Assembly: GCF_000202835.1 (NCBI RefSeq) | Contig: NC_015186.1 | Location: 1,364,001-1,428,000 of the forward strand | Direction: 5' to 3' | Origin: Acidiphilium multivorum AIU301 | Lineage (GTDB): Bacteria; Pseudomonadota; Alphaproteobacteria; Acetobacterales; Acetobacteraceae | Length of the DNA: 64,000 nucleotides | Made by a program: the position numbers and the translations under genes | Part shown: positions 1 to 64,000 of the stretch, piece by piece | Position numbering within the stretch: position 1 is the stretch's first letter | Layout of the letters: every line of letters starts with the position of its first letter | Notes under the pieces: generated by a model | What the model saw: the letters and a program-made list of their open reading frames with translations, nothing else | Databases searched by the model: none | What the model was told of the DNA's origin: nothing

Positions 1-584
1 CAGCGCACGCCGGCGCCGAGCATCACCGCGCCGCCGATGCTCATGGTGATCACGGCGGTGCCGAGATTGGGTTCCTTGAGGATCAGCCCGGCGGGAACAA
101 GGATCGCGAGCGCCGGGGGGATGAGGAAGAGCGGATTGCCGACCCGTTCGTGGCTGGCCCGGTGGAACCACGATGCCAGCGCCATGGCGAGGAACAGCTT
201 CATCAGCTCGGAGGGCTGCACGTGCACGCCACCGAGGTCGAGCCAGCGCTTGGCGCCAAGCCCCACATGGCCGAATTTCCACACCGCGACCAGCAGCAGC
301 ACGCCCACCCCGTAAAGCGGCCAGGCGAGTTTCGCGATCAGCCGGATATCGACCATCGCGATCGCGATCATCATGATCAGCGCGGCGAAGAAACGCTCGA
401 TCTGCGGCGTGGCATAGGGCTGGCCGTGGCCGCCGGCCGCCGAATAGAGCGCCGCATAGCCGATCCCCGCCACCGCGCAGCATGCGAGAACGAACAGCCA
501 GTTCACCCGCAGCAGCTTGGCGGCGATGCCGGTGCCGCGCTCGTAATAGGGCTTGTAGGTCTTGTCGGTCAGCAGCGTGTTCAT
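1..584 (-). CDS. rodA: RodA, peptidoglycan glycosyltransferase of the elongasome (partial)
   Basis: SEDS-family membrane enzyme that polymerises lipid II during lateral wall growth, working with PBP2. Only the N-terminal ~194 residues are present; the C-terminus lies beyond the left edge. After a short cytoplasmic N-terminus (MNTLLTDKTYKPYYERG) there are several hydrophobic segments. The family landmarks GAKRWLDLGG followed by VQPSELMK are visible, and then KEPNLGTA, matching the RodA/FtsW pattern. The start codon overlaps the stop of the upstream PBP2 gene by ATGA, so the two are translationally coupled, as is usual for mrdA-rodA. Family identity is clear; only completeness is unknown. Confidence 0.93.
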   Translation of the reverse strand, partial: MNTLLTDKTYKPYYERGTGIAAKLLRVNWLFVLACCAVAGIGYAALYSAAGGHGQPYATPQIERFFAALIMMIAIAMVDIRLIAKLAWPLYGVGVLLLVAVWKFGHVGLGAKRWLDLGGVHVQPSELMKLFLAMALASWFHRASHERVGNPLFLIPPALAILVPAGLILKEPNLGTAVITMSIGGAVMLGAGVR

Positions 585-2461
585 GCCGGCCCCTCCCCGA
601 CGAGCTTCGCCTGCGGCGCCTCGATCACGGTTCCCGGCGGTGCCGCGGTCAGGTCCCGGGTCAATGCGGCGGTGACCAGGTCACGGGCGATCGGCGCCGA
701 TGCCGACGCGCCCTCGTTGCCGTGCTCGACCGCCACCGCCACGGCGACGCGGGGGGCGTGCACGGGCGCAAAGGCGATGAAGAAGGCGTTGGGCCGGAAC
801 TTCCAGGGCAGCGTCGCGTCGTCCAGATTGGCCTTTTCCTCGGCCTGGGTATTGTCGTGCACCTGCGCCGTGCCGGTCTTGCCCGCCATGAACACGCCCG
901 GCAGGGCGAGGCGCGAGGCATAGCCCGTGCCCTTCGGCGTGTTCACCACATCGAACATGCCCTGGCGGACCGCGGCAAGGCCACGCTCGTCAAGGCCGAG
1001 ATGCGGCCAGCGATCCGGCATGTCCTCGTGCAGCAGATCATGCCCGATCCCGCGCGCGATATGCGGCTCCACCGCCCGCCCGGTGGCGATCCGCGCCGTC
1101 ATGGTCGCAAGGCCAAGCGGCGTCACCTGGGTATAGCCCTGCCCGATCCCCTGGATGACGGTGTTGCCCTTGGTCCAGACCAGCCGGCGCTTCCGCGCCC
1201 AGGCGGTCGTCGGCAGAAACCCCTCGGAGACGGCGGGCAGCCCCAGCGGCAGCTTGCCGATCAGCCCGAGGCGCCGCCCCATCGCCGCGATCCGGTCGAT
1301 CCCGACCGCCAGGGCGACGTGATAGAAGAACACGTCGCAACTCTGCTGCAGGGCGCTGACCACGTTGACATGGCCGTGGCCGTAATGATCCCAGCAGTAG
1401 AAGACATGATCGCCGAGCTTGAGGTAGCCGGGACAGAAGAAGGTCGTGTCCGGCGTGATCGCGCCGCATTGCAGCGCCGCGAGCGCGGCGCAGGGCTTGA
1501 AGGTCGAGCCGGGCGCGTAAAGCCCCCTGGTCGCCCGGTCGCTCATCGGGTGGCGCGGGTCCGACATCCAGGATTTCCACACCGATTCGGGAACGCCCGT
1601 GTCGAAGAGCGACGGATCGAAACTCGGCTGGCTCGCCATGGCGAGGAGCTCGCCGTTGATCGTGTCGATCATCACGGCCGCGCCGGACTGCCCGCTCAGC
1701 CGCTGCGCCGCGATCGTCTGCAGCCCGGCGTCGAGCGTGGTCTGCACCGTCCGGCCCTGCACCCCGTTGTCGCGGTCGAGCACGCGGACGACCGATCCGT
1801 GCACGTTCACCTCGGTCTGCACGATCCCGGGCGTCCCCCGCAGCACGTCGTCGCGCACCCGCTCGACGCCGGCGCGGCCGATCCGCATCCCCGGCAGCGC
1901 GAGAACGGGATCGGAGGCGGCTTCCTTCTGGGTGGGGCGGGCGACATAGCCGATGAGATGAGCCAGCTGCGCGCCGAACGGATAGACCCGCGATGCGCCG
2001 ACATCGACGAACACCCCCGGCAGATCGGTCGCGTTCACCTCGATCCGCGCCATGTCGTTCCAGTCGAGATAATCTTTCAGAAGCAACGGGATGTAATGCG
2101 GCTTTCCGACCAGATCGCGCATGATCCGGGCGGTTTCGCCCGCATCGAGGCCGACGATGCGCGAAAACCGCTCGACCACCGCCCGCGGGTCCGGCGCCTC
2201 GATCATCATGAACATCGCCCGCCAGTGCCGCTTGTTGCCGGCGAGGACGGTGCCGTAGCGATCGGTGATCAGCCCGCGCAACGGGGCGACCAGGCGTTCG
2301 TTGATCGAGTTGTGCTTGGCCAGCGTGGCGTATCGTCCATGCTCCAGCACCTGCATCCGATACAGCCGCAGGCCGAGCAGGCCGAACACGCCGAGTTCCG
2401 CCGCCCCGAGCAGCAGGGCCCGGCGGGTGAAGATCGGCCGCAACTGGCGTTCGCGCTTCAT
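581..2461 (-). CDS. mrdA: Penicillin-binding protein 2, transpeptidase of the elongasome
   Basis: Class B penicillin-binding protein (626 aa) that cross-links peptidoglycan during elongation, anchored by one N-terminal membrane helix. Visible features are the pedestal/dimerisation region, the active-site SxxK box in PGSTFKPC, an SCD triad in QQSCDVFF where SxN is expected, and KTGTAQ near the C-terminus. I chose the start giving MKRERQLRPIFTRR because it lies just after the mreD stop; an in-frame ATG 39 bases upstream would overlap mreD by about 30 bases. It lies in the order mreC-mreD-mrdA-rodA and overlaps rodA by ATGA. Confidence 0.93.
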   Translation of the reverse strand: MKRERQLRPIFTRRALLLGAAELGVFGLLGLRLYRMQVLEHGRYATLAKHNSINERLVAPLRGLITDRYGTVLAGNKRHWRAMFMMIEAPDPRAVVERFSRIVGLDAGETARIMRDLVGKPHYIPLLLKDYLDWNDMARIEVNATDLPGVFVDVGASRVYPFGAQLAHLIGYVARPTQKEAASDPVLALPGMRIGRAGVERVRDDVLRGTPGIVQTEVNVHGSVVRVLDRDNGVQGRTVQTTLDAGLQTIAAQRLSGQSGAAVMIDTINGELLAMASQPSFDPSLFDTGVPESVWKSWMSDPRHPMSDRATRGLYAPGSTFKPCAALAALQCGAITPDTTFFCPGYLKLGDHVFYCWDHYGHGHVNVVSALQQSCDVFFYHVALAVGIDRIAAMGRRLGLIGKLPLGLPAVSEGFLPTTAWARKRRLVWTKGNTVIQGIGQGYTQVTPLGLATMTARIATGRAVEPHIARGIGHDLLHEDMPDRWPHLGLDERGLAAVRQGMFDVVNTPKGTGYASRLALPGVFMAGKTGTAQVHDNTQAEEKANLDDATLPWKFRPNAFFIAFAPVHAPRVAVAVAVEHGNEGASASAPIARDLVTAALTRDLTAAPPGTVIEAPQAKLVGEGPA

Positions 2462-2468
2462 GCCCGCC

Positions 2469-2996
2469 TCAGGCCTGTTCCGGCGCGGCCGGGCCGGCAT
2501 GCGCGCGCGACAGCGGCACCGCCACCAGCGGATAGAACAGAATGCTGATCCCCGCCTCCATCAGCGCGGGCGCGATGGGCAGCAGCGTGAGATCGAGCGT
2601 CGCGCGGATCACCCATTCCAGTGCGACGACAATCGCGACGCAGCCGGCGAAGGCCAGCCAGACCAGCATGAAACCCTGCCTGAGCAGGAGGCGGCGGGAC
2701 ATTCCCACCGCCGCCTGTTCCAGCAGCAGCAGGACCGACCAGACGCCGAGCGGCACGTTGCCCAGCAGCCCGAGCAGGACGCCGATCAGCGCGACCACCG
2801 GCGCCGGCAACGCGCCGGGGCGATACAGCGTCCAGAAGAATACCGACGACATGACGAACCCGGCGCGCAGTTCCGCCTGGGCCGGCAGCAGCCCCGGCAG
2901 GGCCAGCAGCACCATCACCACGACGATCGCCGCAGTCGGCAGCATGTGGCGCGCCGCCCGGTCGAGCGCGCGCCAGAGATCCATGAAGTCGATCAT
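2469..2996 (-). CDS. mreD: Rod shape-determining membrane protein MreD
   Basis: Small integral membrane protein (175 aa) of the MreBCD elongation complex. It is almost entirely hydrophobic, with about five predicted helices (for example TAAIVVVMVLLALPGLL near the start). It contains the loosely conserved MreD sequence pattern around YRPGALPAPVVALIGVLLGLL. Assignment rests on position between mreC and mrdA as much as on sequence, since MreD is poorly conserved. I prefer the ATG giving MIDFMDLW, which falls 19 bases after the mreC stop; an upstream ATG would run into mreC. Confidence 0.85.
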   Translation of the reverse strand: MIDFMDLWRALDRAARHMLPTAAIVVVMVLLALPGLLPAQAELRAGFVMSSVFFWTLYRPGALPAPVVALIGVLLGLLGNVPLGVWSVLLLLEQAAVGMSRRLLLRQGFMLVWLAFAGCVAIVVALEWVIRATLDLTLLPIAPALMEAGISILFYPLVAVPLSRAHAGPAAPEQA

Positions 2997-3015
2997 CGAT
3001 GGACCCGCCTTCGGG

Positions 3016-3873
3016 TCACCGCGCCTTGGCGATCGTTGCGTTGGACGCCACATCGGTCGAGCCGCCGGTGCCGTACTCGAAAATGCGCAGGACCCGCAGA
3101 CTGTCGAGCCGGGCGAACGGCACCACCTCCGGGTCGTTCCGTCCGGCGTAATGGACGATGCCGACCGGCAGCCCGTTCGGGAAAATGCCGCCGACGGCGC
3201 TGGTCAGCACGATCGCCCCCTCGCGCGGCGGCTTTCCCGGCGTCCAGTACAGCAGCCGCGGCGACGCGGTATTCTGCCCGACCATGATCGCCCGCTCGCC
3301 GTCCCGCCCGATCGCGACGGGCACCTTGCTGTTCAGGTCGGTGATCAGCAGGACGCGGGCGGAACGCGACCCGGCCTCGATCACCCGGCCGACCACGCCG
3401 GCGCCGTCCATGGCCACCGCGTCGCGGACATCGCCGGGGTGGCGCGGCAGCGTCACCATCACCGAACGCGCATAAAGCCCGCCGAGATCGGCAATGACGC
3501 GGGCGGTGAAGAAGCTCGGCGTCGGCGTCGGCACATAGTGCAACTGGGATTTCAGCGCCTCGTTCTGCGCCTCGAGCGCCAGGGCGACGGCCCGCCACCG
3601 CCGCAATTCGTGATTCTGGACCCGCAGCGCCGCGTTCCGCGCGCGCAGGTCGAACCATGTGCCGACCGCGCCGCGATCGGTCTCGACCGCGCGGACAGGC
3701 GCCGCCGCGGCCCGGTAGAGCGGCGCAAGCGCGTCATCGACCTGGGTGCGGAGGAACACGCCGAGACGGCGATCCGCCCGCCCGGCCAGAACCAGCGCAA
3801 GCGACATCATCAGCATCACGGGAAGGGTCAGCCGCGAGAGAGCTGTTCTGACAGGCATGGACAGCCGCAGCAT
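3016..3873 (-). CDS. mreC: Rod shape-determining protein MreC
   Basis: Periplasmic scaffold of the elongasome (285 aa) with one N-terminal membrane helix (LPVMLMMSLALVLAG), a heptad-rich segment (AALRVQNHELRRWRAVALALEAQNEALKS in part) and the beta-rich MreC core (DGAGVVGRVIEAG, LLITDLNSKVPV, GIFPNGLPVGIV). The chosen start MLRLSMPVR has a GGAG eight bases upstream; an in-frame ATG 21 bases further upstream lacks such a site. First gene of the mreCD-mrdA-rodA run. Unlike many alphaproteobacteria, no mreB precedes it within the window. Confidence 0.9.
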   Translation of the reverse strand: MLRLSMPVRTALSRLTLPVMLMMSLALVLAGRADRRLGVFLRTQVDDALAPLYRAAAAPVRAVETDRGAVGTWFDLRARNAALRVQNHELRRWRAVALALEAQNEALKSQLHYVPTPTPSFFTARVIADLGGLYARSVMVTLPRHPGDVRDAVAMDGAGVVGRVIEAGSRSARVLLITDLNSKVPVAIGRDGERAIMVGQNTASPRLLYWTPGKPPREGAIVLTSAVGGIFPNGLPVGIVHYAGRNDPEVVPFARLDSLRVLRIFEYGTGGSTDVASNATIAKAR

Positions 3874-3967
3874 GCGGCAAGCTCCGCTTAGCAAAGGGAT
3901 ACGATGCGGATCGTCTTACGCCAATCGCAGCCCGAGTCCAAGAACGGGTTTTCCCTTTCCCCGCGAA

Positions 3968-4384
3968 TCACGAATTTTCGTCGGGTTTGTCCTCGCGTTT
4001 TTGCAGGTATTCGGCCAGCGCCCCGAGGACGAGCCCCGCGAAGACCAGTCTCGCCGGCTCACGCCGCAACAGCGCGGCGAACACCGCCAACCCCTCGCGC
4101 ACCACCCCGGCCCGCGCCGCGGCGGCAAGCGGCCGCGGCCGGCTGCGCCAGGCATAGGTGCCGATCCCATACAGCAGGGCGGAGAGCAGAACACAGGCTC
4201 CGGCGAACACGAGCGGCGCGTAAACCGGACCGATCGCCGCGGCCACCGCCTGTTCGGCGGCGACGAGCAGGAACACCAGCCCGATCAGCAGCACGACGAT
4301 GGCGGCAACGCCGAGCCCGACCCTCAGGCCGAGCCGCCGCATGGTCGCGCCGTCGAAGAAGAGTTCGGTCAGGAAGCGCAGCAC
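3968..4384 (-). CDS. Small integral membrane protein, possible phage-holin III/YqjE-like
   Basis: 138-residue protein with two long hydrophobic stretches (VGLGVAAIVVLLIGLVFLLVAAEQAVAAA and YAPLVFAGACVLLSALLYGIG, shown in part) followed by a basic segment, another hydrophobic stretch (ARLVFAGLVLGALAEYL) and a charged tail. This resembles the YqjE/putative holin III superfamily, often encoded beside DUF883/ElaB-type proteins, as here. Function in this group is unclear; a membrane or stress role is an inference. It is followed by mreC after ~95 bases and preceded by the DUF883-like gene with a 30-base gap, suggesting the pair is co-transcribed. Confidence 0.7.
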   Translation of the reverse strand: MLRFLTELFFDGATMRRLGLRVGLGVAAIVVLLIGLVFLLVAAEQAVAAAIGPVYAPLVFAGACVLLSALLYGIGTYAWRSRPRPLAAAARAGVVREGLAVFAALLRREPARLVFAGLVLGALAEYLQKREDKPDENS

Positions 4385-4414
4385 GTCAGCGCCCCGCCGG
4401 GGGCGGCACGCGGG

Positions 4415-4774
4415 TCACCGCGCGCGGCGCCGGCGAAACAGATGCGCCGCGACGAACCCGAGCCCTGCGGCGACGGCCAGCGCCGCCAGCGGCTTCTCCC
4501 GCACCGACTGCCCGATCCGCCCGGTCACCGCCCCGCCCTGCAGGCGCAGGTCGCGGCTCAGCGCATCGAGTTCGCGCTCGATCACCGCCAGCCGGCCATC
4601 GAGCGCGCCGCGCAGTTCCGTCAGCTTCTGCGGTCCGTCGCCGAAATCGCGCGCGGCCTCGCCGGCAAGGCGGCCCAGCCTGGTGCGCAGATCGTCGAAC
4701 TCGTGCTGGAAGCGGCCGAATTCGCTTCCCAGCATGTCCGCCGCCTCTTTCCGCCTTGCATTCCAGTCCGCCAT
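4415..4774 (-). CDS. DUF883/ElaB-YqjD-like membrane-anchored coiled-coil protein
   Basis: 119 residues. The N-terminal two thirds are charged and helical with heptad character (SEFGRFQHEFDDLRTRLG, LAVIERELDALSRDLRLQ). They are followed by the segment VREKPLAALAVAAGLGFVAAH and a basic terminus (RRRRAR). This is the architecture of the YqjD/ElaB/DUF883 family, C-tail-anchored inner-membrane proteins linked to stationary-phase stress and ribosome association in E. coli. Family membership is inferred from architecture and the REKP-LAALAVAAGLGF pattern. It lies divergently from oxyR with a 157-base intergenic region between them. Confidence 0.72.
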   Translation of the reverse strand: MADWNARRKEAADMLGSEFGRFQHEFDDLRTRLGRLAGEAARDFGDGPQKLTELRGALDGRLAVIERELDALSRDLRLQGGAVTGRIGQSVREKPLAALAVAAGLGFVAAHLFRRRRAR

Positions 4775-4931
4775 CCCGGCCTCCTTTCGCGCTATTCGAC
4801 GTGATCGATGATTCAGGAATGGGAAGCCGCGCCGGGCGCTTCAAGCGGCCAGGCCGGACTCGTCCGGCTCCCGATAGGCAATCTCGATACTCAAGCTTCC
4901 GTCATTCGGAAATTGCGATTACACGACCGCG

Positions 4932-5876
4932 ATGGCGTCTCCGCACCCCGACCTGCCCCGATCCCTCGCCGGGCTCTCGCTCCGCGATCTCGAATATGCC
5001 CAGGCCGTCGCCGAACTCCGTCATTTCGGCCAGGCGGCGGAACGCTGCGGCGTGTCCCAGCCGGCGCTGTCCGAGCAGATCCGCAAGCTCGAGGCCATTC
5101 TCGGCGTCACCCTGTTCGAGCGGACCCGCCGCCGGGTGACGCTGACCTCGGCCGGCGTCACGCTGCTGGCCCAGATCGAACGGGTGATGGCCGAAGCGCG
5201 ACATCTGCTCAGCCTTTCGCATGAACAGCCGCAGGGGCTCGCCGGCACGGTCGGCCTGGGCGCGATCGAGACGCTCGGGCCCTATTATCTCCCCTTCGTG
5301 CTCCGGCTGCTGCGCGTAACGCGGCCGGGCCTGTCGCTCCGCCTCGCCGAGGGACGCACCGCGCGCCTGCTCGACCGCCTCGCCGAGGGCGCGCTCGACA
5401 TGGTGCTGCTCGCCGCCCCCGTGCCACGCGGACATTTCAGCGCCGCGCCGCTCTTCTTCGAGCCATTCCAGCTCGCCGCCCCGCCCGGCCACGCGCTCGC
5501 CGGACTGCGCCGGCTGGTGCTCGACGACCTGCCGACGCAGGATCTCCTGCTGCTGGAAGAGGGCCATTGCCTGCGCGACCACGCGCTGTCGCTGTGCGAC
5601 GCGAAGCCGGTGACGCGCCACGCCACCGGGCTTGAAACGCTATGGCAGATGATCGCCGCCGGCGAGGGCTATTCCCTGCTGCCGGAACTCGCCGTCTCCG
5701 CCCGCCCGGAACTGCGCGACCTCGTCGTCTGCCGCCGGCTCGACGATCCGGATGCGGGCCGCACGATCGTGCTGGCCTGGCGGGCATCGGACCCTCGCGA
5801 GGCGGCCTTCCGCGATCTCGCCGGCCAGCTTGCCGCGAACCGGCCGCCCTGCACCCATGCCCCGGCACAAGGATGA
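4932..5876 (+). CDS. oxyR: OxyR, peroxide-sensing LysR-type regulator
   Basis: LysR-family activator of peroxide defence (314 aa). The N-terminal winged helix-turn-helix is evident (FGQAAERCGVSQPALSEQIR, residues ~32-51). The diagnostic feature is the redox pair in EEGHCLRDHALSLCD: Cys213 and Cys222, nine residues apart as C199/C208 are in E. coli OxyR, with the conserved GHCLRD context. A peroxide-responsive role is therefore well supported. Unusually, its stop overlaps the ATG of a lipid A pathway gene, so it heads a run of envelope genes. It is divergent from the small membrane-protein genes, so it may autoregulate within 4775-4931, but I recognised no operator. Confidence 0.92.
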   Translation: MASPHPDLPRSLAGLSLRDLEYAQAVAELRHFGQAAERCGVSQPALSEQIRKLEAILGVTLFERTRRRVTLTSAGVTLLAQIERVMAEARHLLSLSHEQPQGLAGTVGLGAIETLGPYYLPFVLRLLRVTRPGLSLRLAEGRTARLLDRLAEGALDMVLLAAPVPRGHFSAAPLFFEPFQLAAPPGHALAGLRRLVLDDLPTQDLLLLEEGHCLRDHALSLCDAKPVTRHATGLETLWQMIAAGEGYSLLPELAVSARPELRDLVVCRRLDDPDAGRTIVLAWRASDPREAAFRDLAGQLAANRPPCTHAPAQG

Positions 5877-6592
5877 CGCACGCCCCGGCAGGTGCTACCG
5901 CCACCGCGATGATCCGCGCCTTCAAGTCCCGCACCCAGTCGCCCGCCATCCAGGCCAGGATCGGCGCGATGGTCGGCGCCGCCCTCGGCTTCAGCCTGCG
6001 GACGACGCGCTGGCGGATCGATGCCGATGCCTTCATCGACGTGCTCCGCGGCGGCGCGCCGGCGATCGTCGCCTGCTGGCACGAATGCCTGCCCTCGATG
6101 CCCGCGGCGATGCACGCCCTGCGCCGCCCGGCGGATGCGCCGACGGCCTACATGCTGGCGAGCCGCCACCGCGACGGCCAGCTCGTGGTCAACGCGCTGC
6201 GCCGCTTCGGGCTCGAGGCGATCTCGGCCTCCTCGTCGCGCGGCGGCGCGGCGGGGCTGCTGGAACTCGCCCGGCTGGTGCGCGCCGGGCATCCGGTCGT
6301 GATCACGCCGGACGGCCCGCGCGGCCCGCGGCGGCGGGCGGCGGCGGGTGTCGCCCAGCTCGCGGCGCTGACCGGCGCGCCGGTCTTCTGCGCCGGTGCG
6401 GCCACCAGCCACGCCTTCCGGCTCGACAGCTGGGATTCGATGCGCCTGCCTTTGCCCTTCGGCCGCGGCGCGCTGGTCGCCTCGGCGCCGATCGCCGTCT
6501 CCCGGGACGACTGGGCAACCGCGCTGCCGCAGATCGAGGCCGAGATGAGCCGCACGCTGGACGAGGCGCTCGCGCGATGCCGGCAGGCCTGA
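5873..6592 (+). CDS. DUF374 lysophospholipid acyltransferase-family protein
   Basis: 239-residue member of the DUF374 branch of the LPLAT superfamily, commonly linked to lipid A genes in alphaproteobacteria. Visible conserved parts are ACWHECLPSMP (catalytic-type histidine region) and the TPDGPRGPRRRAAAGVAQLA motif typical of DUF374. The substrate is unknown; a role in lipid A or phospholipid acylation is inferred from neighbours. I chose the ATG that overlaps the oxyR stop (ATGA); a second in-frame ATG at 5909, giving MIRAFKSR, is equally plausible. The 3' end overlaps waaA by 16 bases. Confidence 0.8.
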   Translation: MTHAPAGATATAMIRAFKSRTQSPAIQARIGAMVGAALGFSLRTTRWRIDADAFIDVLRGGAPAIVACWHECLPSMPAAMHALRRPADAPTAYMLASRHRDGQLVVNALRRFGLEAISASSSRGGAAGLLELARLVRAGHPVVITPDGPRGPRRRAAAGVAQLAALTGAPVFCAGAATSHAFRLDSWDSMRLPLPFGRGALVASAPIAVSRDDWATALPQIEAEMSRTLDEALARCRQA

Positions 6593-7815
6593 CCGCCTAT
6601 CGCCTCGCCACCGCCGGCATCGCCCCGCTGCTGCCGTTCTGGCTGGCGCGGCGGGCGCGGCGCGGCAAGGAAATCGCCGCCCGCCTGCCGGAGCGCTACG
6701 GCATCGCCGGGCTGGCGCGGCCGCCGGGCCGGCTCGTCTGGGTCCATGCCGCCAGCATGGGCGAGACGATGTCCGCCCTCGGCATGATCGACGCCCTGGC
6801 CGACCGCGCAACCGTGCTGCTGACCACCGGCACCCGCACCGCCGCCGCCCTTGCCGAATCGCGGGCGCGGGCGCTGCACCAGTTCGTCCCGCTCGACGTC
6901 GCCGCCCATGCCACGCGCTTTCTCGACCATTGGCGGCCGGACGCGGCGGTGTTCCTCGAATCCGAGATCTGGCCGAACCTGCTCGCCGGGCTCGACGCGC
7001 GGCGCATCCCCCGCTTCCTGTTCAACGCCCGCCTCTCCGCCCGCAGCGCCGCGCGCTGGCGCCGCGCGCCCGGCCTCGCCCGCGCCCTGTTCGGCGGGTT
7101 CCGGCTGATCGCCGCGCAATCGGCGCCGGATGCCGCTTCGCTGCGCGGCCTCGGCCTCACCCGCGTCGAGACCTGGGGCAACCTGAAATTCGCCGCCCCC
7201 GACCTGCCGGACGATCCCGCCGCCCGCGCCGCACTCGCCGCCGCCGCAGCCGGCCCGTTCGTCCTCGCCGCCAGCACCCATCCGGGCGAGGATGCGCCGG
7301 TGATCGCCGCGCATCGCATTCTGCGCGAAACCCGGCCCGGCCTCGTCACCATCATCGCGCCGCGCCATCCCGAACGCGCCGACGCCATCGCCGGTCTCGC
7401 CGGCGATCTGCCCGTTTCCCGGCGCTCGCGCGGCGAGGCGCCCGCCGCCGGCGGGCTCTACATCGCCGACACGCTGGGCGAACTCGGCCTGTTCTACCGT
7501 CTCGCCGCCGTTTCCTTCATCGGCGGCTCGCTGGTCCCCATTGGCGGCCACAACATGATCGAGGCGGCGCAGCTCGGCTGCCCGGTGCTCAGCGGCCCGC
7601 ATCTGGCGAATTTCGCCGAAGCCGCCGCGACGCTGCGCGCGGCCGGCGCCCTCGCCGATCTGGCCGGGCCGGACGACCTCGCCCCCGCCGTCGCCGCCCT
7701 GCTCGACGATCCCGCCCGCCGCGCGACGATGGCCGCATCCGGCCGCGCCGCCTGCGCCGGGCTCGCCGGCCTGCCCGCCCGGCTGGCCCGCACCGTTCTC
7801 GACGAGGCTCCCTGA
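6577..7815 (+). CDS. waaA: 3-deoxy-D-manno-octulosonic acid (Kdo) transferase
   Basis: GT30 glycosyltransferase (412 aa) that adds Kdo from CMP-Kdo to lipid IVA at the inner face of the inner membrane. An N-terminal membrane-associated helix precedes WVHAASMGETMSALGMI and FLESEIWPNLL, the acidic and glycine-rich motifs of the family. The C-terminal domain has GGSLVPIGGHNMIEAAQLGCPVLSGP, the nucleotide-sugar binding region. The gene sits in an overlapping chain with the DUF374 protein, lpxK (TGATG junction) and lpxL. The CMP-Kdo it needs would come from kdsB at 14900. Confidence 0.93.
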   Translation: MPAGLTAYRLATAGIAPLLPFWLARRARRGKEIAARLPERYGIAGLARPPGRLVWVHAASMGETMSALGMIDALADRATVLLTTGTRTAAALAESRARALHQFVPLDVAAHATRFLDHWRPDAAVFLESEIWPNLLAGLDARRIPRFLFNARLSARSAARWRRAPGLARALFGGFRLIAAQSAPDAASLRGLGLTRVETWGNLKFAAPDLPDDPAARAALAAAAAGPFVLAASTHPGEDAPVIAAHRILRETRPGLVTIIAPRHPERADAIAGLAGDLPVSRRSRGEAPAAGGLYIADTLGELGLFYRLAAVSFIGGSLVPIGGHNMIEAAQLGCPVLSGPHLANFAEAAATLRAAGALADLAGPDDLAPAVAALLDDPARRATMAASGRAACAGLAGLPARLARTVLDEAP

Positions 7816-8762
7816 TGCGCGCCCCCGCCTTCTGGACCACCGACGCCTTCCCGGCGCCGCTCCTCGCCCCGCTCGGCGCGATCACGCGCGCGCTGACCGC
7901 CCGGCGCGTCGCCCGGCCGGGATTCCGCTCCGGCGCGCGCGTCTTCTGCGCCGGCAATGCCGGGGTCGGCGGCGCCGGCAAGACCATCCTCGCGCGGCAC
8001 CTGCTCGCCCACCTCGCCGACCGGGGCGAGACGGTCTTCGCCCTCACCCGCGGGCATGGCGGGCGCCTCGCCGGGCCGCTGCGGGTCGACCCCGCCCGGC
8101 ACGGCGCCGCCGAGGTGGGCGACGAGGCGCTGCTCCTCGCCGCGACCGCGCCGACCATCGTCGCCCGCGACCGCGCGGCCGGCGCCGCCTTCGCGGTCGC
8201 CGCCGGCGCGACCGCCATCGTCATGGATGACGGGCTGCAGAACCCCGATCCGGTGAAAACCGCGTCGTTTCTCGTCATCGATGGCGGGGCCGGCTTCGGC
8301 AACGGGCGGCTGCTGCCGGCAGGGCCGCTGCGCGAGCCGGTCGAAGCAGCCGCCCGGCGCTGCGCCGCGGCGGTGCTGATCGGCGCCGACCGCACCGGCG
8401 CCCGCGCCGCGCTGCCGCCATCCCTGCCCGTGCTCACCGCCCGCCTCGTCACCGATGCCGGGCAGCTCGCCGGCGCCCGCGTGCTCGGCTTCGCCGGGAT
8501 CGGCCGGCCGGAGAAATTCTTCGAATCACTCAGCGATGCCGGCGCCGAGATCGCCGGCACGCTGCCCTTCCCCGACCATCACGCCTATCGCCCGGCCGAT
8601 CTCGCCCGGCTCGACGCCGAGGCAAGCCGCCTCGGCGCCCGCCTCGCCACCACCGCGAAGGACGCGGTGAAACTGCCGCCGGCATTCCGCGCACGCTGCG
8701 CGGTGATCGAGGCGGGGCTTGCCTTCGACGACCCGGCCGCGCTTGATCGGTTCCTGACATGA
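7815..8762 (+). CDS. lpxK: Tetraacyldisaccharide 4'-kinase
   Basis: Lipid A 4'-kinase (315 aa), an inner-membrane P-loop enzyme that phosphorylates the disaccharide precursor. The Walker A variant GNAGVGGAGKT lies at residues 47-57, and the acidic MDDGLQNPD motif matches the family's DDGxQ signature. The C-terminal part contains FAGIGRPEKFFESL and FPDHHAYRPADL, also typical. The start codon shares one base with the waaA stop (TGATG) and the stop overlaps the next gene by ATGA, so translation is coupled through the lipid A run. Confidence 0.94.
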   Translation: MRAPAFWTTDAFPAPLLAPLGAITRALTARRVARPGFRSGARVFCAGNAGVGGAGKTILARHLLAHLADRGETVFALTRGHGGRLAGPLRVDPARHGAAEVGDEALLLAATAPTIVARDRAAGAAFAVAAGATAIVMDDGLQNPDPVKTASFLVIDGGAGFGNGRLLPAGPLREPVEAAARRCAAAVLIGADRTGARAALPPSLPVLTARLVTDAGQLAGARVLGFAGIGRPEKFFESLSDAGAEIAGTLPFPDHHAYRPADLARLDAEASRLGARLATTAKDAVKLPPAFRARCAVIEAGLAFDDPAALDRFLT

Positions 8763-9646
8763 GCCTCCTGCACAAGATCGAAACCACCGCGGCACGCGCC
8801 TTCCTCGGCATCTTCCGCGCCCTTGGCCCGCGTGCCGCGAGCAACCTCGCCGGCGCGCTCGGCCGCGGCATCGGCCCGCTGATCCCCACCTCGCGCGTCG
8901 CCGATCAGAATCTCCGCCGCGCCATGCCGGAACTCGACGAGGCCGCGCGCCGCCGCATCATCCGCGAGGTGTGGGAGAGCCTCGCCCGCACCGCCGGCGA
9001 ATTCCCGCATCTCGCCGCCCTGCGCGAAACCGATGCCGGCCCCGGCTACGAGATCGTCGGCCGCGAGCATTGCCTGGCCCTCGCCGCGCAGGGCGGCCCG
9101 GCGCTCATCTTCACCGCGCATTTCGGCAACTGGGAGCTGATCCCGCCGGTGCTGCACCGGCTCGGCGTCAGGCTCGCCTTCTTCTACCGCGCCGCTGCCA
9201 ACCCGGCGGTCGACCGCCTGATCCTCGACCTGCGCGAGCAGGCCACCGGCGAGCCGGTCACCATGTTCGCCAAGGGCGCCGCCGGCGCGCGCGGCTCCTA
9301 TGCCCATCTGGTGCGCGGCGGCATTCTCGGCATGCTGATGGACCAGAAGCTGAACGACGGCATCGCCTCGCCGCTGTTCGGAATCGACGCGATGACCGCC
9401 CCGGCGCTGGCCGTCTTCGCCCGCAAGTTCCGCTGCCCGATCCTGCCGGTGCGCGCGGAACGCATCGGCCCGGCGCGCATCCGCATCGTCTTCGAGAAGC
9501 TGCACCGGATCGAGGTCACCGACGACCGCGAGGCCGACATCGCCGCCGGCACCGCCTGGATGAACGCGACGATCGAGCGCTGGGTGCGCCAGCGTCCCGG
9601 CCAGTGGCTCTGGCTGCACCGGCGCTGGCCAAAGCCGGTGGCCTAA
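8759..9646 (+). CDS. lpxL: LpxL/HtrB-type lipid A late acyltransferase
   Basis: Late acyltransferase (295 aa) that transfers an acyl chain onto Kdo-lipid A. It shows the HFGNWE (HX4E) active-site motif near residue 120 in FTAHFGNWELIPPVL. It also shows the MLMDQKLNDG region, the later phosphate-binding segment, and the QWLWLHRRW terminus characteristic of HtrB/MsbB proteins. Whether the acyl donor is lauroyl, myristoyl or another chain cannot be read from sequence. It is the last gene of the oxyR-DUF374-waaA-lpxK-lpxL chain; a 52-base gap separates it from the next gene. Confidence 0.9.
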   Translation: MSLLHKIETTAARAFLGIFRALGPRAASNLAGALGRGIGPLIPTSRVADQNLRRAMPELDEAARRRIIREVWESLARTAGEFPHLAALRETDAGPGYEIVGREHCLALAAQGGPALIFTAHFGNWELIPPVLHRLGVRLAFFYRAAANPAVDRLILDLREQATGEPVTMFAKGAAGARGSYAHLVRGGILGMLMDQKLNDGIASPLFGIDAMTAPALAVFARKFRCPILPVRAERIGPARIRIVFEKLHRIEVTDDREADIAAGTAWMNATIERWVRQRPGQWLWLHRRWPKPVA

Positions 9647-9698
9647 CGTCCCCCTGTCGGGTAATATGAACGCACAATAATCAAAACCGGGAGCCATC

Positions 9699-11108
9699 AT
9701 GTCTGTTCTGGGTTCGCATCATCGACTGAAGCGCGACGCGCTGGGCCTGCCCCAGATCGTCGCCTCGACGCTCGCCAACATCGCGCCGGCGATGAGTTTC
9801 TTCTTCGGCTTCGGGCTGATCGTCAGCGGTGCCGGCGTCGCCGCCCCGCTCACCATCCTCGTCGCCATGGTGGTCGTGCTGTTCCTGACCAACACCCTCG
9901 CCGAATTCTCGAAATACCGGCCCTCGACCGGCTCCTTCGTCACCTTCATCGGCATGGCGTTCGGCCCGGCGGCAGGGGCGGCGGCCTCGATCTTCGTGGT
10001 GTTCGGCTATGTCGTCGCCGCCTCCTCGGTGGTGGTGATCTCCGGCGGCTGGGCGCATGACACGCTGAAGCTGTTCCTCGGCCTGAACATTCCCTGGCAG
10101 CTGCTCAGCCTGCTCGAAACCGGCCTGGTCGGCATCCTGGTCTCGCGCGGCGTCGCCCTCTCGACCACCTGGGCCGCCGTGTTCTTCTATTTCGAACTGG
10201 CGCTGCTGCTGATCGGCGCGATCACCATGCTGGTGGTCAATGCCGGCCATCTCAGCCTCGCGCCGTTCGAGTGGAGCCACCTCTCCGGCGGGCTCAAGGG
10301 CATCGGCCTCGGCTTCCCGATCGCGATCTACCTCTTCATCGGCTGGGAGAACTCGGCAACCCTGGCCGAGGAAACCCGCGACGCGCGGCGCAACATCCCG
10401 CGCGCGCTGATCATCGGCACGCTGTCGATCGGCATCCTCTACATGTTCCTCGCCTACGCCACCGAAATCGCCTTCCACAACAACGCGACCGCGATCGGCA
10501 AGGCGGACATTCCCTTCGTCGACGCGTTCAAGGCCTCGGCGGCATCGTTCCTGATCATCGCCTATCTCGCCGGCGTCACCAGCATCTTCTCCTCGCTGCT
10601 GGGCCTGACCAACAGCCAGGCGCGCATCCTGTTCAGCTCCGGCCGCGAGGGGCTGCTGCCGCGCTTCTTCGGCAAGATCCACCCGCAGCACCGCACGCCC
10701 TTCGTCGCGATGTGGAGCTATGTGCTCGTGGCCCTCGGCATCGTCATCTTCTTCGGCTGGAACATCAAGCCGGTCGATCTCTTCGGCGAGACCGGCTCGC
10801 TCGGCACGATCCCGGTGATCCTCACCTATCTCGTCACCAACATCGCGCTGCCGGTCTACATGCTCCGCCATCACCGCAACGAGTTCAACCCGGTCAAGCA
10901 CGCGCTGATCCCCATCGTCGGCACGGTCCTGATGCTGTTCCCGCTCTGGGGCCTGATCCAGCCGGGCCAGCCCTACCCCTACAACATCTATCCCTGGGCG
11001 GCGCTCGGCGTGCTGATCCTCTCGATCATCTACGGCCTGTCGCTCGCGAAGCGCGATCCCGATCTCGTGCAGAAGATCGGCTCCTACGTCGCCGACGAGG
11101 AATACTGA
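9699..11108 (+). CDS. APC-superfamily amino acid/polyamine permease
   Basis: 469-residue transporter with about twelve hydrophobic segments. The N-terminal pattern LGLPQIVASTLANIAPAMSFFFGFG is the unwound TM1 region of amino acid-polyamine-organocation carriers, and IGWENSATLAEETRDARRNIPRAL is the conserved TM6-loop region. The substrate is not determined by sequence. A GGGAG lies upstream of the ATG with short spacing. Its stop overlaps the start of the neighbouring dehydrogenase (TGATG). This suggests uptake is coupled to a hydroxy-acid dehydrogenase, so the substrate could be an organic or amino acid related to malate or tartrate; this is an inference. Confidence 0.85.
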   Translation: MSVLGSHHRLKRDALGLPQIVASTLANIAPAMSFFFGFGLIVSGAGVAAPLTILVAMVVVLFLTNTLAEFSKYRPSTGSFVTFIGMAFGPAAGAAASIFVVFGYVVAASSVVVISGGWAHDTLKLFLGLNIPWQLLSLLETGLVGILVSRGVALSTTWAAVFFYFELALLLIGAITMLVVNAGHLSLAPFEWSHLSGGLKGIGLGFPIAIYLFIGWENSATLAEETRDARRNIPRALIIGTLSIGILYMFLAYATEIAFHNNATAIGKADIPFVDAFKASAASFLIIAYLAGVTSIFSSLLGLTNSQARILFSSGREGLLPRFFGKIHPQHRTPFVAMWSYVLVALGIVIFFGWNIKPVDLFGETGSLGTIPVILTYLVTNIALPVYMLRHHRNEFNPVKHALIPIVGTVLMLFPLWGLIQPGQPYPYNIYPWAALGVLILSIIYGLSLAKRDPDLVQKIGSYVADEEY

Positions 11109-12172
11109 TGTCGCGTCGCCACCGCATCGCCGTCATCGAGGGTGACGGCATCGGTCGCGAGGTGATCCCGGCGGCCCGCACGGTCCTCGACCGTGCGGCT
11201 TCCGCCTGCGGCTTCACGCTCGACTGGCGCGATTTCGACTGGAGCTGCGAAACCTGGAAGGCCACCGGGCGGATGATGCCGGAAGACGGCATCGCCCGCC
11301 TCGCCGACCATGACGCGATCTTTCTCGGCGCGGTCGGCTATCCCGGCGTGCCGGACCACATCTCCCTCTGGGGCCTGCTGATCCCGATCCGCCGCGAGTT
11401 CGACCAGTATGTGAACCTCCGCCCGGTCCGCCTGCTGCCCGGCGTGCCCTGCCCGCTCGCCAACAAGAAGCCCGGCGACATCGATTTCTGGGTGGTGCGC
11501 GAGAATGTCGAGGGCGAATACAGCCAGATCGGCGGGCGGATGTTCGCCGGCACCGAGCGCGAGTTCGTCGAGCAGACCGCGATCTTCACCCGCGCCGGCA
11601 CCGACCGCATCCTGCGCTACGCCTTCGACCTCGCCCGCCGCCTCGGCCGCCCGCACGTCACCTCGGCGACCAAGTCGAACGGGATCTTCCACTCGATGCC
11701 GTTCTGGGACGAGCGCTTCGCCGCGATCGGCGCCGAATACCCCGAGATCCGCGCCGACCAGTACCATATCGACATCCTCGCGGCGCGCTTCGTGATGAGC
11801 CCGGAGCGGTTCGACGTGGTGGTCGGCTCGAACCTGTTCGGGGACATCCTTTCAGACCTCGGCCCCGGCGTGACCGGCACGATCGCCGTCGCCCCCTCGG
11901 CCAATCTCAACCCGGAGAAGAAGTTCCCCTCGATGTTCGAGCCGGTGCACGGCTCGGCCCCCGACATCTTCGGCCAGCGCATCGCCAATCCGGTGGGCGC
12001 GATCTGGGCCGGCGCGATGATGCTCGATCATCTCGGCGAGGCCGAGGCCGCGGCCCTGGTCCTCCGCGCGATCGAGACCGCCCTCGGCGATCCCGCCTCG
12101 CCGCGCACGCCCGATCTCGGCGGCACCGCGAAGATGGACGATCTCGCCGCGGCCATCACCGCCGCGGTCTGA
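11108..12172 (+). CDS. Tartrate/D-malate-type dehydrogenase (isopropylmalate dehydrogenase family)
   Basis: 354-residue NAD- and metal-dependent beta-decarboxylating dehydrogenase. Family motifs visible are EGDGIGREVIPA at the N-terminus, NLRPVRLLPG, SATKSNGIFHSMPFWDE (catalytic lysine region), VVGSNLFGDILSDLGPG (metal-binding aspartates) and EPVHGSAPDIFGQ (adenine binding). The SLWGLLIPIRREFDQYVN segment is characteristic of the tartrate dehydrogenase/D-malate dehydrogenase group rather than LeuB or isocitrate dehydrogenase. The exact substrate among tartrate, D-malate and related acids is uncertain. It is translationally coupled to the upstream permease. Confidence 0.85.
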   Translation: MSRRHRIAVIEGDGIGREVIPAARTVLDRAASACGFTLDWRDFDWSCETWKATGRMMPEDGIARLADHDAIFLGAVGYPGVPDHISLWGLLIPIRREFDQYVNLRPVRLLPGVPCPLANKKPGDIDFWVVRENVEGEYSQIGGRMFAGTEREFVEQTAIFTRAGTDRILRYAFDLARRLGRPHVTSATKSNGIFHSMPFWDERFAAIGAEYPEIRADQYHIDILAARFVMSPERFDVVVGSNLFGDILSDLGPGVTGTIAVAPSANLNPEKKFPSMFEPVHGSAPDIFGQRIANPVGAIWAGAMMLDHLGEAEAAALVLRAIETALGDPASPRTPDLGGTAKMDDLAAAITAAV

Positions 12173-12178
12173 TCCCGC

Positions 12179-12619
12179 TCAGCGGAGCGGCTTGGCGAAG
12201 CCGAACAGGGTGATCGCGAGGCCCTCGCGGAAATAGAACCGGTGCGCCCGCTCGCGGTGGGTGCCGGATTCGAGCGTCAGGCGGTCGCAGCCGCGCTGGC
12301 GCGCCTCCGCCTCGCACCAGCCGAGCAGGGCAGCGCCATGCCCGGCGCTGCGGCAGTCGGGATCGGTGACGAGATCGTCGATATAGAACCGATAGCCGTT
12401 CGCCGTGTCGTGAAAGGCGCGGAACACCGCCAGCGCGCGCGGCACCGCCGCCTCGTGCAGCAGCGCCATCTCGGCCCCCTCGGCCAGGATCGTGCGCATC
12501 GCGCCTTCGTAGTCGGCCGGAAGCTGCGGGCGAAGCACCCGGTGCAGCGTCTCGCCCCGGCCGAGCCATTCGGCCAGGTCGTCCGAGCGCGCGGTGAGAT
12601 GGACGATCGCCGGCGTCAT
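12179..12619 (-). CDS. GNAT-family N-acetyltransferase
   Basis: 146-residue acetyltransferase fold. The acetyl-CoA binding region is seen as FYIDDLVTDPDCRSAGHGAALLGWCEAEARQ, with R-x-x-G-x-G/A reduced to RSAGHGA, followed by LTLESGTHRERAHRFYFREG. This is the classic motif A-B arrangement. The acceptor is unknown. The start overlaps the stop of the HisN-like gene by ATGA, placing it last in a cytochrome c-hisN-GNAT unit, although the three functions have no obvious common pathway. Confidence 0.82.
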   Translation of the reverse strand: MTPAIVHLTARSDDLAEWLGRGETLHRVLRPQLPADYEGAMRTILAEGAEMALLHEAAVPRALAVFRAFHDTANGYRFYIDDLVTDPDCRSAGHGAALLGWCEAEARQRGCDRLTLESGTHRERAHRFYFREGLAITLFGFAKPLR

Positions 12620-13386
12620 CCGCCGAGCAGCGCCACGGCATCGCCGAGCAGGGCGGGATTGCCGAGCGCCAGCGCGGTGCCGTCGCTCTCCAGCGTGAGC
12701 TCAGCGCCCCGCCAGTCGGTCATCGCCCCGCCCGCCGCCTCGATCACCGGCGCCAGCGCCGACCAGTCCCAGGGCTTGAGATCGGCCTCGGCGACGACGT
12801 CGATCTGCCCGAGCGCCAGCAACCCGTAGCCATAGGCATCACCGCCATAGGTCACCCTGCGGCAGGCGCCGGCAAGGCGGCGAAAGCCGCCGAACTGCGC
12901 CTCGGTGAACATCTCGGGCGAGGTGCAGGAAAGCTCCGCCTCCGCCAGCGACGCCACCGCCCGCGTTCCCGGCGCGCCGCCATGCGGGCCGGAAAAGCGC
13001 AGCACGCCCTCATGGGCCAGCCACCGCTCGCCGAGCACCGGCTGGTCAATCAGGCCGAGCACCGGCCGTCCATGCTCCAGCAGCGCGATCAGCGTGGCGA
13101 AGACCGGCCGGCCGGTGATGAAGGCGCGCGTGCCATCGATCGGGTCGATCACCCAGGTGAAGCGCCCGCCTGCCTTGCCGCCCATCTCCTCGCCGATCAC
13201 GGCATGGTCCGGGCAGCGTTCGGCCAGAACGCGGCGGATCGCGGCTTCGGCGCCGCGATCCGCCAGCGTCACCGGACTGGCATCCGCCTTGGTATCGACG
13301 TCGATCCGCGCGCGGAAATGCGCGCGGATCACCGCCCCCGAGGCATCCGCCGCGGCCGAGGCCACGGCGACCGGATCAAAGCTCAT
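12616..13386 (-). CDS. hisN: Inositol monophosphatase-family phosphatase, likely histidinol-phosphatase
   Basis: 256-residue member of the inositol monophosphatase superfamily. The metal-binding motifs are intact: VIGEEMGG (E-E), WVIDPIDGTRAFITGRP (DPIDGT) and the C-terminal KPWDWSALAPVIEAAGG (WD). The GTRAFITGRPVFATLIAL context matches HisN, the histidinol-phosphate phosphatase common in alphaproteobacteria, but a general sugar or inositol phosphatase cannot be excluded because no other his gene is in the window. The start overlaps the cytochrome stop by ATGA and the stop overlaps the GNAT start by ATGA. Confidence 0.82.
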   Translation of the reverse strand: MSFDPVAVASAAADASGAVIRAHFRARIDVDTKADASPVTLADRGAEAAIRRVLAERCPDHAVIGEEMGGKAGGRFTWVIDPIDGTRAFITGRPVFATLIALLEHGRPVLGLIDQPVLGERWLAHEGVLRFSGPHGGAPGTRAVASLAEAELSCTSPEMFTEAQFGGFRRLAGACRRVTYGGDAYGYGLLALGQIDVVAEADLKPWDWSALAPVIEAAGGAMTDWRGAELTLESDGTALALGNPALLGDAVALLGG

Positions 13387-14807
13387 TTGAAGGTTTCGGG
13401 ATGGTCGGACTGCTGGTTGAGATAGGCGATCATGTTGGCGCGGGCGACGTTGTTCTTGATGCCCGGATAGGCCATGTGCGTGCCCGGCACCGCCTTCATC
13501 GGATCGTAGAGCCACTCGTTCAGCTCATGCGCGGTCCAGTCGCCGGTCGCATGCTTCTTCGCGGCCGAGGAGAAGCTGTAGCCCGCCGCCGCGAACATTT
13601 TCGCGCCGACCACGCCGTAGAGATTGGGGCCGACGCCGTTGGCACCGCCCTTGTTGATCGAATGGCAGGCCGAGCACTGCTGCTGGAACATCGCCTGGCC
13701 CTTGGCCGGCGCGGCGCTGGCCAGCAGCGTCTTGACCGAAGGCGCGCTGGAATCGAGCCCGGTCGGCGCCGCACCGGCGGCCGTCGCCGTCGTCGCGGCG
13801 GGGCCCGCAGCGGCGGCGAGGTTCACCGGATGGTCGGACTGCTTGTTGAGATAGGCGATCACATCCGCCCGGGTCTGGTTGTTCTTGATGCCCGGATAGG
13901 CCATGTGCGTGCCCGGCACCGCCTTCGTCGGCGCGTAGAGCCATTCGTCGAGCTCGTGCGGCGTCCACTTGCCGTCGGCATGCTTCTTCGCCGCGCCGGA
14001 GAAGGTGTAGCCGGCCTTGGCGAACATCGGCGCGCCGACGACACCGTAAAGGTTCGGCCCGACGCCGTTCGCCCCGCCCTTGGTGACCGTGTGGCAGGCC
14101 GAGCATTGCTGCTGGAAGAAGGCCTCGCCCTTGCTGGCATCGGCGCTGGCATAAAGCGTGGTGATCACCGGCGCGCCCGAATCGAGGCCCGCTGGCGCCG
14201 CCCCCTTCGAGGCGACGGCCGAACCGCCGGCGCCCGGCTTGGGCAGCGGGATCGGGTTGTCCGAGAGGGTGCGCAGATAGGCGATCGCGTCGGCGCGGAC
14301 ATTGTCGTTCTTGATGCCCGTGTAGCCCATGCGGGTGCCCGGCGCGAATTTCTGCGGGTCATCCAGCCACTCGTTCATCTTCTGGTAGGTCCACACGCCG
14401 GAGGCGGCCTTCGTCACCGCGCCGGAGAAGGTATAGCCGGCCTTCTTGAACATCGGCTCGCCCATGACGCCGTAGAGATTCGGCCCCACGCCGGCCGCGC
14501 CGCCCTTGTTCAGCGTGTGGCAGGCCGCGCATTGCTGCTGCACGAAGGCCTCGCCCTTCTTCACGTCGGCCTTGACGATCAGCCCGTCGATGGAGGGAAT
14601 GCCGCTGGTCTTGGCCGCGACGGGCGCCTCGGCGGTCTTGATGACCGGCTTCTTGACCTCCTTCTCGCCGGTCATCACGCCAGCGATATGGATCGCGATC
14701 CAGACCAGGAGCCCGGCCGAGAGAATGCCACCGGCAATCTTGTTCAGCAGCAGCGGGTCGCGGCCCTTGCCGCCGTGTCCGGAAGACGGGTGGTTCTGAT
14801 CACTCAT
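13383..14807 (-). CDS. Membrane-anchored cytochrome with three tandem class I c domains
   Basis: 474 residues. A basic N-terminus and one signal-anchor helix (GGILSAGLLVWIAIHIAGVM) precede three homologous ~140-residue cytochrome c domains exposed to the periplasm. Haem-binding motifs are CAACH (C93-H97), CSACH (C235-H239) and CSACH (C378-H382). Each domain has GVGPNLYGV, a GYTFSGA or GYSFSSA segment and a candidate sixth-ligand methionine in GTRMGY or GTHMAYPG. Each domain resembles CycM/cytochrome c552-type electron carriers to oxidases. Linkers are Ala/Pro-rich. Single-domain membrane-bound forms are known; a triplicated chain is unusual. The second and third domains share long identical DNA. 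A GGAGGGACC ribosome site precedes the ATG. Confidence 0.9.
   Translation of the reverse strand: MSDQNHPSSGHGGKGRDPLLLNKIAGGILSAGLLVWIAIHIAGVMTGEKEVKKPVIKTAEAPVAAKTSGIPSIDGLIVKADVKKGEAFVQQQCAACHTLNKGGAAGVGPNLYGVMGEPMFKKAGYTFSGAVTKAASGVWTYQKMNEWLDDPQKFAPGTRMGYTGIKNDNVRADAIAYLRTLSDNPIPLPKPGAGGSAVASKGAAPAGLDSGAPVITTLYASADASKGEAFFQQQCSACHTVTKGGANGVGPNLYGVVGAPMFAKAGYTFSGAAKKHADGKWTPHELDEWLYAPTKAVPGTHMAYPGIKNNQTRADVIAYLNKQSDHPVNLAAAAGPAATTATAAGAAPTGLDSSAPSVKTLLASAAPAKGQAMFQQQCSACHSINKGGANGVGPNLYGVVGAKMFAAAGYSFSSAAKKHATGDWTAHELNEWLYDPMKAVPGTHMAYPGIKNNVARANMIAYLNQQSDHPETFK
13449..13926. repeat. 49-bp exact direct repeat inside the tri-domain cytochrome gene
   Basis: Positions 13449-13497 and 13878-13926 are identical over 49 bases, offset by 429 bases (143 codons). 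They encode the segment spanning PGTHMAYPGIKNN of the third and second cytochrome domains. Identity at synonymous positions points to recent domain duplication or gene conversion. The first domain is more divergent at the same place. Confidence 0.9.
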
Positions 14808-14839
14808 AAGCGCGGTCCCTCCAAAGCTTTACGGACGGA

Positions 14840-14867
14840 TGTATAGCGATTTAGGAAAGTGCGACAA
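14840..14867 (-). promoter_or_regulatory. Candidate sigma-70 promoter for the cytochrome c operon
   Basis: On the minus strand a TTGTCG hexamer (14862-14867) and a TATACA hexamer (14840-14845) are separated by 16 bases, about 30 bases before the cytochrome start codon. Each hexamer matches the consensus at four of six positions. This sits in the 92-base divergent region shared with kdsB, where transcription must start for both sides. Weak to moderate support. Confidence 0.4.
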
Positions 14868-14899
14868 GCGATAACAGTCGCGTTCGCCATGCGACCTTC

Positions 14900-15643
14900 A
14901 TGGAGGCAGACATTCCGGCTCCCATCGTTCTGATCCCGGCACGGCTCGGCTCGACCCGCCTGCCCGGCAAGCCCCTCGCCGATATCGGCGGAATTCCGAT
15001 GATTGTCCATGTCCTCCGCCGCGCCGGGGAAGCGGCGATCGGCCCGGTCGCGGTGGCCTGCGCCGAATCCGCGATCGCCGACGCCGTCCGCGCGGCCGGC
15101 GGCACCGCGGTGCTGACCGACCCCGACCTGCCGAGCGGATCGGACCGGATCCACGCCGCCCTCGCCACGATCGACCCGGCTTGCGTTCATGACATCGTGG
15201 TGAATCTCCAGGGCGATCTTCCGGGCTTCCCGCCCGAATCGCTGCGCACCCTGATCGCCGTGCTCGACGATCCGGGCTTCGACATCGCCACCCTCGTCGC
15301 CCCCGTCACCACGGCGGAAGAGGCCGCCTCCCCCTCGGTGGTCAAGGCGGCCTGCGGCTTCGGCGAGGGGATCGCCGCCCCCGCGCTCTATTTCTCGCGC
15401 AACCCGATCCCCTCGGGGCCGGGACCGCTCTGGCACCATGTCGGCGTCTACGCCTATCGCCGCGCGGCACTCGACCGTTTCGTCGCGGCACCGCCCTCGC
15501 CGCTCGAACTGCGCGAAAAGCTCGAACAGCTCCGCGCCCTCGAACTCGGGATGCGGATCGGCGCGGCGCGGATTGACCGGGCCCCGTTCGGGGTCGATAC
15601 CCCGGAAGACCTCGACCGCGCCCGCAGGAACCTTGCCGCATGA
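14900..15643 (+). CDS. kdsB: 3-deoxy-manno-octulosonate cytidylyltransferase (CMP-Kdo synthetase)
   Basis: 247-residue cytosolic enzyme that activates Kdo as CMP-Kdo for lipopolysaccharide core synthesis, feeding WaaA at 6577. The nucleotide-binding N-terminus IPARLGSTRLPGKPL is diagnostic. LPSGSDRIHAAL and HHVGVYAYRRAAL are also family patterns, as is the C-terminal GVDTPEDLDRAR. The usual NxQGDEP motif reads NLQGDLPGFPPE here, a substitution at the acidic position worth noting. The stop overlaps the pheA start by ATGA. Confidence 0.92.
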   Translation: MEADIPAPIVLIPARLGSTRLPGKPLADIGGIPMIVHVLRRAGEAAIGPVAVACAESAIADAVRAAGGTAVLTDPDLPSGSDRIHAALATIDPACVHDIVVNLQGDLPGFPPESLRTLIAVLDDPGFDIATLVAPVTTAEEAASPSVVKAACGFGEGIAAPALYFSRNPIPSGPGPLWHHVGVYAYRRAALDRFVAAPPSPLELREKLEQLRALELGMRIGAARIDRAPFGVDTPEDLDRARRNLAA

Positions 15644-16503
15644 CAACCCGAATCGCCTTCCAGGGCGCGCCCGGCGCCTATTCCGACCTCGCCTGCCGCA
15701 CCGCCTATCCCGGCATGGCCACCCTGCCCTGCCAGACCTTCGAGGCGGCGATCGAGGCGGTGAAGACCGGCGAGGCCGAATTCGCCATGCTGCCGACCGA
15801 GAACTCGCTCGCCGGCCGGGTGCCGGACATGCACGCCCTGCTGCCCGAGTCCGGGCTTTCGATCATCGCGGAGCATTTCCAGCGGGTGGAGCACTGCCTG
15901 CTGGCGCCGCGGGGCGCCAGCCTCGCCGGCATCCGTCAGGTGCATTCCCATGCCGTCGCCCTCGGCCAGGTGCGCGCGCTGATCCGCGAGCTCGGGGCCC
16001 AGGCCGTGGTCGAGGCGGATACCGCCGGCTCGGCCGAACTCGTCGCCCGCTGGAACGATCCCACCCGCGCCGCGATCGCCTCCTCCCTCGCGGCCGAGAT
16101 CTACGGGCTCGACATCCTCCGCCGCAACGTCGAGGACGCGGCGCACAACACCACCCGCTTCTACGTCATGGCCCGCACGCCCCGCCTGCCGCCGCCGGAC
16201 CAGGCGGACCTGATCACCTGTTTCGTCTTCCGCGTGCGCAACGTGCCGGCCGCGCTCTACAAGGCGCTCGGCGGCTTCGCCACCAACTCGGTGAACATGA
16301 CGCGGCTGGAGAGCTACATGGTCGGCGGCCAGTTCGCCGCCACCCAGTTCCTGAGCGAGATCGACGGCCACCCCGAACAGCGCCACGTGCGCCTCGCCCT
16401 CGAGGAGCTCGATTTCTTCTCGCGCGAAATCCGCATCCTCGGCGTGTATCCGGCGGCGCCGTTCCGCCTCCAGCAGCGCGCGACCGGGCCCGCCGCGGAT
16501 TGA
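15640..16503 (+). CDS. pheA: Prephenate dehydratase
   Basis: 287-residue monofunctional enzyme that converts prephenate to phenylpyruvate in phenylalanine synthesis. The catalytic domain begins at IAFQGAPGAYSD and includes MLPTENSLAGRV and the catalytic NTTRFYV motif (Thr-Arg-Phe). A C-terminal ACT regulatory domain starts near FVFRVRNVPAALYKALGGFA, with LESYM in place of the usual ESRP phenylalanine-binding motif. There is no fused chorismate mutase. Translation is coupled to kdsB through ATGA, a pairing known in several alphaproteobacteria although the pathways differ. Confidence 0.93.
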   Translation: MTTRIAFQGAPGAYSDLACRTAYPGMATLPCQTFEAAIEAVKTGEAEFAMLPTENSLAGRVPDMHALLPESGLSIIAEHFQRVEHCLLAPRGASLAGIRQVHSHAVALGQVRALIRELGAQAVVEADTAGSAELVARWNDPTRAAIASSLAAEIYGLDILRRNVEDAAHNTTRFYVMARTPRLPPPDQADLITCFVFRVRNVPAALYKALGGFATNSVNMTRLESYMVGGQFAATQFLSEIDGHPEQRHVRLALEELDFFSREIRILGVYPAAPFRLQQRATGPAAD

Positions 16504-16513
16504 AACCTCTGGT

Positions 16514-16553
16514 GGAAAAATCGGAAAATATTCGTCAATTTCAGGATTTTTCC
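16514..16553. repeat. AT-rich inverted repeat between pheA and the Hint-protein gene
   Basis: A 9-base perfect inverted repeat: GGAAAAATC at 16514-16522 and GATTTTTCC at 16545-16553, with a 22-base spacer. It lies just after the pheA stop in a markedly AT-rich 180-base gap. The loop is long for an intrinsic terminator, and a T-run follows neither arm closely. It may be an operator or a weak terminator. Confidence 0.35.
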
Positions 16554-16686
16554 GAAAATCGAGCCATATTTCGTTTGTCATGACGGAACAGTTCTGCTAA
16601 CGCGCCTTTAAATTCGGGCGTAAAAACCACGCCTCCTTGGCGGCCGCCGGCTCATGATGACCGGGCCGGGCCGTTGGAGATGCGCG

Positions 16687-18471
16687 ATGGCGGACCACCC
16701 GACGACAGAGTTCTTCCGGCCGGACACCACCCCGTCCGCCGACTGGGGCGCGGCCGGCAACTGGAGCGGCGGCACCGTTCCCTCCGCCGGCGTCACCGCC
16801 GAGATCGTCGGGCTCTTCGCCTCGATCGACCCGACCATGACGATCGAGACCGCCATCCGCCTGGAGGGTGGCGCGGACGCGGCCGGGCTGGTCGGCAACG
16901 GCGGCGCGGTTGCCCTGGGGCGAAACTCCTGGCTCGACGTCGCCGCCGCCGCCGACCTGTTCGCCTATGATTCCGCCGTCGGCATGGGGACCATCTCGCT
17001 CGCCTGCGACGCGACGCTCAATGTCGTGGTCGATCTCGGCGCCCTGACCGGGTTGCCCGGCGCGGCTCCGCCCAGCTTCGGCAATGACGGCACGATCGAT
17101 ATCGGCGCCGGCGCGCTGGTCGAGATCGGCGGCACGGCATTCGACAATCGGGGCACCGTCGACATTGCCGCGGGCACGCTCGCCGTCGAGGGCGGCGCCG
17201 TGCAAGGCGGCGGACTGATCGCCCTGAGCGGCGGCGCCTCCGCCCTGCTGGCCGACGGCGTCGCCGGCCAGATCTTCCTGTTCGGCCCCGGCGGCGGGAC
17301 GCTGACGCTCGACGATCCCTATCTCGGCCGTGGCGTCACGATCGCCGACCTCGCGCCCGGCGACACGATCGTCCTGCCGACGCTGCGCAACGGCGAGGTC
17401 CGCGAGACCGGCGATACCGTGAGCCTCATCGACGCCACCGGCCATGTCGACGGGCAGTTCGTGCTCCGGGACGCGGCCGGCTTCCATGTCGAGACCGGCT
17501 CCGGCGGAACGACGATCAGCGGCGGCGCCTACGATCCCCCCTGTTTCGCGCGCGGCACCCTTATCCTGACCCGCCAGGGGCTTCGCCCGGTCGAAACCCT
17601 CGCCGCCGGCGACGAGGTCGTCACGGCCGATGGAAAGCTCGTGCCCGTCATCTGGACCGGTTCGCGCACGCTCGATCTCGCGATGCACCCGGCGCCCGAG
17701 AAGGTGAAACCGGTCTGCTTCGCGCCCGGATCGATGGCCGACGGCGTCCCCGCCCGCCGCCTGCGGCTTTCGCCCGATCACGCGGTCTGGTTCGACAACC
17801 TCCTGATTCCCGCCAAGTTCCTCGTCAACGGCGCGACCATCACGCAGGACGAGGCCTGCCTCGCCATCACCTACTACCATGTCGAACTGGCCCGGCACGA
17901 CGTGATCCTGGCCGAGGGCGCGCCATGCGAGAGCTACCTCGACACCGGCAACCGCGCCGGCTTCACCACGGCGCAGGCCTGGCCGGTCCGCGATCTCCGC
18001 TGGGACCGGGATGCCTGCGCGCCGCTCTGCACCGGCGGGCCGGCGCTCCTCGCGGTGCGGCAGCAGCTGCATCATCGCGCGCTGTCCGAGGGCTTCCGGG
18101 TCGGCACCGTCCGGGACGCCGCGCTGTGGACAGGAGGCGTGATCCTGCCCGTCGAAACCGCGGACTGGCTGTCCCTCCCTTCCGGGCATGACGGCAGGGC
18201 CATTCTCCGGTCATCGTGTTTCGTGCCGGCCTGCGTCGATCCCGCGTCCGATGACCGGCGCACGCTCGGCGTCGCCCTCGCCGCGCTGCAGACCGACCTC
18301 GGCGAGATTGAGCTCGACAACTGTGCTGTCCAGGGCTTTCACAATCGTGCGTCAGGCGACGCGGCAAGATGGACCAATGGCCGTGGCGAAATCATGCTGC
18401 CACGCCAGGCTCGGCGCATCCGTGTCTGCCTCGAAGCCTTCCCGCGCCTCTGGCAGCGGGCCGGCGGATAG
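16687..18471 (+). CDS. Hint (hedgehog/intein) domain protein with repetitive N-terminal region
   Basis: 594 residues. The first ~280 are glycine-rich with beta-strand-like repeats (NDGTIDIGAGALVEIGG, NRGTVDIAAGTLAVEGG), suggesting a beta-helix or extracellular passenger. A Hint_2-type domain begins at Cys286 in CFARGTLILT, followed by TADGKLVPVIWTGSR and the conserved histidine in LSPDHAVWF. The C-terminal part after ~residue 440 is of unknown fold. Such proteins are abundant in Acetobacteraceae and Rhodobacteraceae; autoproteolysis is possible but unproven. No signal peptide is obvious. The start is set by GGAG seven bases before MADHPTTEF. It stands alone between two AT-rich gaps. Confidence 0.82.
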   Translation: MADHPTTEFFRPDTTPSADWGAAGNWSGGTVPSAGVTAEIVGLFASIDPTMTIETAIRLEGGADAAGLVGNGGAVALGRNSWLDVAAAADLFAYDSAVGMGTISLACDATLNVVVDLGALTGLPGAAPPSFGNDGTIDIGAGALVEIGGTAFDNRGTVDIAAGTLAVEGGAVQGGGLIALSGGASALLADGVAGQIFLFGPGGGTLTLDDPYLGRGVTIADLAPGDTIVLPTLRNGEVRETGDTVSLIDATGHVDGQFVLRDAAGFHVETGSGGTTISGGAYDPPCFARGTLILTRQGLRPVETLAAGDEVVTADGKLVPVIWTGSRTLDLAMHPAPEKVKPVCFAPGSMADGVPARRLRLSPDHAVWFDNLLIPAKFLVNGATITQDEACLAITYYHVELARHDVILAEGAPCESYLDTGNRAGFTTAQAWPVRDLRWDRDACAPLCTGGPALLAVRQQLHHRALSEGFRVGTVRDAALWTGGVILPVETADWLSLPSGHDGRAILRSSCFVPACVDPASDDRRTLGVALAALQTDLGEIELDNCAVQGFHNRASGDAARWTNGRGEIMLPRQARRIRVCLEAFPRLWQRAGG

Positions 18472-18638
18472 CATAGGAATCGTCGCAGCCGGTGAGATGT
18501 TCAATCTTTAATGTAATATTAACTTTTTCGGAGACCGCCTCGTCCAAATTTCAGCTTCGCAACCTGCTGATTCTCGCTTACGAACATCACAAAGGGTGAA
18601 TTTTTTTTACTCAATTTGATTTAGATCATAAAAAAGTT

Positions 18639-18669
18639 TTGAATTTCGATTACTATTTGGTAATATACT
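18639..18669 (+). promoter_or_regulatory. Candidate promoter in the AT-rich gap before the small unknown gene
   Basis: TTGAAT at 18639-18644 is followed by TAATAT (16-base spacer) or TATACT (19-base spacer, 18664-18669), about 26 to 30 bases before the preferred ATG at 18695. The surrounding 18472-18676 segment is conspicuously AT-rich for this genome, with runs of T and A, and holds no other gene. Confidence 0.38.
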
Positions 18670-18694
18670 CTTAGGAATGACAGGAATCGCTGCA

Positions 18695-18988
18695 ATGGCC
18701 CTCACCGACACCGACGCCCCCGATTTGACCACGGAAGATGCCGGTAAGACCGAGCGTTCGCCGACGCGGTACAGCCGCCGCCTGTCGGACAAGATTCTCA
18801 TCGCCTTTCACCATGCCTGCGACCAGGACGATTACGAGATCGCCGAGGATTTGCTGGCGATCCTGGAGCGGTTGCTGACCCGGCGCTCGATCCATCCGGA
18901 CGCGAACCGGCGCAAGAGCATCGAAAGCCTCGTCGCCGCGCATGAGCGGCTCTGGCACCTGCGCCACCCGGAGCGGAAATACGGCTGA
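18695..18988 (+). CDS. Small conserved-looking protein of unknown function
   Basis: 97 residues, no signal peptide or membrane segment. The N-terminus is acidic and Thr/Asp-rich (MALTDTDAPDLTTEDAG). The rest is helical with repeated basic and acidic residues: RYSRRLSDKILIAFHHACDQDDYEIAEDLLAILERLLTRR (quoted in part) then ESLVAAHERLWHLRHPERK. This looks like a helical repeat or partner-binding protein; I do not recognise the family. The ATG at 18695 has GGA ten bases upstream; an ATG at 18677 is in frame but its AGGA lies directly against it. Confidence 0.65.
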   Translation: MALTDTDAPDLTTEDAGKTERSPTRYSRRLSDKILIAFHHACDQDDYEIAEDLLAILERLLTRRSIHPDANRRKSIESLVAAHERLWHLRHPERKYG

Positions 18989-19007
18989 CCGGGCCCGCCC
19001 GCGCCGC

Positions 19008-19607
19008 TCAGGCCGGCGGCAGCAGCGGTCCGAATCCCCGCCGGTGATGCGGGGTAATGCCGAGACCCAGGATGGCGTCTCGATGCGTCTTCGTTGCATA
19101 CCCTGAATTCCGCGCCCACCCATATCCCGGATAGCGCCGGTCGAGCCGGCTCATCGCCCGGTCGCGCACCAGTTTCGCCGCGATCGAGGCCGCCGCGATC
19201 GAGAGCGAAAGCCCGTCGCCGCCCACCACCGGCGTGCAAGGCATCGGCAGATCCGGCGCCACCTGCCCGTCGACCAGCACATGATCCGGCCGAACCGCCA
19301 GGCGCGCCACCGCCCGCCGCATCGCCAGCAGGCTCGCCTGCAGGATATTGAGCCGCGCGATCTCCGCGACGGAGGCCGCCGCCGCCGAGATCGCGGCGCC
19401 AGACTCGATCAGCGCGGCCAGCGCCGCCTCCCGCCGCGCCGGCGAAAGACGTTTCGAATCATCGATCAGTGCCGCGATCTCCGGCGGCAGGTCGGCGGGC
19501 AGGATCGCCGCCGCCGCCACGACCGGCCCGGCGAGCGGCCCGCGCCCCACCTCGTCCACGCCGGCCACCACGCCGCCCAGCGCAAGCTCGCGGCTGAAAT
19601 CAGGCAT
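19008..19607 (-). CDS. rnhB: Ribonuclease HII
   Basis: 199-residue enzyme that cleaves RNA in RNA-DNA hybrids and removes single ribonucleotides. The N-terminal [15 protein letters not shown] carries the catalytic Asp-Glu, VLVDGQ carries the next aspartate, and [17 protein letters not shown] is the conserved helix ending at the last metal ligand region. The start used (MPDFSREL) lies eight bases inside the end of the Ehr-like small-subunit gene, so it may be translationally coupled to that operon. Functional linkage with the complex is not implied. Confidence 0.92.
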
Positions 19608-20094
19608 GCGGCTCGACCCGCGCCCGGCGAGGTTCGCGCGCATTCGCCTCGACCAGCGCAACCAGCCCCGCGAGGATCTGCCGTGGCGCGGGCGGGCAGC
19701 CGGCAATCAGCAGATCCACCGGAATCACCGCCTGCACACCGCCGAGAACCGCCGGCACGCCCTTGAACACGCCGCCATCGAGCGCGCAGTCGCCGGCAGC
19801 GACGACGAAGCGCGGCGGCGCCATCCCGGCGAGGCTCTTGCGCACCGCCTCGGCCAGGTTGCGCGTCGCCACCCCGGTGACGAGCAGGATATCGGCGGCG
19901 CGAAGATCCTCCACCATCGCGATTCCCTGCGCCGCCATGCCGCCGCGCAGCCGGCGGCAGGCCGCGATCTCGATCTCGCAGCCGCCGCAACTGCCGGCAT
20001 CGACATGCCGCACCGCAAGGCTGCGGCCGAGCAGCGCCTGGCCGGAGGCCGCCAGCCGGGCGCTCAGCACCCGGACGGGATCATCCTCATCCAT
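19600..20094 (-). CDS. NuoB/HycG-like Fe-S small subunit of a hydrogenase-related (Ehr-like) complex
   Basis: 164-residue homologue of the small subunit of group 4 hydrogenases and of NuoB. All four ligands of the proximal 4Fe-4S cluster are visible: C36 and C39 in [11 protein letters not shown]103 in [10 protein letters not shown] and C133 in [12 protein letters not shown], the spacing of HycG/HyfI proteins. It should sit on the cytoplasmic side, passing electrons to or from the large subunit, so an electron-transfer role survives even though the large subunit lacks NiFe ligands. The start MDEDDPVRV overlaps the large-subunit stop by 8 bases. No ferredoxin-like HycF/HyfH gene accompanies it. 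Confidence 0.85.
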
Positions 20095-21370
20095 CGATCG
20101 CCCCCGGCGGCAGCGCGTAACATTCGGCCAGCATGGCGAACGCCTCCATTTCCAGCCCGACGGCCGCATCCTCCAGCGCGCGGAACCGCCCCGCGGCGGG
20201 ATCGATCAGCGCGGCGGCGGCAATCTGCCCGTCATGCAGCTTCACCCAGTGATGCACCATGCCCCGGGCGGAAGCGGCGGAGCCGAGTCCGCGGGCGCTC
20301 ACCGGCGGCAGCGGCGCGACGATCTCCCCCGCCGGCGCGGCGTCGATCGCGGGCGCGATGCCGGGCGCGAGGGCGATGATGGCCCGCGCCCGCTCCCGCG
20401 CCAGCGCCGAAGCCGGCCCGAGGGCGTGGCGCACCCCGAACCCGCCGATCCGCCGCGCCGCCGCCGCCGCATCGTTCAGGGCCGAGGCCAGCGCCGGCAG
20501 CGCCTCCATCCGGGCATCGACATCGATCCCGCCGGGAATGACGACATCCATCATCAGCCGGTGGCCGAACAGCACCGCGACGGCGGCGGCGATATCGTCC
20601 CGCGCCCGGCCCAGCCGCGCGGCAAGGCCGGCATGACCGGCGATGTCCAGCGTCCCCGCCAGCGCGAGCAGATGCGCCGTCACCTGCTCGATCTCCAGCA
20701 TCGCGGCGCGCAACGCCGCGGCGCGGGGCGGGGCGGCGCCGTCGCCCGCTGCCTCGGCCGCGCGGGCGAAGGCGAGCGCGTGCGCGACCACGGCATCGCC
20801 GGCCAGGCGCGCCGCGAAACGCGCGGCCGCGCGCGGCGACTTGCCGTGCAGCAGCGCGGCGACATCGCGATGGGCATAGCCGTGCCGATGCTCGAGCCGG
20901 ACGATCCGTCCCGCCTCGATGGTGAAGCGGCGATGAACCGGCCGGGCGATCAGCCCCGAAACCGGCCCCTGACCGACCTGAAACGCCCCCTCGCCCGCCG
21001 GTTCGGCGAAGCGCGGCCAGGCGGCGTCGCCCTCGCCGTGGCGGACGGCCGGTCGCGTGTCGGCCGCGCCCGTCGCGATCGCGCCATCGCGCTCGGCGGC
21101 CAGCCGCTCGAACCAGGAAGCGGCGGGAATGGACGGGGACAGGGCGGGAAACGCCTTGTCCGCCAGCGTCACCGCGACCAGCAGCGGCGCGGCGCGGAAG
21201 AACAGCGCATGGGCGCGGCCATCGGCCACGAACAGGCCGGCGAAATCCGCCGGATCCACCAGCGTCGCGAGGTGCTGCCAGTCCGCCGGCGTCAGCAGAT
21301 GCAGCGCCGCCCCGCCGCAGGGCTCGACCGTGGATGCGGCCAGCAGGCCGGCGATCTCGGCGTCCCTCAT
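20087..21370 (-). CDS. HycE/HyfG-like large subunit lacking the NiFe cysteines
   Basis: 427 residues. An N-terminal NuoC-like part has FPALSPSIPAASWFER (residues ~74-89). It is followed by a NuoD/HycE-like part with RLEHRHGYAHRD (158-169). Where NiFe hydrogenases have RxCGxCxxxH, this protein reads RLAGDAVVAH (188-197): both cysteines are replaced by Ala. At the C-terminus no DPCxxC motif is found; the sequence ends [16 protein letters not shown]. It therefore cannot bind a canonical NiFe centre. This matches the energy-converting hydrogenase-related (Ehr) class, whose reaction is unknown, rather than a hydrogenase. It overlaps the upstream membrane subunit by ATGA. Confidence 0.85.
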   Translation of the reverse strand: MRDAEIAGLLAASTVEPCGGAALHLLTPADWQHLATLVDPADFAGLFVADGRAHALFFRAAPLLVAVTLADKAFPALSPSIPAASWFERLAAERDGAIATGAADTRPAVRHGEGDAAWPRFAEPAGEGAFQVGQGPVSGLIARPVHRRFTIEAGRIVRLEHRHGYAHRDVAALLHGKSPRAAARFAARLAGDAVVAHALAFARAAEAAGDGAAPPRAAALRAAMLEIEQVTAHLLALAGTLDIAGHAGLAARLGRARDDIAAAVAVLFGHRLMMDVVIPGGIDVDARMEALPALASALNDAAAAARRIGGFGVRHALGPASALARERARAIIALAPGIAPAIDAAPAGEIVAPLPPVSARGLGSAASARGMVHHWVKLHDGQIAAAALIDPAAGRFRALEDAAVGLEMEAFAMLAECYALPPGAIDG

Positions 21371-22680
21371 TGCAGCCCCGCCACCGGCGCCGCCCCGAGC
21401 ACCACCATCAGGACGAGCAGGCCGAGCACGGCCGCCCCGCGCATCGGCACGCTCTCCGCGCCGGGTGGCGCGGGTGCCGTCAGCGCGCGCGCGCCGCCCG
21501 CGCCGATCAGCGCGACGAGGGACGCGGCCAGCAGCGGCGACAGGGAAGCGGCCGCGCCAACGATGCGGAAATCGCCGGCGAACACGCCGAAAGGCGGCAG
21601 GCCGGCCAGCGCCGCGATCGCCCAGATCCGCAACCCGCCCGCGCCGGATAGCGCGACGGCGACCCGCCCGAGCGCCACACCCACGAGAATCGTGATCGCC
21701 CCCTTCACATCGCCCAGCCCGAACCCGACCATCGCCGCGCCGCCCTGCAGCAGCGCGAGCGCCTCCTCCGCCGGCCAGCGCCGCCAGAGCAGGATCGCAC
21801 CTCCGATCACGCCGAGCAGCCCCGCCGCGAGGCCGAGCCGATCCGGCGCCACCCCACCCAGCAGGGCCACCCCCAGCGCCGCCAGCGCGAGGACGATCCC
21901 GGTCCGCGGCGCGCCGCGCGGCAGGACCAGCCGCAGCGCCCCCAGGACCGCCGCCGCGATCAGGAGCTTCGCGGCATAGACCGCGATACCCTCCGGCCAG
22001 CCCAGCGGTGCCGTGGCATGCGCGAGGCCGGGCGGCGCGACGAGGGCGACCAGCAGCGCAAGGGCAGCGGCCCGGCGCAGCATGGCTTCGACAACGAAGA
22101 CCGCGCGGTCCGGCCCCGCATAATCGCCCGGCACCGGCGCGGAACCGGGCCAGGTCAGCAACACCCCGAGCACCGCGAGAACGGCTTCCGGCGTCGTCCC
22201 GCGCGGCGCGGCGGCGAGCGCGGCAAAGGCGAGCAGCCAGGCGAGATCGGCGCCGAGGCCGGATGCGGCCAGCCGGGCGGCGGCGAGGCCGGGCATGGCC
22301 GCCCCGGCGTCGATCCCCGCCATCACCCGCATCGCCCGCCCGAGCGCGAGCAGGCCGATGAACAGCGCCGGGCCGGCGCGCCCGGCGGTCAGTTGCCCGG
22401 CCGCGAAACCGGGGATGACGACGATCACCATGACCGTCGCCGCCAAGGCGGCCAGCGGCCAGATGCCGTGCAGCGGCGAGGCAAAGGCAGGGCGGATGCG
22501 GCGCTTTCGCGCAAGGCGGCGGAGATCGCGCAAGGGCTGCGCGAAGGTGACACCTGGCGCCCCGGCCAGCTGCCCCGCCAGCCGGGCGCGGGCGCATTCG
22601 AGCAGCACCGCGAACCCCGCCAGCAGCGCCATGTTCATCCCGGTCGCGATGGTCCGGCTTGCGAGCAGCGCCGGGCTCAT
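21367..22680 (-). CDS. Fused membrane subunit: HycD/NuoH-like domain plus HyfF-like C-terminal part
   Basis: 437 residues with about a dozen hydrophobic segments. Residues ~1-280 resemble HycD/HyfC (NuoH-like): TFAQPLRDLRRLARKRRI (46-62) is the QP-x-x-D-x-x-K/RL loop, and DYAGPDRAVFVVEAML (186-201) matches the EYSG region. Residues ~285-437 resemble the C-terminal third of HyfF/NuoN-type antiporter subunits (ALLQGGAAMVGFGLGD, then ALAGLPPFGVFAGDF at 357-371). No separate HyfE or HyfF gene is present, so this looks like a fusion with loss of most of HyfF. The acidic ELTMIHEA-type loop I expect in HycD is not seen before DYAG. Start and stop overlap neighbours by ATGA. Confidence 0.72.
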   Translation of the reverse strand: MSPALLASRTIATGMNMALLAGFAVLLECARARLAGQLAGAPGVTFAQPLRDLRRLARKRRIRPAFASPLHGIWPLAALAATVMVIVVIPGFAAGQLTAGRAGPALFIGLLALGRAMRVMAGIDAGAAMPGLAAARLAASGLGADLAWLLAFAALAAAPRGTTPEAVLAVLGVLLTWPGSAPVPGDYAGPDRAVFVVEAMLRRAAALALLVALVAPPGLAHATAPLGWPEGIAVYAAKLLIAAAVLGALRLVLPRGAPRTGIVLALAALGVALLGGVAPDRLGLAAGLLGVIGGAILLWRRWPAEEALALLQGGAAMVGFGLGDVKGAITILVGVALGRVAVALSGAGGLRIWAIAALAGLPPFGVFAGDFRIVGAAASLSPLLAASLVALIGAGGARALTAPAPPGAESVPMRGAAVLGLLVLMVVLGAAPVAGLQ

Positions 22681-23936
22681 GGCCGCCGCCAGCCCCGGCG
22701 CGAGATCCGGACCCGCCGGACGAACCACGATGCGGCCCCCCGCAGCGGCGCGGCAAATCCCGTCGCGTTCATCTGCGTGACCGGATCGCCGAACGGCAAC
22801 CATGCGGGCGGCCGGGCGAACCCGTCCTCGAAGGCCGGCGCCTCGATCGGCCCGGCGCGCAGGCTCCAGCGCCACAGCCCCAGCAGCACGCCGAGCGGGA
22901 TCAGGAGCAGGAACGGCGCGGTGACGAGGGCAAGCGCGGCGGCGGCGGCGGCCGGCAGACCGAGCGCGACGAGATCACGGCGCGGCAGATCCTCGGCGGC
23001 GGCGGCGCGCAGGCTGCGCGGCCGGCCGAGGCAGACCAGCGCGAAGAGCCCCACCGAACCGAACCCGGCCAGCGCGAAACCGCCGGCAAGGGCGATGGCG
23101 GCCAGCGCGCCCGGCCAGCCGGCCCGCAGCGCTGCCGCGAACACGCCCTGAAACGCGACGAAGCCCGGTCCCGGCGGCAGCAGGCTCGCCCAGAACGCCG
23201 CACCGCCGAAACACAGCGCGAAGCCGGGCATACCGCGCGCCAGCCCGCCCAGCCAGTCCGGCGCGCGCGAACCCGTCACGTCCTCGATCCGCGACGCCGC
23301 AAGCGCCAGCGCCGGCGCCGCCAGCGCGCCGGTCTCCAGCGCAAGCCGCATCGCCCCGGCATCGCCGAGCCCGGCCGCCATCAGCGCCAGCCCGGCAAGG
23401 CCAAGCGCCGCGCCCTGGGCGAAGCGGAGCAGATCCCCGCCCAGCGCGGCGAGGAGATAGCCGGCCGGGAACAGCGCCGCTCCGGCCACCAGCAGGATGC
23501 CGGGCTGCCCGAGCGTCTCCGCCACCGCGAGCAGCGTCGCTGGCAGCACCGCCAGCGCAGCGGGTGCCGCGGCGCGGTGGCGAGCGGCCAGGAACCCCAC
23601 GATCAATGCCGCAAAAACAAGCGTGTAGAGATTGTTGGCGAGAATTGCGATGAGGCCGGCGAGCATCAGCACCGCGGAAACGCCCAGACCCGGCGCCGCC
23701 AGCAGGCCGGCGGCGCCCCCTGCCAGCACGGCGGCGATGAGGCCCGCCCGGCCCGGATCGACGGCCAGCGCCAGCCCGCCCGCCGGACCGAGTTCCGGCA
23801 CCGAGACCGCCAGCCGGCCGGTCAGCACGACCGCGCCCCCCAGCGCCAGCACCGCCCCGGCCAGCGCCAGGCCGGCAGCAGGAACGGGCGCGATCGACGA
23901 CAGTCGCGCGAGCGGACGGGGCGCGGGGCGTGCCAT
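22677..23936 (-). CDS. Shortened HyfB/HycC-like (NuoL-type) membrane subunit
   Basis: 419 residues, nearly all hydrophobic and Ala/Leu/Gly-rich, compared with roughly 600 to 670 in HycC/HyfB. Recognisable parts are ILANNLYTLVF, the region around MPGFALCFGGAAFWASLLPPGPGFVAFQG (~245-273, shown in part) that matches the P-G-F loop, and the C-terminal cytoplasmic tail with AFEDGF and TQMNATGFAAPLR, equivalent to the HyfB W-x-C-G...YTAxGFSxPL tail. The TM5 glutamate and the TM7/TM8 lysine segment of active antiporter subunits are not recognisable. It begins the Ehr-like operon; an MsrQ-like gene ends 53 bases upstream on the same strand. Confidence 0.7.
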   Translation of the reverse strand: MARPAPRPLARLSSIAPVPAAGLALAGAVLALGGAVVLTGRLAVSVPELGPAGGLALAVDPGRAGLIAAVLAGGAAGLLAAPGLGVSAVLMLAGLIAILANNLYTLVFAALIVGFLAARHRAAAPAALAVLPATLLAVAETLGQPGILLVAGAALFPAGYLLAALGGDLLRFAQGAALGLAGLALMAAGLGDAGAMRLALETGALAAPALALAASRIEDVTGSRAPDWLGGLARGMPGFALCFGGAAFWASLLPPGPGFVAFQGVFAAALRAGWPGALAAIALAGGFALAGFGSVGLFALVCLGRPRSLRAAAAEDLPRRDLVALGLPAAAAAALALVTAPFLLLIPLGVLLGLWRWSLRAGPIEAPAFEDGFARPPAWLPFGDPVTQMNATGFAAPLRGAASWFVRRVRISRRGWRRP

Positions 23937-23989
23937 GTCCCCTTGCTAGCAGGGCCCGGCCGAGTCGGGTATGTCGTGGATGTGACCGT

Positions 23990-24874
23990 TCAGCCCGGAG
24001 CCGCGTGGCGCTGCAACCGCCGCGCGGCCACCAGCACCGCCAGCAGCGCGAGATCGGCCGCGACGAACGCCGCCGGGCTGATCCGCGCGGTCGAGAGATT
24101 GGCATCGAGCACGCGCCACGGATCGATCCCGGAATTGAGCGCATACCATCCCGCCTCGCCGCCGGCGGTGATCGCCACGGCACCGAGGGCGAGGACGAGA
24201 ATGCCGGCCAGCGAGCGCCGGAACCCCGGCGGCGCCAGGCGCCAGAGCATCAGCCAGACGAACAGGCCGAACGGCACCATCGCCGCCGAGACGTCGATCT
24301 TCTGGGTGAGGAAGAAATGCCAGATCGAGAGCGCGGCGATCGGATAGACCAGCCGGTGCAGCGCCTTCCACCGCCGCCCCAGCCGCGCCATCGCCGCATC
24401 GGTCGAGGTCGCGGCCAGCGCCACAAGCCCGATCGTCGCGATGGTACCGAGGATGAGGTAAAACACCGTAAACATCTGATTCAAAACGAATCCGATGGCA
24501 TATCCCTCATCCGCCGCATACAGGATCACATGCGCGAAGGTGTAGAATGCCGCCGCGAGGCCCAGCATTCGCCGCAACATCGCCAGCCGCATCCAGTCGA
24601 ACACCGCCCGCGCCGGTGTGATGGCGAGGCCGAGCAGCAGGAAGCGGATCGCCCAGAACCCGGTCTGCAGCATCAGCTCATGCGTCGGCCGTCCGCCGAG
24701 ATGTCCGGTTTGCCGCTCCCACAGCATATAGGCCGCCGGCGCGGTGCAGAGCGCGAGGGCAATCGTCTTCAGCCAGGAAAACCGCCCGGCCGGCGTGCGC
24801 CAGGGCGCGCCGAAGACGCGGGCCTGGCGTTTCGGGCGAACGCGGACTTCAGCTTGCGGGGCGGCATTCGGCAT
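23990..24874 (-). CDS. msrQ: MsrQ/YedZ-like haem b membrane protein (ferric reductase-like domain)
   Basis: 294-residue inner-membrane protein of the ferric-reductase-like transmembrane family. Histidines expected to bind haem b are in FYTFAHVILYAADEG, ALHRLVYPIAAL and SIWHFFL, as in MsrQ. MsrQ normally passes quinol-derived electrons to the periplasmic methionine sulfoxide reductase MsrP, but no msrP gene is adjacent: upstream lies the divergent ileS and downstream the Ehr-like complex. An extra C-terminal helix (AAFVAADLALLAVLVAARRLQ) makes it longer than the E. coli protein. The start MPNAAPQAEV was chosen over an upstream ATG that would extend it by ~32 residues. Confidence 0.8.
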   Translation of the reverse strand: MPNAAPQAEVRVRPKRQARVFGAPWRTPAGRFSWLKTIALALCTAPAAYMLWERQTGHLGGRPTHELMLQTGFWAIRFLLLGLAITPARAVFDWMRLAMLRRMLGLAAAFYTFAHVILYAADEGYAIGFVLNQMFTVFYLILGTIATIGLVALAATSTDAAMARLGRRWKALHRLVYPIAALSIWHFFLTQKIDVSAAMVPFGLFVWLMLWRLAPPGFRRSLAGILVLALGAVAITAGGEAGWYALNSGIDPWRVLDANLSTARISPAAFVAADLALLAVLVAARRLQRHAAPG

Positions 24875-25123
24875 GGCGGCTCGGATTCCGGCGTGGGAGC
24901 AGAAATATGCCCTGAATTCGCCTCGCCACCCCCATCCGGATGCGGATGAGAGCAAAATTCCGTTCAACATTCCGCGCTTGACCGTTCGGGGTGGCGGCTC
25001 GCATAACCTCTCGCCATGACATCCGCACGGCGCGCCGCCTGCCTGGTCCCGCGAATTCGCCGCCCGGTCCTGATCTAGGGCCGGGATCGCACGCCTGTCC
25101 TTTCCTCCGCCGGAGCCTTTTCG

Positions 25124-27948
<2,825 letters not shown>

Positions 27949-27952
<4 letters not shown>

Positions 27953-28482
27953 CCGGCGCATCTCGCGGTAACGCAAGCCGCCGCACGCTCGGCGCGCTGA
28001 TGGCGCTGGCGGTGCTGGCCATCGACCAGGCCTCGAAGGCCTGGATCCTCTACGGACTCGACCTGCCGCGGAAGGGCAGCGTGCCGGTCCTGCCGGTGCT
28101 GAACTTCACCATGGTCTGGAACCACGGCGTCACCTTCGGCATCCTGGCCGGCGACGACGCGCGGCTGCTGCTGATCGCGGTCGCGATCGCCGCCATCGCC
28201 GGGCTCTCGGTCTGGCTCTGGCGCACCCCCTCGCTGCTCGCGGCGCTCGGCCTCGGCGCCATCATCGGCGGCGCCGCCGGCAACGTCATCTCGCGAATCG
28301 CCTACGGCGCGGTGGTCGATTTCGTCGATGTCCATATCGGCAACCTGCATTGGTACGTCTTCAACCTCGCCGACGCCGCGATCGATGGCGGCGTCGCCGC
28401 GCTGATCATCGAAAGCCTGTTCAGCCGCGACCGCGCCGGTCACTTGCCGCCTCCCGCGCGCGAGGATAAGGAAGCGCCATGA
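27949..28482 (+). CDS. lspA: Lipoprotein signal peptidase (signal peptidase II)
   Basis: 177-residue aspartic peptidase with four membrane helices that removes signal peptides from prolipoproteins after lipidation. LAIDQASKAWIL near the N-terminus, VWNHGVTFGIL, the GAAGNVISRIAYGAVVDFVD stretch with the first catalytic Asp, and VFNLADAAI with the second, are all visible. It overlaps ileS upstream by ATGA and a lipoprotein gene downstream by ATGA, so its own substrate may be the next gene product. Confidence 0.96.
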
Positions 28483-29048
28483 TCCGTTCATCGCGCGCGA
28501 CCCTTCCGTTCCTGCTGCTCGGCCCGCTGCTGCTGGCCGGATGCAGCAATCCGTCGAAGACCTTCGGGCTGACGGTCACGCCCCCCAACGCGTTCGATGT
28601 CGGTACCGAGGCTCCGCTGTCGATGCCGCCGGATCTCCAGGCCCTGCCCACCCCCGTGCCCGGCGAGCCGCGGCCCCAGCAGGTCTCCTCCTCGACCGAG
28701 GCGCAGAGCATCCTCTCGCCGCAGAGCGCCCTGCAGAACGCCAGCACCACGATGGGCCCGGCGCAGCAGGCGCTGCTCGAACAGGCCGGGCCGACGCCGC
28801 CGGCCAATATCCGCGCGACGATCAACCATGACGCCGAACAGGAAAGCCGCAGCCCCGGTTTCGTCGGCTCGCTGATGTCCTTCGGCAGCTCGTCGAAGGG
28901 CGCCAAGGTGGTCAACGCGCCGGCCGAGCAGAAGCGCCTGCAGGAAAACGCCGCCCTCGGCGAGCCGGCAACGAAGGGCACGACGCCGGCGACCGCGCCG
29001 GGCCAGGCGCAGAAGGGCGTTGTCGGCCGGTTCCTCGACCTGTTCTGA
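28479..29048 (+). CDS. DUF3035 lipoprotein, BamF-like component of outer-membrane assembly
   Basis: 189-residue lipoprotein. A signal peptide ends in the lipobox LLLAGC with the lipidated Cys at about residue 22, giving a mature Ser/Asn-rich start. The conserved DUF3035 stretch is PPNAFDVGTEAPLSMPPDL followed by a proline-rich linker. DUF3035 proteins are the BamF subunit of the alphaproteobacterial beta-barrel assembly machine, so an outer-membrane biogenesis role is likely, by family. The rest is low in hydrophobic residues and probably extended. The gene follows lspA with a 4-base overlap, as is common in this class. Confidence 0.8.
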   Translation: MIRSSRATLPFLLLGPLLLAGCSNPSKTFGLTVTPPNAFDVGTEAPLSMPPDLQALPTPVPGEPRPQQVSSSTEAQSILSPQSALQNASTTMGPAQQALLEQAGPTPPANIRATINHDAEQESRSPGFVGSLMSFGSSSKGAKVVNAPAEQKRLQENAALGEPATKGTTPATAPGQAQKGVVGRFLDLF

Positions 29049-29139
29049 GTCGGCGGCGCCGGCAAGGGGCTGGCGCTCATGGCTGGCCGGCATCGCCTCG
29101 GCGGTTGAACACAGGCCTGCGAAGGGCATATCGGCTTTC

Positions 29140-30369
29140 ATGTCGGAATGTATCACCGCGTCCCCGGCCGCCGTCGCGAAGACCGATGCCGCCCCCTCCT
29201 CCGCGCTGACCACGCTGTTCGCGGTCGCGACCGGCGCGGTCGTCGCCAACATCTATTACGTCCAGCCTCTGGTCGGCACGATCGCGCCGGATATCGGCCT
29301 GCCGGCGCAGGTCGCGAGCCTGCTGGTGACGCTGACGCAGCTCGGCTACGCCGCCGGCCTGCTGCTGCTGGTGCCGCTGGGCGACCTGCTGGAGAACCGC
29401 AAGCTGATCGCGCGCATGGTCGGCGCCTCCGCCATCGCCCTCGGCCTCGCCGCCATCGCCTGGAACGGCACGAGCTTCCTCGCCGCCTCGCTGCTGATCG
29501 GCGTCAGCTCCGCGGCGGTGCAGATCATGGTGCCGATGATCGCCTCGCTGACGCCCGATGCCATCCGCGGCCGCGTGGTGGGCAATGTGATGGCCGGGCT
29601 GCTGCTCGGCATCCTGCTCGCCCGGCCGATGGCGAGCTTCGTCGCCTGGCTCGCCGGCTGGCGGGCGGTGTTCGGCATTTCGGCGGCGGGCATCGCGCTG
29701 CTGGCGGTCCTGCTGCGGCTCAAGCTGCCGCGCGTCACGCCGAAGCTCGATCATCACTATGGCGAGCTGATCGTCTCGATGCTCGGCCTCTACCGCACCG
29801 AGCCGATGCTGCGCCGCCGCGCCGCCTACCAGACCTGCGCCTTCGCCGCCTTCACCCTGTACTGGACGGCGGCGCCGCTGCTGCTGCTGCATGAATTCCA
29901 CTACACCCAGTTCGGCATCGCGATCTTCGCCCTGGTCGGCGCCGCCGGCGCCGCCGCCGCGCCGATCGCCGGGCGGCTGGCCGATGCCGGATACGGCCGC
30001 CCCGGCACCGCGACCGCGCTGGCGCTGATCGCCCTCTCCTTCCTGATCTCGGGCTATGGCGCCGCCATCCACAGCGTCGTCCTCCTCGCCGGCGCCGGCG
30101 TGCTGCTCGATTTCGGCGTGCAGGCCAACAACCTGTTCGGCCAGCGGGCGATCTACGCCCTTGCCCCCGAGCGGCGGGCCCGGCTGAACGGCGCCTACAT
30201 GACCGCCTTCTTCCTCGGCGGCGCCGCCGGCTCGGCGGTGGCGAGCGACCTGCTGATCCGCGGCGGCTGGACGCTGGTCGCCATCGTCGGCGGGGTGCTG
30301 CCGCTGCTCGCCCTGACCTATTTCGGCATCAACGAAGTGCGGCGGGCGGCGGCGCGGCACCACGGATGA
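29140..30369 (+). CDS. MFS transporter, probable drug or metabolite exporter
   Basis: 409 residues with about twelve membrane segments. The loop after TM2 reads LGDLLENRKLIARMV, the MFS signature variant; GRVVGNVMAGLLLGILLARPMAS resembles motif C of 14- and 12-TM exporters. The N-terminal YYVQPLVGTIAPDIGLP segment is typical of the YnfM-like/DHA1 group. The substrate is unknown. The start follows a poorly spaced AAGGG; the sequence upstream in frame carries no family similarity. The last 41 bases overlap, tail to tail, the esterase gene on the other strand. Confidence 0.83.
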   Translation: MSECITASPAAVAKTDAAPSSALTTLFAVATGAVVANIYYVQPLVGTIAPDIGLPAQVASLLVTLTQLGYAAGLLLLVPLGDLLENRKLIARMVGASAIALGLAAIAWNGTSFLAASLLIGVSSAAVQIMVPMIASLTPDAIRGRVVGNVMAGLLLGILLARPMASFVAWLAGWRAVFGISAAGIALLAVLLRLKLPRVTPKLDHHYGELIVSMLGLYRTEPMLRRRAAYQTCAFAAFTLYWTAAPLLLLHEFHYTQFGIAIFALVGAAGAAAAPIAGRLADAGYGRPGTATALALIALSFLISGYGAAIHSVVLLAGAGVLLDFGVQANNLFGQRAIYALAPERRARLNGAYMTAFFLGGAAGSAVASDLLIRGGWTLVAIVGGVLPLLALTYFGINEVRRAAARHHG

Positions 30370-31237
30370 AGGCGGCGCTCTCGTCGAGCGCCGCGCGCCC
30401 CTCGGGCAGGATCGCCTGGAAGATCGGCCAGGCATGCGGCACGACGGGCCAGATCCGGAGCAGGCTATCGACGCCGGCGGCCAGCGCCTTCTCGTGCAGC
30501 CGCACCGAATCGTCGAGCAGCACCTCCCGCGCGCCGACATGGACCAGCATCGGCGGCAGGCCGGCGAGATCGGCGTAGAGCGGCGAGGCGAACGGATTGT
30601 ACGGATCGGTGCCGGCGAGATAGGGGCGCGCGCCCTCGGCGATCCGGCCGCCCTGGATCATCGGGTCGCACCGCCGGTTCTCGACCGCGCTGCGGCCGGT
30701 GCCGGCAAGGTCGGTCCAGGGCGAGAACAGCACCAGCCGCGCCGGCATCGCCATGCCCGCCTCGCGGACCCGCAACGCCACCGCGAGCGCGAGGCCGCCG
30801 CCCGCCGAATCGCCGGCGATGGCGAGGCTCGCCGGATCGTGCCCCTGCGCGACGAGCCCGCGGAAGGCGGCGAAGCCGTCATCGACGGCGGCGGGAAAGG
30901 GATGCGCCGGGGCGAGGCGGTAATCGGCGGCGAAGACACGCAGGCCCCGGCGCGCGAGGCCGCCGGTGACCGGGCGGTGCGACTCGGCGGAGCAGACGAC
31001 ATAGCCGCCGCCATGCAGGTAAAGCACGGTCATCGCCGGCGGGGCGCCGAAGGCGGGCTCGACCCATTCGCCCGGCACGCCGCCGATGATCGAGGGGGTA
31101 TATCGCACGCCGCGCGGGGTCGGCATCGGCGAGCGGAACGCCTTGCGGAGCGACTCGGCATCGGTCGCGCGGGCGAGCTTGCGCTTGACCTGCACACGCA
31201 GGACCGGATTGATCAGGTGGGCTGCGAGGCTGGCCAT
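30329..31237 (-). CDS. Alpha/beta-hydrolase of the hormone-sensitive lipase (acetyl esterase) family
   Basis: 302-residue cytoplasmic esterase. The oxyanion-hole motif HGGGYVVCSAESHR and the nucleophile elbow GDSAGGGLALAVALR are those of family IV (HSL-like) esterases. The acidic residue region VHVGAREVLLDDSVRL and the catalytic histidine near VVPHAWPIF complete the triad. The physiological substrate is unknown; short-chain acyl esters are usual for the family. It is divergent from mutL with a 59-base gap and overlaps the convergent MFS gene by 41 bases. Confidence 0.87.
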   Translation of the reverse strand: MASLAAHLINPVLRVQVKRKLARATDAESLRKAFRSPMPTPRGVRYTPSIIGGVPGEWVEPAFGAPPAMTVLYLHGGGYVVCSAESHRPVTGGLARRGLRVFAADYRLAPAHPFPAAVDDGFAAFRGLVAQGHDPASLAIAGDSAGGGLALAVALRVREAGMAMPARLVLFSPWTDLAGTGRSAVENRRCDPMIQGGRIAEGARPYLAGTDPYNPFASPLYADLAGLPPMLVHVGAREVLLDDSVRLHEKALAAGVDSLLRIWPVVPHAWPIFQAILPEGRAALDESAAFIRGAAPPPAALR

Positions 31238-31296
31238 GGGTCTGTGTCGGGCTCCGGGTGCATGGCGGAAGAGGCTTGTTGCTGTAAGATGGGGCC

Positions 31297-33045
31297 ATGC
31301 CGATCCGCCGCCTAGACCCGACCACGATCAACCGGATTGCCGCCGGCGAGGTCATCGAACGGCCGGCCGCCGCGGTCAAGGAACTGGTGGAGAACGCGCT
31401 CGATGCCGGGGCACGACGGATCGGGGTGACGATCGAGGGCGGCGGGATCGGCCGGATCGAGGTGACCGATGACGGTCACGGGATTCCCGAGGCCGAACTG
31501 CCGCTGGCGATCGAACGGCACGCCACATCGAAACTGACCGACGAGGCGCTGGTCCGGATCGCCACGCTGGGGTTCCGGGGCGAGGCGTTGCCGTCGATCG
31601 GGGCGGCCGGACGGCTGACCGTAACCTCCCGCCCGGCGGGGCAGGATTCGGCGGCCAGGATCGTGGTCGATGGCGGGGCCGTCCGCGAGGTCGAGCCGGT
31701 GGCCGGGCCGGTCGGGACCTGCGTGACCGTCGAGGACCTGTTCCACGCGACGCCGGCGCGGCGGAAATTCCTGCGCAGCGCCGGCGCCGAGGCGGGGTCC
31801 TGCGCCGATGCGGTCCGGCACCTGGCGCTGGCGGCGCCTGCGGTGGGGTTTTCGCTGACGATCGACGGGGCGGCGAGTTTCGACCTGCCGCCGCAAGACC
31901 GGCGGGAGCGGGTGGCGGCGATCTATGGGCGGGCGGATGCGGAGAAGCTGCTGGAGATCGAGGCGGTTCGCGAAGAGGTGGCGCTGCGGGGGTTCATCTC
32001 GCCGGCGAGCCTGACGCGGGCGGCGGCGCGGCACCAGCACATGGTGGTGAACGGGCGGCCGGTGCGGGACCCGCTGCTGCGGATGGCGCTGCGGCTCGCG
32101 TATCGGGAGCGGATTCCGGCGGGGCGGCATCCGCTGGCGGCGCTGTGGCTGGAGATTCCGGCGGAGATGCTGGATGTGAACGTGCATCCGGCGAAGGCGG
32201 AGCTGCGGTTCGCAGCACCCGACGCGGTGCGGTCGCTGATGATCGGGGCGGTGCAGCGGGCGCTGGCGACCCCGGCGGACCTGGCGGCGGCCCCCTCGGT
32301 GTCGATGCCGCGGACGAGCTGGGCGGCTTCCTCGCCGATGCCGCGGTATCCGCAGGCGGAGAGCCGGGCGGCGCGGGGGTTCGCGGAGGCGGAGTTGCGC
32401 GGGCTGGATTTGCCGCCGGCGCGGGTGGCGCCGGAGGTTCTGCCCGAATCGCGGCCGGACTATCCGCTGGGGACGCCGATCGCGCAGGTGTTCGACACGT
32501 ATATTCTCGCGCAGAGCGGGGACGGGACGCTGGTGCTGGTGGACCAGCACGCGGCGCATGAGCGGCTGACCGAGATCAGGCTGCGGGCGGAGCGGGATTC
32601 GGGGGCGATTCCGGCGCAGGCGCTGCTGGCGCCTTCGGTGGTGGAGCTGCCGGCGGAGGATATCGCGCGGCTGCTGGGGGCGGCGGAGCGGCTGGCGGGG
32701 CTGGGGCTGGAGATCGAGGCGTTCGGGCCGGGGGCGGTGCTGGTGCGGGCGGTGCCGGCCGCGCTGGCCAAGGCCGACCCGGCCGCGCTGGCGCGGGATG
32801 TGGCGGACACGCTGGCGGAGAGCGGGACGGCGACGGCGCTGGAAGCGAAGCTGGACGCGGTGCTGATCCGCATGGCGTGCCACCGTTCGGTGCGGGCGGG
32901 GCGGCGGCTGGCGTTCGCCGAGATGGAGGCGCTGTTGCGGGCGATGGAGACGACCCCCCTCGCCCAAACCTGCCCGCACGGGCGGCCCACGGTGCTGCGG
33001 CTGAGCCGGGGCGATCTGGAGCGGATGTTCGGCCGGGCCGGCTGA
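31297..33045 (+). CDS. mutL: DNA mismatch repair protein MutL
   Basis: 582 residues. GHKL ATPase motifs are complete: INRIAAGEVIERPAAAVKEL, LVENALDAGA, TDDGHGIPE, HATSKLTD and LGFRGEALPSIGA. The C-terminal dimerisation and endonuclease region has DQHAAHERLTEI, ACHRSVRAGRRL and CPHGRPT. In the DQHA-x2-E-x4-E metal motif the last Glu is one residue early (ERLTE), so nicking activity should not be taken for granted. The gene's coding strand is richer in G than its neighbours, with many codons ending in G. It is a single gene, not in an operon. Confidence 0.95.
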   Translation: MPIRRLDPTTINRIAAGEVIERPAAAVKELVENALDAGARRIGVTIEGGGIGRIEVTDDGHGIPEAELPLAIERHATSKLTDEALVRIATLGFRGEALPSIGAAGRLTVTSRPAGQDSAARIVVDGGAVREVEPVAGPVGTCVTVEDLFHATPARRKFLRSAGAEAGSCADAVRHLALAAPAVGFSLTIDGAASFDLPPQDRRERVAAIYGRADAEKLLEIEAVREEVALRGFISPASLTRAAARHQHMVVNGRPVRDPLLRMALRLAYRERIPAGRHPLAALWLEIPAEMLDVNVHPAKAELRFAAPDAVRSLMIGAVQRALATPADLAAAPSVSMPRTSWAASSPMPRYPQAESRAARGFAEAELRGLDLPPARVAPEVLPESRPDYPLGTPIAQVFDTYILAQSGDGTLVLVDQHAAHERLTEIRLRAERDSGAIPAQALLAPSVVELPAEDIARLLGAAERLAGLGLEIEAFGPGAVLVRAVPAALAKADPAALARDVADTLAESGTATALEAKLDAVLIRMACHRSVRAGRRLAFAEMEALLRAMETTPLAQTCPHGRPTVLRLSRGDLERMFGRAG

Positions 33046-33190
33046 GACCATCCAGATCGTTCTTCCCGAACGGCCTGCACCCGCTGAAAACGTGGCTTTG
33101 TCCGGTAGCTGTCTGGTTGCTACGAGGCCCAAGCCCACGGTTCATGACCGTGATGCCACTCAAAAAACGGTGTGATTTCAGGAATTTGTG

Positions 33191-33265
33191 TGGTGGGCGC
33201 GACAGGGATTGAACCTGTGACCCCTGCCATGTCAAGGCAGTGCTCTCCCGCTGAGCTACGCGCCC
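33191..33265 (-). tRNA. tRNA-Val, anticodon GAC
   Basis: 75-base cloverleaf read on the minus strand. The acceptor stem starts GGGCGCG and pairs with CGCGCCC, and CCA is encoded at the 3' end (TGG at 33191-33193 on the plus strand). The D-arm is AGCTCAGCGGGAGAGC, the anticodon stem CTGCC/GGCAG closes loop TTGACAT (anticodon GAC), and the T-arm contains GGTTCAATCC. It reads valine codons GUC and GUU. It lies downstream of the catabolic run on the same strand, with a 62-base gap to the SDR gene. Confidence 0.96.
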
Positions 33266-33327
33266 GCCGTTGCGGTGCGACGGGTATTACAGGCCGCCGC
33301 CCCGCGATGCAAGAGGGCCGGAGCCGG

Positions 33328-34095
33328 TCAGCGCGGCGCCATCCGTAGCGCGCCGTCGAGCCGGATCGTCTCGCCGTTCAGCATGGTGTTCCCGATGATA
33401 TGGCACACCAGCGCGGCGTATTCCGCCGGCCGCCCGAGCCGCGGCGGAAACGGCACGGCGGCGCCGAGCGCGCACTGCGCCTCGTCCGGCAGGCCGGCCA
33501 TCATCGGGGTTTCGAACACGCCGGGCGCGATCGTCATCACCCGGATGCCGCTGCGCGCCAGTTCCCGCGCCAGCGGCAGCGTCATGCCGGCCACCCCGGC
33601 CTTCGAGGCGGCATACGCGGCCTGGCCGATCTGCCCGTCGAACGCCGCGATCGAGGCGGTGTTCACGATCACCCCGCGCTCGCCGCCCTCATCCGGCGCA
33701 CCTTCCGCCATCGCCGCGGCGGCGAGCCGGATCATGTTGAACGTGCCGATGAGGTTCACCGAAATCACCCGCGCGAACCGCTCGAGCGAGGCCGGTCCCT
33801 CGCGCCCCAGCACCTTCTCGCCCAGCACGATTCCGGCGCAGTTCACCAGCCCGTGCAGCCCGCCGAACGCCGCCCGCGCCGCCGCCACCGCGGCCTCCGC
33901 CTGGCCGGCATCCGTCACATCGGTCCGCACGAATCGCGCGGCGGCGCCGAGTTCGGCCGCGAGCGCCATGCCCGGCGCCTCGGCCACATCCGCCAGCACC
34001 ACGCGCCCGCCCTCCGCCACCAGCGCCCGCGCCGCGGCGGCGCCAAGCCCGGAGCCGCCGCCGGTGACCAGAAACACCTTGTCGCGAATGTCCAT
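33328..34095 (-). CDS. SDR-family 3-hydroxyacyl-CoA dehydrogenase (type II-like)
   Basis: 255-residue short-chain dehydrogenase. It has the NAD-binding [15 protein letters not shown], the [11 protein letters not shown] stretch (NAG-type motif), catalytic Ser in [16 protein letters not shown] and the [13 protein letters not shown] catalytic Tyr/Lys. The segment [16 protein letters not shown] is characteristic of the 17-beta-HSD10/short-chain 3-hydroxyacyl-CoA dehydrogenase group used in fatty-acid and branched-chain amino-acid degradation. This fits the neighbouring acyl-CoA enzymes. A GGAG precedes the ATG. It is the last protein gene of the minus-strand catabolic run. Confidence 0.87.
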
Positions 34096-34130
34096 TTTTG
34101 CTCCGCCCCGTCAGATTGCCCGGCGCGCCA

Positions 34131-35852
34131 TCACGCCGGGCCGCCGCCCTCGCCCGAGGCCAGCTCCGGAAACGCGCTCTCGGCGAAGCGCACCACCTCG
34201 CCCGCCAGCCCGGCCTCGCCGCCCGCCTCGCCGCGCCGCAACTGCACACGCCGGATCTTCCCCGAAATCGTCTTCGGCAGGTCGGTGACGAACACGATCT
34301 CCCGCACCCGCTTGAACGGCGCCAGCCGCGCCCGCGCATGCCGGAAGATCGACAGCGCCGTGGCCCGGTCCGCCGCCGCCCCCGGCACCAGCGCGACATA
34401 GGCGACCGGCACCGAAAGGCGGATCTCGTCCGGCTTCGGCACCACCGCCGCCTCGGCGACGCTTCCGTGCTCGATCAGCACGCTCTCCAGCTCGAACGGG
34501 CTGATCCGGTAATCCGACGACTTGAACACGTCATCCGCCCGGCCGACGAAGGTGAGATAGCCGTCGGCGTCGATCTGCGCGACATCGCCGGTCCGGTAAT
34601 AGGCGCCGTCGGTGCCGCGCAGCGCGCCGGTCTCGGCGTCGACATAGCCGCGCATCAGCCCGGCCGGCCGCGCCGCGCCAAGCGGCAGCGCCACCTCGCC
34701 CTCGGTCACCGAATCGTTCGCCTGGTCGAGTATGGCGATGCGGTAGCCCGGCAGCGGCCGGCCCATCGACCCCGGCTTCACCGCCTGGCCGGGCGAATTG
34801 CCGATCTGCGCGGTCGTCTCGGTCTGGCCGTAGCCGTCGCGGATCGTCAGCCCCCACATCGCCCGCACCCGGTCGATGATCTCGGCGTTCAGCGGCTCGC
34901 CGGCGCAGGCCAGCTCGCGCAGCGCCACCTTCCATTGCGCGAGATCGTTCTGGATCAGCAGCCGCCAGACCGTCGGCGGCGCGCACAGCGTCGTCACCCC
35001 GCAGCGGACCAGCGTATCGAGCAGCGCCTTCGCCTCGAAGCGCGGCTGGTTGACGATGAACACCGTCGCCCCCGCGTTCCAGGGCGCGAAGAAACTGCTC
35101 CAGGCATGCTTCGCCCAGCCCGGCGAGGAAATGTTCAGATGCACATCCCCCGGCCGCAACCCGATCCAGTACATCGTCGAGAGACTGCCGACCGAATAGG
35201 AATAATGCGAATGCAGAACGAGTTTCGGCTTCGCCGTGGTGCCCGAGGTGAAATAGAGCAGCAGCGGATCATCCGCCCGGGTCGGTCCGTCCGGCGTGAA
35301 ATCCGCGCTCTCGCCCTCGGGCGCGTAGGGCGTCCACCCATCCGGCGCGCCGCCGATCGCGATCCGCTGGAACGTGCCGGCCACAGCGTCGAACTTCGCC
35401 GCCTGGTCCGCCGTCGTCACCACGAAACGCGCCGCCCCGCGCTCCACCCGGTCCTGCAACTCCTCGGGCGTCAGCAGCGTCGTTGCCGGAATCACCACCG
35501 CGCCGAGCTTGATCGCCGCCAGCATCACCTCCCACAACGGCACGATATTGCCGAGCAGCAGGATCAGCCGGTCGCCCCGCCGCACGCCCCGGGCGCGCAG
35601 GAAATTCGCCGTCCGGTTCGACCGGGCCGACAATTCGGCGAAGCTCAGCCGCACATCCTCCCCGCCCGCCGGATCGGCGATCCACAGCGCCGGGCGCCGC
35701 GCGCTGCCGGCATCGCGGGCGAGATGCGCATCGAACCAGTCGAGCGCCCAGTTGAAATCCCGCGCCTCCGGCCAGCGGAATCCGGCGGAGGCGGCGGCAA
35801 GATCGGTCCGGTGGTCGAGAAGGAACTGCCGCGCGGCGATGAAGTCGGTCAT
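34131..35852 (-). CDS. AMP-forming acyl-CoA synthetase
   Basis: 573-residue ANL-superfamily adenylating ligase. The P-loop LYFTSGTTAKPKLVLHSH, the RDGYGQTETT motif, YRTGDVAQIDADGY and the C-terminal lysine region KTISGKIRRVQLR are all present. The family position (acetyl-CoA synthetase-like, with FNWALDWFD at the N-terminus) suggests short- or medium-chain carboxylates, possibly branched acids given the neighbours. The substrate is not determined. The start MTDFIAARQF lies 41 bases after the mmsB stop. It could activate propionate or isobutyrate for the pathway encoded upstream. Confidence 0.88.
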   Translation of the reverse strand: MTDFIAARQFLLDHRTDLAAASAGFRWPEARDFNWALDWFDAHLARDAGSARRPALWIADPAGGEDVRLSFAELSARSNRTANFLRARGVRRGDRLILLLGNIVPLWEVMLAAIKLGAVVIPATTLLTPEELQDRVERGAARFVVTTADQAAKFDAVAGTFQRIAIGGAPDGWTPYAPEGESADFTPDGPTRADDPLLLYFTSGTTAKPKLVLHSHYSYSVGSLSTMYWIGLRPGDVHLNISSPGWAKHAWSSFFAPWNAGATVFIVNQPRFEAKALLDTLVRCGVTTLCAPPTVWRLLIQNDLAQWKVALRELACAGEPLNAEIIDRVRAMWGLTIRDGYGQTETTAQIGNSPGQAVKPGSMGRPLPGYRIAILDQANDSVTEGEVALPLGAARPAGLMRGYVDAETGALRGTDGAYYRTGDVAQIDADGYLTFVGRADDVFKSSDYRISPFELESVLIEHGSVAEAAVVPKPDEIRLSVPVAYVALVPGAAADRATALSIFRHARARLAPFKRVREIVFVTDLPKTISGKIRRVQLRRGEAGGEAGLAGEVVRFAESAFPELASGEGGGPA

Positions 35853-35893
35853 GGACGTTTCCTTTTTTTCTGGTTCCGCGCCTCCCGCGCCGC

Positions 35894-36793
35894 TCAGGCG
35901 GGTTTCGACGCCGCCGAGATCGCCCGGAAGATCGCGGAAAAATCCTCGCCGCCATGCCCTGATTCGGCGAACGCGGCGTAGATGTCGCGCGCATGGCGGC
36001 CGAGCGCGGTCTCGGTGCCGGTCGCCGCCGCCGCCTCCATCGCGAGACCGAGATCCTTCAGCATCAGCGCGGCGGCGAAGCCCGGCCGGTATTCGTGATT
36101 GGCCGGGCTCGCCGGCACCGGTCCCGGCACCGGGCAATACGAGGTCAGCGACCAGCACTGGCCCGAGGCGGTGGAGGCCACGTCGAACAGTTTCTGCCGG
36201 TCGAGCCCCAGCCGGTCGGCCAGCGCGAAGGCCTCGCTCACCGCGATCATCGAGATGCCGAGGATCATGTTGTTGCAGATCTTCGCCGCCTGCCCGGCCC
36301 CGGCGCCGCCGCAATGCACGATGCGCCGGCCCATCGCCGCCAGCAGCGGCTCGCCGCGCTCGAACGCCTCGGCGCTGCCGCCGGCCATGAAGGTCAGCGT
36401 CCCGGCGCTGGCACCGCCCACCCCGCCGGAGACCGGCGCATCGAGCGAGAGCATCCCCCGTCCCGCCGCCATCGCATGCGCGGCGCGGGCGGAGTCGACA
36501 TCGATGGTCGAGCAGTCGATGAACAGCGTGCCGGCCCGCGCCGCCGGCAGGATGCCGTCCGCCGCCTCATAGACCGCGCGCACGATCGGGCCGGAGGGCA
36601 ACATGGTGATCACCGCATCCGCGTCGCGCGCCGCCTCGGCGGCAAGCGACACGATCGTCACACCCGCCGCCGCCGCCGCCTCGCGCGCCGCCGGCACGGT
36701 GTCGAAGCCGAGCACCGCATGGCCCGCGCGGACCAGATTGGCGGCCATCGGGCCGCCCATGTTGCCCAGGCCGATGAATCCGATCCGTGCCAT
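35894..36793 (-). CDS. mmsB: 3-hydroxyisobutyrate dehydrogenase
   Basis: 299-residue NAD-dependent beta-hydroxyacid dehydrogenase of the valine pathway, oxidising 3-hydroxyisobutyrate to methylmalonate semialdehyde. The N-terminal GFIGLGNMGGPMAANLVRAGH nucleotide-binding pattern (in part), the DAPVSGGVGGASAGTLTFM substrate-binding motif and the catalytic lysine in AGAGQAAKICNNM are all visible. The tail segment NHEYRPGFAAALMLKDL is specific for HIBADH. Its substrate would be made by the hydrolase immediately upstream; the two genes are separated by a pair of palindromic repeats. Confidence 0.94.
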   Translation of the reverse strand: MARIGFIGLGNMGGPMAANLVRAGHAVLGFDTVPAAREAAAAAGVTIVSLAAEAARDADAVITMLPSGPIVRAVYEAADGILPAARAGTLFIDCSTIDVDSARAAHAMAAGRGMLSLDAPVSGGVGGASAGTLTFMAGGSAEAFERGEPLLAAMGRRIVHCGGAGAGQAAKICNNMILGISMIAVSEAFALADRLGLDRQKLFDVASTASGQCWSLTSYCPVPGPVPASPANHEYRPGFAAALMLKDLGLAMEAAAATGTETALGRHARDIYAAFAESGHGGEDFSAIFRAISAASKPA

Positions 36794-36814
36794 GCGTATC
36801 CTCCTGTCAGTGCG

Positions 36815-36849
36815 TTAGAGCATCATCCGATCGGATAAAGATGCTCTAA
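36815..36849. repeat. Palindromic repeat element, copy 1
   Basis: TTAGAGCATC (36815-36824) pairs perfectly with GATGCTCTAA (36840-36849). The stem continues through an inner perfect palindrome, ATCCGATCGGAT. The same outer (TAGAGCA/TGCTCTA) and inner (TCCGATC) words recur in copy 2 twelve bases downstream, so this is a dispersed-type palindromic unit rather than a chance terminator. It sits between the hydrolase and mmsB genes and could still attenuate read-through. Confidence 0.85.
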
Positions 36850-36861
36850 TTATCAATATGA

Positions 36862-36903
36862 TAGAGCACTACATCCGATCCGAAAGGATCGGAAAGTGCT
36901 CTA
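36862..36903. repeat. Palindromic repeat element, copy 2, overlapping a gene end
   Basis: TAGAGCACT (36862-36870) pairs with AGTGCTCTA (36895-36903), and CCGATCC (36875-36881) pairs with GGATCGG (36886-36892) across a GAAA tetraloop. It covers the last codons and the TAG stop of the 3-hydroxyisobutyryl-CoA hydrolase gene, whose final residues EHFPILSDRM are encoded by the element. Confidence 0.88.
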
Positions 36904-37966
36904 GTGCGTCGAGCCCCAGCTCATCGGCGCCGAGCGGCGCGAAATAGGCATCGAGCGCTTCATCATCCACGCCATCGAGCGTCGCCGGCTGCCAGCGCGG
37001 ATTGCGGTCCTTGTCGACGAGCTGCGCCCGCACGCCCTCGACGAAATCATGCGCGGCGACGCAGCGCACCGCGACGCGGAACTCGCGGTCGATCGCGGTT
37101 TCCACCTTCGCATCGCCCCGCGCCGCGCGCACGAGGCGCAGGCTGAGCTTCACCGAGGTCGGCGACATCCGCCTGATCGTCGCCGCCGCCTCGCGCGCCG
37201 CCGGTTCGGCATGCGCCTCCAGCGCCGCGACGATCGCCTCGGCCGTCGGCGCCTTGTAGCAATCGTCGATCCAGGCGCGCTCGGCGAGCAGCGGCGAGTC
37301 CGGCGCCGGCGTCGCGAAGGCGGCGATGCAGTCATCGACATCAGCGCCATCCACCAGCGCCGCCAGCGCCGCCGTCAGCGCCGGCAGATGCCGGCTTTCC
37401 ACGTAATGATCGGCGATGCCGCAGGACACCGCATCGGCGCCGGTCATCCGGTGCGCGGTGAGTGCGGCGTGAATGCCGGTCTCGCCCGGCATCCGCCCGA
37501 GCAGGAAAGTGCCGCCGACATCCGGCACGAAGCCGATGCCGACCTCCGGCATCGCCAGCATCGTCCGCTCGGTGACGATGCGGTGCGACCCGTGCGCCGA
37601 AATGCCGACGCCGCCGCCCATCACGATCCCGTCCATCAGCGCGACGAAGGGCTTCGGATAATTCGCGATATGCGCGTTCATCCTGTATTCGTCGCCAAAG
37701 AATGGAAAGGCGAGGCGTTCGCCGCCGCTCTTCGCCGCGTCGTACAGCGCGCGGATATCGCCGCCCGCGCACAGCCCGCGCTCGCCGCGCCCGTCCACCA
37801 TCACGAAGGCGACGGAAGGATCGTCCGCCCAGCGCAGCAGCGCCGCGTCGATCGCCACTTCCATGTCGTGCGTCAGCGCGTTCAGCGCCCGCGGCCGGTT
37901 CAGGCTGATCCGGCCGACCCTGCCCTCGATCCGGATCTCGACATCCGCGGTCGTCTCCCCGCTCAT
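36869..37966 (-). CDS. 3-hydroxyisobutyryl-CoA hydrolase (enoyl-CoA hydratase family)
   Basis: 365-residue crotonase-fold thioesterase that releases 3-hydroxyisobutyrate from its CoA ester in valine breakdown. ISLNRPRALNALTHDM, GRGERGLCAGGDIRALYDA, GIVMGGGVGISAHGSHRI, MPEVGIGFVPDVGGTFLL and the C-terminal extension DFVEGVRAQLVDKDRNPRW distinguish HIBYL-CoA hydrolase from plain enoyl-CoA hydratase. The catalytic Glu is in MPEVGIGF. The last ten or so residues (EHFPILSDRM) and the stop come from a palindromic repeat, so the natural C-terminus has been replaced or extended. The start overlaps the acyl-CoA dehydrogenase stop by ATGA. Confidence 0.88.
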   Translation of the reverse strand: MSGETTADVEIRIEGRVGRISLNRPRALNALTHDMEVAIDAALLRWADDPSVAFVMVDGRGERGLCAGGDIRALYDAAKSGGERLAFPFFGDEYRMNAHIANYPKPFVALMDGIVMGGGVGISAHGSHRIVTERTMLAMPEVGIGFVPDVGGTFLLGRMPGETGIHAALTAHRMTGADAVSCGIADHYVESRHLPALTAALAALVDGADVDDCIAAFATPAPDSPLLAERAWIDDCYKAPTAEAIVAALEAHAEPAAREAAATIRRMSPTSVKLSLRLVRAARGDAKVETAIDREFRVAVRCVAAHDFVEGVRAQLVDKDRNPRWQPATLDGVDDEALDAYFAPLGADELGLDALEHFPILSDRM

Positions 37967-39138
37967 GCGTTCCGCCCGATGAGGCCGCGCGCGACGATCA
38001 GTCTCATGATTTCGTTCGTCCCTTCCAGAATCTGGTGCACCCGCAGATCGCGCACGATCTTCTCGATGCCGTATTCGGCGAGATAGCCGTAGCCGCCGAA
38101 CAGTTGCAGCGCATTGTTGGCGACTTCGAAACCCGTATCGGTGGCGATCCGCTTCGCCATCGCGCAGCGCCGGGTCGTGTCCGCCTCGCCGCGGTCGAGT
38201 GAAGCCGCGGCGGACCACAGGAAGAGCCGCGCCGCCTCCAGCTCGGTCGCCATGTCGGCAAGCCGGAACTGCAACGCCTGGAAATCCTCCAGCCGCCGGC
38301 CGAACGCCTCGCGCTCGCCCATGTAGCGCTGCGCCTTCTCCAGCGCCGCCTGCGCGCCGCCGAGAGAACAGGCGCCGATATTCACCCGCCCGCCATCGAG
38401 CCCGCTCATCGCGATGCGGAACCCCTCGCCTTCGGCGCCGAGCCGGAACCGTGCGGGAATGCGGCAGGATTCGAACACCACCTGGCGCGTCGGCTGCGCG
38501 TTCCAGCCCATCTTCCGCTCGTTGGCGCCGAAGCCAAGCCCCTTCGCATCCTTCGGCACCAGGAACGAGGAAATCCCGCGCGGCCCGGCGCCGCCGCTGC
38601 GCGCCATCACCAGATAAAGGTCGGTCGCGCCCGCGCCCGAGATGAACTGCTTGACGCCGTCGAGCACGTAATCGTCGCCATCGCGCACGGCCTTCGTCTT
38701 CAGCGCCGCCGCGTCCGATCCCGCCCCCGGCTCGGTCAGGCAGTAGCTGGCGAGATGCTCCATGCTCACCAGCGCCGGCAACACGTCCCGGCGCTGCGCG
38801 TCGTCACCAAACCGGTCGACCATCCACGCCACCATGTTGTGGATCGACATGTAGGCCGAAACCGCCGGGCAGCCGGTCGCCAGCGCCTCGAAGATCAGCG
38901 CCGCGTCGAGCCGCGTCAGTCCCGACCCGCCGCTCTCCTCGCGCACATAGATCCCGCCCATGCCGAGGGCTGCGCCCTCGCGGATCACGTCGAGAGGAAA
39001 GTGCCGCGCCGCGTCCCACTCCAGCGCGTGCGGCGCCAGCCGCTCGTCGGCGAAGCCGCGCGCCATCTCGGCAATCGCGCGCTGCGCCTCGTCGAGCGCG
39101 AATTGCGGCGTTGCGTCGGATGGCGTCGTGGCGTTCAT
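37963..39138 (-). CDS. Acyl-CoA dehydrogenase, probably isobutyryl-CoA dehydrogenase
   Basis: 391-residue FAD enzyme. It has the FAD-binding YCLTEPGAGSDAAALKTKA, the KQFISGAGATDLYLVMAR loop, EAFGRRLEDFQALQFRLADMA and the catalytic Glu in QILEGTNEIMRLIVARGLIGR, near the end as in short/branched-chain enzymes. The residues flanking these (for example SAYMSIHNMVAWMVDRFG) resemble ACAD8-type isobutyryl-CoA dehydrogenase. Genomic linkage to HIBYL-CoA hydrolase and mmsB supports isobutyryl-CoA as substrate, although 2-methylbutyryl-CoA or another acyl-CoA remains possible. No ETF genes are nearby. It starts 27 bases after prpB ends. Confidence 0.88.
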   Translation of the reverse strand: MNATTPSDATPQFALDEAQRAIAEMARGFADERLAPHALEWDAARHFPLDVIREGAALGMGGIYVREESGGSGLTRLDAALIFEALATGCPAVSAYMSIHNMVAWMVDRFGDDAQRRDVLPALVSMEHLASYCLTEPGAGSDAAALKTKAVRDGDDYVLDGVKQFISGAGATDLYLVMARSGGAGPRGISSFLVPKDAKGLGFGANERKMGWNAQPTRQVVFESCRIPARFRLGAEGEGFRIAMSGLDGGRVNIGACSLGGAQAALEKAQRYMGEREAFGRRLEDFQALQFRLADMATELEAARLFLWSAAASLDRGEADTTRRCAMAKRIATDTGFEVANNALQLFGGYGYLAEYGIEKIVRDLRVHQILEGTNEIMRLIVARGLIGRNA

Positions 39139-39165
39139 CTCTTCCTCCCGAAAGCGGCGTCTCCG

Positions 39166-40080
39166 TCAGCCGATCGGCGCCGGCACGACGGTCTTGACGA
39201 TCGTCGCATCCAGCGCCTCGAACCCGGCATAGTCGATGGTCTCGTAGAGCTCGGCGCGCGTCTGCATCGCCTCGACGCAATTCTGCGCACCACCATCGCG
39301 CCGGATCGCGGCGTAGAGATTTTCCACCGCCTTCGCCGAAACCCGCAGCGAGGTCACCGGCCAGATCACCATCCGGTAGCCCATCTCCTCGAACTCGGCG
39401 GCGGTGAAGAACGGCGTGCGGCCGAACTCGGTCATGTTGGCGAGCAGCGGCACGCCCGGCATCCGACGGGCGAATTCGCGGAACATCTCGGCGTTGTAGA
39501 GCGCTTCGGGGAAAATCGCGTCGGCCCCGGCCTCGACATACATCTTCGCCCGCGCCACCGCGCCGTCCATCCCCTCGCTCGCCGCGGCATCGGTGCGCGC
39601 GATGATGTAGAGGTTCCGCCGCGCATGCGCCGCCGCCGCCACCTTCGCCGCCATGTCGCGCGCATCGGCGAGCTTCTTGTCGTTCAGGTGGCCGCATTTC
39701 TTCGGCAGCAGCTGGTCCTCGATATGCACGGCACCCGCCCCGGCATCCTCGAAGCTGCGCACCATGTGCATCACGTTGAGCGCCTCGCCATAGCCGGTAT
39801 CGCCATCGACCAGCACAGGCAGGCCCGAGGCCCGCGCCACCTGGCGGACGAAGAAGCACACCTCGTCGACGGTGATGATGCCGAGATCCGGCAGCCCCAT
39901 CGAGGCGGTCATCGCCGCCCCGGAAAGGTAGCACGCCTCGAACCCGGCCCGCATCGCCTGCCGCCCGGCGAGCCCGTTATGCGCGCCCGGAATCTGCACG
40001 ATCGGCCCACGTTCCACCAGTTCGCGAAAGCGCAGCCCGGCGGGTCGATCCGGCAGGCCGGATGCTTGCAGATAGCTCAT
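39166..40080 (-). CDS. prpB: 2-methylisocitrate lyase
   Basis: 304-residue PEP mutase/isocitrate lyase-superfamily enzyme that cleaves 2-methylisocitrate to pyruvate and succinate. PGAHNGLAGRQAMRAGFEACYLSGAAM at the N-terminus (in part), VDGDTGYGE with metal-binding aspartates, HIEDQLLPKKCGHLNDK containing the catalytic KKCGH motif, and IIARTDA confirm the assignment. KKCGHL separates it from oxaloacetate decarboxylase relatives. The start MSYLQASGLPD is 10 bases after the prpC stop and was chosen over an upstream ATG inside prpC. Confidence 0.94.
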   Translation of the reverse strand: MSYLQASGLPDRPAGLRFRELVERGPIVQIPGAHNGLAGRQAMRAGFEACYLSGAAMTASMGLPDLGIITVDEVCFFVRQVARASGLPVLVDGDTGYGEALNVMHMVRSFEDAGAGAVHIEDQLLPKKCGHLNDKKLADARDMAAKVAAAAHARRNLYIIARTDAAASEGMDGAVARAKMYVEAGADAIFPEALYNAEMFREFARRMPGVPLLANMTEFGRTPFFTAAEFEEMGYRMVIWPVTSLRVSAKAVENLYAAIRRDGGAQNCVEAMQTRAELYETIDYAGFEALDATIVKTVVPAPIG

Positions 40081-40090
40081 CGAACCCTCC

Positions 40091-41242
40091 TCAGCCGCGC
40101 TTGTCGAGCGGCACGAACTTGCGATCCTCCGGCCCCACATAGCTGGCCGAGGGACGGATGATCTTGTTGTCGGCGCGCTGCTCCATCACATGCGCGCTCC
40201 AGCCGGTGGTCCGCGCGATCACGAAGAGCGGCGTGAACATCGCGGTCGGCACGCCCATCATGTGGTACGACACGGCCGAGAACCAGTCGAGATTCGGGAA
40301 CATCCGCTTCGCGTCGTGCATGACGCTCTCGATCCGCTCGGCGATGTTGAACATCTTCATCGATCCCGCCTGCTCCGAGAGCGAGCGGGCGACGCGCTTG
40401 ATCACCACGTTGCGCGGATCGGCGATGGTATAGACCGGATGGCCGAAACCGATGATCACCTCGCGCGCCTCGATCCGCCGGCGAATATCCGCCTCCGCCT
40501 CGTCGGGGTCGGCGTAGCGCTTCTGCACCTCGAAGGCGAACTCGTTGGCGCCGCCATGCTTCGGCCCGCGCAGCGCGCCGATGCCGGCGGTGATCGCCGA
40601 GTAGATGTCCGACCCCGTGCCGGCGACGACGCGCGAAGCGAAGGTCGAGGCGTTGAATTCATGTTCCGCGTACAGAATGAGCGAGGTGTGCATCGCCCGC
40701 ACCCAGGCATCCACCGGCCGGCGCCCGTGCAGCAGGTGCAGGAAATGCGCGCCGATCGACTCGTCGTCGGTCTCGACATCGATGCGCCGCCCGTTGGCGC
40801 TGTAGTGATACCAGTAGAGCAGCATCGAGCCGAGCGAGGCGATCAGCCGGTCCGCCACGTCGCGCGCGCCGGCCGGGTTGTGGTCGTGCGCCTCCGGCAG
40901 CACGCAGCCCAGGGCGGAGACGCCGCTGCGCATCACGTCCATCGGGTGGGCGGCGGCCGGCAGCGCCTCCAGCACCTTGCGCACCGCATCCGGCAGCCCG
41001 CGCAGCGCCTGCAGCTTCGCGAGATAGGCCGAAAGCTCCGCCGCGTTCGGCAGCGTGCCGTGGATCAGCAGATGCGCGATTTCCTCGAAGCTGCACGTCT
41101 CGGCGATGTCGAGAATGTCGTAGCCGCGGTAATGCAGGTCGTTGCCGCTGCGGCCGACGCTGCACAGCGCCGTGTTCCCCGCGGCAACCCCCGAAAGGGC
41201 GACCGACTTCTTCGGCTTCGGCGCCGTCGTGGTCTCGCTCAT
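40091..41242 (-). CDS. prpC: 2-methylcitrate synthase
   Basis: 383-residue citrate synthase-family enzyme that condenses propionyl-CoA with oxaloacetate. Visible are [34 protein letters not shown] (first catalytic His region), [14 protein letters not shown] with the second catalytic His, [15 protein letters not shown] and the catalytic Asp region. The short length and RGYDI context are typical of PrpC rather than GltA. It lies between prpD (19-base gap) and prpB (10-base gap), so the methylcitrate enzymes are encoded together in reaction-cluster form. Confidence 0.94.
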
Positions 41243-41261
41243 GTTGTCTGCTCCTTGCGTC

Positions 41262-42761
41262 TCAGAAGATGCCCGGCTTGCCCTCGAGCAGCGCGCCCGC
41301 GGGCAGGGCGACGTTCAGCCGGTCGAGCTCACCGGCCGGCAGGCGCGGCAGTTCCTGCACCGCCTCGAGGAAGCGGGCGGCCTCGCGCGGCGAGATGATG
41401 CCGTCGGTCAGCGTCTCGAACTTGCGGATGTAATCGGCCCGCTCGAACGGATGCGCGCCCAGCGAATGCGCGTTCGCCACCGCCAGCTCGTCGACCAGCG
41501 TGCTGCCATCCTTGAACCGGATCTCGACGCGCCCGCCGAACGCCTTCTCGGCCGGATCGGTGGCGTGGTAGCGGCGCGTCCACTCCGGGTCCTCGGCGGT
41601 CTCGATCTTGTGCCACAGCGCCACCGTGTCCGCCCGCCGCGCCCGCTTCGGCGCGTAGCTGTCGACATGGTGCCAGGTGCCGTCCTGCAGCGCGACCGCG
41701 AAGATGTACATGATCGAATGGTCGAGCGTCTCGCGGCTCGCCTTCGGGTCCATCTTCTGCGGGTCGTTCGCCCCCGTTCCGATCACGTAATGGGTGTGGT
41801 GCGAGGTGTGGATGGTGATCTTCTCGATCGCGTCGAAATTCTCGATCTGCTCGCGCATCCGGAAGGCGAGGTCGATCAGCGCCTGGCTCTGGTATTCGGC
41901 CGAGTGCTCCTTGGTGTAGCTGTCCATGATCGCGCGCTTGGCCTCGCCCTTGCCCGGCAGCGGCACGTGATAGACGGCATCCTTGCCGCCCAGCATCCAG
42001 GCGATCACGCTGTCCTCGCCCTCATAGATCGGGCTCGGCGCGCCCTCGCCGCGCATCGCCCGGTCCACCGCCTCGATCGCGAGCTTGCCGGCATGGGCGG
42101 GCGCGAACGCCTTCCACGAGCTGATCTCGCCCTTGCGGCTCTGCCGCGTGGTGAAGCTGACATGCACCGCCTGCTGCACCGCCTGGAAGATCGTCTCCTG
42201 CTTCAGCCCGAGCAGCGCGCCGATGCCCGCCGCCTGCGCCGGGGCGAGATGCGCGATATGGTCCTTCTTCCATTCGTGCAGGCAGATCGCCCGCACGAGG
42301 TTGATCTGGATCTCATACCCCGTCGCGATGCCGCGGATCAGGTCGCGCCCGGAGCGCTCCATCACCTGGCCCACCGCGAGGATCGGCGGAATGTTGTCGC
42401 CCGGGTGCGAATAGTCGGCGGCGAGGAAGGTGTCGTGGTAATCGAGCTCGCGCACCGCCGTGCCGTTCGCCCAGGCCGCCCATTCCGGGCTCACCGTCTT
42501 GCGCGCCGGCAGGCCGAACACCGTCGCCCCGCCGCGCTTCGCATGGCCGAGCGCCATCGCCCGGGCCGAGACCACCGGCCCGCGATTGACCGAGGCCACC
42601 GCCACCGCCGCGTTGTCGATGATCCGGTTGATGATCATCGCCGTCACGTCCTTGTCGACGGCCACCTTGTCCGCCGCCACGCCGGCGATCTTCCACGCCA
42701 GCTGGTCGTCCCGCTTGAGCAGGGATTTGGATGGATGAACACGGACTTCGTGAAGTTTCAT
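41262..42761 (-). CDS. prpD: 2-methylcitrate dehydratase (PrpD/MmgE family)
   Basis: 499-residue cofactor-independent dehydratase that turns 2-methylcitrate into 2-methylaconitate. The opening [26 protein letters not shown] and the [25 protein letters not shown] region are typical of PrpD, as are [15 protein letters not shown] and [24 protein letters not shown] (the latter in part). Rehydration to methylisocitrate would need an aconitase, which is not in the window. It follows an acyl-CoA ligase gene after 124 bases containing repeats that may be regulatory, and leads into prpC and prpB. Confidence 0.92.
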
Positions 42762-42814
42762 GGCGGTTGCGCTCGTGGTTGCTGAAGGTGGTTTGGCCCC
42801 GCAATAGCCGCTGG

Positions 42815-42879
42815 ACTTCGCAGTCACAAGCGAATTGCGGCAAGTTGGATCGAAGCCGGGACGGCGAATTGCGAAGTCT
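42815..42879 (-). promoter_or_regulatory. Repeat cluster upstream of prpD, candidate operator region
   Basis: The 124-base gap between the acyl-CoA ligase and prpD holds two exact copies of GCGAATTGCG (42831-42840 and 42865-42874). It also holds a 9-base inverted repeat, GACTTCGCA (42815-42823) and TGCGAAGTC (42871-42879), and a TTCGC-N8-GCGAA arrangement at 42818-42835. Such repeats in front of a propionate gene suggest a regulator binding site; the protein is unknown and no regulator gene lies beside the operon. Confidence 0.35.
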
Positions 42880-42885
42880 GCGAAC

Positions 42886-44526
42886 TCACGCCGCCCCTCC
42901 GGTGGCGCGCGCGCGCATCGCCTTCTTGTCCAGCTTGCCGACCGAGGTCTTGTCAAGGGTCTCGACCAGATGCACCCGGTCCGGCACCGCGTAGCGCGAG
43001 ATCGCGCCGGCATCCGCCCGCGCCTGCACATGGCCGCGCAGCGCCGCCTCGTCGGCCTCCATCCCCGCGCGCAGCACGACGAAGGCCACCGGCCGCTCGC
43101 CCCAGCGCTCGTCCGCGACCCCCACCACCGCCGCCTCCGACACCGCCGGATGGGTGAGCAGGATCTCCTCCAGCCCGATCGAGGAGATCCACTCGCCGCC
43201 GGTCTTGATCACGTCCTTCACCCGGTCGACGATGCGCAGATACCCGTCGGCGTCGATCGTGCCGATATCCCCGGTATGCAGCCACCCGCCCCGCCAGAGC
43301 GCCGCCGAGGCCTCCGGGTTGCCGGCATAGCCCGGCGTCAGCGCCGGGGTGCGCGTCACCACCTCCCCGACCGACTTGCCGTCATGCGGCACATCGTTCA
43401 TCGCCTCGTCCACGATCCGGACCTCGACCAGCGGCCCCGGCAGGCCAGCCGCCATCCGGTAGCCGATCTCCGCCTCGGCGCGATCGGGCAGCCCGTCGAG
43501 AATGTCGCCGCGCAGCTGCGCCAGCGTCATCACCGGGCAGGTCTCCGACATGCCGTAGCCGGCGAAGATGTCGATCCCCCGCGCCAGCGCCTGCTCGCAG
43601 AGCGGCCGCGGCAGCGCCGAGCCGCCGATCACCACCCGCCAGCGCGACAGGTCGATCGCCTTCGCCGCCGGCGCGTTCAGGATCATGTGCATGATCGTCG
43701 GCACGCAGTGCGACACCGTCACCCGCTCCTCGACCAGCAGCCGCAGCACCACCTCCGGCAGGAACCGCCCGACATAGACCTGCTGCATCCCCAGCATCGT
43801 CGCCGCGTAGGGAAAGCCCCACGCGTGAACGTGGAACATCGGCGTCAGCGGCATGTAGACGTCCTCGCGCGACAGCCCGCCATTCAGCCCGGACATGTTG
43901 ATTCCGGTCAGCACCATCAGCGTGTGCAGCACGAGCTGCCGGTGGGTGAACATCACCCCCTTGGGCAGGCCGGTCGTCCCCGTCGTGTAGAAGGTCGTCG
44001 CCAGCGTGTCCTCGTCGAATTCCGGAAACGCGTCGAGCGGCGCCGTCGCCGCCAGCATCGTTTCATACTCCCCGGCGAAGCCCTCCGGCACGGCGATATC
44101 GTCGTCGCGGATCAGCACCACCTGGCGCAGCTTCGGCAGCCGCTCGCGGATCGCCGCCAGCACCGGCAGGAAATCCGCGTGCACGAACAGGATTTCCGCG
44201 CCGGAATGATCGATCGTGTAGGCGATCTGCTCCGGGCTGAGGCGGATGTTCACCATCATCAGCACAGCACCCGCCATCGGCACCGCGAAATAGGCTTCGA
44301 GGTAGCGGTGGCTGTCCCAGTCCATGAAGGCGACGCGCGTGCCCATCCCGGCGCCGAGGTCGCGCAGCACGCCGCCGAAGCGGTGCACGCGGGCGGCGAA
44401 TTGCGGATAGGTCAGCCGCGTGTCGCCGCGATAGACGATCTCGCGCCGGCTCGCCTGCGCGATCGGCATCTTCAGCAGCTGCCCGATCAGCAGCCGGTAG
44501 CGGAACGGTTCCGTCACCTCGGTCAT
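42886..44526 (-). CDS. Long/medium-chain acyl-CoA ligase (AMP-forming)
   Basis: 546-residue ANL-family ligase. [19 protein letters not shown] is the ATP-binding P-loop, [11 protein letters not shown] the adenylate motif, [21 protein letters not shown] and KTGGEWISS the hinge region. The catalytic lysine lies in [10 protein letters not shown]. Overall it resembles the fatty-acyl-CoA ligase group that includes 3-methylmercaptopropionyl-CoA ligase, so chain specificity cannot be fixed. It is first in the minus-strand catabolic run and divergent from an SDR gene. It could supply acyl-CoA substrates to the downstream dehydrogenases and ultimately propionyl-CoA. Confidence 0.88.
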
Positions 44527-44644
44527 GTCTCGTCTCCTCCAGGTCGCGTCCCCGTTGGCACGGGGGCTTGTGCACCATAGGATAGGCGCGTATCGCGCCC
44601 GTCAACCCCGCCCGGAACGGGCCAGCAACGATGAGGAAACCCGA

Positions 44645-45421
44645 ATGACCGCGTTGAAATCCCTGTTCGACCTGACCGGCAAGCGCGCCCTGATCACCGG
44701 CGGCTCGCGCGGCCTCGGCCTGCAGATCGCCGAGGCGCTCGGCGAGTTCGGCGCCACCATCGCGATCTCCGCCCGCAAGGAGGACGAGCTGGACGAGGCG
44801 GTGAAGCACCTCGCCGGCCTCGGCATCGCCGCCACCGCCCATGTCAGCGACCTCGGCCGGGACGACGGCCCGAAGACGCTGGCCGACGCCGTGCTGGCCT
44901 CGGGCCCGGTCGACATCCTGGTGAACAATGCCGGCGCCACCTGGGGTGCCCCGGCGGTCGACGTCACGCCCGAGGCCTGGGCGCGGGTGATGAACCTCAA
45001 CGTCAACAACCTGTTCTTCCTCACCCAGGCGATCGCCGCACGCTCGATGATCCCCCGCAAGTCCGGCAAGGTGCTCAACATCGCCTCGATCGCCGGGCTT
45101 CGCGGCCATCACCCGGACATCACCGGCACCATCCCCTACAACACCTCGAAGGGCGCGGTGGTGAACATGACCCGCGCGCTCGCCGCCGAATGGGGCCCGC
45201 ACAACATCACGGTGAACGCGCTCGCCCCCGGCTTCTTCCCCTCGAAGATGACGCGCGGCATCCTCGGCCAGTTCGAGGAAAAGATCCTGGCGAAGACGCC
45301 GATGAACAAGCTCGGCAACGACGCCGACCTGAAGGGCGCCGCCCTGCTCTTCTGCTCCGCCGCCTCCGGCCACATCACCGGCCAGATCCTCGCGGTCGAT
45401 GGCGGCTCCGGCGTGATCTGA
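44645..45421 (+). CDS. SDR-family oxidoreductase
   Basis: 258-residue NAD(P)-dependent short-chain dehydrogenase. It shows the cofactor motif TGGSRGLGLQIAEALG, NNAGATWG, catalytic Ser in VLNIASIAGLRGHHPD and YNTSKGAVVNMTRAL with Tyr and Lys. The C-terminal GHITGQILAVDGGSGVI is standard for FabG-like and gluconate/sorbitol dehydrogenases. The basic residue after GGS suggests NADPH preference, by family rule. The substrate is unknown. The ATG follows GAGGAAAC with suitable spacing. Divergent placement from the acyl-CoA ligase may indicate shared control and a role in acyl-CoA or alcohol metabolism. Confidence 0.82.
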   Translation: MTALKSLFDLTGKRALITGGSRGLGLQIAEALGEFGATIAISARKEDELDEAVKHLAGLGIAATAHVSDLGRDDGPKTLADAVLASGPVDILVNNAGATWGAPAVDVTPEAWARVMNLNVNNLFFLTQAIAARSMIPRKSGKVLNIASIAGLRGHHPDITGTIPYNTSKGAVVNMTRALAAEWGPHNITVNALAPGFFPSKMTRGILGQFEEKILAKTPMNKLGNDADLKGAALLFCSAASGHITGQILAVDGGSGVI

Positions 45422-45428
45422 CCCGCGC

Positions 45429-46610
45429 TCAGCCCCCGGACGCGGCGGCCACCGCGTCGCCGATCCGGGGGCGGAAGCCGAAGAACCCGCGCCCCGCATG
45501 CGGCCACAAGGCGCGGTCCCAGGCGCGGGCGACCCGCACCGCCCCCACATCCGCCGCCGCCAGCGCCTGCGCGACGGGCCCGATGGGCGGATGCGCGGTC
45601 ACCACCTTCAGCCGGTGCGCCGCCGCCCAGCCGGCGAGATCGTCCACTTCCAGCAGCACCGGCCGGACGCCGAATCGCGCCGCCGCCCGTCCCATCGCAT
45701 CCACCAGCGCGCCATGGGCGAAGCCCGCCACCGCCGGCGCCACGCCGCCGCGCGCCCGCGCCTCGGGCATCGCCACCGCCGCCACCGCCCGCACCGTGCA
45801 GCCGGCAAGATCGAGCGTCTCCGCCGCGCAATCCTCCTCGTGCAGCAGCAGCACGACCTCGCCCGAAGGCGGCGGATCGAATTGCGGCGGAAGCGCCGGC
45901 CGCGGCCGCACCGCCTCGGTGAGCGGTTCCGCCGCCTCGTCGAGCAGCCCGCGCGGATCGAACCGCCCGCCGGTGAAGCGCGCGATGTTCTCCGCCCGCG
46001 CGAGATAGTGCTTGCCCGGCGTGTGCAGCCCCGCCACCCACCGCCACGACAGCGTGTTGGAGGCGATGTCGCCATCCAGCAGGTGGCGGAGAAAGAAATC
46101 CGCCCCGAGTTCCCAGGGCAGCCGCAGCGTGAAGATCCAGATCGAGGCGAACCACATCCGCGCATGGTTGTGCAGGTAATTCCGCGCGACGATCTCCCGC
46201 GCCCAGGAATCGAAACAGTCGATCCCGGTCCGCCCGGCGCAGGCATCGTGAAACGCGCGCCGCAGCCCCTCCTCGGTCGCGAGCCGGTTCTCCGCCCGCC
46301 GCAGCCCGGCGCGATAGAGATCGTACACGCCGGGCCGCTGCTCCAGCCAGCCCTTCCAGTAGGTCCGCCAGCCGACCTCCTCGATGAATTTCGCGGCCGC
46401 CTCGCCATGCGCCGCGAACGCCGCCCGCGCCACCTCCGCCTCGGTCAGCAGCCGGTGCCGCAGCCAGGGCGACAGCTGCGAGACCGCCCCTTTCCGCTCC
46501 GGTCCGGGATCGGTATTCCGCCCCGCCGCATAAGCCGCCCCGGCGCGCGGCAGGAAGGCGGCAAGGCGGTCGAGCCCGGCGTCGCGGGTGGGAATCGGTT
46601 CGGCATCCAT
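45429..46610 (-). CDS. Photolyase/cryptochrome-like FAD protein with reversed domain order
   Basis: 393 residues. The N-terminal ~250 form a photolyase FAD-binding domain: GAVSQLSPWLRHRLL, FIEEVGWRTYWKGW, ARNYLHNHARMWFASIW, and LLDGDIASNTLSWRWVAG followed by HTPGKHYLARAENI. The C-terminal ~120 residues (from GEVVLLLHEEDC) form an alpha/beta unit resembling the antenna domain that normally sits first. The protein starts directly with the FAD part, because no antenna-like sequence is found upstream and a divergent gene begins 74 bases away. DNA-repair or light-sensing activity is plausible but unproven. Confidence 0.75.
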   Translation of the reverse strand: MDAEPIPTRDAGLDRLAAFLPRAGAAYAAGRNTDPGPERKGAVSQLSPWLRHRLLTEAEVARAAFAAHGEAAAKFIEEVGWRTYWKGWLEQRPGVYDLYRAGLRRAENRLATEEGLRRAFHDACAGRTGIDCFDSWAREIVARNYLHNHARMWFASIWIFTLRLPWELGADFFLRHLLDGDIASNTLSWRWVAGLHTPGKHYLARAENIARFTGGRFDPRGLLDEAAEPLTEAVRPRPALPPQFDPPPSGEVVLLLHEEDCAAETLDLAGCTVRAVAAVAMPEARARGGVAPAVAGFAHGALVDAMGRAAARFGVRPVLLEVDDLAGWAAAHRLKVVTAHPPIGPVAQALAAADVGAVRVARAWDRALWPHAGRGFFGFRPRIGDAVAAASGG

Positions 46611-46684
46611 GCCCCGCAAATGGCGCCTCGGCCGCTCTTGGCAATGCCCGCCGGATCGGCCAAACAGACTGACAGGAGGTTTGG

Positions 46685-48328
46685 GTGGACAAACAGGCCG
46701 TGACCAGCGCCGACATCGCCGCCGCCGAGCGCGTTCTCGGCATCGCCCAGACCGGGCCGGAACGCGACCTGCTCGCCGGCGCCCTCGCGGCGCAGATCGA
46801 CCTGGCCCGCGCCCGCCGCGCCGTCCCGCTCGACGAGCGGCTGGCCCCCGCCTGCGTGTTCGACCCGCGCCTCCCCGGCTTCGCGCCGCCGCCGGCGGCA
46901 CCGCTGCGCCTGCCCGCCGCCGACGCCCCGTTTCCCGGCGACGACGATGCGGCGATCGCCTTCGCCCCCGCCCGCCTTCAGGCGGCGTGGGTCCGCGCCG
47001 GGCACCTCACCGCGACCCGCCTGGCCGCGATCTGCCTCGACCGCATCGCCCGGCTCGATCCCGCGATCGGCGCCTTCGCCCGCCTCAACCCCGCCGCGCT
47101 GGACGAGGCCGCCGCACTCGACGCCCGCGCCGCCCGCGGCGACTGGGCCGGCCCGCTGCACGGCGTGCCCTGGGGCTGCAAGGACCTGATCGACACCGCC
47201 GGCCTCGTCACCGATCGCGGCGCCGAACCCTTTCTCGGCCGCCTGCCGGAACAGGATGCCGTCGCGGTCCGCCGCCTGCGCGCCGCCGGCGCCGTGCTGC
47301 TCGGCAAGACCACCGTCGGCGCGCTCGGCTACGGCGATGTCTGGCATGGCGGGCGCACCCGCAACCCGTGGAACACGGAGGAAGGCGCCTCCGGCTCCTC
47401 CGCCGGTTCCGCCGCCGCCGCCGCCGCCGGGCTCTGCGGTTTCGCCCTCGGCACCGAAACCCTGGGCTCGATCGTCGCCCCCGCCGCGCGCTGCGGCGCC
47501 GTCGGCCTGCGCCCCAGCTTCGGCCGCATCGCCCGCACCGGCACGATGCCGCTCTGCCCGAGCCTCGACCGTCTCGGCCCGCTCTGCCGCGATGCCGGCG
47601 ACGCCGCGCTGATCCTCGCCCTCCTCAACGGCGCCGACCCCGACGATCCCTCCAGCCTCGACATCCCCTTCGGCGGCGATGCCGGGCGCGACCCCGAAGG
47701 CCTGCGGCTCGGCATCCTGGCGGCCGATTTCGCCGACCCCTCGGCGGAAGCCGCCCGCGCCGCGATCGAGCATTGCCGCGCCCTCGGCGTCGTCCCGGTG
47801 CCGGTCGAACTGCCCGCGCTGCCCTGGGAAAGCCTGGTCTCCCTGCTGATGGCCGAGGCGGCGGCGAGCTTCGAGCCGCTCACCCTCTCCGGCGCCGACG
47901 ACCTGCTCGCCCGCCAGGACGAATCCGCCTGGCCCAACCAGTTCCGCCTCGCCCGCTTCCTCTCGGCGGTCGACCACATCCAGCTCGACCGGCTCCGCCG
48001 CCGCGGCATGATGGCGATGCGCGACCTCCTCGCCGGGGTCGATCTCCTCGCCGCGCCCTTCGGCGTCGGCGCGCTGCCGACGCTGGCCGCCTTCACCGGC
48101 CATCCCTGCCTCTGCCTGCCGGTCGGCTTCACCCTCTCGCCGCCGCGCCCCTCCGCCGGCATCGCCGCCGACGCCCCGGCCAACGCCCCGGCGCGCCGCG
48201 TCCCCGCCGCGCTCTGCCTCTGGGGCAGGCTGTTCGACGAGGCGCCGATGCTCGCCCTCGGCCACGCCCTCGCCCGGCGCTGCGCGCTCGACCTCCGCCC
48301 GCCGCACGGCCTGACCGGCGCCACGTAA
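46685..48328 (+). CDS. Amidase-signature family hydrolase
   Basis: 547-residue amidase. The catalytic triad is visible as Lys166 in GVPWGCKDLID, cis-Ser238 in EEGASGSSAGS and nucleophile Ser262 in GTETLGSIVAP; the 24-residue spacing of the two serines matches the family. The C-terminal segment lists LAAFTGHPCLCLPVGF. The substrate is unknown; it is not GatA, since gatB and gatC are absent and the N-terminal ~95 residues are atypical. The start is GTG at 46685, decided by a strong AGGAGG five bases upstream. It lies 74 bases from the divergent photolyase gene. Confidence 0.85.
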   Translation: MDKQAVTSADIAAAERVLGIAQTGPERDLLAGALAAQIDLARARRAVPLDERLAPACVFDPRLPGFAPPPAAPLRLPAADAPFPGDDDAAIAFAPARLQAAWVRAGHLTATRLAAICLDRIARLDPAIGAFARLNPAALDEAAALDARAARGDWAGPLHGVPWGCKDLIDTAGLVTDRGAEPFLGRLPEQDAVAVRRLRAAGAVLLGKTTVGALGYGDVWHGGRTRNPWNTEEGASGSSAGSAAAAAAGLCGFALGTETLGSIVAPAARCGAVGLRPSFGRIARTGTMPLCPSLDRLGPLCRDAGDAALILALLNGADPDDPSSLDIPFGGDAGRDPEGLRLGILAADFADPSAEAARAAIEHCRALGVVPVPVELPALPWESLVSLLMAEAAASFEPLTLSGADDLLARQDESAWPNQFRLARFLSAVDHIQLDRLRRRGMMAMRDLLAGVDLLAAPFGVGALPTLAAFTGHPCLCLPVGFTLSPPRPSAGIAADAPANAPARRVPAALCLWGRLFDEAPMLALGHALARRCALDLRPPHGLTGAT

Positions 48329-48343
48329 GGACCCGAGCGCCGC

Positions 48344-51300
48344 ATGACCCGGACCCATCCCCCCGCCGAAGACCCCGACCTCGCCGGCGACATCGCCGCG
48401 ATCCGCCCGAGCGGCCTGTTCGATCCCGGCCATTACGCGCTGCAGGCGCAGGACATGCCGGCCGGCACCGACCCGCTCACCGATTTCTGCCGCCGCGGCT
48501 GGCGCGCCGGGCATCGCCCCAACCCCTATTTCGACCCCGCCTTCTACCTCGCCCGCAACCCCGACATCGCCGCCTCCGGCGCCAACCCGCTGCGCCACTA
48601 CATCGATTTCGGCGACCGCGAGGGCCGCGACCCCTCGCCGCTGTTCCACGCCGGCTGGTATCGCGAGACCTATGGCATCCCCGATGGCGCCAACGCGCCG
48701 GCCGATTTCCTCTCCCGCCGCCGCACCGGCAAGGTCAGCCCGGTCCCGCTGTTCGACCCGCAATGGTATCTCGACAACAACCCCGACGTCGCCGCCGCCG
48801 GCAGCGATCCGTTCGAGCATTTCTGCGCCTTCGGCGCCGCCGAGCGGCGCGACCCGAGCCCGGATTTCGACATCGGCTTCTACGCCGCCCGCTATGCCGA
48901 CGAGATCGCCGGCGGCAATCCGTTCCTGCACTATCTCGCCCATCGCGGCGGCGGCTTCCACCCGCGCCGGCCGGCCGGCGAGCGGCTGATCGCCGGCGCC
49001 ATCCGCGCCGCCACGCGCCCCGCCCCCGCCTTCGAGCCGCGCCAGCCCCTGCCGCCCGGCGCGCCCCGCCTCGCCACCGTGCTCGCCTATTACCTGCCGC
49101 AATTCCACCGTATCCCCGAGAACGACGCCTGGTGGGGCACCGGCTTCACCGAATGGACCAACCTCGTCCGCGCCACCCCGCGCTTCGCCGGCCACTACCA
49201 GCCCCGCGCCCCGCGCGATCTCGGCTTCTACTCGCTCGACGATCCCGCGGTGATGCCCCGCCAGATCGCGATGGCGAAGGAGGCCGGGCTCGGCGGCTTC
49301 GTCTTCTATTACTACTGGTTCAACCGCCGCCGCCTGCTGGAGCGGCCGGTCGAGCGCTTCCTCGCCGATCCCGCGCTCGACATGCCCTTCTGCCTGATGT
49401 GGGCGAACGAGAACTGGACCCGGCGGTGGGACGGGCTGGAACGCGAGATCCTCCTCGCCCAGGACTACCGGCCGGAGGACGACGCCGCGCTGGTCGACGA
49501 CTTCGCCCGCCATTTCGCCGATCCGCGCTACATCCGGCTCGACGGCCGGCCGCTGCTGATGATCTACCGCGCCGCCCTGATCTCCGATCCGCCCGCGACC
49601 ATCGCCCGCTGGCGCCGCCTCTTCGCCGAGCGCCACGGCGAAACCCCGCTGCTCTTCATGGCCCAGAGCTTCCACGACTACGACCCCCGCCGCCACGGGC
49701 TCGACGGCGCGGTGGAATTCCCGCCGCACAAGCTGGTGGTCGGCGCCCCCAAGCTCGACACCGCGCTCGACCTGTTCGACCCCGCGTTCTCGGCCGATGT
49801 CTACCGCTATGACGACATCGTCGCCGCCTCCCTCGCCGACCCCGACCCCGCCTATCCGCTGATCCGCACCGCCGTCCCCGGCTGGGACAACGACCCGCGG
49901 CGCGAGGGGGCCGGCGTCGTGCTGCACGAGGCGACGCCCGCCGCCTACCAGGCCTGGCTCGCGGCGCTGATCGAGCGCGCCCGCCGCGCCCCGGTCCATG
50001 GCGAGCCGATCGTCTGCATCAACGCCTGGAACGAATGGGCCGAGGGCGCCTATCTCGAACCCGACCTGCATTTCGGCGCCGCCTTCCTCAACGCCACCGC
50101 CCGCGCCATCACCGGCCGCGCCGATGCGGCGGACGCGCAGAACCTCCTCCTCGTCGGGCACGACGCCCTGCCCCACGGCGCGCAGATGCTGCTGCTCCAC
50201 CTCGCCCGCACCCTGCGCCGCCAGCATGGCATCGTGCCGCGCATCCTGCTGCTCGGCGGCGGCGATCTGGTCCCCGACTACGAGGCCGAGGGCATCGTCG
50301 ACCTCGCCCCCAACGAACCCGCGCTGCAGCACCATGTCGCTACCTACCGCGCCCAGGGCATCACCGCGGCGATCGTCAACAGCCTCGCCTCGGCGCGGGC
50401 CTGCGGGCCGCTGGCCGAGGCCGGGCTGCGCAGCATCCTTCTGGTCCACGAGATGCCCCGCCTCGTCGAGGAGCGCGCCCTGCGCGGCGTCGCCCGCCAG
50501 GGGATGCGCGCCGCCGCCGCCACCGTGTTTTCCTCGGCCCATGTGCGCGACGCGCTGTGCGCCGCGCTCGAGGCCACGCCCGCGGCCCATGTCATCCCCC
50601 AGGGGAACTACCAGGGCGTGCGCTTCGATGCCGCCGCCCGCCGCCGCTTCCGCGCCCGGCTCGGCCTCGCGGAGGATGCCTTCGCCGTGCTCGGCGTCGG
50701 CTTCGGCGACCTGCGCAAGGGGTTCGACCTCTTCCTCCAGGCCTTCCGCCTGCTCGCCGCCGCCCGGCCGGACATCCATTTCGTCTGGCTCGGCGAGACC
50801 CATCTCTGGATCCGCGACTATCTCGGCGCCGAGATCGAGGCCGCCCGCGCCACCGGCCGCTTCCACCTGCTGCCCTTCGACGAGGATGTCGCCCCCGCCT
50901 ATTGCGGCGCCGACCTCTACGCCCTCACCTCGCGCGAGGACCCGCTGCCCACCACGGTGATCGAGGCGATGGCCGCCGGCCTGCCCGCCATCGCCTTCGC
51001 CGGCTCCGGCGGCATCCCCGACCTGCTGCGCGAGACCGGCGCGGGCGAGAGCGTGCCCGCCGGCGACGTCGCCGCCTTCGCCGCCGCGATCGCCGCCCGG
51101 CTCGACCATGAAGCACTCGCCGCCGCCCGCCCCCGCATCGCCGCCGAGGCCGCAACCCGCTTCGATTTCGCCGCCTATGCCCGCCGCCTGCTCGCCCTCG
51201 CCAGCCCCGGGCTGATCGGCGTCTCCTGCTTCGTCACCAACTACAATTACGAGCGTCACCTGCCCCGCCGCCTCGCCGGCATTTTCGGCCAGACCTACCC

Positions 51301-52087
51301 GCTCGAGGAGGTGACGCTGCTCGACGACGCCTCGACCGACGGTTCGGTGGCGGTGGCCAGGGAAACCGCCGCCGGCTGGCGGCGCAGCCTCGCGGTGCGC
51401 CGCGCCCGACGCAACAGCGGCTCGCCCTTCGGCCAGTGGCGCCGCGCCGCCGAGTCCGCGCGCGGCGACTTCGTCTGGATCGCCGAGGCCGATGACGACA
51501 CCACCCCCCGCTTCGTCGCCCGCCTCGCCGCCGCCCTCGCCGCGGCGCCCGGCGCGGTGATGGCGATCGCCGATTCCCGCGCGGTGGACGACGAGGGCCG
51601 CACCCTGATGCCGGACTACCGGCGCTATTATGCCGAATCCGGCGCCGCCGACCTCGCGACGACGATGACCCTCGATGCGCGCGACTTCGCCACCCGCTTC
51701 CTCGCCACCCGCAACCTCATCCTCAATGTCAGCGCCGTGCTGTTCCGGCGCGACGCGCTGCGCGCGAGCCTCGCCCGCCTCGGCGACGAGCTGGCCACCT
51801 TCCGCCTCGCCGGCGACTGGCGGCTCTATATCGACCTGCTCGCCCATGCCGCCGGCCCGGTCGTCTGGGTCGCCGAGCCGCTGAACGTCCACCGCCGGCA
51901 CGAGGGCGGAGCGACCGCCTCGCTCGACGGGCGGACCCATCTCGCCGAGATCGCCCGGGTGCAGGCGATCGCCGCCGACACCCTCGGCCTCGACGATGCC
52001 GCCCGCGCCGCCCAGCGCGCCTGGCGCGACGACCTCGCCGCCCGGCTCAGCCTGTCTCACGCCCCGCGCACCCGTAAAAAGATCTGA
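48344..52087 (+). CDS. Trimodular surface-polysaccharide protein: WbsX-type domain, GT4 and GT2
   Basis: 1247 residues in four parts. Residues ~24-205 hold about five degenerate repeats of the form FDPxxYLxxNPDVAxxGxxPxxHYxxFGxxEGRDPSP. Residues ~243-595 are a glycosyltransferase WbsX/GH99-like domain (LAYYLPQFHRIPENDAWWG, WTNLVRATP, INAWNEWAEGAYLEPD). Residues ~602-945 form a GT4 enzyme (GVGFGDLRKGFDLFLQAF, SREDPLPTTVIEAMAAGLP). Residues ~955-1200 form a GT2 enzyme (VSCFVTNYNYERHL, EADDDTTPRF). It probably assembles O-antigen or capsule glycans at the inner membrane. It lies directly upstream of dTDP-rhamnose genes. Confidence 0.85.
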   Translation: MTRTHPPAEDPDLAGDIAAIRPSGLFDPGHYALQAQDMPAGTDPLTDFCRRGWRAGHRPNPYFDPAFYLARNPDIAASGANPLRHYIDFGDREGRDPSPLFHAGWYRETYGIPDGANAPADFLSRRRTGKVSPVPLFDPQWYLDNNPDVAAAGSDPFEHFCAFGAAERRDPSPDFDIGFYAARYADEIAGGNPFLHYLAHRGGGFHPRRPAGERLIAGAIRAATRPAPAFEPRQPLPPGAPRLATVLAYYLPQFHRIPENDAWWGTGFTEWTNLVRATPRFAGHYQPRAPRDLGFYSLDDPAVMPRQIAMAKEAGLGGFVFYYYWFNRRRLLERPVERFLADPALDMPFCLMWANENWTRRWDGLEREILLAQDYRPEDDAALVDDFARHFADPRYIRLDGRPLLMIYRAALISDPPATIARWRRLFAERHGETPLLFMAQSFHDYDPRRHGLDGAVEFPPHKLVVGAPKLDTALDLFDPAFSADVYRYDDIVAASLADPDPAYPLIRTAVPGWDNDPRREGAGVVLHEATPAAYQAWLAALIERARRAPVHGEPIVCINAWNEWAEGAYLEPDLHFGAAFLNATARAITGRADAADAQNLLLVGHDALPHGAQMLLLHLARTLRRQHGIVPRILLLGGGDLVPDYEAEGIVDLAPNEPALQHHVATYRAQGITAAIVNSLASARACGPLAEAGLRSILLVHEMPRLVEERALRGVARQGMRAAAATVFSSAHVRDALCAALEATPAAHVIPQGNYQGVRFDAAARRRFRARLGLAEDAFAVLGVGFGDLRKGFDLFLQAFRLLAAARPDIHFVWLGETHLWIRDYLGAEIEAARATGRFHLLPFDEDVAPAYCGADLYALTSREDPLPTTVIEAMAAGLPAIAFAGSGGIPDLLRETGAGESVPAGDVAAFAAAIAARLDHEALAAARPRIAAEAATRFDFAAYARRLLALASPGLIGVSCFVTNYNYERHLPRRLAGIFGQTYPLEEVTLLDDASTDGSVAVARETAAGWRRSLAVRRARRNSGSPFGQWRRAAESARGDFVWIAEADDDTTPRFVARLAAALAAAPGAVMAIADSRAVDDEGRTLMPDYRRYYAESGAADLATTMTLDARDFATRFLATRNLILNVSAVLFRRDALRASLARLGDELATFRLAGDWRLYIDLLAHAAGPVVWVAEPLNVHRRHEGGATASLDGRTHLAEIARVQAIAADTLGLDDAARAAQRAWRDDLAARLSLSHAPRTRKKI

Positions 52088-52409
52088 GCCGAACCCGGCG
52101 AACGTCTTTATTTTCCAATCGATTCTTCGTTCGTGAAATTTTATCAGGAAAATACTATCTAACATCATTTATATTGTTAGTTCTAGTTTCTAATTAAAAA
52201 CTCAAGATTTACGAAAAACCCTGTAAATAACTATGAAATAAATCTGTTTTGATGCCGATTCATGAGATGATTCCGGCTATCAAAGCTGTTATATTACTTT
52301 GGCGTTAGGGGCCGCATCCGTCCCCGTCGCATCACGACACGATTCCGACGTTCCGCATTTGCAAACATCTTGCGCGAAGCAGATTTCCTGATCCGCTCTT
52401 TTTGAGATT
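52088..52409. other. AT-rich intergenic region upstream of the rfb operon, no gene seen
   Basis: 322 bases without a gene. The first ~200 bases are strikingly AT-rich for this genome (poly-T and poly-A stretches, TTTATATTGTTAG), while the rest returns to normal composition. It presumably carries the promoter of rfbB and the genes that follow. I found no convincing hairpin terminator, tRNA or small open frame. Composition suggests an old insertion boundary or a regulatory island. Confidence 0.6.
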
Positions 52410-53480
52410 ATGCCTGATCCAACCTTGCGATTTCTGATCACCGGGGGCTGCGGCTTCATTGGTTCTGCGGTTGTCCGTCGGCTTGTGGCGAGCACGCCGC
52501 ACGAGGTCGTCACCGTCGACAAGATGACCTACGCCGCCTCGGAGGACGCGCTGGGCGCTGCGCTGGGGCATCCGCGCCATCGCCTGATCCGCGCCGACAT
52601 CGCCGATGCCGCGGCGATGCGCGCCGTCTTCGAGGCGCACCGGCCCGACATCGTCATGCATCTCGCCGCCGAATCCCATGTCGACCGCTCGATCGACGGG
52701 CCGCGCGATTTCATCGACACCAACATCACCGGCACCTTCGTCCTGCTCGAGGCCGCCCGCGCCTGGTTCGCCACCCTGGACGAGCCCGCCCGCCGCCGCT
52801 TCCGCTTCCACCACATCTCCACCGACGAGGTGTTCGGCGCCCTCGAACAAGGCGATCCCCCCTTCACCGAAACCACCCCCTACGACCCCCGCAGCCCCTA
52901 CGCCGCCAGCAAGGCCGCCTCGGACCATCTCGTCCGCGCCTGGCGGCACACCTACGGCCTGCCCGCCATCGTCTCCAACACCACCAACAATTACGGCCCC
53001 TGGCAGTTCCCCGAGAAACTCATCCCGCTGGTGCTCATCAACGCCCTCGAGGGCCGGCCCCTGCCCGTCTATGGCGACGGCTCCAACCTGCGCGACTGGC
53101 TCTTCGTCGAGGACCACGCCGAGGCGCTCCTCGCCATCGCCCTCACCGGCACGCCCGGCGAGACCTACGCCATCGGCGCCCGCCAGCCCCGCTCCAATCT
53201 CGACGTCGTCCGCGCCATCTGCCGCCTGCTCGATGCCCGCCGCCCCGATCCCGCCGGCCCGCGCGAGCGGCTGATCACCTTCGTCGCCGACCGCCCCGGC
53301 CACGATTTCCGCTACGAGATCGACCCCGCCCGCAGCGAGGCCGCCCTCGCCTGGCGCGCCGCCCACGATTTCGAGGCCGGACTCGCCCGCACCGTCGACT
53401 GGTATCTCGCCAACGAGACCTGGTGGCGCGCCATCCGCGCCCGCCGCTATGCCGGCCAGCGCCTCGGTACCGCCGCATGA
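52410..53480 (+). CDS. rfbB: dTDP-glucose 4,6-dehydratase
   Basis: 356-residue extended SDR that makes dTDP-4-keto-6-deoxyglucose, the second step of dTDP-rhamnose synthesis. It has the Rossmann motif [30 protein letters not shown], the active-site [13 protein letters not shown] with Thr-Asp-Glu, [15 protein letters not shown] (YxxxK), and [14 protein letters not shown]. It is first of four genes rfbB-rfbA-rfbC-rfbD, with ATGA overlap into rfbA. The operon's order (BACD) differs from the common BDAC order. Confidence 0.96.
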
Positions 53481-54358
53481 TCCGCAAGGGCATCATCCTC
53501 GCCGGCGGCTCCGGCACCCGCCTGCACCCCTCCACCCTCGCCGCCTCGAAGCAGCTCCTCCCCGTCTACGACAAGCCGATGGTCTACTATCCGCTGTCGA
53601 CCCTGCTGCTCGCCGGCATCCGCGACCTGCTGCTGATCTCCACCCCGCAGGACCTGCCCCAGTTCCGCCGCCTGCTCGGCGACGGCAGCCAATACGGCAT
53701 CCGCATCGGCTATGCCGCCCAGCCCTCGCCCGACGGTCTCGCCCAGGCCTTCCTGATCGGCGCGGACTGGCTCGCCGGCGAGGCCTGCGCCCTCGCCCTC
53801 GGCGACAACCTCATCCACGCCGACCATCTCTCGCTCGCGCTGCGCCAGGCCGCCGGCCGGGAGGCCGGCGCCACCGTCTTCGCCTACCAGGTGCGCGATC
53901 CCGAGCGCTACGGCGTCGTCACCTTCGACGATGCCGGCCGCGCCATCGACATCGTCGAGAAACCCGCCGCCCCCGCCTCCAGCTGGGCGGTCACCGGCCT
54001 CTATTTCTACGACCGCCGGGTCACCGAATTCGCCCGCCGCATCCGACCCTCCGCCCGCGGCGAGCTCGAGATCACCGATCTCAACCGCCTCTATCTCGAC
54101 GACGGCTCCCTCGCCGTCGAGCGCCTCGGCCGCGGCACCGCCTGGCTCGACGCCGGAACCCCCGACTCCCTGCTCCAGGCCGCAACCTTCGTGCAGACCA
54201 TCCAGGCCCGCCAGGGGCAGCTCGTCGGCTGCCCCGAGGAAGTCGCCTTCCGCATGGGCTTCATCGACGCCGACACCCTGCGCCGCCACGCCGCCCGCCT
54301 CGGCAAGACCGAGCTCGGCCGCGTCCTGCGCGAACTCGCCGACGGAGAGGCCGCATGA
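53477..54358 (+). CDS. rfbA: Glucose-1-phosphate thymidylyltransferase
   Basis: 293-residue nucleotidyltransferase that makes dTDP-glucose. [29 protein letters not shown] is the characteristic nucleotide-binding signature (in part); [27 protein letters not shown] follows, along with LGDNLIH (metal-binding Asp), [20 protein letters not shown] and [16 protein letters not shown]. The ATG overlaps the rfbB stop (ATGA) and its stop overlaps rfbC (ATGA). The first of the four enzymes in pathway order is thus the second gene. Confidence 0.96.
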
Positions 54359-54909
54359 TCGAGCCGCTCGACCTGCCCGGCGTCATGCTCATCACCCCGC
54401 CCCGCTTCGCCGATTCCCGCGGCTGGTTCAGCGAAACCTGGAACCAGGCAAGGCTCGCCGCCCTCGGCTTCACCGAAACCTTCGTGCAGGACAACCACTC
54501 CTCCTCCACCCGCCCAGGAACCATCCGCGGCCTGCACTGCCAGCTCGCCCCCTTCGCCCAGGGCAAGCTCGTCCGCTGCATCCGCGGCGCGATCTGGGAC
54601 GTCGCCGTCGACATCCGCCACGGCTCGCCCAGCTTCGGACGCCACGCCGCCGCCGAGCTCTCCGCCGCCAACGGGCGCCAGCTCTGGATCCCGCCCGGCT
54701 TCCTGCACGGCTTCTGCACCACCGAGCCCGATACCGAGGTCGTCTACAAGGTCACCGCCCCCTACGACAAAGCCTCCGAACGCGGCGTCATCTGGAACGA
54801 TCCCGATCTCGCCCTGCCCTGGCCCGTCCCCGCCGGCACCGCCCTCCTCTCCGACAAGGACAATCTCCTGCCCCGCCTGGCCGAGGCCGAACCCTGGTTC
54901 AGGCTCTGA
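54355..54909 (+). CDS. rfbC: dTDP-4-dehydrorhamnose 3,5-epimerase
   Basis: 184-residue cupin-fold epimerase. It contains [38 protein letters not shown] (catalytic His in RGLHCQ), [18 protein letters not shown] with the DVAVDIR motif, and [23 protein letters not shown]. The catalytic His-Asp/Tyr pattern is preserved. Overlap with rfbA shows translational coupling; rfbD starts one base after its stop region. Confidence 0.95.
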
Positions 54910-54910
54910 C

Positions 54911-55816
54911 ATGCCGCCCCGCCCGATCCTGATCACCGGGGCGAGCGGCCAGCTCGGCCACGCCCTCGCCGCCCGCGCGCCCGCCGCCGGGCTCCCCGCC
55001 CGCGCCATCGGCCGCCCCGGCTTCGACTTCGACGCCCCGGAAACGATCGCCAGGGCCCTCGCCGCCGCCGATCCCGCCCTCGTCGTCAACGCCGCCGCCT
55101 GGACCGCCGTCGACGCCGCCGAGACCAGCGCCGACGCCGCCTTCCGCGCCAACCGCGACGGCCCCGCAACCCTCGCCACCCTCTGCCGCAGCCGCGGCAT
55201 CCCCCTCATCCACGTCTCGACCGACTACGTCTTCGACGGCACCAAGGGCGCGCCCTACACCGAAACCGACCCGATCGCCCCGCTCGGCGTCTACGGCCAC
55301 AGCAAGGCCGCCGGCGAGGAAGCCATCCTCGCCGCCGGCGCCGACGCCATCATCCTCCGCACCGCCTGGGTCTTCTCCGCCACCGGCAAGAACTTCGCCC
55401 GCACCATGATCGCCGCCGCCCGCCGCCTGCCGGCGCTGCGCGTCGTCGCCGACCAGCGCGGCACCCCCACCGCCGCCGAGGACCTCGCCGACGCCATCCT
55501 CGCCATCGCCGCTCGCATCCTCGCCGAAGGCTGGCAGCCCGGCTTCGCCGGCATCTTCCACGCCACCAGCGCCGGCGACACCTCATGGCACGGCTTCGCC
55601 ACCGAAATCCTCGCCCTCGCCGCTCGCCACGGCACACCACACCCCGACATCATCCCCATCGCCACCGCAGACTGGCCCACCCCAGCCCGCCGACCCGCCG
55701 ACTCCCGCCTCGACACCACAAAACTCAGCCAAACCTTCGCCCTCGCCCTCCCACACTGGAAAGACGCCACCGCCCGCATCGTCCCCGCAATCCTCGCGCA
55801 GGACGAAACACCGTGA
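54911..55816 (+). CDS. rfbD: dTDP-4-dehydrorhamnose reductase
   Basis: 301-residue NAD(P)H-dependent reductase completing dTDP-L-rhamnose. ITGASGQLGHALAARAP is the nucleotide-binding motif, NAAAWTAVDAAETSADAAF the dimer-interface signature, STDYVFDGTKGAPYTETDPIAPLGVYGHSKAAGEE (in part) holds the catalytic Thr, Tyr and Lys, and RTAWVFSATGKNFARTM follows. The coding strand is extremely C-rich. The stop codon overlaps a GTG start of the next glycosyltransferase (GTGA). Confidence 0.95.
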   Translation: MPPRPILITGASGQLGHALAARAPAAGLPARAIGRPGFDFDAPETIARALAAADPALVVNAAAWTAVDAAETSADAAFRANRDGPATLATLCRSRGIPLIHVSTDYVFDGTKGAPYTETDPIAPLGVYGHSKAAGEEAILAAGADAIILRTAWVFSATGKNFARTMIAAARRLPALRVVADQRGTPTAAEDLADAILAIAARILAEGWQPGFAGIFHATSAGDTSWHGFATEILALAARHGTPHPDIIPIATADWPTPARRPADSRLDTTKLSQTFALALPHWKDATARIVPAILAQDETP

Positions 55817-56718
55817 TCACCATCCTCCTCTCCACCTTCAACGGAACGCGCTTCCTCCCCGAACAGCTCGCAAGCTTCGCAGCGCAGACCGACCAGGACT
55901 GGCGCCTCCTCTGGCGCGATGACGGATCCTCCGACTCCACGCGCGAGATCATGGCCAGCTTCGCCGCAGGCCTCGGCGCCGGCCGCTGCGTCGAGGTGGC
56001 GCATTCCGGCTTCCATCTCGGCGCCGGCCAGAGCTTCCTCGCCCTGCTCGCCGAGGCGGGGGACGCCGAACTCATCGCCTTCGCCGACCAGGACGATGTC
56101 TGGCTGCCGGAAAAACTCGCCCGCGCCCGCGCGGCGCTGCGCGGCCCGGGTGCGGGCGCACGCCTCTACACCGCCCGGCAATACCTGGTCGATGCCGCGC
56201 TGCAGGGCCGCAAGCTCTCCGCCCTGCCCGCCCGCAAGCCCGGCTTTCCCGCCTGCCTCACGCAGAACGTGGTCCACGGCAACACGGCGGTGATGAACCG
56301 CGCCGCCGCCGACATGGTCAACCGCATCCCCGGCCCCTCCGGCACCGTGCATGACTGGTGGAGCTACATCGTCGTCAGCGCCTGCGGCGGCGCCATCACC
56401 ATCGACCCCGAGCCCGTCGTCCTCTACCGCCAGCACAAGGACAACCTGATCGGCTCGCCGCGCACGACCGTGGCGCGCGCCCTCGGCGCGATCCGCCGCG
56501 GCCCCGACATCTTCATGACGATGATGCGACGCCATGTCCGCCAGCTCGAAGCGCATGGCGACCTGCTCACCGCCGCCGCCCGCGCCGATCTGGCGCGGAT
56601 CTCCGCCGGGCTCGAGGGCGGCTTCGCGCCGCGCCTCAGCGCCATGCGCTGCCCCGGCCTGACGCGGCAGACGGTGCTGGAAAACCTGCTCTTCCGCCTC
56701 TGGTTCGTGCTCGGCTGA
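55813..56718 (+). CDS. Family 2 glycosyltransferase, possible rhamnosyltransferase
   Basis: 301-residue GT-A glycosyltransferase. ITILLSTFNGTRFLPEQLASF opens the fold (in part), RDDGSSDSTREIM contains the nucleotide-sugar DDG motif, and IAFADQDDVWLPEKLARAR holds the DxD-type motif. The ADQDDVW context is typical of rhamnosyltransferase-like GT2 proteins. Position directly after rfbD supports rhamnose transfer, but the sugar is inferred. The start is GTG, overlapping the rfbD stop (GTGA). It ends 12 bases before the convergent ABC transporter gene. Confidence 0.85.
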   Translation: MITILLSTFNGTRFLPEQLASFAAQTDQDWRLLWRDDGSSDSTREIMASFAAGLGAGRCVEVAHSGFHLGAGQSFLALLAEAGDAELIAFADQDDVWLPEKLARARAALRGPGAGARLYTARQYLVDAALQGRKLSALPARKPGFPACLTQNVVHGNTAVMNRAAADMVNRIPGPSGTVHDWWSYIVVSACGGAITIDPEPVVLYRQHKDNLIGSPRTTVARALGAIRRGPDIFMTMMRRHVRQLEAHGDLLTAAARADLARISAGLEGGFAPRLSAMRCPGLTRQTVLENLLFRLWFVLG

Positions 56719-56730
56719 TCCCGCCGCGGG

Positions 56731-58482
56731 TCAGGCCGCCGGCGTCTCCGCCGCCAGCGCCTCCACCCGCCAGCCGCCATCCCCGGTCAGCCGCAGCCGC
56801 CGCGCGTGGTAGCGGATGATGGTGGAGCGGTGCCCGACGCTGACCAGCGTCACCCCCGGCAGCTCGTCGAGCAGCGTGCGATACATCCGCGCCTCGTAAT
56901 CCTCGTCGAGCGACGAGGTCGCCTCGTCCAGGATCACCACCTCCGGCCGCAGCAGCACGCAGCGCGCGAAGCCGATCCGCTGCTGTTCGCCGAGCGACAG
57001 TTCGCGGTCCCAGGCCTGCTCGGCCTCCAGCCGCCCGGCGAGATGCCCGAGCCCGACCCGCTCCAGCATCGCCGCGACGCGCGCCGGCTCCAGCGCCTCG
57101 CCATAGGGGAAGGCGATGCTCTCGATCAGCTTTCCGTTCGGCAGATAGGGCCGCTGCGGCACGAACAGCACCCGGCCGGCGGGCATCGTCACCCGCCCCT
57201 CGCCGAACGGCCAGATCCCCGCGATCGCGCGCACTAGCGTGCTCTTGCCCGACCCGGTCGGCCCGCTGATCAGCACCCGCTCGCCCGGCCCGATCGCGAT
57301 GTCGAGCCCTTCCAGCAGCTTCCGCCCGTCCGGCAGCGTCAGCGTCAGCCCCTCGATCGCGAGCCCCGCCTCGTCCCCGCGCGCATAGGCGATGCGCGGC
57401 GCCGTCGCCGCCGCGTGATGCCGCCGCAGGCTCACCTCCAGCGTATAGAGACGGTCGACCACCGCGCGCCATTCGGTGATCGACAGATAGCCCTGCCCGA
57501 TCGAGCTGAAATTGTTGAGGATGAACGCGAAGGCCTGCTGCGTCTGGCCGAACGCGTTGTTGGTCTGCGACACCGTGCCGATCAGGATCCGCTTGGCGAG
57601 ATAGGACGGGATCACCAGGCCGAAGGCGAGCAGCCCGCCCAGCGTGTTGAACGAGAAGTTGAAGGTATTGACGAACACCGTCCGGTAGACCCGGCGGTAG
57701 AAGATCTCGACCACCGGCGCGAAGGTCCGCTTCAGCCGCGTCGCCTCCGCATCGCCGCTATGCGCGGTGGCGATCGCCTCGGAATTGTCCCGCACCCGGA
57801 TCAGCTCGAAGCGGAAATTGCCCTGCGCCCGCTGCTGGATGTTGTTCAGCCAGAACAGCGGCTTGCCGATGAGCAGGATCAGCCAGGTCCCGCCGATCGC
57901 GTAGATCAGGTTCATCCACAGCAGCAGGCCGGGGATATACAGGCCGAACAGCCGCAGGTTGCGGCTCAGCAGCCACAGCATCACCGAGAACGAGACGATC
58001 GTCACCACCGATTGCAGCGCGCTCAGCGGCAGGTTCACCGTCTGCCCGGTGAAGAAGTCGATGTCGTCGGAGATGCGCTGGTCGGGATTGTCGATGCCGC
58101 GGTCGTCGAGCTGCATCCGGTAATGCGCCTCGCGGTCCATCCAGCCATCGACCATGTGCCCGGTCATCCAGCGCCGCCAGCGGATCTGGAAGATCTGCGC
58201 GAAATACTGGCTCGCGGTGTTGATCACCACGACCATCGCCGCCAGCCCGAGAAAGATGCCGAACAGCCGCCAGATCTCCGCCACGTCGTAGCGCTGCATC
58301 GCGTCGAAGAACGAGCCGTTCCAGACCGTCAGCGCATAGTTCATCGCCACGATCACCAGCACGGTGATGACGTTGACGACCAGCAGCCCCCAGGCCGCCA
58401 GCCGCTGTTCCGAGCGAAAGAACGGCGTCGCCACATAGAGCAGGCGGTGAAAAAATCCGGTCCGGGCGAGGTCGTCGTCCAT
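56731..58482 (-). CDS. ABC transporter with fused permease and ATPase, BacA/SbmA/YddA-like
   Basis: 583-residue half-transporter. The N-terminal ~320 residues form an ABC_membrane_2 domain with about five or six helices (LLVVNVITVLVIVAMNYAL, WRRWMTGHMVDGWMDREAHYRM, DNPDQRISDDIDFFTGQ). The C-terminal ATPase has Walker A GPTGSGKST, signature LSLGEQQRIG and Walker B VVILDEATSSLDED. The DNPDQRI motif marks the SbmA/BacA-ABCD family, which includes peroxisomal fatty acyl transporters and vitamin B12/peptide importers. The substrate is unknown. The start MDDDLARTGFF follows GGAGACAGAG; an ATG 36 bases upstream is less likely. Confidence 0.85.
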   Translation of the reverse strand: MDDDLARTGFFHRLLYVATPFFRSEQRLAAWGLLVVNVITVLVIVAMNYALTVWNGSFFDAMQRYDVAEIWRLFGIFLGLAAMVVVINTASQYFAQIFQIRWRRWMTGHMVDGWMDREAHYRMQLDDRGIDNPDQRISDDIDFFTGQTVNLPLSALQSVVTIVSFSVMLWLLSRNLRLFGLYIPGLLLWMNLIYAIGGTWLILLIGKPLFWLNNIQQRAQGNFRFELIRVRDNSEAIATAHSGDAEATRLKRTFAPVVEIFYRRVYRTVFVNTFNFSFNTLGGLLAFGLVIPSYLAKRILIGTVSQTNNAFGQTQQAFAFILNNFSSIGQGYLSITEWRAVVDRLYTLEVSLRRHHAAATAPRIAYARGDEAGLAIEGLTLTLPDGRKLLEGLDIAIGPGERVLISGPTGSGKSTLVRAIAGIWPFGEGRVTMPAGRVLFVPQRPYLPNGKLIESIAFPYGEALEPARVAAMLERVGLGHLAGRLEAEQAWDRELSLGEQQRIGFARCVLLRPEVVILDEATSSLDEDYEARMYRTLLDELPGVTLVSVGHRSTIIRYHARRLRLTGDGGWRVEALAAETPAA

Positions 58483-58726
58483 CTCTGTCTCCGCATCCAC
58501 TTGTCGTCCCGCCCCCATATAGGCGCCGGCGCCGCAAGGCCAGCCGGGGCGGCGCCGCGATCCGCCGAACGCCCCGCCGCTCTCGCGCCATCGTGAGCGC
58601 GCCGGCCCGTCCCGCGGTTGAACATCGTGCCCCGGCTTCAAACTTCCCGAACATGACGCGCGTCCCTTCGGGCTTAATTATGCTTAACGGGCATGAATCA
58701 AAGCTGACTTGCCGATGCCGGGCGCG

Positions 58727-58738
58727 GGTCTTAAGACC
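58727..58738 (+). promoter_or_regulatory. Palindrome and repeated CTTAA words upstream of tkt
   Basis: GGTCTTAAGACC at 58727-58738 is a perfect 12-base palindrome, 23 bases before the tkt start. CTTAA also occurs at 58673-58677 and 58683-58687, spaced exactly 10 bases (one helical turn). The cluster lies in the 279-base gap upstream of tkt-gap-pgk and may bind a regulator of central carbon genes; none was identified. Confidence 0.35.
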
Positions 58739-58761
58739 GGGACCCGAACAGGAGGGATGAC

Positions 58762-60795
58762 ATGGCCAGTAGCGACACCGCCGGCAACGAGATTGCGCTG
58801 GAGCGCCAGAAGGCGGTCCTCGCCCGCCCGATGACCGAGACCCGCCGGCTTGCCAACGCCGTCCGCGCGCTCGCGATCGACGGCGTCGAGGCCGCGAAGT
58901 CCGGCCATCCCGGCATGCCGATGGGCATGGCCGATGTCGCGACGGTGCTGTGGACGAAGTTCATGAAGTTCGACGCGGCCGATCCCCACTGGCCCGACCG
59001 CGACCGCTTCATCCTCTCCGCCGGCCACGGCTCGATGCTGCTCTACGCGCTGCTGCACCTCACCGGCTACGAGGGCATGTCGATCGACGATCTGCGCCAG
59101 TTCCGCCAGCTCGGCGCCCGCGCCGCCGGCCATCCCGAGCGGATCGAGCATCCCGCCATCGAAATGACCACCGGCCCGCTCGGCCAGGGCATCTCGACGG
59201 CGACCGGCTTCGCCCTCGCCGAGCGCATGCTCGCCGCCCGCTTCGGCAAGGGCCTGGTCGATCACCGCACCTGGGTCATCGCCTCGGATGGCGACATGAT
59301 GGAGGGCGTGTCCCACGAGGCCTGCGCCATCGCCGGCCATCTCGGCCTCGACAAGCTCACCGTCTTCTACGACGACAACTCGATCTCGATCGACGGCGGC
59401 ACCGACATCGCGATGACCGACGACGTGCTGAAGCGCTTCGCCGGCTATGGCTGGGCCACCCGCCGGATCGACGGGCACGACCCCGAGCAGATCGAATCCG
59501 CCATCCGCTTCGCCCTGCGCAGCCGCAAGCCGACGCTGATCGCCTGCCGCACCATCATCGGCTTCGGCGCGCCGAAAAAGGCCGGCACCCCGGCCACCCA
59601 CGGCTCGCCCCTCGGCGCCGACGAGGCCGCCGCCGCCAAGGCCCTGCTCGGCTGGACCGCCCCGCCCTTCACCGTGCCGGACGACATCCTCGCCCCCTGG
59701 CGCGCGGCCGGATCGCGCAGCGCCGGCGCCCACCGCGCCTGGACGAAGCGCCACGCCGCCAGCAACCAGCGCGCCGCCTTCGATGCCGCCCTCGCCGGCG
59801 ACCTGCCGGCCGACTACACCGCCGCGATGGCCGCCCTGCGCGAGAAGATCGCCGCCGAGAAGCCCAACGTCGCCACCCGCCAGGCCAGCCAGATGGCGCT
59901 CGACGCCGTGGTGCCCGTGGTCCCCGAAATGGTCGGCGGCTCCGCCGACCTCACCCCCTCGAACAACACCTTCGTGAAGTCGATGGGCGTATTCACGGCG
60001 AAGGACCACGCCGGCCGCTACATCCATTTCGGCGTGCGCGAGCACGGCATGGGCACGACGCTGAACGGCCTCGCCCTGCATGGCGGGCTGATCCCCTATG
60101 GCGGCACGTTCTTCATCTTCTCCGACTATTGCCGCCCCGCCATCCGCCTCGCCGCGCTGATGCGCATCCGCTCGATCTTCGTGCTCACCCACGATTCGAT
60201 CGGCCTCGGCGAGGACGGGCCGACCCACCAGCCGGTCGAGCACCTCGCCTCGTTCCGCGCCATGCCCAACGTCCTCGTGCTGCGCCCCGGCGACGCGATG
60301 GAGACCGCCGAATGCTGGGACATCGCGCTGAAGCACAAGGACGGCCCGGTCCTGCTCGTGCTCAGCCGCCAGGCGATGCCGACCCTGCCGCGCGACCACG
60401 GCGCTGAAAACCTCTCCGCCCGCGGCGGCTATGTCGTCGCCCCGGCCGCGGGGCCGCGCCGCGCCACCATCCTCGCCACCGGCTCGGAAGTCGCCCTCGC
60501 GCTCAAGGCGCGCGAGATGCTGGCGGCGGAGGGAATCACCGTCGCCGTCGCCTCGGTGCCGAGCTTCGAACTGCTCGAACGCCAGGACCCCGGCTACCGC
60601 ACCGAGGTGCTGGGCGAGGCTCCGCGCGTCGGCGTCGAGGCCGCGGTCGGCTTCGGCTGGGAACGCCTGCTCGGGCCGGACGGCACCTTCATCGGCATGC
60701 ACGGCTTCGGCGCCAGCGCGCCCTACCAGAAGCTGTTCCAGCATTTCGGCATCACCGCCGAGGCGGTCGTTGCGGCGGTGAAGGCGAAGCTGTAA
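58762..60795 (+). CDS. tkt: Transketolase
   Basis: 677-residue thiamine-diphosphate enzyme moving two-carbon units between sugar phosphates in the pentose phosphate or Calvin pathway. AAKSGHPGMPMGMADVATVLW, SAGHGSMLLYALLHLTGY, TGPLGQGIST and the ThDP/metal motif SDGDMMEGVSHEA are present. Later come GGSADLTPSNNT and LTHDSIGLGEDGPTHQPVEHLA. The C-terminal domain runs from about ILATGSEVALALK. The ATG follows AGGAGGG at good spacing. The tkt-gap-pgk order, 64 bases then one-base junction, groups sugar-phosphate and triose steps. Confidence 0.97.
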   Translation: MASSDTAGNEIALERQKAVLARPMTETRRLANAVRALAIDGVEAAKSGHPGMPMGMADVATVLWTKFMKFDAADPHWPDRDRFILSAGHGSMLLYALLHLTGYEGMSIDDLRQFRQLGARAAGHPERIEHPAIEMTTGPLGQGISTATGFALAERMLAARFGKGLVDHRTWVIASDGDMMEGVSHEACAIAGHLGLDKLTVFYDDNSISIDGGTDIAMTDDVLKRFAGYGWATRRIDGHDPEQIESAIRFALRSRKPTLIACRTIIGFGAPKKAGTPATHGSPLGADEAAAAKALLGWTAPPFTVPDDILAPWRAAGSRSAGAHRAWTKRHAASNQRAAFDAALAGDLPADYTAAMAALREKIAAEKPNVATRQASQMALDAVVPVVPEMVGGSADLTPSNNTFVKSMGVFTAKDHAGRYIHFGVREHGMGTTLNGLALHGGLIPYGGTFFIFSDYCRPAIRLAALMRIRSIFVLTHDSIGLGEDGPTHQPVEHLASFRAMPNVLVLRPGDAMETAECWDIALKHKDGPVLLVLSRQAMPTLPRDHGAENLSARGGYVVAPAAGPRRATILATGSEVALALKAREMLAAEGITVAVASVPSFELLERQDPGYRTEVLGEAPRVGVEAAVGFGWERLLGPDGTFIGMHGFGASAPYQKLFQHFGITAEAVVAAVKAKL

Positions 60796-60859
60796 TCCCG
60801 CCGCCAACACCGCCACCGCTTCCGGCTCACCTGAACGTTTTCGAGGGAGACTTCTTCAC

Positions 60860-61873
60860 ATGACCGTCAAAGTCGCGATCAACGGATTCGGCCGCATCGG
60901 GCGCCTCGTGCTGCGCGCGATGATCGAGAGCGGGCGTTCCGACGTCGAATGCGTCCTGATCAACGACCTCGGAAGCGTCGAGGACAACGCCCACCTGCTC
61001 CGCTACGACTCGGTGCATGGCCGCTTCCCCGGCACGGTCGAGGTGAAGGGCGACAGCATCGTCATCACCAATGCCGGCCGCACCTACGCGCCGATCCGCG
61101 TCTCCGCCGAGCGCGACCCGGCGAAGGTGCCGATGCAGGGCGTCGACGTGGCGATGGAATGCACCGGCCTGTTCACCAAGCGCGACGCCGCGGCGAAGCT
61201 GATCGAGGCCGGCGCCCGCAAGGTCCTGGTCTCCGCCCCGGCCGACGGGGTGGACGCCACCATCGTCTACGGCGTGAACCACCACACGCTGACCAAGGAC
61301 ATGACGATCATCTCCAACGCCTCCTGCACCACCAACTGCCTCGCGCCGATGGCGATGGTGCTGCACGAGGCCTTCGGGATCGAGCGCGGCTACATGGTCA
61401 CCATCCACTCCTACACCGGCGACCAGAAGACGGTGGACACCCTGCACAAGGACCGTCACCGCGCCCGCGCCGCCGCCCTCTCGATGATCCCGACCACCAC
61501 GGGTGCGGCCCGCGCCGTCGGCCTCGTCCTGCCCGAGCTGAAGGGCAAGCTCGACGGCACGGCGATCCGCGTGCCCACCCCGAACGTCTCGCTCGTCTCG
61601 CTCGACGTGAACCTGAAGAAGCAGGCCAGCAAGGACGAGATCAACGCGGCGATGAAGGCGGCTTCCGAGGGCAAGCTCAAGGGCATCCTCGACTATTCGA
61701 CCGAGGCCCTGGTCAGCGCCGACTTCAACCACGTCGCCTATTCCTGCAGCTTCGACGCGCCGCAGACCGCGGTGATCGACAACGCGCTCACCCGCGTCAT
61801 GGGCTGGTACGACAATGAATGGGGCTTCTCGAACCGGATGAGCGACACCGCCGCCCTGTTCGGGTCGCTCTGA
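60860..61873 (+). CDS. gap: Glyceraldehyde-3-phosphate dehydrogenase (type I)
   Basis: 337-residue NAD(P)-dependent enzyme of glycolysis and gluconeogenesis. The Rossmann start [29 protein letters not shown] with the catalytic Cys at about residue 154, [30 protein letters not shown], and the C-terminal [12 protein letters not shown] are all present. The RCP/RDPAKVP region is normal. Strong AGGGAG lies eleven bases before the ATG. The stop shares bases with the pgk ATG (TGATG), so the two are translated together. Confidence 0.97.
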
Positions 61874-63066
61874 TGGCGGACTGGCGCCCGCTCGACGGGG
61901 TCGATGTCAGGGGAAAGCGCGTCCTCGTGCGCGCCGACCTCAACGTCCCGCTGCGCGACGGCCGGATCACCGACCTCACCCGCATCGAGCGCCTCTCGCC
62001 GACCATCGTCGAACTCGCCGGCAAGGGGGCGAAGGTGATCGTGCTCTCGCATTTCGACCGGCCGAAGGGCAAGGTCGTGCCGGACATGTCGCTCCGCCCG
62101 GTCGCCGCCGCGCTCGGCGCGGTGCTGCGCCGGCCCACCGCCTTCGCCGCTGACTGCATCGGCCCCGAGGCCGAGGCCGCCGTCGCCGCGATGGCGGAGG
62201 GCGACATCCTCGTGCTGGAGAACACCCGCTTCCATCCCGGCGAGGAGAGCAACGACCCTGCCCTGGCGAAGGCGATCGCCGCCAATGGCGACATCTTCGT
62301 CAACGACGCCTTCTCCGCCGCCCACCGCGCCCACGCCACCACCGAGGGTCTCGCCCATCTGCTGCCCGCCTATGCCGGCCGGCTGATGCAGGCGGAACTC
62401 GCCGCCCTCGAAGCCGCGCTCAGCCACCCGAAGCGGCCGGTCGGCGCCATCGTCGGCGGCTCGAAAGTCTCCACCAAGCTCGACCTGCTGACCAACCTGA
62501 TCACCAAGGTCGACCTGCTGGTGATCGGCGGCGCGATGGCGAACACCTTCCTTGCCGCCCAGGGTGCGGAACTCGGCAAGTCGCTGCAGGAACCCGCCCT
62601 GCACGACACCGCCCGCGCCATCGTCGAATCGGCGGCGACGCATGGCTGCCGCATCCTGCTGCCGTCGGATTTCGTGGTCAGCGAAACCTTCGCGCCGAAC
62701 CCGCCCACCGAAACCGTGCCGGCGAACGCGGTGCCGGCGAACGCGATGGCGCTCGATGTCGGCCCCGCCACCACCGAGACGATCATCGCGGCGGTGAAGG
62801 AACTGAAGACGCTGATCTGGAACGGCCCGCTCGGCGCCTTCGAGACCCCGCCCTTCGACACCTCGACCATGCGCCTCGCCATCGCGGTGGCGGAAGCCAC
62901 GGCCGGCGGGCTGATCTCGGTCGCCGGCGGCGGCGACACGGTGGCGGCGCTCCGCCTCGCCGGCGTCACCGATCGCCTGACCTACGTCTCCTCGGCCGGC
63001 GGCGCCTTTCTCGAATGGATGGAAGGCAAGACCCTGCCGGGCGTCGCAGCGCTCGCGCCGCGCTGA
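61873..63066 (+). CDS. pgk: Phosphoglycerate kinase
   Basis: 397-residue kinase interconverting 1,3-bisphosphoglycerate and 3-phosphoglycerate. [34 protein letters not shown], the hinge [20 protein letters not shown] and the C-terminal [13 protein letters not shown] are visible. [18 protein letters not shown] contains a perfect tandem duplication of five residues (VPANA), encoded by two identical 15-base units at 62716-62730 and 62731-62745, in a surface loop before the LDVGP helix. The start is the ATG overlapping the gap stop. Confidence 0.97.
62716..62745. repeat. 15-bp exact tandem duplication inside pgk
   Basis: Two identical 15-base units (62716-62730 and 62731-62745) encode VPANA twice, in frame, just before MALDVGP. 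One copy corresponds to the normal loop; the other looks like a recent slippage duplication, kept in frame. Confidence 0.9.
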
Positions 63067-63091
63067 TCCGCGCAACGCGCCACGCCAGAAG

Positions 63092-63119
63092 CCGCCGGTC
63101 CGGTCCCCCGGGCCGGCGG
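63092..63119. terminator. Bidirectional GC-rich hairpin between pgk and tldD
   Basis: A 12-base stem, CCGCCGGTCCGG (63092-63103) with CCGGGCCGGCGG (63108-63119), closed by a TCCC loop and containing one G-T wobble. It lies in the 61-base gap between convergent genes pgk and tldD, the expected place for shared termination. A weak T tract (TTGCCGTTTC) follows on the plus side. Confidence 0.7.
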
Positions 63120-63127
63120 TTGCCGTT

Positions 63128-64000
63128 TCAGGAGGCGGTGCCGCCCACGGTCAGCCCGCCGATCAGGATGCTCGGCTGCCCCACGCCCACCGGCACGCCC
63201 TGCCCGTTCTTGCCGCAGGTGCCGATGCCGGGGTCGAGTTCGAGGTCGTTGCCGATCATCTCCACCCGGGTCAGCGCGTCCGGCCCGTTGCCGATCAGCG
63301 TCGCCCCCTTCACCGGCGCGCCGACCCGCCCGTCCTCGATCATGTAGGCCTCCGAGGCGGTGAACACGAACTTGCCCGAGGTGATGTCCACCTGCCCGCC
63401 GCCGAAATTCGCCGCATAGATGCCGCGCTTGACCGAGCGGATCATGTCCTCCCGGCTCGCCTCGCCCTCCAGCATGATGGTGTTGGTCATCCGCGGCATC
63501 GGCAGATGCGCGTAGGACTGCCGCCGCCCGTTGCCCGTCGGCGCCATGCCCATCAGCCGCGCGTTCTGCCGGTCCTGCATGTAGCCGGTCAGGATGCCGT
63601 CCTCGATCAGCACGGTGCGCCCGCTCGGCGTCCCCTCGTCATCCACGCTGAGCGAGCCGCGCCGGTCGGGGATCGTGCCGTCATCGACCACGGTGACCCC
63701 CTTCGAGCCGACGCGCTTGCCCATCAGCCCGGCGAAGGCCGAGGTCTTCTTGCGGTTGAAATCGCCCTCCAGCCCATGCCCGATCGCCTCGTGGAGCAGA
63801 ATGCCCGGCCAGCCCGCGCCCAGCACCACCGGCATCTCGCCCGCCGGCGCCGGCACGCTGTCGAGGTTCAGCGCCGCCTTGCGGATCGATTCGTCCACCG
63901 CCGCCCGCCAGAAGGCCGGCGCCGTCACCCCGTCATAGGTCGCGCGCCCGCCGGCGCCGTGGCCGCCCGATTCGCGCCGCCCGTCCTGCTCCATCACCAC
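63128..64000 (-). CDS. tldD: TldD-type metalloprotease (partial)
   Basis: C-terminal 290 residues of a TldD/PmbA-family protein; the N-terminus is beyond the right edge. The zinc-binding motif is in [20 protein letters not shown] (HExxxH). Further conserved blocks are [26 protein letters not shown] (in part), [29 protein letters not shown] and the C-terminal [19 protein letters not shown]. TldD with TldE/PmbA processes modified peptides such as microcin B17 and CcdA antitoxin in E. coli. The substrate here is unknown. Confidence 0.93.

What the first reader, a model, noticed from the sequence alone, without database searches (positions are those of the whole stretch)
19600..23936. Compact hydrogenase-related membrane complex without a NiFe site
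Four overlapping genes encode relatives of HyfB, HycD/HyfF, HycE and HycG. The small subunit keeps Cys36, 39, 103 and 133, so one Fe-S cluster can form. The large subunit has RLAGDAVVAH where NiFe hydrogenases have RxCGxCxxxH, and no DPCxxC at its end. There are no maturation genes, no HycF/HyfH ferredoxin-like subunit and no formate dehydrogenase nearby. This fits the energy-converting hydrogenase-related (Ehr) class, whose reaction is unknown. The four-gene form here is smaller than the Ehr or Hyf sets I know of.
Basis: partly seen in the sequence, partly recalled or inferred. Interest (0 to 1): 0.82.

Follow-up and report, generated by a model that had tools for sequence, protein, structure and literature searches.

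The report
Pump-less hydrogenase-related membrane complex
An Acidiphilium bacterium carries a shrunken relative of respiratory complex I that seems to have lost the parts that move protons but kept its iron-sulfur site, and many related bacteria show the same loss, so it could help test what such complexes do without pumping.

Summary
In detail: four overlapping minus-strand genes (19600-23936) encode a HyfB-like protein (B), a HyfC/NuoH-like protein fused to the tail of HyfF (CF), a HyfG-like large subunit without NiFe cysteines (G) and a HyfI-like small subunit with four cluster cysteines (I). The host is an Acidiphilium. The operon is intact in 6 of 6 loci read in full and under purifying selection (window versus L076, dN/dS 0.17-0.40). 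It descends from a six-gene Ehr-type complex; the genome has two complete Ehr sets elsewhere. 80 homologues keep nearly all of 21 key charged residues in B, C and F; 40, this one included, keep almost none in B (mean 0.33 of 7) and few in C (2.1 of 8), and 38 of these 40 lost the proton-donating loop histidine of G. The cluster cysteines stay: all four in 32 of 36 small subunits found. Best reading: a non-pumping membrane redox module derived from Ehr, a new variant of a known kind. Its reaction is unshown, and a purely structural role is a serious rival.

The parts
22677..23936 (-). cmpB: HyfB/HycC-like membrane subunit, 419 aa; middle helices deleted, conserved TM5 Glu, TM7/TM8 Lys, TM11 His/Lys and TM12 Glu absent; C-terminal GDPxTQ loop kept
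21367..22680 (-). cmpCF: HyfC/HycD (NuoH)-like protein fused to the last helices of HyfF, 437 aa; E-channel residues largely lost
21370..21789 (-). approximate stretch of CF that aligns with the HyfF tail (AGLPPFG...FAGDF); its start is not sharp
20087..21370 (-). cmpG: HyfG/HycE-like large subunit, 427 aa, no NiFe cysteines, proton-donating loop His, Arg395 and Glu437 equivalents of HycE absent
20780..20809 (-). RLAGDAVVAH in place of the RxCGxCxxxH nickel motif
19600..20094 (-). cmpI: HyfI/HycG-like small subunit, 164 aa, cluster cysteines 36, 39, 103, 133
23990..24880 (-). neighbour, not part of the complex: MsrQ-like protein (Ferric_reduct domain), 53 bases before cmpB, next to the operon in 6 of 7 Acidiphilium-type loci; its start is not settled
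19008..19607 (-). neighbour, not part of the complex: ribonuclease HII gene, overlaps the end of cmpI

Best explanation
A reduced Ehr-type complex turned into a non-pumping membrane redox module. Shown from sequence: it descends from a six-subunit BCEFGI complex; E and most of F are lost, the F tail is fused to C, the middle of B is deleted; the charged residues thought to carry protons through B, C and F are almost all gone; three proton-path residues of G (HycE His188, Arg395, Glu437 equivalents) are gone; the four cluster cysteines of I and two arginines of G that are also Arg in NuoD are kept; all four genes are under purifying selection. Inferred: G and I hold one [4Fe-4S] cluster at the cytoplasmic membrane face, docked on CF and the rest of B as in formate hydrogenlyase, and pass single electrons between an unknown soluble partner and a membrane acceptor such as quinone, without ion translocation and without complex-I-type proton-coupled chemistry.
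For: Pump residues: of 149 different G rows 123 were typed; 80 'on', 40 'off', 3 between. The state was set on B (or F), so C and G are the independent witnesses: C keeps 7.96 of 8 in 'on' (72 measured) and 2.08 of 8 in 'off' (40); the loop His of G is kept in 79 of 80 'on' and 2 of 40 'off'. Direct alignments of 6 Acidiphilium loci. Cluster kept: four Cys in 32 of 36 'off' small subunits found and in 6 of 6 Acidiphilium loci; the two Arg of G in 43 of 43 'off' rows. Selection: dN/dS B 0.32 (0.22-0.41), CF 0.40 (0.30-0.53), G 0.26 (0.20-0.34), I 0.17 (0.09-0.30). Fold of B and CF like HycC and HycD.
Against: No reaction, partner or electron path is shown. Four 'off' small subunits have lost cysteines (two keep three, two keep one) and four 'off' loci have none found, one of them cut by the contig end, so the cluster is not indispensable everywhere. 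The His aligned with NuoD's HRG is Cys in L076. The catalytic pocket is altered too, so redox work may have stopped. B and CF evolve fast (CF about 41% identical within the genus, against 78-81% for HyfF of the e1 set).
Confidence: 0.45

Rival explanations
1. A deranged complex kept for a structural role: it does no redox work but stabilises another membrane complex, as has been proposed for the ligand-less bc1 complex of the same bacteria.
For: Acidiphilium and Acidocella keep a bc1 complex without cofactor ligands, proposed to stabilise complex I (PMC10715153, abstract and passages). Pocket and pump residues are lost here. L060 and L195 (genus g8) keep B, C, F-like and G genes with one of four cluster Cys left in I.
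Against: All four cluster Cys are kept in 6 of 6 Acidiphilium loci and 32 of 36 'off' small subunits; I is the most constrained subunit.
Confidence: 0.28
2. The four subunits work together with HyfE and HyfF (or others) of the e1 set as alternative subunits of a full complex.
For: e1 is complete in the same genome. 16 of 200 sampled genomes have an e1-like HyfF (at least 66% identical); in all 13 of these whose other copy was typed, that copy is 'off'.
Against: CF carries its own HyfF tail. Genomes without e1 show both states; for example G112 (L180) is 'off' and has no e1-like HyfF. Relatedness is not controlled.
Confidence: 0.1
3. Slow decay of a redundant operon with no present function.
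For: Fast change of B and CF, loss of many conserved residues, a second and third Ehr in the genome.
Against: Open frames in 6 of 6 loci that share only about 40-55% identity in B, CF and G, and dN/dS with upper limits below 0.54 in all four genes.
Confidence: 0.1
4. A miniature but still energy-converting Ehr that pumps ions by a different route.
For: Common ancestry and fold. Formate hydrogenlyase has only two membrane subunits and lacks the TM7 lysine (PMC9474812, passages). An acid is kept in the F tail (FAGDF, 6 of 6).
Against: Nearly all the residues are gone and helices that carried several are deleted. Changing HycD Glu138 or Glu199/201/203 cut H2 production by 98-99% in E. coli (PMC9474812, figure legend).
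Confidence: 0.07

Closest known systems
Ehr, energy-converting hydrogenase-related complexes (PMC6349859, passages; Marreiros et al. 2013 recalled and seen only as a reference entry)
   Same: Large and small subunits related to group 4 hydrogenases without Ni and Fe ligands; NuoH-like and antiporter-like partners; same ancestry
   Different: Four genes; no HyfE; HyfF only as a tail; ion-path residues lost. Ehr are suspected to couple redox work to charge translocation
Hyq 'endo-hydrogenase' of Azorhizobium caulinodans, hyqRBCEFGI (PMC2650096, passages; PMC3357923, first of five parts)
   Same: Subunit kinds and gene order B-C-E-F-G-I; small subunit with a CxxC plus two further Cys; closest to the canonical homologues and to e1
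   Different: Six structural genes and a reported H2 activity; here four genes. Whether HyqG has NiFe cysteines was not tested
Formate hydrogenlyase-1 of E. coli (7z0s, 7z0t; PMC9474812, passages)
   Same: Best solved relatives of B (HycC), CF (HycD) and G (HycE); I matches HycG second to MbhJ; small membrane arm
   Different: NiFe site, ferredoxin-like subunits and formate dehydrogenase absent here; E-channel and loop His lost here
Deranged bc1 complex of acidophilic Acetobacteraceae (PMC10715153, abstract and passages)
   Same: A respiratory complex of the same bacteria kept after loss of conserved functional residues
   Different: There cofactor ligands are lost; here the cluster ligands are kept and the pump parts are lost

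Membership tests
Ehr complex | Large and small subunits related to group 4 hydrogenases, without Ni/Fe-binding cysteines | tested here: met
Ehr complex | NuoH-like and antiporter-like membrane subunits | tested here: inconclusive
   homologues present by fold, but B is internally deleted, E absent, F only a tail
Ehr complex | Ion-translocation residues as expected of an energy-converting complex | tested here: not met
   B 0 of 7, C 3 of 8 at most by profile alignment in the window; same in relatives
Ehr complex | Redox reaction coupled to charge translocation | not testable with these tools
   needs biochemistry
Group 4 [NiFe] hydrogenase | RxCGxC and DPCxxC motifs | tested here: not met
Group 4 [NiFe] hydrogenase | Linked maturation genes | tested here: not met
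   HypD found once, about 970 kb away, near a separate full-length NiFe large subunit
Respiratory complex I | NADH-oxidising subunits in the operon | tested here: not met
   no such gene among the four; two nuo clusters lie elsewhere
Respiratory complex I | Two consecutive cluster cysteines in the NuoB-like subunit (criterion from PMC9474812, passages) | tested here: not met
   CxxC at 36-39, as in group 4 small subunits

The most novel reading that the evidence does not exclude
Across Acetobacteraceae an Ehr complex has lost its whole ion-pumping apparatus at least twice while its iron-sulfur head stayed under selection: a natural, stable uncoupling of a complex I relative, of which the Acidiphilium four-gene form is an extreme case. 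The redox head then has a cellular job of its own.
Probability: 0.45. Interest if true: 0.8.

Novelty: new variant of a known kind. Interest (0 to 1): 0.62.

Why it matters
What Ehr complexes react with, and whether the redox head of the complex I superfamily has a use without pumping, are open questions. Lineages in which the pump wiring is erased and the cluster kept separate the two roles by evolution. Canonical six-gene forms (Acidocella) and the four-gene form (Acidiphilium) occur in related genera, so deletion and complementation could tell which function is selected.

Tried and rejected
Rejected: NiFe cysteines hidden by a frameshift (frames open, same state in relatives). Rejected: a one-genome oddity or misassembly (7 of 7 loci of six other assemblies and this one). 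Considered: a partnership with the MsrQ-like neighbour; it flanks the operon in 6 of 7 loci but the genes next to L065 and L066 differ, and the genome has five Oxidored_molyb matches that may include its usual partner; not pursued. Considered: that gaining e1 allowed the reduction; 13 of 13 typed genomes fit, relatedness not controlled. The independent-pairs test of B/F loss against C loss had 2 pairs, both agreeing, and cannot reach significance. An alignment-free count of charged residues in hydrophobic stretches moves the same way only modestly (medians per 100: B 6.1 to 5.1, C 7.7 to 6.2, F 5.6 to 4.5; Mann-Whitney p 1e-4 to 6e-7, relatedness not controlled). First mixed alignment A2 put HyfF pieces on the NuoH part and was dropped. 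First gene calls took shadow frames and were redone; L041 B was called too short (363 aa), and was read in full frame.
Full report
What is there. Read from 23936 to 19600 on the minus strand, four genes overlap end to end: B (22677-23936, 419 aa), CF (21367-22680, 437 aa), G (20087-21370, 427 aa) and I (19600-20094, 164 aa). An MsrQ-like gene (Ferric_reduct domain) ends 53 bases upstream and a ribonuclease HII gene overlaps the end of I. Pfam sees G as NiFeSe_Hases and I as Oxidored_q6 and nothing in B and CF; NCBIfam matches B weakly to hydrogenase 4 subunit B. Predicted folds settle the membrane parts: B is closest to HycC of E. coli formate hydrogenlyase (7z0s_C, E 1.7e-10, TM 0.74 on the query) and CF to HycD (7z0t_D, E 3.8e-7, TM 0.78 on the target), with weak antiporter-like matches further down. 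The profile of G relatives is closest to HycE (7z0s_E), and I to MbhJ (6cfw_J), then HycG.

Where it lives. The window's record is unnamed. A scan of named genomes returned the same operon in L077 and L078 (titled Acidiphilium; G 57% and 38% identical) and L076 (titled only Proteobacteria, 79%); three members of the window genome's own genus carry it too (L040-L042). In the G tree L077 falls with L041 and L042, inside that genus (SH-aLRT 98), so I take the host to be Acidiphilium. B, CF, G, I and rnhB stand in this order in 7 of 7 loci long enough to show it; L096, cut by its contig end, has G, I and rnhB. Six loci were read in full and are open; L078 was not. Between the window and L076, dN/dS (NG86, 500 codon bootstraps) is 0.32 (0.22-0.41) for B, 0.40 (0.30-0.53) for CF, 0.26 (0.20-0.34) for G and 0.17 (0.09-0.30) for I. 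For comparison rnhB is 0.158/0.784 and ileS 0.013/0.156 in the same pair. So the genes are kept by selection, I most strongly, the membrane subunits loosely.

The rest of the genome. Two complete Ehr-like sets lie elsewhere: e1 (B, C, E, F, G, I in L036) and e2 (C, E, F, G, a ferredoxin-small subunit fusion, B in L037); both large subunits also lack NiFe cysteines. There are two nuo clusters and, near 410-420 kb, HypD and a full-length NiFe large subunit.

Ancestry. Acidocella, the Roseomonas group, Azospirillum and Magnetospirillum loci have the ordinary order B-C-E-F-G-I. In trees of G the Acidiphilium proteins fall among divergent Acetobacteraceae copies, nearest to one unnamed genus (g15, SH-aLRT 94, short of the 95 mark) whose four loci have B, C and G but no E or F found. 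The trees are quick ones with long branches; exact places are unsure.

Loss of the pump wiring. I took conserved charged residues of e1 (7 in B, 8 in C, 6 in F) that correspond to ion-path residues of complex I and formate hydrogenlyase (choice from recall and PMC9474812 passages) and read them in every locus by profile alignment. Of 158 G rows 149 are different; 123 could be typed from B or F: 80 'on' (B at least 6 of 7), 40 'off' (at most 2), 3 between, one of these because its B is cut. 26 could not be typed; 20 of the untyped rows form one divergent clade in which B was not recognised. Means: B 6.97 of 7 in 'on' (68 measured) and 0.33 in 'off' (39); C 7.96 of 8 (72) and 2.08 (40); F 5.97 of 6 (80) and 0.83 (18; F not found at length in the other 22); the loop His of G 79 of 80 and 2 of 40. 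B and F define the state; C and G are independent of it. Before removal of duplicates B/F and C agree in 73 'on' and 43 'off' rows of 120, the other 4 involving a middle state. In Acidiphilium the alignments show it directly: TM5 Glu, TM7 and TM8 Lys, TM11 His and Lys and TM12 Glu of B are deleted or replaced; the C motif ETGRxPxDNPATHLELxMVHEAMxLEYSGR shrinks to DYAGPxRAxFxxEAM; the F tail keeps one acid, FAGDF. On versus off needs 3 changes on the G tree, 6 if the middle state counts; one of the 3 involves a long-branch pair (L160, L169), so I claim at least two losses: the main group and the g34/g36 group (L071, L183, L176). Partial states in L073/L083 and L084 look like stages of loss.

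What is kept. All four cluster cysteines are present in 32 of 36 'off' small subunits found, three in L057 and L058, one in L060 and L195; none was found in 4 of 40 loci, one of them (L179) cut by the contig end. In G the Arg of the former nickel motif and the Arg of FGHR are kept in 43 of 43 'off' rows and are Arg in the genome's own NuoD; I recall them as lying near cluster N2 in complex I, no call shows it. HycE residues named as proton path in PMC9474812 map onto G through. In 6 Acidiphilium proteins the His188, Arg395 and Glu437 equivalents are all gone, Arg478 is kept in 5, His284 in 2, and the His aligned with NuoD's HRG in 5 (Cys in L076). In the 'off' group as a whole Arg395 is kept in 29 of 43, Glu437 in 26, Arg478 in 24 and His284 in 31, so the pocket of the Acidiphilium form is more altered than the group's. 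Canopy Asp529 is already Asn in canonical Ehr.

How it probably works. A membrane-docked G-I pair with one cluster, no metal active site, an altered pocket and no evident proton path is best read as a one-electron relay between an unknown cytoplasmic partner and the membrane, uncoupled from ion movement. The anatomy is shown; the relay, its partners and the absence of pumping are inferred. A structural role is the main rival: the same bacteria keep other respiratory complexes without ligands (PMC10715153, abstract and passages), and L060 and L195 keep the other subunits with one cysteine left.

Known or new. Ehr complexes without Ni/Fe ligands are known (PMC6349859, passages), and a six-gene Hyq complex with reported H2 activity is described in Azorhizobium (PMC2650096 passages; PMC3357923 first part). 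In the listings of my searches (titles and abstract starts) I saw no paper on an Ehr without ion-path residues or with four genes; PMC10715153 and PMC7677001 have no word beginning with hyf. The library lacks most subscription journals, so this does not prove novelty. I file it as a new variant of a known kind.

Limits. Column reading in very diverged proteins depends on the alignment; the alignment-free check is only modest. One family was sampled, unevenly. Host and neighbour names are inferences from the calls cited.

Noticed in passing
L060 and L195 (unnamed genus g8, two genomes): The small subunit of their Ehr has lost three of four cluster cysteines while B, C, F-like and G genes remain: an Ehr without its cluster.
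   Followed up: partly
L065, L066, L179, L180 (unnamed genus g15): Ehr loci with B, C and G but no E or F found; a small subunit was found only in L065 (L179 is cut by the contig end).
   Followed up: partly
L068 (genome G139): Only G and I of the Ehr set were found in the 18 kb read.
   Followed up: no
L037:13003-13794: Two DUF190 genes directly after the second Ehr set e2.
   Followed up: no
L036:2688-2942: Small helix-turn-helix gene (HTH_3) just before e1; genes of 82-98 aa stand before the e1-like sets in L061, L064, L070 and L075 too.
   Followed up: partly
G000:C6 410330-420312: HypD and a full-length NiFe hydrogenase large subunit in the same genome, far from the window.
   Followed up: no
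window 13383-14807 (-): Protein with three cytochrome c domains in a row.
   Followed up: no
window 16654-18471 (+): 605 aa protein with a Hint domain.
   Followed up: no
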